Below are positions 1-25,295 of a DNA stretch of 25,295 nucleotides, in pieces (position 1 is the stretch's first letter; each line of letters begins with the position of its first letter). The translations under genes were made by a program, and so were the position numbers. A model generated the notes under the pieces. The model did not search any database. It saw nothing but the letters and a program-made list of their open reading frames with translations, and was not told the origin of the DNA. Origin of the DNA: a virus; the IMG/VR virus record IMGVR_UViG_3300042691_005753, positions 1 to 25,295 of that record; one strand, given 5' to 3'.

Positions 1-1340
1 CCATGCTTCCAGATAAAAACTCTGTATTCGTCTAGAAGCCTTTGAGATCTTATTATAACACTCCTTTCTTCTATAAAAGACCTTGATTTCTCAATTACAA
101 GAGGACGGGTTCGTTGATTCATACTAAAACCAGGTACCATTCCGTCTCCTCTATCAAATTTTTGCACATAAAGCTCTATTTGAGTTCCTGCTATTTCCGA
201 TTTAGGTGAGTAGTATAGGTTTGGATACCCCATTTCCTGGATAGTTGTGACTACATCCCATCCTATATTAGCGTTTTCTATTACGAGCATGGCATTATTC
301 CATTCAATAGCTCGTGAAACGAGTATTCGGGCAAAGTCTTTCGTAGATACCTGATCTTTATACTCAGCTACCTGCGTTAAACTGTCGATATCTATAACAT
401 GGTAGGTAGAAAAGTCTTTTCCGTCCCCTCTAGCTACGTCTGCTACTACCATGTAGTTTTTCATAGCATCGCAGTAATGCCAAACCCAGTAAGATTGATT
501 AGGTCCTGATCTCTCAACCGGCTCTCTAACTGTATTTTCTTGATACCAGTTGAGAGTAGAAGGTTCGAGTACAGTATCACCTGATGTACTAAAGTCACAA
601 TCACATTCCTGTGCAGCAGCTCGAGGCCCTAGCTGTGCTGTTTGTTCCTCTCTCCAATCTTGTGTTCTTTCTGGGTGTACAGTCCATGGTAAGCTAATAG
701 GTATAAACCTATTTTCACCAATTTGTGCACGAGAAAATTCTCTATGAAACCAATTACCAACACCATTCGGTGTAGACAATGCAATACATCGACCTCCTGT
801 TGCAAGAGTTTGTTGAGCGGCAGTAAAGATATCGTCAATCCTGTCAATAAATGCAGCCTCGTCAATTACTAGTAGAGATACTGCTTCGGAACGTGCACTA
901 TCTGCGGCTGCCGACACGGCTTTAATTTGAGATCCGTTCTTTAATCGTAAACTCAAACGGTTATGTTCTAATACTGGTAATTGCATCCACTGCGGTAGAT
1001 TATCGTAAGCAAACCTTACCTTAGTTACCATATTTTTTGCAGTAGCTTGAGTCGTTGCAAGAACGAGAATATTTTTATCTTGTTCAAACAACATCATCCA
1101 TAATGAAAAGGCTGAAGTTAGAGTAGATATACCTAACTGCCTTGACTTATTAATAATAGAGTAGTCGTGTTTCTGTAAAAGGTATAAAACTTTTTCTTGA
1201 AAAGGGTAGAGATTAAAAGTCATCCTACCTTTAGTTGGATGTTGAATCGTGTAGTACTTCTTCATGAAGTATACAGGATCTTGTTTGCACCTTATAAGCT
1301 CTTGCTTAATAGCTTCACTTATATTTGCTCTTTGACTCAT
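1..1340 (-). CDS. Terminase large subunit, gp17-like (C-terminus off the window)
   Basis: This is the packaging motor ATPase/nuclease that pumps DNA into the prohead and cuts the concatemer. My translation from the ATG at 1340 is open to the left edge (446 codons), so the 3' end is missing. The N-terminal ATPase shows a Walker A variant SRQLGIST (residues 66-73), Walker B LLVIDE (156-161) and the coupling motif STPNG (189-193). The nuclease domain starts near VVADVARGD with a probable metal ligand at D301 and continues through VIEN (352-355). This layout is that of T4 gp17-type terminases, which are usually about 550-600 aa. The start is preceded by AT-rich sequence without a Shine-Dalgarno, 10 bases after the acidic coiled-coil gene. 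It belongs to the unit downstream of the terminator near 2.13 kb. Family assignment is firm. No small terminase is recognised with certainty, although the gene just upstream is a candidate. Confidence 0.95.
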   Translation of the reverse strand, partial: MSQRANISEAIKQELIRCKQDPVYFMKKYYTIQHPTKGRMTFNLYPFQEKVLYLLQKHDYSIINKSRQLGISTLTSAFSLWMMLFEQDKNILVLATTQATAKNMVTKVRFAYDNLPQWMQLPVLEHNRLSLRLKNGSQIKAVSAAADSARSEAVSLLVIDEAAFIDRIDDIFTAAQQTLATGGRCIALSTPNGVGNWFHREFSRAQIGENRFIPISLPWTVHPERTQDWREEQTAQLGPRAAAQECDCDFSTSGDTVLEPSTLNWYQENTVREPVERSGPNQSYWVWHYCDAMKNYMVVADVARGDGKDFSTYHVIDIDSLTQVAEYKDQVSTKDFARILVSRAIEWNNAMLVIENANIGWDVVTTIQEMGYPNLYYSPKSEIAGTQIELYVQKFDRGDGMVPGFSMNQRTRPLVIEKSRSFIEERSVIIRSQRLLDEYRVFIWKH

Positions 1341-1350
1341 TTAATTTATT

Positions 1351-1797
1351 TTACAACTCAGCGTCTTCGTCATCTAATGTGACATTGGTAGCTTTTTCTA
1401 TGTCAGCTCTCAACTTTTTAATCTGAGCAGGTATGTTACTAATCGCAGCTTTATATTGATCGATACTAATAATATTGCTTTTTAATTGCATTAATAAAGC
1501 ATCTTTTTGATGTTCTAAAGCCTTTAATTCAGCTTGTTTTTTATGAATACCGCTTGAGACAGGCTCGTTACTTTTTACGTCTTTTGCAGAAGGTTCTTTT
1601 TCGAACTCTGCAGAATCGTCTGAATCGTCTTTAAACCAATTATCTTCGCTTTCTTCATCTCCGAACATTTCATCGTCATTCATTTCATCCTGTTCGGCAT
1701 CAGTCTTCAACATCCCGCCCGTGTTATCGTTTTCGTTTAGGGTAGACCTTTTGGTAAGTTTATTCTTAACTAAGAATTTTTTAATATTGAATTCCAT
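1351..1797 (-). CDS. Acidic coiled-coil protein upstream of terL
   Basis: A 148-aa protein of unknown function. Residues 1-20 are basic (MEFNIKKFLVKNKLTKRST). The middle, about 30-75, is a very acidic low-complexity stretch rich in Asp, Glu and Asn. Residues about 85-135 look like a heptad-containing coiled coil (KKQAELKALEHQKDALLMQL), and the tail is acidic again. It sits immediately before terL, where T4-like phages often carry the small terminase (T4 gp16 is a mostly helical, coiled-coil oligomer). A small-terminase or motor-accessory role is therefore a positional guess. The leader also contains TLNE (19-22), an LxE prohead-protease-like site, so a capsid-internal role is another possibility. 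The start is preceded by TATTTATAAC, not by a Shine-Dalgarno. Confidence 0.8.
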   Translation of the reverse strand: MEFNIKKFLVKNKLTKRSTLNENDNTGGMLKTDAEQDEMNDDEMFGDEESEDNWFKDDSDDSAEFEKEPSAKDVKSNEPVSSGIHKKQAELKALEHQKDALLMQLKSNIISIDQYKAAISNIPAQIKKLRADIEKATNVTLDDEDAEL

Positions 1798-1826
1798 ACA
1801 AATCTTTAGTTATAAATAGTTTGATA

Positions 1827-2078
1827 CTACTGTTCTAAAATAAGCGGATCACCGGATGACATAGCCTTAGCTTGGGATAGTGCTTCCTTCCACTTAGCTT
1901 TTGTGTATTTTATTCCATGCAAGTAGTATTCTGGAGCTAAATTTTCGTGTTCTGGGTATATAATCGCAGGTCCTTCAGCTGAATGTGCTTTCACTAAAGG
2001 GTCTCCGGTAGTTTGTAGATAACTTACTGTTTTACCGCATGCGGTTTTAATAGTTCGTTGTATAGTTTGAATTCGCAT
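1827..2078 (-). CDS. Small hypothetical protein, first gene of the terL unit
   Basis: An 83-aa protein I do not recognise. It has a basic first 20 residues and a central aromatic/charged stretch around GPAIIYPEHENLAPEYYLHG (about 46-65). That stretch is loosely like short W/Y-G repeats (an antitoxin/MORN-like feel), but too weakly to name. It is the first gene after the terminator near 2.13 kb, with a promoter-like sequence just upstream. The start ATG at 2078 gives a clean frame to the stop at 1827, and 29 bases separate it from the next gene. No signal peptide, membrane segment or Cys cluster is visible. Confidence 0.7.
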   Translation of the reverse strand: MRIQTIQRTIKTACGKTVSYLQTTGDPLVKAHSAEGPAIIYPEHENLAPEYYLHGIKYTKAKWKEALSQAKAMSSGDPLILEQ

Positions 2079-2092
2079 AACTAATATTTAAT

Positions 2093-2123
2093 TAAATATA
2101 TGTAAATTTTATCGAAAAAACAA
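2093..2123 (-). promoter_or_regulatory. Candidate Bacteroidota-type promoter for the terL unit
   Basis: On the minus strand, TTG (2123-2121) is followed after 20 bases by TATATTTA (2100-2093). The Bacteroidota primary sigma factor consensus is TTG at -33 and TAnnTTTG at -7, with a spacer of about 19-21 bases. Everything fits except the last G. The implied start of transcription, near 2087, lies a few bases before the ATG at 2078. The TTG overlaps the T-tract of the preceding terminator. The region is so A/T-rich that a chance match is quite possible. Confidence 0.35.
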
Positions 2124-2152
2124 CAAAAAACCCAGCTTTATATGCCGGGCTT
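2115..2152 (-). terminator. Rho-independent terminator closing the long late operon
   Basis: Read on the minus strand, AAGCCCGGC, loop ATATAAA and GCTGGGTTT form a 9-bp stem with two G-U pairs, followed by a T-rich tract (TTTTTTGTTGTTTTTT). The G-U pairs become A-C mismatches on the other strand, so the signal is directional for minus-strand transcription. It begins 11 bases after the stop codon at 2163 and separates the structural/lysis operon from the terL unit. Confidence 0.85.
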
Positions 2153-2162
2153 GCTTTTTAAG

Positions 2163-2636
2163 TTAAGATTCTGTTTCTTCTTCTGCTGCCTCGCCTGGTG
2201 CTTCTGTTTCCGAAGCTCCTTCTGGCTCTTCACCTGCTACTTTCTCCCCTCCTTCAGGTCCTTTCGTTTCGATTGGATTACCAATTGCAAGAAGTCTAGC
2301 AATAGCATTAACACACCTCTCTCTTTCACCGATAGTTTGCAAATAAAACTTTTTACCTCCTACAGTTGCTTCATAAGCTTTACCTAGGAAGGTTAACATA
2401 AAACTTTGACCGTTGTGTAAAACAATTTTAAACGTTGTAGGCTTTGGAGCAACAATATAGATTCCGGTAATATAGTCTTTGAATGCCGGAGTCATTAGCA
2501 TTTCTAAAGTCTTATTTAAGGTCGGGTATTTTTGTAGTATAAAGTTAATAGGATCATCGTCAAAAGATTGAACTTTAGCTTCCATTTTCTCAACTTCTCT
2601 GAGAATTAACTTTTTTATAATCTCTCTGTTTGTCAT
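2163..2636 (-). CDS. Conserved phage protein with acidic low-complexity tail
   Basis: A 157-aa protein of a kind I associate with T4-like marine phages (core phrase AFKDYITGIYIVAPKPTTFK), but without known function. Residues 1-115 look like a compact alpha/beta domain. Residues about 120-157 are a Glu/Gly/Pro/Ala-rich acidic tail (PEGGEKVAGEEPEGASE), probably disordered. It starts one base after the endolysin stop codon and is the last gene before the terminator, so it should be transcribed with the late genes. A virion or assembly role is inferred from context only. No catalytic motif is visible. Confidence 0.75.
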   Translation of the reverse strand: MTNREIIKKLILREVEKMEAKVQSFDDDPINFILQKYPTLNKTLEMLMTPAFKDYITGIYIVAPKPTTFKIVLHNGQSFMLTFLGKAYEATVGGKKFYLQTIGERERCVNAIARLLAIGNPIETKGPEGGEKVAGEEPEGASETEAPGEAAEEETES

Positions 2637-2637
2637 A

Positions 2638-3237
2638 TTACGCTAATAAACTATAATACTCTTTAAAATGTTTAATTCTATCGGCAAGACCGATCGTACC
2701 GCCGTTTACCAGCTTAGTAGCTTTAGTTACTACAACGTCAGTAGCACCTTGATCAGCAACTGCACTAAGCTTACGGCTATTCCAATACCATGCAGCCGAT
2801 AACAAAGGATATTTCGTAGCTACGAGGTCTGGATTAGTTAATGTATCCACTCCTGCAGCTTTACCGAAAGCAGTATAGTTTACTTTTCCAGTTAACTGTA
2901 TGTATCCACGGCCGCGAAACTTAAATCCCTCCCCTGATGCTTCAGCACCATTACCCATTCTAGAGGCGTAGACGCGATTAGCAATCTTTTCAGGCTTACG
3001 TTGATATTGTTCGGCTAGGGCCGGAGTAGGAAAATATTTTTTAAAAATTCCTTGCAAGCCTTTAGCGCTATAATTTAAATTTTCATTTACAACCCTAAAT
3101 CCGCCTGATTCATGTCCGCACTGTGCTAGGAAATGAGCAAGACGGAGCGGAGTATTGATTTGAAACTTCTCCATTACTTCTGGAATTTGTGCAATTACAG
3201 AATCAGGTACGTGTCCTTTTAGTTTTTCTAAGTTCAT
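2638..3237 (-). CDS. Endolysin, glycoside hydrolase family 19 (chitinase-like lysozyme)
   Basis: A 199-aa single-domain muralytic enzyme that cleaves the peptidoglycan glycan backbone for lysis. GH19 hallmarks are present: HFLAQCGHESGGF (35-47) with the probable catalytic acid E43, then ENLNYSA (52-58), and the substrate-cleft motif FRGRGYIQLTG (107-117). The length is typical of compact phage GH19 endolysins. There is no signal peptide, SAR helix or wall-binding domain, so export should need a holin, which I do not see in this window. The gene follows the only leader over 50 bases inside the long operon (3238-3293). That leader holds no clear promoter or hairpin. Confidence 0.93.
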   Translation of the reverse strand: MNLEKLKGHVPDSVIAQIPEVMEKFQINTPLRLAHFLAQCGHESGGFRVVNENLNYSAKGLQGIFKKYFPTPALAEQYQRKPEKIANRVYASRMGNGAEASGEGFKFRGRGYIQLTGKVNYTAFGKAAGVDTLTNPDLVATKYPLLSAAWYWNSRKLSAVADQGATDVVVTKATKLVNGGTIGLADRIKHFKEYYSLLA

Positions 3238-3293
3238 ACTTGTCTAAAATTTGGATGAATCGTAACCTTTTCTTGTATATTGACTAAATTATT

Positions 3294-4163
3294 CTAGCTT
3301 CTATAGGGGTTAGGAAAATTAAAGTTACCGTTTTTAGTTATAGTACCTTTTAAAACGAAATACTTTTTATCTTTTATCTTTACTTGATCTTTCATCGACT
3401 TTTTAACTGCCGTCAACATCTGAGCTGCTAAGTACTGGTCGGATGGCGGTACTGTACCGTAAAACTCTTGTTTAAATTTAGAGTCTGTTTTATTTCTACC
3501 CAACTCAATTTGAATTATCTCCGGAACGTATAATTCGTTTCCAGAAGTAGAACTCTTCGTTCCGTGACTCTTAAAAAGATTTAATTGTTCCGGAGTGAAT
3601 TGGTAGTTGGTAGGTACTTTTTTATCTTCTCTTTGAAGTTTTTTTTTAGCTTCGTATAGACCTTTTTCCTGAGCTCTGCGTTTTGAGTAATCAGAAATGT
3701 ACTCTTCTTCTTCTTTTTCTGAATCATATCCTACTTCGTCAACAAACTCCTGTAATTCTTCTAATGCTTGAAGTAGTCCAGTTTTTTCTGCTATAGGAAT
3801 ATTAGAATTAGTAGCAAGATTTCTCTTTAAGTTACGTAGGGCATCATCTGCAGCCTGTATTTTTCTCATATCTACACCTTCGTACATTACTTCGGCATAT
3901 CCAGGTCCTGGTCCTTTCGTCCTACTAGATTCACCGTCTAAATATTCAGCAACTGAATGCATATAGTCGGCAGCAAGAGAAACATAAGCTGATACCCATC
4001 CTGGAAGGTTATCGCTTTCACCAATCATTTGATCGATCTTGGAAGCATTGGAGATCATATCTCTTAACTCGTTCTTAGCCATGCCAGCTTCGTGGTCATG
4101 TCCGTGATTCCAATCACGTCCACATTCGTTACATTCTGCAAGTATGTGTTTTAGCTTTATCAT
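3294..4163 (-). CDS. Probable capsid-internal protein: CTS leader, zinc knuckle, helical domain, second domain
   Basis: A 289-aa protein with leader MIKLKHILAE, a near copy of three upstream leaders, ending in an LxE-type cleavage-like site before C11. The likely mature N-terminus begins C11-x2-C14 then H20/H22/H24, a possible zinc knuckle. A helical domain follows, with the phrase MAKNELRDMI...LPGWVSAYVSLAADYMHSV (about 28-71). I recall this phrase from many cyanophage and pelagiphage proteins, where its function is unknown. A charged linker (145-170) ends in GLYE/A (E171), another LxE site, before a separate basic domain (172-289). The start ATG overlaps the preceding stop (ATGA), so translation is probably coupled. 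The packaging role is inferred from the leader. Confidence 0.8.
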   Translation of the reverse strand: MIKLKHILAECNECGRDWNHGHDHEAGMAKNELRDMISNASKIDQMIGESDNLPGWVSAYVSLAADYMHSVAEYLDGESSRTKGPGPGYAEVMYEGVDMRKIQAADDALRNLKRNLATNSNIPIAEKTGLLQALEELQEFVDEVGYDSEKEEEEYISDYSKRRAQEKGLYEAKKKLQREDKKVPTNYQFTPEQLNLFKSHGTKSSTSGNELYVPEIIQIELGRNKTDSKFKQEFYGTVPPSDQYLAAQMLTAVKKSMKDQVKIKDKKYFVLKGTITKNGNFNFPNPYRS

Positions 4164-4516
4164 TTTATAGCTCTTGTTATTTTATCGTTTATTTGCTTTT
4201 CAGTTTCTCGTGGAAGAACGGTTATTTCATCAGGAAAATCTTTAAGATTAAACTGTATAAACTTACCGTTCTCTACCTTTCCTATCAAAGCAGTGTTGAA
4301 ATGTCCACCTGTTAATTTATAGACTATTTCAAAAAACACGCCACTCTGTCCAGGATACGTATATAAATAGATACCAGCATCATTAACTACAAGATTAAAA
4401 GCTCCTAATTCATTCTTTGGAATTTGAGCAAAATATAACGAGTCGGTTATTTTTTTAAACCTGTAGTTACCTTTGACAGCACGGTTAAATATGTCAATAT
4501 CTTTTGGATTTATCAT
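4160..4516 (-). CDS. Hypothetical protein inside the internal-protein block
   Basis: A 118-aa protein I do not recognise. It looks like a small alpha/beta or beta-rich domain with alternating hydrophobic strands (AFNLVVNDAGIYLYTYPG, then GVFFEIVYKLTGGHF) and a Lys/Arg-rich helical end. Unlike its neighbours it lacks the MIKLxxILxE leader (it begins MINPKDIDIF), so it may not be packaged. It overlaps the previous gene by one base (TAATG) and the next by four (ATGA), so it is translated as part of the same chain. The run FNTALIGKVENGKFIQFNL does not match a catalytic motif I know. Confidence 0.75.
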   Translation of the reverse strand: MINPKDIDIFNRAVKGNYRFKKITDSLYFAQIPKNELGAFNLVVNDAGIYLYTYPGQSGVFFEIVYKLTGGHFNTALIGKVENGKFIQFNLKDFPDEITVLPRETEKQINDKITRAIK

Positions 4517-4704
4517 TAACAGTGGTAGTTTAAATATCTTTGAAGTGCTTTTGCGTAATGAGTTCCTTTATCCTTTAACTTAGATTTCGCCGATCTAACT
4601 CTAGAACACGATAATTTTCCAAGTCTTTTTTTGAGAATTCCAGGTTTTACTGGGTCGTGAACTCCCTCTTTAACTTCATTTAGTATGTCGGTAAGCTTAA
4701 TCAT
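4516..4704 (-). CDS. Small basic capsid-targeted protein with YLNYHC end
   Basis: A 62-aa protein. The in-frame ATG at 4719 is rejected. The start at 4704 gives a four-base ATGA overlap with the preceding stop and places MIKLTDILNE at the N-terminus, matching the leaders of three nearby genes. Cleavage after E10 would release a mature basic peptide of 52 residues with a Lys/Arg-rich core (GILKKRLGKLSCSRVRSAKS) and the ending ALQRYLNYHC. I recall this ending from marine T4-like phages, without a known function. The small size, positive charge and leader resemble T4 internal proteins (IPI-III), which are packaged with DNA and injected. That role here is inferred. Confidence 0.8.
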   Translation of the reverse strand: MIKLTDILNEVKEGVHDPVKPGILKKRLGKLSCSRVRSAKSKLKDKGTHYAKALQRYLNYHC

Positions 4705-5558
4705 TTTGTTTTTCCCCAAGTCTTACCCTTACCCGGACGGCTACATTGTGATGGTGTTGGACGGCAGGATGGATACTTAGCACGCGTTTCACCTTTCTGC
4801 CTGCCGCAGGGTTTACATTTTTTCTTGCCGTCAACTTCTCGGCATGTATTACAATCGACCCAGCCTTTTGAACTACCTGATCCGCCCTGTCTTGAGAACC
4901 ATTTATGGAGAGATTCTTTTTCCTCTACGAGATCTTCTTCTTTTAACCCTTTCCAAATATCTCCTTTACGGCATCTTACTATAGCACCTGATCTGTATGC
5001 AGTCGATTTCTTTCCGTATCTATTACGTGCAATACGAAGACATCGGTCTGCTTTTTTTTTCTCTTCGATTACTTCGTTTAATTCAGGTTTAAATCCTTCT
5101 TTTTCAAACCCATCACGAAACCATTGCGGTAAATTACTAAACTTAGATTTTACCGATGTTTTACCGTTTTCAAACCAATCGGGGAATAATGTATAATAAC
5201 CGCCTATTTTTCTGTATTCTGAAGGAATTTGACTTTCAGGTGTAATTTTCAACGGTTCAGATACTCCTGGAAATTGATTAGCTGTAAAATCGATACCTAA
5301 TCCATCTACGATAGAAAATATATGTGAATCTCCGTCACCGCTCTTACCGGGAAATTTTTTTGTATCTTTAGGAGGGGCTAATAATAGAGCAACGGGTTCA
5401 AATCCTTTATTCTTTTTAGTCCATTTTATAAATTCAAAAGTAGAGCGCTTACAATCATGGTTAGAGTTATAGCTTTTAGAATTCATAAATTCTTTAGCTA
5501 GACTACCAACTTGTTGTTGATTTAAAACTTCGTTTAATATGTCTAATAACTTAATCAC
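4701..5558 (-). CDS. CTS-led two-domain protein: papain/transglutaminase-like front, Cys-rich back
   Basis: A 285-aa protein with start GTG at 5558, overlapping the previous stop (GTGA). This start is supported by the leader MIKLLDILNE. Domain 1 (11-162) has C36, H79 (DSHIFSIVDG) and D90 (GIDFTANQF) in the order of papain-fold or transglutaminase-like hydrolases; the assignment is mine and tentative. It ends at ELNE/V (E162), the same LNE/V sequence as the leader site. Domain 2 holds a basic ADRCLRIARNRYGKKSTAYR motif (170-189). It is followed by a Cys-rich module, LHKWFSRQGGSGSSKGWVDC with CNTC and CKPC pairs (217-275). I recall that module as DUF5872-like from marine phages, probably zinc-binding. 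If both sites are cut, the protein is a packaged precursor releasing two products. Confidence 0.8.
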   Translation of the reverse strand: MIKLLDILNEVLNQQQVGSLAKEFMNSKSYNSNHDCKRSTFEFIKWTKKNKGFEPVALLLAPPKDTKKFPGKSGDGDSHIFSIVDGLGIDFTANQFPGVSEPLKITPESQIPSEYRKIGGYYTLFPDWFENGKTSVKSKFSNLPQWFRDGFEKEGFKPELNEVIEEKKKADRCLRIARNRYGKKSTAYRSGAIVRCRKGDIWKGLKEEDLVEEKESLHKWFSRQGGSGSSKGWVDCNTCREVDGKKKCKPCGRQKGETRAKYPSCRPTPSQCSRPGKGKTWGKTK

Positions 5559-5875
5559 TTTTTATCTCTGATTAGGAGTTCACCTAATACCTCCATACGA
5601 CCTACTTCACGTTGAAACTCTATTTGAGTCATGTTTAATGAAATCTTTTTATGTGTTTGCTCGAATTCTTTCATAGCAGCTTCTTTATTAAATTTACCCT
5701 CCTCTGCTTTTTTGTAGTAGGGAGCTTTAACTTTGAAATGATGCCATGTTAACAGTGATAATCCGCCTTTTTCCTCGGCATTTGACGCTATCTTAGCAGC
5801 ACCTTTACCACGGGTAGTAGCAAAGTTTTCAAATGTTTCTTGTACTTCTTTTAGTATGTCTAATAATTTAATCAT
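5555..5875 (-). CDS. Small capsid-targeted protein with conserved phage domain
   Basis: A 106-aa protein with leader MIKLLDILKE, which would be cut before V11. The mature part, about 96 residues, is basic and helical, with TTRGKGAAKIA (20-30) and LTWHHFKVKAPYYKKA (42-57). It looks like a diverged version of a small domain I recall in many marine T4-like phages (LTAxHFKAKAKPY type), whose function is unknown. The start ATG directly abuts the stop of the preceding gene (TAAATG). A virion-internal, DNA-associated role is inferred from leader, charge and size. Confidence 0.8.
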   Translation of the reverse strand: MIKLLDILKEVQETFENFATTRGKGAAKIASNAEEKGGLSLLTWHHFKVKAPYYKKAEEGKFNKEAAMKEFEQTHKKISLNMTQIEFQREVGRMEVLGELLIRDKK

Positions 5876-6376
5876 TTACCAAGCTTTACAAGACCAGTAC
5901 CTTGCTTTGGTACGAGGTCCGGGGTTAGCACAGTTATGTCTTGCTCTAAAACTCTTCCTGCGGGCAGGAATATTCTTTTTTATCTTCATGTTAGGGTCAC
6001 CGAAGTTAACCTTTACAACATTACCTTTATCATTTTTAACATATACAGATCTTTTCTTAGGGCCTCCCGGTGTTAGAAAGGGTTTACCGAGCTTAACTTT
6101 ACGTCCTTTATACTCAGCTTCTTCAAGTTTATGCTCGTATTCTAGAAGGTATTCAGCAAGACACGCAGTACAGTAGTTTTCTGTTTCGTAACTCTCCTCA
6201 TGATCGGCTCTTACTTGATGAAACTCGTCTGGTCCATCATCAGCCATGGTATGCATTTCGTTAGTTCTACGACTACAATGATGTTTTCCTGTTAAGAAAG
6301 GTTTAGGGCATGATGTGCCCTTTACGTGTACGTGTCCACACTTACCGCAGCAAGTACCTTTTTTTTCGTCTAACAT
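5876..6376 (-). CDS. Zinc-knuckle protein joined to a conserved phage C-terminal domain
   Basis: A 166-aa protein in two parts. Residues 1-80 are Cys/His-rich: C9, C10, C13, H15, H17, C23, H32, H33, C34 and a CTAC pair at 69-72, so probably zinc-binding. KLEE/AEYKG (E86/A87) is an LxE cleavage-like boundary. Residues 87-166 are a basic domain containing [20 protein letters not shown] and ending [10 protein letters not shown] recall this domain as frequent in marine T4-like phages. In relatives I remember, this C-terminal part seems to follow directly on a short leader, which would fit cleavage at this site. Function is unknown, and structural or internal virion location is inferred. It overlaps the previous gene by one base. 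Confidence 0.8.
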
Positions 6377-6738
6377 TAGTGTAAGAATTTAAGCTTGTAC
6401 TTAGTAGACTCTACCAAATCAATTACTTCATCTACTTGATTCTGTATGTAAGAATCTTGAGGAATCTGAGTTCTGATAGTCTCTACGAACTTAGCTAATC
6501 CTTCGAAGTAGGTTATTGCATTTTCATCTTCTTTTATCGCACCAGCCATTTTATATCCACGCAAAATACCGTAACGGCCTTGGTAACTCTCTACCAATCC
6601 GTCGATAAGTTCTATAATACCTTCATAGTATCCCTGCAATGCCTTATGCTGGGCATAAGAGCTGGTCTGTAGGTGGTAAATATGAGCTTGATTGCGGCTC
6701 TGCATTAAAGTTCCGATAAAAGTTCCGTACTGTTCCAT
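6376..6738 (-). CDS. Dps/ferritin-like four-helix protein (DUF5856-like)
   Basis: A 120-aa, almost fully helical protein. The phrase [20 protein letters not shown] (18-37), with H19, H22 and H32, and the later [18 protein letters not shown] (38-55) match what I recall as DUF5856, a ferritin/Dps-like group common in T4-like marine phages. Real Dps proteins bind iron and DNA. Here H/E residues that could form a metal site are visible (H22, E43, E50), but iron binding is not proven. The start overlaps the previous stop (TAATG) and is one of few here with a purine-rich run upstream (GAGGAAGA). That run is also coding sequence for the preceding Lys/Glu tail, so it may be accidental. Confidence 0.75.
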
Positions 6739-7376
6739 TATTCTTCCTCTTTTTTAGGTAATTCTTTCTTAGCTTCTTTGACCATTTTATGCTTACTGCG
6801 TAATGCTCTAATAACATTCATCTTCTTTTCAGCAAGTCCGTGATGACCTTCTGCAAGTTCTGGGCTATTAGTAGCTTCTTTCATGTGAGCATTGATCTCT
6901 TTTTGAAGCCTAGCGATATGCTTCTCAATTTCACCTATTACGTGATCTTTTTTCTTCTCAACTTCAGAGAGATGCTTATAAAGTTCAGTGCAAGCAGCTT
7001 CAGCTACTAGATCTGCTTCGTCTTTATCAGCATAAACACCATGAACTCCGTGAGGTTCAAACTGTCCCATACCGAAAGCATGTGTTTGATGTACGATATC
7101 TTCAGGAGTAGATTCAGGAGATGGTTTTAAAACCACGAACATCTTACCGATCTTATCTTCACATCCGGGGTGTTCCCAAGAATTTTCCATTGAAGGCATT
7201 CCCATTCCCATAGACTCTTTCAAACTTTTAGATTCTTTCTTAGTCTTTTCATCTGCAATATGTAGTGCAGCTAGGTATTTTTTGAGAGCTTCTTTTGTAC
7301 CTTTAGTAGCGCCGACCTTCTTACTTCCTTTGTAAACTACGTATTGGTCGCCAACTTTTTTATGAGTATACGGCAT
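6738..7376 (-). CDS. Phage protein with short N-terminal fold and helical Lys/Glu-rich body
   Basis: A 212-aa protein. Residues 1-40 (VGDQYVVYKGSKKVGATKGT then LKKYLAALHIAD) are a small domain seen at the ends of many phage proteins, often structural ones. SLKE/S at 51-55 and ELAE/G at 173-177 are LxE-type sites that could be cut by a prohead protease. The middle (60-115) is Gly/His/Met/Pro-rich with GMGMPSMENSWEHPGCEDKI. Residues 128-212 form long amphipathic, coiled-coil-like helices, ending in a Lys/Glu tail. It starts two bases after the previous gene. A scaffold, core or internal head role is plausible but unproven. Confidence 0.75.
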   Translation of the reverse strand: MPYTHKKVGDQYVVYKGSKKVGATKGTKEALKKYLAALHIADEKTKKESKSLKESMGMGMPSMENSWEHPGCEDKIGKMFVVLKPSPESTPEDIVHQTHAFGMGQFEPHGVHGVYADKDEADLVAEAACTELYKHLSEVEKKKDHVIGEIEKHIARLQKEINAHMKEATNSPELAEGHHGLAEKKMNVIRALRSKHKMVKEAKKELPKKEEE

Positions 7377-7378
7377 TT

Positions 7379-7963
7379 TTATGGATTTTTTCCATTATAA
7401 ATATCCCGTTTCTTTAGTTCTGCAATTTCTTCTTTTACCTGTCTATAAATAGCTTTTTTGTCTCCGCCTCCCCATTTTTCTACTTCGCCAGCTTCAGATA
7501 CAAAGGTTTCTGAGTCTTCCATCCAGTCTTCCAAGGCTTTTTCCAGATCGTCTAGCTCGGCATTCTTATTCCGACTCATTATACTAGTGCAGTACTCTTC
7601 CCACTTTCCTGAACGCTTCACCTCACTTTCCATTTTTATAACACAGTCAAAACACATTTGATGGATTGCCCACATTTTCTTGTTGTACTCGTCTACTTTC
7701 ATTACCTGCCTACATTTCGGACAGGAAAAAGGTAGTACAACTAGTTTCTTAATCTCATCTAACTTAGTTACAGACTGCTTTATACCGTTTTTAATTGTCC
7801 AAGTCTTACCGTTTTCACTCCAAACATCTCCCTCTCCGTAAATTGGGTTATATTTTTCGTATCCGGTCTGTATTTGAGTTCTATCACCAGTATTCCCGGT
7901 AATAATATTTCTCATCCTCTGTACATCACGAGGATTAAACTCTTTTTTGAGGTTATTTTCCAT
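7379..7963 (-). CDS. Zinc-ribbon phage protein of unknown function
   Basis: A 194-aa protein. The N-terminal phrase KEFNPRDVQRMRNIITGNTG (6-25) and the adjacent DVWSENGKTWTIKNGIKQSV look like a conserved family I recall from marine T4-like phages. A zinc ribbon is formed by CPKC (81-84) and CFDC about 20 residues later. The C-terminal third is an acidic-basic coiled coil (DDLEKALEDW; KQVKEEIAELKKRD type). Its role is unknown. The combination of a ribbon and a coiled coil suggests a nucleic-acid- or protein-binding factor. The gene starts seven bases after the metallopeptidase/ART-like gene. Confidence 0.75.
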   Translation of the reverse strand: MENNLKKEFNPRDVQRMRNIITGNTGDRTQIQTGYEKYNPIYGEGDVWSENGKTWTIKNGIKQSVTKLDEIKKLVVLPFSCPKCRQVMKVDEYNKKMWAIHQMCFDCVIKMESEVKRSGKWEEYCTSIMSRNKNAELDDLEKALEDWMEDSETFVSEAGEVEKWGGGDKKAIYRQVKEEIAELKKRDIYNGKNP

Positions 7964-7970
7964 AACAAAG

Positions 7971-8822
7971 TTATTTATACTGGTCTACTAACTTAAATTC
8001 GATATTTTTAGCATTTAAAATTTTAAGTACTTGCTCATATGCTAGTAGACTTGGCGGTTCAAAACCCTCTTCGTCATCAAATCCTGAACTATATGTTGCA
8101 CTTGGTTTTTTAATTTCAATACTTTTTATTGCTTTCGAAATATCTACACCCTCTGGATATCTTTCTAAACTCACTCTCTCTTCTGATTCGTCCGCACTAT
8201 TTCTTCCGTACCCTGCTTTAGTATCAGCATAAGGTTCGAATTTATACTTATTGGAAAGTTTATCTCCGTCAACAGTAATACGAACACTCTGTGAGATTGT
8301 ATCACTTTTCATTCTTTTGTTTCTAGTAAAAGAAACGTAGGGCTGTATGTTAGAATTAAGTTTAAAACCATTCTTAATTATACCTACCAACGAAGGATAA
8401 TTAGTAAAGTGGTACACCACTCCTACCTGCTTTGCTTCGCTTAGAGGTGTTACTTTCGAATCAAGGTTGTATATATTGAGGTTTAGTTTTCCGTACTCCC
8501 TCATTATAATACCTGCCATTGCATTAGCATCGTTCTCAATATCAGTACCTGTTTCTCCTGCAGTATCATGTATCAGCCCTAATTCATGCTGTCTGTGATG
8601 AGTTAATTCATGTGCAAGACTTCTACAGACATCGGCTAAATTTCTTCCTAGAGAAAAAACCTTGATAGACATCGATCCGGGATGATACTCACCAAAAGAT
8701 CTACGTTCTTCAACAAAAGATTTGTCGTTTACCATAGATATTTTAGGCAAGGACTGTATATTTAATTCTTTTTTACAGAAACGAATAAAGTGTTTTAGTG
8801 TTTCTAACTTGTTTTGATCCAT
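7971..8822 (-). CDS. Zinc metallopeptidase fused to an ADP-ribosyltransferase-like domain
   Basis: A 283-aa two-domain protein. Residues 1-115 carry HELTHHRQHELG, with HExxH at 71-75 and catalytic E72, followed by IENDANAMAG (95-104) supplying an E or D third ligand. This is the layout of M78/gluzincin-type peptidases. PLSE/A (126-130) is an LxE cleavage-like linker. Residues 134-283 contain VVYHFTNYPSLVGIIKNGF (135-153), PYVSFTRN (161-168) and DESEERVSLERYPEGV (211-226). The order H, S/T, E and the start YHxT resemble ART/DarT-type folds; this is my inference. The start overlaps the nucleotidyltransferase stop (TAATG). It may be a virion-delivered effector comparable in concept to T4 Alt, or only an enzyme acting in the infected cell. 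The peptidase call is firm; the ART call is moderate. Confidence 0.82.
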   Translation of the reverse strand: MDQNKLETLKHFIRFCKKELNIQSLPKISMVNDKSFVEERRSFGEYHPGSMSIKVFSLGRNLADVCRSLAHELTHHRQHELGLIHDTAGETGTDIENDANAMAGIIMREYGKLNLNIYNLDSKVTPLSEAKQVGVVYHFTNYPSLVGIIKNGFKLNSNIQPYVSFTRNKRMKSDTISQSVRITVDGDKLSNKYKFEPYADTKAGYGRNSADESEERVSLERYPEGVDISKAIKSIEIKKPSATYSSGFDDEEGFEPPSLLAYEQVLKILNAKNIEFKLVDQYK

Positions 8823-9403
8823 TACTTTTTAATTTTTGGTGCAAGTAACTTAAAAATCTTCGATGCAGCACCTCTATTGAATGCAGCTTCAGGAACAGCT
8901 TCAACGAAAGATTCGTAATCACCAGAATCTAACAAGTTTCTTACGTGCGGGGCTGTTATATCACCTGCTTTTTCATGAACCTTTATCAACTTTACTCTAT
9001 CTCCAAACTCTTTTTGTAGCGAAGTAACATACTCTAGATCATCTACTTCGTCATCTCCCGCTGAAACATATACAGGATTTACTGTTGAATTTTCTTCAAG
9101 GTATTTGTAGATATCTACTACTGGAGATTCTTGGTCGGAGATTTTTACCTTAATTTTAGAATTTGGTTCTGCTTGAAGGTATATATTCCAAATAGCAAGA
9201 GAATCTTCAGGGGTAATTCCGTCTACTACTTTCTTACTTATTATGATATATACTACCTTAACATAGTCTCTACTAGCCAAATCTTTTGCAGCCTGGTAGT
9301 GTCCTTTATGTGGCGGTTTAAATCTTCCTGGGTAGAAGCACGGACCAGATTCATTTATAAGTGCCTCTGCGATTCTTTTCCCTAATAATTCAGCATTAAT
9401 CAT
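8822..9403 (-). CDS. HxGH nucleotidyltransferase (cytidylyltransferase/NMNAT-like)
   Basis: A 193-aa enzyme of the nucleotidyltransferase superfamily. It has YPGRFKPPHKGHYQAA (24-39), with the nucleotide-binding HxGH at 32-35. It has the C-terminal ITAPHVRNLL segment in place of the ISxTxxR motif, so ATP or CTP transfer to a phosphorylated acceptor is expected. The substrate cannot be read from sequence; NMN (NAD synthesis), pantetheine phosphate and sugar or glycerol phosphates are all possible. Residues 1-18 end in ALINE/S, again an LxE-type boundary just before the fold begins, so the protein may be packaged. Fifteen bases containing TATTTATAA separate it from the exonuclease gene. It overlaps the metallopeptidase gene by a few bases. 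Confidence 0.85.
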   Translation of the reverse strand: MINAELLGKRIAEALINESGPCFYPGRFKPPHKGHYQAAKDLASRDYVKVVYIIISKKVVDGITPEDSLAIWNIYLQAEPNSKIKVKISDQESPVVDIYKYLEENSTVNPVYVSAGDDEVDDLEYVTSLQKEFGDRVKLIKVHEKAGDITAPHVRNLLDSGDYESFVEAVPEAAFNRGAASKIFKLLAPKIKK

Positions 9404-9418
9404 ACTGATTATAAATAT

Positions 9419-10057
9419 CTACAGGGGTTGATACTCCGGACAAGCATTTTCTATCTCCTTTTTTAACTGTTCCATATACTCTACGGCGATTAAAACCTTT
9501 TCTTTTACGTTCGCTACCTCTTCCTGATCTAACTCTAACCTAAAAACAAACATTTGATAACCTTCCAATACACGGGGGTCGAAACTAATAAAGTCACACC
9601 AGGTTGCTCCAGCACAAATCATGTTCGAAATACACTGGTAGTAATAGTTAGGTACTACTTTTTTAAACTTTGCAGCAGAATCAATGAGTCCATACTTAAA
9701 GTGATTGGCGGAATTATAAGGACATTTAACCTCTATAATACCTTCCGGTGATACTATTCCGTCAGGCGATCCTCCGTAGTATTCATCTGCAAGAATAAAC
9801 GAAGCTTTTTCTACCTTGTTATTAGTCACTTGCTCGTAACGTTCAATAGCAACAGATTCTAACTCGGTACCCCAGTCAAGAGCTTGGCCGCTGGCTGGTT
9901 CTTTATATCCGTTAAAGTGTTCACATACTTTTTCGAGAAGGTAGGTCTTAGCTGTTTCAGTTAATCCCTTATCGCTCATTATCTTGTGTATTTCTGAGCT
10001 AGTTATTTTACCTCGTCTCATTTCAAACCACTCCGGGCTTCTTTGTTCAACTATCAT
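9419..10057 (-). CDS. YqaJ/lambda-type 5'-3' exonuclease (PD-(D/E)XK)
   Basis: A 212-aa recombination nuclease that would resect double-stranded ends to give 3' overhangs for annealing. Family signs are the N-terminal QRSPEWFEMRRGKITSSE (5-22), GTELE (63-67), and the catalytic core GGSPDGIV (95-102) with D99, then IIEVKCPY (107-114) with E109 and K111. These correspond to the D-(x)n-ExK triad of lambda exonuclease. Length is close to lambda Exo (226 aa). It overlaps the primase by four bases (ATGA), so the two are translationally coupled. No single-strand annealing protein is seen in this window. Confidence 0.92.
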   Translation of the reverse strand: MIVEQRSPEWFEMRRGKITSSEIHKIMSDKGLTETAKTYLLEKVCEHFNGYKEPASGQALDWGTELESVAIERYEQVTNNKVEKASFILADEYYGGSPDGIVSPEGIIEVKCPYNSANHFKYGLIDSAAKFKKVVPNYYYQCISNMICAGATWCDFISFDPRVLEGYQMFVFRLELDQEEVANVKEKVLIAVEYMEQLKKEIENACPEYQPL

Positions 10058-10977
10058 AAGTGCATTTTTTTTAATAACAGCTCCCTGAATGTAAGCTGCT
10101 TGGCGGTGTGTAAATATTTTGTCATTTCCTCAAAACCGATCTCTGAAGGATCTTTACTGTTTAGTTCAATCAAGTAGACATCTTTACCTAGGTTGAGTAA
10201 ATCTACAGAATACTTCAGAGCTTCTTTTAGGGCATCGTTATCTAAAGCCAAGTAAACTGTTCGTACATCACTCTCTACTAGCTTCATCATAAGAGCTTTA
10301 GGAATTGTCTTTCCAAATAGCGGTATTGCGTTTCTTCTCAATGTTATTGCATCAAAAATACCTTCACATAACACTACAGGTACTTTCCAATTGATATAAT
10401 ACTCAAACCCTATCAATTCGTTCTTATTACAGGAAGGTGCATTATACTTTCTAGCTGGATCTCTTTCATATGATCTAGAAATAAAGTAATTTACACGGCC
10501 ATTACTGTCATAAGAAGGAATAATTACTGAATTTGCATACCTACCTGTCTCGCAGTACCCGATATTATACTTCATAATGTCTTCATCTGTTATACCTCTA
10601 CTCTTGACGTAGGCTTTAGCTTGTCGGTAACTTAACTTTGTACTGTTTTGTGTAAGAGTTAAAAACTCTTTCGGCAATTGCACCACCGTGTAACTCTTCT
10701 CATCTACATCTCCTTTACCGTCAGGGAAATAACTTCGCATTTCTGACAACTGTGTAGGACTGGCATGTAATTTTTTGAGTAAAGAAATTAAATTTCGTCC
10801 TTTTGTAGCAGGTTGACAAGTCCAACAATGGTAAAATCCTGTTTTTGGATCTACCTCTAACTTAGGTTTGTGATGTTTACAGAATGGACAGTGAAAGGCA
10901 TAGTTACCTTTTGTGGAGGGTTTAGATTTACCTAATAAACTATGTAATAATCCTAGTACGAGTCGTGAATTTTCCAT
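10054..10977 (-). CDS. DNA primase: CHC2 zinc finger plus Toprim
   Basis: A 307-aa primase that makes RNA primers for lagging-strand synthesis. The zinc finger is C30-x2-C33 and C51-x2-C54 (HCPFCKHH; FYHCWTCQ). A linker follows to residue about 195. The Toprim domain has VVLCEGIFDA (201-210) with E205 and LALDNDA (243-249) with D247 and D249. It is shorter than bacterial DnaG and near T4 gp61 in size, with no helicase domain. Its 33-base leader contains a small hairpin, and it is coupled to the exonuclease by ATGA. A primase inside a run of structural genes is unusual for T4 itself. Confidence 0.92.
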   Translation of the reverse strand: MENSRLVLGLLHSLLGKSKPSTKGNYAFHCPFCKHHKPKLEVDPKTGFYHCWTCQPATKGRNLISLLKKLHASPTQLSEMRSYFPDGKGDVDEKSYTVVQLPKEFLTLTQNSTKLSYRQAKAYVKSRGITDEDIMKYNIGYCETGRYANSVIIPSYDSNGRVNYFISRSYERDPARKYNAPSCNKNELIGFEYYINWKVPVVLCEGIFDAITLRRNAIPLFGKTIPKALMMKLVESDVRTVYLALDNDALKEALKYSVDLLNLGKDVYLIELNSKDPSEIGFEEMTKYLHTAKQLTFRELLLKKMHL

Positions 10978-11010
10978 GTATATCCCTGTTCTACAAGGAA
11001 TATTAAGTAA

Positions 11011-11478
11011 TTATTCTGAGACTTCCAAGTCTCTTCTAAAAAATTTTGCTAAAACATTGTCATTGTACGACTTATCTGAAATAAGTACTTCTTCTACACA
11101 CTGAAAATGCACCTCCCAGTAAGTAAGCTGCTTTTTATTAAAGCAAAACTTGAGGATTTCTTTACGGAAAGCTTGAATTCCGTTTTGTTTAATTTCGTCT
11201 TGAATAGTCTTGTTAGATCCCCAGTATTCTTGCCAGTTTGACTCTGTAGTTACGAGCTTTTTTGTAGGTTTTCTACCCGGACCCTGGTGTTCTGCAAGCT
11301 CTTTTTTTGTTAGCTTCTTTCTAACGTTCGAATATAGAGATTTTTTACCGATATAAAATTTACCAGTCTTAATATTCGTAATTTTGTATACAAAACCTAA
11401 ACATTTTTCTGGAAATTTATCGATATTGTCGTACTCCTTTATAGTTCCTTTCTCGTATATAAACCATTTTTCAGTCAT
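11011..11478 (-). CDS. GIY-YIG family endonuclease
   Basis: A 155-aa protein. The first motif reads FVYKITNIKTGKFYIGKK (29-46): VYK and FYIG stand for GIY and YIG. The later NWQEYWGSNKTIQDEIKQNG and KKQLTYWEVHFQ provide the conserved Arg/Lys- and Glu-containing helices, and YNDNVLAKFFRRDL ends the domain. T4-like phages carry free-standing GIY-YIG nucleases (Seg type) that cut at specific DNA sites and promote their own spread. Whether this copy is a homing enzyme or a domesticated repair/host-attack nuclease cannot be decided here. No separate DNA-binding domain is evident. It sits at the junction between the tail/adhesion genes and the replication genes. Confidence 0.85.
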   Translation of the reverse strand: MTEKWFIYEKGTIKEYDNIDKFPEKCLGFVYKITNIKTGKFYIGKKSLYSNVRKKLTKKELAEHQGPGRKPTKKLVTTESNWQEYWGSNKTIQDEIKQNGIQAFRKEILKFCFNKKQLTYWEVHFQCVEEVLISDKSYNDNVLAKFFRRDLEVSE

Positions 11479-11496
11479 AGACTTTTAATTATACTT

Positions 11497-11868
11497 TTAG
11501 CTATCCCACCTAACAACAAAAGTTATATCTGTATTAGAAGGAATAGGGTACGGAGTAGCTAATTTTCCGATAACTAACAATTCGTTAGCTTCGTTATACA
11601 AGCCTACAGTCGTAGCATAAGGATGAAAAGAGGATCCTGTTATATTATCTGCAAGAGTACCGTCTACGATCTGGCCATTTATAGCTGAGCCGCTTTCTGG
11701 CGCATAAAAAGGTAATGCAGATAATCCCGTGATAAGGGTAGTTGCTTTAAATACAGTAGGATTTTGCGAGTAATTAAAGTCGTTTTCTAAAACTCTACAT
11801 TTAACCTCATTTACGTAAATCGTGGTTTCAGCTCCTAAAGCTAATTTGTATGGTGCATACGATGGCAT
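11497..11868 (-). CDS. Short tail protein sharing the C-terminal domain of the 361-aa tail protein
   Basis: A 123-aa protein taken from the ATG at 11868, three bases after the preceding stop. The longer start at 11892 would add MAVLLFIS and overlap the previous gene by 22 bases, and it does not match the homologous protein. Phrases EVKCRVLENDFNYSQNPTVF (21-40) and YATTVGLYNEANELLVIGKL (84-103) match FVRIGNADYNYSTNPTF and YVTTVGMYNDNSELLAVAKM near the end of the 361-aa protein encoded at 15598-16683. It is therefore a stand-alone or duplicated module that probably sits in the same appendage. Function is unknown. It is separated from its paralogue by the fibre and the glycan cassette. Confidence 0.8.
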   Translation of the reverse strand: MPSYAPYKLALGAETTIYVNEVKCRVLENDFNYSQNPTVFKATTLITGLSALPFYAPESGSAINGQIVDGTLADNITGSSFHPYATTVGLYNEANELLVIGKLATPYPIPSNTDITFVVRWDS

Positions 11869-11870
11869 AC

Positions 11871-12743
11871 TTATAAATAGTAGAACGGCCAAACATTTTT
11901 GTGCAGCCCCCAGTAACTGTGTTCTCTAAACGTATCTTTCCTGTATACGTTATAGTGAGAAGTAAAATGTTTTCCGTGATTTACGTGTATAGCCGGATGT
12001 ATACACTCCCACTGTTTCCGTATCAGGGTTTGAGGTTCTATAAGTCCGGCATTTCTAATAAGAGCATTAGCTAGAATAGATTCACAGTGGTGAATTGCTT
12101 CGCTAAATCTCATCGTCATTTGATGAAAAGGCTCATCTCTTTGTCCTAAAGGTTGAAATCCATTAGCATTAATTCCCATGTAATTCATATTAGTCAATAC
12201 GCAACCCTCTTCAAATTCAGGAAATTCAAAGTATCCTTCCGGATATAATACGTCATGTTCTAAAAAAGAAACATACTTGTAATTACCAATCTCTTTTGCT
12301 TGGTATAGCAATTGCATTACCTGTAATAACTGGTTTAAATGACTGCAGGTATGAGTCCAGGCAATAAACTCAGGAAAAGGATTTTCTGGTTCATGCTGCC
12401 ACATTGAGGTTAGGATATCGGCCCTACTCTCAGACGCTTTTAGAATGGATTTTAACGAGGCTTTTATTGCAGGGTATATAGTACTATTATTATTATTTGA
12501 GTAGAATATCCCCAGTCTCTCGTGCTTTGATTGAGGGAATACAAAGAGGGTATGCTCCTTAATACTGTGATCGGTAATTACTCTTTCGTTTTCTACTATA
12601 ATATCTAAATACTTAACCACTCCGGGCTGGGTATCGCCAATAATGCTGTTATCAGATCGAACAATAAGTTTATTTCCATTAACTTTAGACTGTATTTTTT
12701 CTGTACAGTCGACTCCTCCGTATGTTGCTTTTAAAATTTTCAT
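11871..12743 (-). CDS. DUF3395-like domain fused to a glycosyltransferase-like domain
   Basis: A 290-aa protein. Residues 1-65 (ATYGGVDCTEKIQSKVNGNK, then GDTQPGVVKYLDI) resemble the small beta domain I know as DUF3395, often joined to carbohydrate-active or DnaJ-like proteins. The remainder looks like a GT-A-type transferase: YVSFLEHDVLYPEGYF (157-172) contains an acidic EHD triplet (162-164) in the position of a DxD metal site. It is followed by Trp/His-rich segments and ends NVWPFYYL. The donor and acceptor are not readable from sequence. It abuts the FkbM gene with no gap (TAAATG), forming a three-gene glycan-modifying cassette behind the Thr-rich fibre gene. Confidence 0.72.
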   Translation of the reverse strand: MKILKATYGGVDCTEKIQSKVNGNKLIVRSDNSIIGDTQPGVVKYLDIIVENERVITDHSIKEHTLFVFPQSKHERLGIFYSNNNNSTIYPAIKASLKSILKASESRADILTSMWQHEPENPFPEFIAWTHTCSHLNQLLQVMQLLYQAKEIGNYKYVSFLEHDVLYPEGYFEFPEFEEGCVLTNMNYMGINANGFQPLGQRDEPFHQMTMRFSEAIHHCESILANALIRNAGLIEPQTLIRKQWECIHPAIHVNHGKHFTSHYNVYRKDTFREHSYWGLHKNVWPFYYL

Positions 12744-13262
12744 TTATTTTCTTTTAGCATGCATTATGCCCATTTGATTAATATCAGTACAGAACCACCC
12801 GAACTGATTTATTGCAAAAATTTCAAAGCCAAACTCTTCTAGCTTTTCTGTTAAGATTCTTTTACACTCATGATTGTGATACTCTATTGCAACTTCTTCC
12901 ACACAGGAAAATTGTTCTGAAGTTATGTGTTGCATATGTGCTTCATGTCCTTCGATATCCATCTTAATTACTGCTGGTTGATACTCGGACAATACTTCTA
13001 CAAGACTCTCTACACTTGTAATAGCTTTACATATAAAAATATGGTCTGAATATTTTACTTTTAGTTGTTCTATCTCGCTGCAAGCTACATCTACTCCTAT
13101 GACTTTACTAGCTCCTCTATTTAAAAGATATTCAGGAGTTGATTCGTGGGGTTGAAATAACCAACCGCATCCTAAATCTAGAACTACCTTGTTTTCTACT
13201 TCTTTTAGATCAGACCAATGCTCTAAAGGATTTTCCGAATGTACTACTTTTGTACTAAACAT
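12744..13262 (-). CDS. FkbM-family SAM-dependent methyltransferase
   Basis: A 172-aa methyltransferase. Motif I is VVLDLGCGW (26-34), an acidic residue ends the next strand at VIGVDVA (54-60), and the FkbM signature VIKMDIEGHEAHM (98-110) is clear. This family methylates hydroxyl groups, often on sugars of surface glycans or natural products, which fits its place between two glycosyltransferases. It is shorter than typical FkbM proteins (about 220-270 aa) but retains both ends of the Rossmann core. It overlaps the upstream glycosyltransferase by 19 bases, so its translation is likely coupled. Confidence 0.88.
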   Translation of the reverse strand: MFSTKVVHSENPLEHWSDLKEVENKVVLDLGCGWLFQPHESTPEYLLNRGASKVIGVDVACSEIEQLKVKYSDHIFICKAITSVESLVEVLSEYQPAVIKMDIEGHEAHMQHITSEQFSCVEEVAIEYHNHECKRILTEKLEEFGFEIFAINQFGWFCTDINQMGIMHAKRK

Positions 13263-14209
13263 GATTTTTTAGAGGTTTTAATTATTTCTTTAACGTAGTT
13301 ATAACCGCAGGTAGTACTTTTAAAATTATCTTGTTCTATATCGTACGGTAACTTTTCCATGTAATTAGCCTTGTAGAACTGCCTACCACATGAACAAGTA
13401 ACGCCTGCATTATGAAAAATAGTCGTTTCTTCCCACCGTTCTATGTTATCTGTAGCCCAGCTAAAGTTCATCTCTGGTACTACTTTTGTTTCATTTCCGA
13501 GTAACCATCCATTCCATAAGACAGCCCACATATCAGCACACCAAATTTGAAGGGGATGATGTGAAGGATCTTCTTTTACTTTTTGTTCATTTAATTTAGT
13601 GATCCAATAAAATAAATCTTCGCAATCTGCTTCAACTTTTTCCCAGAAATTAGCATTTATATTTTTTAAAATATACTGAGCTCCTCCTGAATTGGAATTC
13701 ATTAATTTAGGAATCAAAGGATCAATCTGCACTATTTTACACATTCTAGTATAGACATCCTGTCCTTTAGACATAATGTAATCGTAGTTTATATAACTAT
13801 TCGTATTACTCAAATACCATACACCGTCCTGTATAAATGAATCCCAGTTAGGTTTTTTAGTAAATACAATATCCGAATCGTAGTAAAAGATAGCTTCTTT
13901 TTCTAGTTCAGGGTATGCTGTAAAATGCTGTTTAAGTACATTAGGTCGAATAGAAGAAATATAGCGAATTGGCTGTTGTCTAGTATCTTGATAAAAGAAA
14001 AAACGAACATTGTTATAATGATTTGCTAATGCAGTCCATGCTTCTATGTTTTCCGGGGCAGACGTTTTATCTTCTGGATTCCAGGCAACTAAAATGTCGA
14101 TACTATTAGGGTTGATTCCATGCTCTAGAAAATTGTTAATCATTACTTCAACCTGCCAAGCGTAGTATAAGAGTCTAGGCTGGACGCATACATAACGTAA
14201 ATTCTTCAT
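13244..14209 (-). CDS. GT-A-type glycosyltransferase
   Basis: A 321-aa cytosolic-looking transferase without signal peptide or membrane span. FYYDSDIVF (108-116) holds the DxD motif (D111, D113) that binds the metal and nucleotide sugar. LMNSNSGGAQYILKN (about 169-183) resembles the acceptor-side loop of GT-A enzymes. TTIFHNAGV supplies a late His often used in metal coordination. It looks like a sugar transferase that acts on a protein or short glycan, but the linkage cannot be read. It follows the fibre gene by 21 bases and is co-transcribed with FkbM and a second transferase, so modification of the phage fibre or of the host surface are the two main options. Confidence 0.82.
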   Translation of the reverse strand: MKNLRYVCVQPRLLYYAWQVEVMINNFLEHGINPNSIDILVAWNPEDKTSAPENIEAWTALANHYNNVRFFFYQDTRQQPIRYISSIRPNVLKQHFTAYPELEKEAIFYYDSDIVFTKKPNWDSFIQDGVWYLSNTNSYINYDYIMSKGQDVYTRMCKIVQIDPLIPKLMNSNSGGAQYILKNINANFWEKVEADCEDLFYWITKLNEQKVKEDPSHHPLQIWCADMWAVLWNGWLLGNETKVVPEMNFSWATDNIERWEETTIFHNAGVTCSCGRQFYKANYMEKLPYDIEQDNFKSTTCGYNYVKEIIKTSKKSCLVQK

Positions 14210-14230
14210 AACAGATTATTATTTTACTTA

Positions 14231-15586
14231 TTATAAGGCTGCGCAAGCATCACCGCATGTTGCATAATTTCCAGAAGATGTATCTAAGACATATCCAGGA
14301 CCTGTAGGACTAGTTCCTGTGATTTGATATACATGATTAAGATCTGCTGCATCTGGGTAGAATCTACTTGTAGTTACAGTTTGTCCAGCAGGGAATGCTA
14401 CTATTAATCCGCTGCTAACCACAGTACAAGTAGAACATTGGTATTTGTCAGCTGTGTAGTGATCATAAACTACTGTTGTTGTTGTAGTTGTTGTACTAGT
14501 AGTAGTTGTTGTGGTGGGAGTAGTACAGACTGTTATATCTCTTACAACATATCCATTAGTTTCAAAATTTACATAATACGGACCAATTTTAAAATATTGC
14601 TGGGAAGTATCTGTATAAGCACTAGCTGTTATAGGTACAGTAAGGCATTCATCATAATATAAAGGTGTACCATTAGTAAGTGCTAATGATGAAGAATAAT
14701 ATATAGTAGAAGCACTAACTAATAAATTACATGCAGCATCAGCAGAACTAGTTCCAAACATTCTAGGTAATCCTGTATCATAATTATAATACATACTCTG
14801 TGCATTTTGTGGAGCACAAGTTGTTGTAGTTGTAGTAGTACTAGTAGTAGTTGTTGTTGTTGTTGGTACTGTTGTCGTGCTTGTAGTAGTACTAGTAGTA
14901 GTTGTAGTTGGTACTGTCGTAGTCGTTGTAGTCGTACTAGTAGTCGTAGGTACTGTTGTCGTACTAGTAGTTGTGCTAGTAGTTGTGGTAGTCGGAGCAG
15001 TAGTAGTTGTACTAGTTGTAGAAGTAGTAGTCGTTGTAGATCCGGTAGGACATGGTAGAATATCTAGATAATTAGGGTTGGTAAAAATAACCATTCCCTG
15101 CGGGTATATAACATTACCTACATGCAGACTTCCAGATACTTTATCTACGAGATTACCGTTACCGTCATCTACGATATAGTAAGCAGAAGAAGAAAGTATA
15201 AAATTATTCTTAGCTATCTTTTCGCCGAAAACTCCTCTTGGTACTGATAAAATAGTTATACGGGCATTTGATTCTGTAGGAAAATACCTATTATCTGAAT
15301 CTAAAGAACCAGAAGCGGCAGTAGATTGTAAAAAATTATCCGCACTTGAAGCAGAAACTGGAAATGACCCGGTGAGGTAGTTAGAATAATACAAGTGCCT
15401 GATTGACCAGTAGTTCAAAGTTTCTTGCGGAATAGATCCTGTTATAGTCACAGGACCGTTCACCCCATTCAAAACTTCCATTCCATACTCCGCAAGCGTA
15501 CTACAATTGTACGACGAAGTGTATATTAGTTTGATCGGAGTAGTAATAACATCAGATGTTTTAAGACTATTTGATGATCTACTCAT
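14231..15586 (-). CDS. Tail fibre/adhesin with mucin-like poly-Thr linkers and Cys-rich modules
   Basis: A 451-aa protein. Residues 1-180 are a beta-rich front part, probably the tail attachment or first module. Residues 181-256 are almost only Thr and Ser with periodic Pro/Val, forming a stiff, mucin-like linker. Residues 257-354 form a module with C257, C286, C314 and C354, YY pairs and LYYDECLT. A second Thr tract spans 355-371. The last module (372-451) has CSTC (384-387) and ends TCGDACAAL. I associate such Cys/Tyr modules separated by poly-Thr with proteins of Bacteroidota and their phages. Role as a receptor-binding or decoration protein is inferred from position after the baseplate genes. 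The Thr tracts are probable O-glycosylation targets for the adjacent enzymes. Confidence 0.8.
   Translation of the reverse strand: MSRSSNSLKTSDVITTPIKLIYTSSYNCSTLAEYGMEVLNGVNGPVTITGSIPQETLNYWSIRHLYYSNYLTGSFPVSASSADNFLQSTAASGSLDSDNRYFPTESNARITILSVPRGVFGEKIAKNNFILSSSAYYIVDDGNGNLVDKVSGSLHVGNVIYPQGMVIFTNPNYLDILPCPTGSTTTTTSTTSTTTTAPTTTTTSTTTSTTTVPTTTSTTTTTTTVPTTTTTSTTTSTTTVPTTTTTTTSTTTTTTTCAPQNAQSMYYNYDTGLPRMFGTSSADAACNLLVSASTIYYSSSLALTNGTPLYYDECLTVPITASAYTDTSQQYFKIGPYYVNFETNGYVVRDITVCTTPTTTTTTSTTTTTTTVVYDHYTADKYQCSTCTVVSSGLIVAFPAGQTVTTSRFYPDAADLNHVYQITGTSPTGPGYVLDTSSGNYATCGDACAAL
14819..15046 (-). repeat. Imperfect tandem repeat coding for Thr/Pro linker
   Basis: Residues 198-256 of the fibre are four units of 15, 13, 15 and 16 residues, each starting with Pro. 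Units 1 and 3 have the same 15-residue sequence (PTTTTTSTTTSTTTV) but differ at 7 of 45 bases by my alignment. All four Thr codons are used. The protein repeat is thus kept while the DNA drifts, so this is not recent slippage. A shorter Thr tract lies at 14474-14524. Confidence 0.88.
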
Positions 15587-15597
15587 GAATTATTTTA

Positions 15598-16683
15598 TTA
15601 CCAGTCTAATTTTACCCTGATTAAAGCTTCTTTTGTAAAGTCTTTTACAAGAGGTTTAGACATTTTAGCTACTGCTAAAAGCTCGCTATTATCATTATAC
15701 ATTCCTACAGTTGTGACGTAGGTTTGAGGGCTGTAAATCATAGTCGGGTACAAGACTTCACCAGATCCAGATACAAATGTCGGATTGGTAGAGTAGTTGT
15801 AGTCGGCGTTACCAATTCTAACAAACACGTAATCGGATGAAATAGTTTCTTGAGAGTTTAACTCAAATTCACCGCTACGTGAAATAGCTTGAAAAAGTAT
15901 AGTGTTATTGGTAGAGGTGTAAGAAGCAGAAGCGTTTAGGGAATAGCTACCTGATCCGTAATTAGCTCTATCTAACGGTAATGCAATACCTCCTTGAATA
16001 GCTGGCAAAGCGAAGGCGCTAGCATTAAGAAGAATGGTACCGATATCTGGAAGATAAAAACCATAAGAACCAGAAGCGGTGTATCCAGGGGCAATCTGAC
16101 CGGCACTATTTGTAGAAGTAGCTCTACCGTAAGAACCTGATACGAGGTTAAATACCCTACCACAATCCAAGTAAGTAACAGTAGTAACATCGTTACTATT
16201 ATCACAGACTGTAATTTCACCTGCAGAACTTGAAAGACTTAAATTAAAAGTACCGGGCATTAAGCTCTCTTTATACCTGTTTCTATCTACATTTATAGCT
16301 AGAATATCTGGAGCATTTGTAGCAAGGCCTCCAAAATTAAAACCTTGAAGAGAACCTGATAGAGCAGGGCCGTATACAAGGGTTTCGTACTGCCTGTAAG
16401 TAGTTAAAGAAGGCGATACACCTGGAACGAGAGGGTTATACCACTGAGATCCGGAACCGTTGATATTACCGTATGCAATAGCGAATTGTGTAGCAGCTCC
16501 TGTGGAATTACTCTGCGTCTGGTAGACATTCAAGTAGAATGCACCCTGAGTAATAGTAGTTGAGGGAATAGACGAGGCTGTATAAAAAGTTGTTAACGTA
16601 GGCTGATTAGCACTCCAAGCCGGAGCTGTAATAGAGTCCGAGCTAATCACAAAATCTGTTGGAGCAAGTCTTGTAAATGACAT
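15598..16683 (-). CDS. Tail structural protein with duplicated C-terminal domain
   Basis: A 361-aa beta-rich protein (Ser/Thr/Gly-rich, many short strands). A segment INVDRNRYKESLMPGTFNLS (130-149) recalls conserved text in structural proteins of T4-like marine phages. The C-terminal domain (about 281-361: YVFVRIGNADYNYSTNPTF, then YVTTVGMYNDNSELLAVAKM and LIRVKLDW) is shared with the 123-aa protein at 11497-11868. It lies four bases after the 221-aa tail protein and just before the fibre gene. It may form part of the baseplate periphery or a fibre attachment site. No enzymatic motif is visible. The start at 16683 is preceded by A-rich sequence only. Confidence 0.8.
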   Translation of the reverse strand: MSFTRLAPTDFVISSDSITAPAWSANQPTLTTFYTASSIPSTTITQGAFYLNVYQTQSNSTGAATQFAIAYGNINGSGSQWYNPLVPGVSPSLTTYRQYETLVYGPALSGSLQGFNFGGLATNAPDILAINVDRNRYKESLMPGTFNLSLSSSAGEITVCDNSNDVTTVTYLDCGRVFNLVSGSYGRATSTNSAGQIAPGYTASGSYGFYLPDIGTILLNASAFALPAIQGGIALPLDRANYGSGSYSLNASASYTSTNNTILFQAISRSGEFELNSQETISSDYVFVRIGNADYNYSTNPTFVSGSGEVLYPTMIYSPQTYVTTVGMYNDNSELLAVAKMSKPLVKDFTKEALIRVKLDW

Positions 16684-16687
16684 ATTT

Positions 16688-17353
16688 TTATTGTGTTACT
16701 TTTGTTATTTGAACTGGAACGAATAATCTTGCACCAGAGTCGCGTCCTATAACAGTGAGTGTGGTGTAGAGAGTGCTATTGTTTCCAAAGAGAGTATTCA
16801 CTGTCGTACCGGTAATATTAATCGAAGTACCTATTACAGTTTTAGATACGTTAGTTCCAATTGTAGTTACACCTGTAGCATTTAGAGCAGTTGCTTGTGG
16901 AGTGTTAATACCTACACCATTAAAGGCAGCTGTAGTTCTAACATCTCCAATAGTTGCAACATATCCAGATTGTTCGAAAGTTGAAACAGCTCCAAGATAG
17001 TTTAATGTTTGAGGCGTAATAGAAATAGAAGCACCTTGCTTAAGAACGATAGTAGTGTATCCAATACTGATAACTGGAAGCTTAGCTGTACCTCTCGGTA
17101 GAGTAATGAGCTTATACTTCATAATCTCTTGAGATTCAGGGAAAGCTTGTATAATTGGCATATTTTCAATAGCTTCTCCGTAAAATGCCGATCCAGAAGG
17201 ATGGTTTGGATTATAAAGAGTGTAGTCTACTTCATCGTCGGATAAAGAAAACTGTGTGATTTGGAAAGAGCCATCGTTTTGAGCGAGTAATTGCCTTCCC
17301 TTATCGGTTAGAATAGCGTCTACAACAACTGTCGTGTTACTTAAATATGCCAT
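16688..17353 (-). CDS. Conserved tail/baseplate structural protein
   Basis: A 221-aa protein. The N-terminal motif VVVDAILTDKGRQLLAQNDG with FQITQFSLSDDEVDYTLYNP (about 9-50) is a pattern I recall in tail structural proteins of T4-like and other myophages, similar to the front domain of some tail-collar fibres. Residues 120-221 are Thr/Asn/Gly-rich, beta-structured and end RLFVPVQITKVTQ. It probably occupies the baseplate or a fibre-attachment position. The 34-base leader contains CTATTTATTAGAAG, which can fold as a short hairpin (CTTC and GAAG arms) and lacks a Shine-Dalgarno. Confidence 0.82.
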   Translation of the reverse strand: MAYLSNTTVVVDAILTDKGRQLLAQNDGSFQITQFSLSDDEVDYTLYNPNHPSGSAFYGEAIENMPIIQAFPESQEIMKYKLITLPRGTAKLPVISIGYTTIVLKQGASISITPQTLNYLGAVSTFEQSGYVATIGDVRTTAAFNGVGINTPQATALNATGVTTIGTNVSKTVIGTSINITGTTVNTLFGNNSTLYTTLTVIGRDSGARLFVPVQITKVTQ

Positions 17354-17387
17354 GTTTTTACTGTTTTTCTTCTAATAAATAGGAAGT

Positions 17388-20300
17388 CTATCCAAAAGTT
17401 CCTCCGTTTATTGTATTAATAGGCGGATCTGCTTGAGTAGATAGTAGCTGAGATTGTACAGCAGCTTGAAGAGTGTTTATATTGTTTGTTACTTCGGGGG
17501 TAATTGTATCTGGAATTAAAAATCCGTAGGAGGTTTGTCCTGGATTCTTATTAAAAGTTAATATAACGTTTTGTTCGTCTTTATACCTTCTTAACAGTAA
17601 GAAATTAGTAATTAAACTTGGATTTAATCTCCAGTTTTCAATAACCTGCGGTACTGCAGTAATAACTAATTTACTTGTCGATGAATTAATACTTCCCTGT
17701 AGTACATCTAACTCTTGAGTTAATCCGCTAAAATCAGACATTACTATCTTATCTCCGGCTTGTGGGATAAACGTAACGTTTATATCTCCATACTGTGTGT
17801 ATAGGCTACTTGTATAAATTATAGAAGCAGATATAAAAGCCGGAACAAACTGGTATCCGTAATACTGACTTAAGTTACTACTAAAAGTGATAGTACTCTC
17901 TAGGTCGCTAGTATCTTGTACACTCTCAATATAGTTACCTAAAGAAGATGTTGCGTACGGGTAACCTCCTTGTCCAATGGAAATAGTTCCTGCGGAGAGA
18001 GAATTATTAGTAGTTCCTATAGCAATAGAAGAAGTAAAGTTAGAGGTAGACATTCCGTCTTGTCTAAACTTGAATACAACTTTATCGCTAGGACCTAGAT
18101 TAACAGGCGGGGTTGTATAACTTATTACCTGCTGCGAAGAAGATACTCCGCTTGAAAACGTACTACTACCTCCAGAAGTTGGAAAGTCGTTCAGGACTGT
18201 CGGGTATGTTGTATTATAAAAGTTAAAGTTACTTGAAATATCCAAACTACTACCGATTACAAGGTACTCTTGACGATAACCTCCTCCTTCGTACCACTCA
18301 AAGATACTAGAAGAGATCCAGGAAGCAGTAGATCCTATTGTGTTAGAGAATATACCGTTTACGTATAGATCAAAAGGACCGCTATTAATTAAATCGGCTC
18401 CGGTCTGTGAGGGTAGGCTGTCTGGATTAGCAGGGATACTACTTTCGTAAATAGATCCTGTTGTAATTGAAGCAGGAGTAAAGCTAGAAGTGTATTGCAC
18501 TGTCTGCAAGGTTCCTATCAAACTTGTTCCATTTAAATAGGCACCGAAAGAATATGATCCGCTAGATACATCGGCGGATGAGGCTAGGCTTTTGAACTGT
18601 ATATTAACTCCTAAATCTACGGTAAAAGTTTTCTGACCTGCCTGCGAGGCTGTATAGCTTGGGTATACACCGGCTGTACCTGGGGAGAATTCTGTACTAG
18701 CTGGGTTTTCTGTGTTAAAGATATTAAAAATATCTCCTGACCTTAAAACTGTATTATCTAATACAACCGGATAGTCAACTACGTTGGAACCGCTTATTCT
18801 TCCGCTACCTATATTATTAAGTCCGGTAAAAGAAACTACTGAAACATCACCTGTATACTCAAAGTATAGTCTTGTATCTGCTCCTATAAGTCCAGTAGAT
18901 CCTGTTGAAAAATATAATTGAGGTGTATAATTATACCCACTGTTGTAGATAGACTTTACTCCGTCTGTTCCTACTTGATTCGAATACTTTTTGTTATCGA
19001 ACTGTTTAATAGTTCCGACAGTTCCTGCCTTGAAAATATTCTGTACATCAGCCCAGTTTCTATTATTTTGGTTTAGTTCAAATAAACCTCCAGAGACATC
19101 GGCAAAATAAGCTAAAGTAGCATTTACTTTCCCTGGTAGGAAGGAACTAGTAACTACTTGTGTAAATAAGCCGAGCTTATTTGAGTAATAGTTAATAACT
19201 GGTTCCCCTCCGTAAGAAATGTCTCCTGAATACATTATACTTTGAGAAGTGTATTGGTTGTAAACGAGACCAGAAAGATACGATCCGCTATACCTTGGTA
19301 TTATATAAGGACGGGAAATATGGTTAAAATCTTGATACTGTGCGTACTGTGAGTAAGGTTGTTGGCTCTGATTTACTGGACCTACAACAAGACTTTGACT
19401 TAAAGACTGAGTTATTAGTCCGTAGTTAGTAGGAGCAAGTTGACTATAGTTGTAATCTAAATCTAAGACTCTTTGAGAAATAACTGATCCTGTAATATTT
19501 TGGAATATAGGACTTAATGAATAAGTTAAAAATAAAATATTCTGACCTCCATGCTGTGAAGGAGGTACAGAAGAAGTCCACGGGAAGTAGTAACTTGAAA
19601 CATCTGTCTGTGGAAAATAGTTGTTACTAGCATCAATATAACTACCGCTAAACTCTCCTGTATATTTCTGAACGTTATCAGAAGAACTCATATACACAGT
19701 GCCTGGTGATCCAGATAAAGGGAATGAGTAATTACTGTATTGAACAGGTACGGCTTCTACATAACCGGTATTTCCTACAACTGCACCTCCGTCGGACCCT
19801 GTTACAGTCAGTAAGTAATAATCAGCATCGAAACTACTAGTTGTTCCAGTTGGTTCTTTTCTCGGATACTTATTCCTTTCAAGCATATGAGACTTAATCA
19901 CGATACCGGTACTAGGACTTGTCCTAGCTGGTACCCAGTCTTTCAGCATCTTAAATAGAGAGTTATTATAGTACTTTATAACTCTAATAAAATCCCAAAC
20001 ATTATACCTACTTGTATATTCTGCGTTAAAATAAGTATTAGCAGTATTTACGAGAGGTATGTAAGAGCTTGAATACTGTAAATTAGGAGCTCCAATAAGC
20101 TGCATAATGTTAAAATATCCGGGCTGTGTAGAAGAGGTTACATAACCTGATGAAGTTATACTTGCATTAATTGAATCGGCTGGAGAGAATGCTATTTCAA
20201 CATCTCCAGAAGTTTTCATTAAGGTATAATCGTAATACTGAGAAGTAACATAAGGGTCTAGCAAGCTACTTGAAAGCTCTAAAACGCTTCCTGTTATGAT

Positions 20301-22190
20301 TCTAGTATTTGATATTTCTTGAATACCCGGAACCTCAAGGTAGTTGTATCCGCCGTATTCATGAACCTGTAGTATGTCGTTCGGAATACCGAAAGTGGCT
20401 ATCAAAGCTCTTATACCTCTTTCTGTCCCTCTTGTCTTAAGTAAGTACGGGAGATTGTGGTAAATACGCTTATAAATTTCGTCCGTGATTTGAGTACTTG
20501 GTAGAGTTTCAAAGCTCGAAGTATACCCCGGAGATCCAGTTATAAACGTAATAACATATCTCTCGATCTTTTCTTCTTCAAAAGGAGGTAATGAAAGTGA
20601 TGCTGTCAAATAAGGCTGTCCTGCTAGAGGATAGATACTACTACTAGCATATACAACAGTAGAGTATAAACTCGAAGTTACAGGTAGTGAAGAGCCTGTT
20701 TGATTTAATCCAAGAAGTGAATAGTATATGTTATCTGTAATACTTGTATTAGTATACAAATTTACTCCGAAAGATTTTATAGCTTCAGAAACTTGGTCTA
20801 AAGAAATACCTACAAACGGATTATTTTCTGCTGAGTATCTATTTGTAACGTCTTTTAAATAAATCCAGATATTGTCAAAATGTTGACCGATCATATCTAG
20901 GAATACTAAATACGGGATGTTTTGACTATCGTCTCTTATATACTGCGGAGCTGTATATTGTAGTAGGTTAGAGTTTAAATCATCGTAAACAGAAGCAGAG
21001 TAGTATAAACTTGCTGTTCCCGGTGAAGGAACAATATCTACGCTACCTAACCAGTTAACGGCTTGGGAGGAGGTTACAGAGTATAGTAAGTAGGGCTGTG
21101 AACTATTTCGCTTAGGCCAAGAATAAGATCCAGAATTAAAGTACAAGAAGTACTCATACCCGTCAAACTTTGTAATCGTATTATCGACTTGTGCTTGTAA
21201 TAAAATCTTAGCCTGTGTTGTATTAGGTTGTGATAGACCTACAGAAGCAGATTCAATTAATTGAAGCTTGTATACAAAGTTATACAGTCTCTCTGTTGCT
21301 GAAGAGAATTTTACGAAATTTTCAAAATTGTTATAATTAACGTTAATCTGTATTCCCTTCTCATCCATCATTGATTTAAGCTGCTGGAAGGAGGAAGTTA
21401 CAGACGTAGCAAACAGTGAAGTATAATCGTAATACGGAGTTGTTTGGTTAACAGTATCGTTAATATTAACTTTAAAATTAGGTCCTTTTATAGGACTGAA
21501 ATCTTGAGTGATTTCAGGTTCTACATTTATACTTACATTAAACTCTGCTGAATCAGCTACAGCTATCGTAGTCCAAAAAGTTGACTTTACGTCAAATTCG
21601 TCAGGTAAGGGTTCGTAGAGTTTAAATAAGACATAACCGTTTTCTTGCTCTTCTATGTAGAGGGCATTAACGGCTATTACCAATCTATCTGTTCCAAAAT
21701 TTAAATAGAAAGAAGGATAGTAGGCGTCCGCAGATAAAGTAGCATTAAAGAGAGCGAAAGCATTTAATAACTGATCGTTAGATAGATCCTGTCTTGCTAC
21801 TTTCAGTTCTGTTCTAGAAGGAGATATTTCTGTAATCCAAAAATTCTGTTCAGGAGTAGGAGCAGAAAGTAATAGTTTTCTAAAAAAATTATACTTTACA
21901 TTTACTATACCTCTATTATAACCTAACCTCTTTACATCTTCTTCTGGATTGACGTATATGGTTGTAGTAGTTCCTGTAACGGGATCTACATCTCCTATCT
22001 CGTAATTAGCATCAAAATAATTACTACTTAAAACTGTACCTGCTTCGTCTTTGACGAAATACTCAATATAATCTTCTGCACCGCCAAAATTAGTAGTTAT
22101 TATCGCTTTACTAATCAAAGCAAGATCAGACGGAGAGTATTCTTGATACTGCCCATCGGATCCTAAATATCTTACGTCTACTACTTCCAT
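17388..22190 (-). CDS. Giant baseplate wedge protein, gp7/gpI-like
   Basis: A 1600-aa structural protein and the largest gene here. Residues about 575-605 read NLPYLLKTRGTERGIRALIA followed by TFGIP. This is the signature of tail protein I-type baseplate components (P2 gpI, TIGR02242), which correspond to T4 gp7 in the wedge. Before it lie helical stretches (DMIGQHFDNIWIYLKDVTNR). After it come very long Ser/Tyr/Thr/Gly-rich beta regions. The gene follows the gp6/J-like gene after two short reading frames, matching the conserved gp6-gp7 (J-I) wedge pair. T4 gp7 is about 1030 aa, so this copy has roughly 500 extra residues. No catalytic motif is seen. The start overlaps the preceding stop (TAATG). 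Confidence 0.8.
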   Translation of the reverse strand: MEVVDVRYLGSDGQYQEYSPSDLALISKAIITTNFGGAEDYIEYFVKDEAGTVLSSNYFDANYEIGDVDPVTGTTTTIYVNPEEDVKRLGYNRGIVNVKYNFFRKLLLSAPTPEQNFWITEISPSRTELKVARQDLSNDQLLNAFALFNATLSADAYYPSFYLNFGTDRLVIAVNALYIEEQENGYVLFKLYEPLPDEFDVKSTFWTTIAVADSAEFNVSINVEPEITQDFSPIKGPNFKVNINDTVNQTTPYYDYTSLFATSVTSSFQQLKSMMDEKGIQINVNYNNFENFVKFSSATERLYNFVYKLQLIESASVGLSQPNTTQAKILLQAQVDNTITKFDGYEYFLYFNSGSYSWPKRNSSQPYLLYSVTSSQAVNWLGSVDIVPSPGTASLYYSASVYDDLNSNLLQYTAPQYIRDDSQNIPYLVFLDMIGQHFDNIWIYLKDVTNRYSAENNPFVGISLDQVSEAIKSFGVNLYTNTSITDNIYYSLLGLNQTGSSLPVTSSLYSTVVYASSSIYPLAGQPYLTASLSLPPFEEEKIERYVITFITGSPGYTSSFETLPSTQITDEIYKRIYHNLPYLLKTRGTERGIRALIATFGIPNDILQVHEYGGYNYLEVPGIQEISNTRIITGSVLELSSSLLDPYVTSQYYDYTLMKTSGDVEIAFSPADSINASITSSGYVTSSTQPGYFNIMQLIGAPNLQYSSSYIPLVNTANTYFNAEYTSRYNVWDFIRVIKYYNNSLFKMLKDWVPARTSPSTGIVIKSHMLERNKYPRKEPTGTTSSFDADYYLLTVTGSDGGAVVGNTGYVEAVPVQYSNYSFPLSGSPGTVYMSSSDNVQKYTGEFSGSYIDASNNYFPQTDVSSYYFPWTSSVPPSQHGGQNILFLTYSLSPIFQNITGSVISQRVLDLDYNYSQLAPTNYGLITQSLSQSLVVGPVNQSQQPYSQYAQYQDFNHISRPYIIPRYSGSYLSGLVYNQYTSQSIMYSGDISYGGEPVINYYSNKLGLFTQVVTSSFLPGKVNATLAYFADVSGGLFELNQNNRNWADVQNIFKAGTVGTIKQFDNKKYSNQVGTDGVKSIYNSGYNYTPQLYFSTGSTGLIGADTRLYFEYTGDVSVVSFTGLNNIGSGRISGSNVVDYPVVLDNTVLRSGDIFNIFNTENPASTEFSPGTAGVYPSYTASQAGQKTFTVDLGVNIQFKSLASSADVSSGSYSFGAYLNGTSLIGTLQTVQYTSSFTPASITTGSIYESSIPANPDSLPSQTGADLINSGPFDLYVNGIFSNTIGSTASWISSSIFEWYEGGGYRQEYLVIGSSLDISSNFNFYNTTYPTVLNDFPTSGGSSTFSSGVSSSQQVISYTTPPVNLGPSDKVVFKFRQDGMSTSNFTSSIAIGTTNNSLSAGTISIGQGGYPYATSSLGNYIESVQDTSDLESTITFSSNLSQYYGYQFVPAFISASIIYTSSLYTQYGDINVTFIPQAGDKIVMSDFSGLTQELDVLQGSINSSTSKLVITAVPQVIENWRLNPSLITNFLLLRRYKDEQNVILTFNKNPGQTSYGFLIPDTITPEVTNNINTLQAAVQSQLLSTQADPPINTINGGTFG

Positions 22191-22534
22191 TACAGTATCT
22201 TACTTAAGTTCAAATAATTTTGATTCGCTTCAAGCAATTGCTGTCTCAAAGAATTAATTTCTTCGATATAAGCCCTTTCGTTATCCGTTATTACACCCCC
22301 TCCTAAATATTCCGTACTCCTCTTAACTAAATACTCGTGAGAATTAACTTCTCCCATTGCAGGAATTTCAAAAAATAACTGGTCGTATAAATCAAAAAAT
22401 CCTTCTACGGAAATTTGTTCAGATAAAACAGAAGCGGTTACTGGAGTATATAACTCCGTAAAGGAAGTATCTACCACTCTAGTATACGTATTACGTCCGT
22501 AAACTTCTTTAACAAGATTTACTTCTTGTTTCAT
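22190..22534 (-). CDS. Small baseplate-region protein
   Basis: A 114-aa protein with the start taken at the ATG at 22534, which overlaps the preceding stop as TGATG. The in-frame GTG three bases earlier is less likely. The N-terminal two thirds look alpha/beta (NLVKEVYGRNTYTRVVDTSF; FFDLYDQLFFEIP). The end is a coiled-coil-like helix (IEEINSLRQQLLEANQNYLN). It is wedged between the DNRLRE-like protein and the giant wedge protein with one-base overlaps on both sides, which suggests a stoichiometric partner. It could occupy the position of a small wedge or linker component, but I recognise no family. Confidence 0.75.
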   Translation of the reverse strand: MKQEVNLVKEVYGRNTYTRVVDTSFTELYTPVTASVLSEQISVEGFFDLYDQLFFEIPAMGEVNSHEYLVKRSTEYLGGGVITDNERAYIEEINSLRQQLLEANQNYLNLSKIL

Positions 22535-23793
22535 CACTCAATTATTTTAAACATCAAATTCTGACCTGTGTATATAACTTCTTCTGCCGGTAAAAGAGCG
22601 AGGCTTCCTGAACCATACAGCGATAATGCATTGTAAATTGACTGCTCGTTATCGTAGACCGACAAAGGTCCGTAAGTGGTTGAATAAATGTTCGTCTTTA
22701 TTAATATACGGTAAAATCTATTAACTTCCAAACCAGCCGTATATAAAGTAAAATAATTACTTACACTATCGGCACTTATCTTTGTAAACGAAGTATCGAA
22801 GTCTACTACCATTTCTTCTGTCTTTACATCCTGTAATGCCCAGTATGAGTTTTCAGGTAGGTATAAAGAAGTCAAATAGGTAGATTGTGTAGAAAAAGTT
22901 CTAGGAGGGTATGTATACCTTACTCCTGTTCTCATCTTATAGACCTGATTCTGTTTAAACTGTCCTTGATTATTTTGTAGGACAATAGTAATTTGATCGT
23001 TAAGTACGTAGTTGGTACCCTGTGGGTAGTAATAGGAGTCGTCCCACATAAACTGAATAGTCGGTGGGTATATTGTGTGAGTGTCAACAGAAAAGAATTT
23101 AAGATCTATAAAAGAACTTGTATTCTGCTCTATGTAACTCGGATGTTTAACTACAACTCCATAATTGTTTATACCTCCGGGACTAGATCCAGAGAACCAA
23201 CCGTTAACTATGTCTGAGATATCCATGTTGATATCTTTATTAGACATATAATCGAAGAACTGACTCCCTGAATAGTTTGTAAGAAACTTACTGCCGGTTA
23301 TACTCCAAGCAGGTGATGCTTGATAAGGACCTGTATACTCCCAGCTTACTCCGTTTCTAGATTCAGGCTCTTGTGCAAACTGCCCTGTACCCATCGTCCA
23401 GGATTGCGATACTGCGTAAGCCTCTAAAGAATAGGTTGTGTTTAAGTTTTGTGCAGTTGCTAAAAACATTTTTAAATTCGCTTGCCAAGATCCGCTTATG
23501 GACTGTGAGGCAAAAGTTTTTAACTTAGCGATTTCAGCTGGAGCAAACTGCAGAAGCGCTCTCCTAATATCAGTTACTGGAAAATAAGCATCAGTTGTAG
23601 AGTAGTCGCTATTAGCAGCTAAATCGTACGTATAGTACGGATTATCAGTTATAGAGGTTCTATTTAAAAACCTAACTCCGTCCTGTGAATTTTTTGCAGA
23701 AACTTCTAGAATAGGATCCCTGCCGGTATTCTTAGAAGGATACCTTGAATAGATAGTAGCGTCTGCGGATGAAAATATTTGATATACTGCCAT
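22534..23793 (-). CDS. DNRLRE-like beta-sandwich structural protein
   Basis: A 419-aa protein. Residues 5-220 follow the pattern of DNRLRE/carbohydrate-binding beta-sandwich domains: SADATIYSRYPSKNTGRDPI near the start, RRALLQFAP (about 78-86), a strand-rich middle with SLEAYAVSQSWTMGTG, and DISDIVNGWFSGSSPGG (about 191-207). The second half is another beta-rich region with IYPPTIQFMWDDSYYYPQG. Such domains bind glycans or act as structural modules in secreted proteins. In a phage baseplate operon, a peripheral structural or attachment role is likely. It starts four bases after the gp6-like gene without a Shine-Dalgarno. I cannot assign a T4 equivalent. Confidence 0.75.
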   Translation of the reverse strand: MAVYQIFSSADATIYSRYPSKNTGRDPILEVSAKNSQDGVRFLNRTSITDNPYYTYDLAANSDYSTTDAYFPVTDIRRALLQFAPAEIAKLKTFASQSISGSWQANLKMFLATAQNLNTTYSLEAYAVSQSWTMGTGQFAQEPESRNGVSWEYTGPYQASPAWSITGSKFLTNYSGSQFFDYMSNKDINMDISDIVNGWFSGSSPGGINNYGVVVKHPSYIEQNTSSFIDLKFFSVDTHTIYPPTIQFMWDDSYYYPQGTNYVLNDQITIVLQNNQGQFKQNQVYKMRTGVRYTYPPRTFSTQSTYLTSLYLPENSYWALQDVKTEEMVVDFDTSFTKISADSVSNYFTLYTAGLEVNRFYRILIKTNIYSTTYGPLSVYDNEQSIYNALSLYGSGSLALLPAEEVIYTGQNLMFKIIE

Positions 23794-23797
23794 GTTA

Positions 23798-25295
23798 TTA
23801 CATTGTGACTACACGTCCTTTAATATCAACATCTGGATATTTAACTTCAAAGATACTCGGATCTAGAGAAGGGTATATAACTCCGTTTAATGTTGCTCCT
23901 GGTATATCATAACTGTATTGCGAATAACCTTGCCCAGTACCTGCAATATTATTAATCTGTACTTTTTGTACAGTTTGCACTCCGGCTATTTGATCTAATA
24001 AAGTATAAATTTCTGATAGAATTATCGGTTCGTTTATTTGCCAATTCTCTCTATTGAAGTAAGCTTTTAAAGCTATTAAACAATTAGCAATAACATCTCT
24101 AGATGTGTAATTAGGTCTTACTATAATATCAAAATTAACCTGAATGTTTATTATGTAAGCAGGTTTTAAAATAATAGTATCGGTGAGCATTCTATACTCC
24201 CCTAAATAAGTTTGAATATTTTTAAGCAAAGCAGGTCCTGGATCTGTGAACTGTCCTGAGGTGTTGTAGCTTAGTAGGTAAATTGATGTAGCTAAAGGAT
24301 CTCTCTCTCCTGGTTCACCGACAAAATACTGAGCAAAAGTTGCTGTATCTTTAGTTACGTAAGCCTTAGCTACTTGTCCAAACTTAGGAGGCATTCCTAA
24401 AACCATTCCGAGATAGTCTTGCTGGGTTACAGCTCTCATTTGAGATGGATACATTGCTAGGGTATTCAGCTTTAAACTCTCCGGAGTATCGCCATCCCCT
24501 CCGCCTACGGCTCTAGTAGTATTATTTGTAGCTACAGAATTCTGTATAGTCGTAGCGATTGCAGGATTTACAGTACTTGTAAAGTTAGAGCTAATAGAAG
24601 CAATGTAGGTTAATTCATTAATTTGGGCATTAGCTGCTGCTCCTCCTCCTACTAAATATGTTATAGTTAGGGTAGTATTTACCGGAGCTAAGCCGTAAGA
24701 ATCGTTGGTTACAAAGTTTGTTGGATCGAAAGCTGTATTAAGTAGGTCAATACCATTTACAGTACCTATACCTACATTAAACGGATCTGGGATTGAACCT
24801 GATACGGCAGTTATACCTGCTCCGAATTCAAGTTCTAATAGAGCGTTGGTCTTAAATCTAGATACGAATCTTCTCGGTACGTCTATTTTTCTTAGTATGT
24901 ACGGGACTTGATTAGCTTCTTGATACAGTTGAGGGTAGTTAGTAGAAGTGTTTTGAACAGGATTTAATATGTAATCTTGAGCTAAGTAAGGTACTTCGTA
25001 CCACTTATTACCATTACTATCTGCCACACTTAAAATCTCGATAATATTCGCATCTTCGATAGTTCTAATCGGAAATCTTTCTGCTGCACCAAAAGTCAAT
25101 GTAGTTGTCTTAACTTGACCGGAAATAGCAGTAGTAGTTTTCTTAAGTAGATACGTGTTTGGATTACCTCCTACAGTAGTATAAACAGATACGTCTGTTG
25201 TGTCTATTGAAGAAGATAAATTAAAGTCTACCTTGTTTGGACAATAGAAGAAATTAGAATTATTAATATTAGATCTAACTTGCATTCCTTCATCT
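23798..25295 (-). CDS. Baseplate wedge protein, gp6/baseplate-J-like (N-terminus off the window)
   Basis: This gene forms the inner baseplate ring and joins wedges in contractile tails. The frame stays open past the internal Met at 25285 to the right edge (DEG precedes it), so the true start lies outside. The visible 498 residues include the baseplate-J signature GGGDGDTPESLKLNTLAMYP followed by RAVTQQDYLGMVLG. Later a C-terminal segment has LLDQIAGVQTVQKVQINNIA and ends DIKGRVVTM. T4 gp6 is 660 aa, so perhaps a quarter is missing. It is the first gene of the visible operon and directly precedes other baseplate genes. Confidence 0.88.
   Translation of the reverse strand, partial: DEGMQVRSNINNSNFFYCPNKVDFNLSSSIDTTDVSVYTTVGGNPNTYLLKKTTTAISGQVKTTTLTFGAAERFPIRTIEDANIIEILSVADSNGNKWYEVPYLAQDYILNPVQNTSTNYPQLYQEANQVPYILRKIDVPRRFVSRFKTNALLELEFGAGITAVSGSIPDPFNVGIGTVNGIDLLNTAFDPTNFVTNDSYGLAPVNTTLTITYLVGGGAAANAQINELTYIASISSNFTSTVNPAIATTIQNSVATNNTTRAVGGGDGDTPESLKLNTLAMYPSQMRAVTQQDYLGMVLGMPPKFGQVAKAYVTKDTATFAQYFVGEPGERDPLATSIYLLSYNTSGQFTDPGPALLKNIQTYLGEYRMLTDTIILKPAYIINIQVNFDIIVRPNYTSRDVIANCLIALKAYFNRENWQINEPIILSEIYTLLDQIAGVQTVQKVQINNIAGTGQGYSQYSYDIPGATLNGVIYPSLDPSIFEVKYPDVDIKGRVVTM

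Follow-up and report, generated by a model that had tools for sequence, protein, structure and literature searches.

A ten-residue leader resembling the T4 capsid-targeting sequence on unrelated proteins of uncultured aquatic T4-like phages

In the stretch of DNA analyzed here (the window, a 25.3-kb phage fragment from IMG/VR without head genes), four genes of one block on the minus strand encode proteins which begin with a ten-residue leader of the MIKLxxILxE type (table 1). This leader is very probably a T4-type capsid-targeting propeptide that serves as a general tag on head cargo and is cut off before the cargo is injected. The tag itself, the selection pattern within it, its transfer among unrelated cargos, a protease of the gp21 family and matching sites in capsid and protease proteins are evident from sequence comparison, and we infer from them the targeting, cleavage, release and injection of the tagged proteins. 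The tag would form a short amphipathic helix, whose hydrophobic residues 4 and 7 would attach the protein to the core of the prohead; the gp21-family protease would cut after [L/I]xE, at residue 10 or at a second site nearby, and the freed cargo would remain in the head and accompany the DNA into the next cell. Some longer proteins contain several cargo modules with [L/I]xE sites between them and would probably be cut into pieces. The first-pass annotation of this DNA had given a similar overall reading, which is supported in part: there is strong sequence evidence for its propeptide of the T4 internal protein III (IPIII) type with (L/I)xE as the processing site, and its argument from the leader DNA fails.

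The leaders in the window and in related phages

Re-reading of the sequence recovered all four leaders on the minus strand where they had originally been reported, including the one with the GTG start at 5558. It had also been claimed that the mature parts behind them are unrelated, and indeed no mutual homology was detected beyond shared modules; on the same ground, descent of the four proteins from a common ancestor was ruled out. A 118-aa ORF within the tagged block (4160–4516, minus strand) is leaderless and has no clear family match. Pfam search of the window cargos gave nothing above cut-off, PHROG matches were to families of unknown function only, and comparison of the 106-aa cargo with PDB folds gave no match below E 0.7.

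Table 1. Leaders, cargos and junctions in the window (slashes mark boundaries within a motif)
Feature	Position	Strand	Basis or remark
Leader MIKLLDILKE of 106-aa protein	5846..5875	-	Read from sequence; family comparison; AF2 model
106-aa helical cargo, commonest tagged family	5555..5875	-	Immuto gp082 ortholog, leader MRLLELLRE; no PDB fold match
Leader MIKLLDILNE (GTG start at 5558) of 285-aa protein	5529..5558	-	Read from sequence
285-aa multi-module protein: N-terminal module, DRC module, ESLHKWF module	4701..5558	-	Alignment to tagged relatives
Leader MIKLTDILNE of 62-aa basic protein (4516–4704)	4675..4704	-	Read from sequence
Leader MIKLKHILAE of 289-aa protein (3294–4163)	4134..4163	-	Read from sequence
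Junction LNE/VIEE/KKKADRC before DRC module, candidate gp21 site	5061..5081	-	Module contexts
Junction LVEE/KESLHKWF, candidate gp21 site	4920..4931	-	Module contexts
Junction LEE/AEYKGR in 166-aa protein (5876–6376)	6119..6127	-	EYxGR module contexts
Junction LSE/AKQVGVVYHF between metallopeptidase-like and ADP-ribosyltransferase (ART)-like halves of 7971–8822	8436..8444	-	Module comparison
ADP-ribosyltransferase-like module (YHFT, S-TR, EER), predicted	7971..8435	-	AF2 plus VIA-align, Foldseek
Nucleotidyltransferase-like protein	8822..9403	-	Domain begins directly after LINE/S; possible member, longer leader

The baseplate wedge protein of the window is nearest to those of Flavobacterium phage immuto (44% identity) and Microcystis phage Mel-JY01 (43%), both of which have T4-type terminase, protease and capsid genes. 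The phages using the tag appear to be a clade of uncultured aquatic T4-like phages related to immuto, which offers a cultivated system for testing the idea of the tag; literature search revealed no proteomics for immuto or Mel-JY01. A tail-region protein of the window (14231–15586, minus strand) contains long threonine tracts (TTTTTSTTTT).

Chance origin of the four leaders is excluded. The loose register (hydrophobic residues at 4, 7 and 8, and Glu at 10) has an internal background of 0.0032 per position, and four N-terminal matches in about 32 genes correspond to P ~3.5e-6. In five large related genomes (251,792 residues), IKLxxILxE was found at 10 N-termini and at no internal position. When the leader was back-translated into a degenerate DNA pattern, at least 120 stretches in IMG/VR were matched, compared with one for a residue-scrambled control of equal degeneracy. 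Proteins of related phages with an N-terminal MIKLxxILxE-type pattern, which the first-pass annotation had suggested collecting, were numerous: the strict pattern gave at least 142 tagged genes, whose parts after residue 10 fell into at least 49 clusters without detectable mutual similarity, and the loose pattern gave 350 distinct tagged proteins with 105 cargo clusters over all fetched loci, with up to six tagged genes per locus. Among 523 neighbour ORFs around the 106-aa family, the register was found 82 times at residue 1 versus about 1.5 times per offset from 8 on, counts which ignore the relatedness of the ORFs. Offsets 2–6 also gave raised counts, since other classes of leader (MKKSQLRQIIKE, MDTFDLRQYLAE) share this register.

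A second leader class of this register, MxxFDLKKFLVENKLTxNSxLLxE, recurs on different proteins and is present at 1351–1797 (minus strand) in the window and in immuto gp076, gp077 and gp092. The third class, MKKSQLRQIIKE, with an L-x-x-I-I-x-E register, was observed in loci L124 and L125 (immuto gp072, gp080, gp094 and gp095). No paper naming the ten-residue tag was found by literature search.

Only 12 stretches with the leader pattern were detected in 84,980 bacterial and archaeal genomes. We read six of them as misbinned phage contigs and six as one-off chance matches; with so few stretches, half of them read as phage contigs, a function of the leader as a bacterial signal was ruled out. The six phage-like contigs (L277 and L283–L287), binned as Prochlorococcus, Flavobacteriales, Flavobacteriaceae, Nitrosopelagicus and Rickettsiaceae, look like contigs of tag-bearing phages; some contain several tagged genes, and one contains a gp21 gene.

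The 106-aa family has 300 relatives in IMG/VR. Comparison of 60 distinct orthologs, 55 of which have ten-residue leaders, revealed low column entropy at positions 4, 7 (I/L), 8 and 10 of these 55 leaders and high entropy at positions 5, 6 and 9. The low-entropy positions are those with a mutational role in T4 IPIII, where residues 4 and 7 serve targeting and residues 8 and 10 serve processing (PMC9026906). Thus, the likeness to the T4 IPIII leader in length, amphipathic pattern and final LxE, as proposed in the first-pass annotation, extends to the conserved positions. Glu10 is kept in 51 of the 55 leaders and replaced by Gly in the other four. The four exceptions (L205, L211, L218 and L222), in which EILRG replaces EILxE, are natural E10G leaders. 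Some orthologs use nine-residue leaders such as MRLLELLRE, and length changes among orthologs fall directly after residue 10. In the AF2 model of the 106-aa protein, a helix at residues 4–10 is detached from the core by a break at 11–14. Immuto gp082 (L125:2262–2576), a member of this family, is annotated as tRNA(Ile2) agmatinyltransferase, a name which looks wrong.

Protease, cleavage sites and cargo modules

A search for a gp21-like protease, also suggested in the first-pass annotation, was successful in related genomes, the window being a fragment without the head region. PF03420 (Peptidase_S77, gp21 family) was detected in 29 of 40 tag-bearing records, including all 14 of at least 94 kb; the rest are shorter fragments. 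The [L/I]xE specificity in this clade is suggested by conserved motifs rather than by observed cuts. FLTE65/A66 of T4 gp23 aligns with [IL][VI]xE/[AS] in six related capsid proteins, and all 29 proteases examined have [LIVF]xE near the N-terminus, V or F replacing L/I in a few of them, followed mostly by S, G or A. The N-terminus of the scaffold protein in relatives has a similar register, with AIAD in most of them rather than AIAE; in T4, Asp at position 10 permits targeting but not cutting (PMC9026906).

Residue 11 is V, V, V and C in the four window proteins; over the 350 tagged proteins it is A in 70, I in 69, V in 52, S in 27 and G in 22, so that about one-third have I or V. On the other hand, the T4 sites used for comparison have A or S after the cut, and the capsid and protease sites of the clade prefer A, S or G. 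A or S after the cut lies outside the published L/I-X-E motif and is therefore no defining feature in the strict sense. As residue 11 often differs from that at the capsid and protease sites, cleavage may be inefficient or take place at another position; it could be at the second LxE which many tagged proteins have a few residues further on. The exact position of a cut after residue 10 is uncertain.

Cargo homology for the proteins starting at 5875 and 4163 begins at residue 11 even though the leaders differ, as in relatives of the 289-aa protein with MIKLKHLLPE or MIKLKSLLPE. The 62-aa cargo is found elsewhere behind other leaders or at the C-terminal end of tagged proteins, and residues 163–285 of the 285-aa protein form a separate tagged protein in L008, L027 and L169, aligned from the first post-leader residue. 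We traced five cargo modules and found that [LIVMF]xE ends at most five residues upstream in all 124 distinct contexts, which are partly related by descent and not all independent; 68 of these are internal junctions, and the background at random positions of the same proteins is about 15%. The EYxGR module is preceded by [LIVM]xE-A in 24 of 24 contexts. For the AKQxGxxYHFT module, the upstream Glu is invariant in nine of nine sequences, and the contexts include DILRE directly (L016), DILKE-ITE (L288), RLNE in a longer protein (L054) and PLSE (window, 7971–8822); this module, which forms the C-terminal half of 7971–8822, sits directly behind the leader in L016, L031, L217, L288 and L289. The nucleotidyltransferase-like protein matches PF01467 with E 0.0069, under the curated cut-off, and a relative in one fetched locus has LLEE/STPIIALYPGKFKPPH.

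Possible functions of the cargos and comparison with known systems

The module at 7971–8435 is predicted to have an ADP-ribosyltransferase-like fold because its AF2 model (pLDDT 76 on a nine-sequence alignment) resembles Tpt1 and DarT (VIA-align Z 10.9 and 10.2, respectively). The first 19 Foldseek matches are Tpt1/KptA, mono-ADP-ribosyltransferases or Rhs C-terminal domains (best E 2.5e-3), and the YH-T, TR and EE residues are invariant in nine relatives. Other tagged cargos match zeta-toxin-like kinases, deoxyribonucleotidase (NT5C) and DEDD exonuclease; matches to families of 2H phosphoesterases and hydrolases are weaker or borderline, and many cargos have no match. Nearly all PADLOC matches among the tagged proteins are single and generic. 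The anti-CBASS protein Acb1 was rejected as an assignment for a cargo in L063: the match (E 3.7e-4) is below the Pfam cut-off and weaker than that of the general 2′–5′ RNA ligase model, and is therefore only a lead.

If the leader is a head-loading propeptide, as seems likely, the tag points to proteins which are probably injected into bacteria. A bolder hypothesis, about evenly poised between being right and wrong, is that the capsid targeting sequence (CTS) acts as a plug-in delivery platform: any gene that acquires the tag would gain entry to the head, and tagged polyproteins would be cut at [L/I]xE in the prohead, releasing several effectors, ADP-ribosyltransferase-like and kinase-like ones included, which would act on the host before phage gene expression. 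It is less likely, though possible, that the leader is a docking and cleavage propeptide for the head core and that most cargos are structural or DNA-condensing proteins which stay in the capsid. Several cargos are basic, rich in Cys and either small or modular, the 62-aa and 285-aa proteins of the window among them, and the commonest one (106 aa) has no enzyme match; against this reading, the matches listed above, some of them weak, and the ART-like fold connect other cargos with enzymes acting on nucleotides, RNA or NAD.

Should the tagged proteins be injected, a short tag readable in raw sequence would mark more than 100 candidate families of injected proteins in uncultured phages, and the question of which proteins accompany phage DNA into the cell would become a sequence search. 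Anti-defence and host-takeover proteins might newly be drawn from the cargos, and head-loading signals from the leaders. Only a handful of internal proteins have been identified in T4. The principle goes back to this phage; in the literature searched, no description was found of its use on this scale, of the new consensus, of the internal junctions or of the set of cargos.

The CTS was described for T4 internal proteins (Mullaney and Black 1996, as recounted in PMC9026906), and a T4 review has suggested that it enables T4-like phages to load a variety of proteins (PMC9026906). In the T4 record, IPII and IPIII begin with MKTYQEFIAE and gp24 with MAKINELLRE, in the register common to the clade leader. 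Like the IPII and IPIII leaders, the clade leader has ten residues, hydrophobic residues at 4 and 7 and [I/L]xE at 8–10, and it stands as one tag before unrelated mature parts in phages with a gp21-family protease. It differs in its letters (MIKLxDILxE), in the number of cargos (more than 100 clusters, and several tagged genes in a locus), in the frequent I or V at residue 11, and in that modules are also strung together in longer proteins. The T4 sequence closest in letters is the gp24 N-terminus, MAKINELLRE/S (M-x-K-[LI]-x-[DE]-[IL]-L-x-E), which is cut by gp21 per the T4 record; unlike the clade cargos, gp24 is a vertex protein of the shell and not an internal cargo.

T4 Alt is an ADP-ribosyltransferase which is packaged in the head and injected. 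Similarly, in the window an LxE site precedes the ART-like module, which in relatives comes immediately after the tag; the folds nearest to this module are Tpt1 and DarT, and it is likened to Alt as a putative head-packaged ART, not by homology. The N-terminal capsid targeting signal of phage P1 DarB also directs its cargo, an anti-restriction protein or a reporter, to the inside of the head, but is not a short leader common to many cargos (PMC9024508). In SPN3US and phiKZ, the prohead protease cuts head proteins with gp245-type propeptides after a short xxE, sometimes at several sites; there, the motif is AXE and the propeptides are mostly long (111–254 residues), with two of 20 and 24 (PMC10052503).

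Alternative explanations and the leader DNA

That the leader targets proteins to the tail or baseplate, or helps to pilot them through the tail, with LxE as the end of an amphipathic helix and not a protease site, appears improbable. In the window, the tagged block does follow the baseplate genes, downstream of them and in the same orientation, and residue 11 is often outside the A, S or G usual at the capsid and protease sites of the clade. On the other hand, Glu and the P3 hydrophobic residue are conserved as strongly as the docking residues, and the motif is also found at the capsid maturation site, the protease N-terminus and leaderless module junctions. The idea that the leaders were left behind by recent duplication of genes, or serve to couple translation (through an ATGATT that overlaps the stop codon before it), with no protein-level function, can hardly be maintained: although an ATGA-overlap start is found in 37% of tagged genes versus 13% of other genes, the cargos are unrelated, codon similarity among leaders does not exceed what their amino acids dictate, and positional conservation at the protein level holds across divergent orthologs.

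Similarity of the leader DNA had been taken in the first-pass annotation as a sign that the tag is swappable. For codons of the same amino acid, identity among leaders was 0.59 within contigs and 0.56 between contigs, compared with 0.66 and 0.63 for control codons in the cargos; leader codon identity is not above that of the cargo, and thus this argument fails. The DNA similarity also ends at both leader edges, and a recombining DNA cassette was ruled out on these two grounds. Swapping itself, as distinct from DNA similarity as its basis, is evident from the cargo homology.
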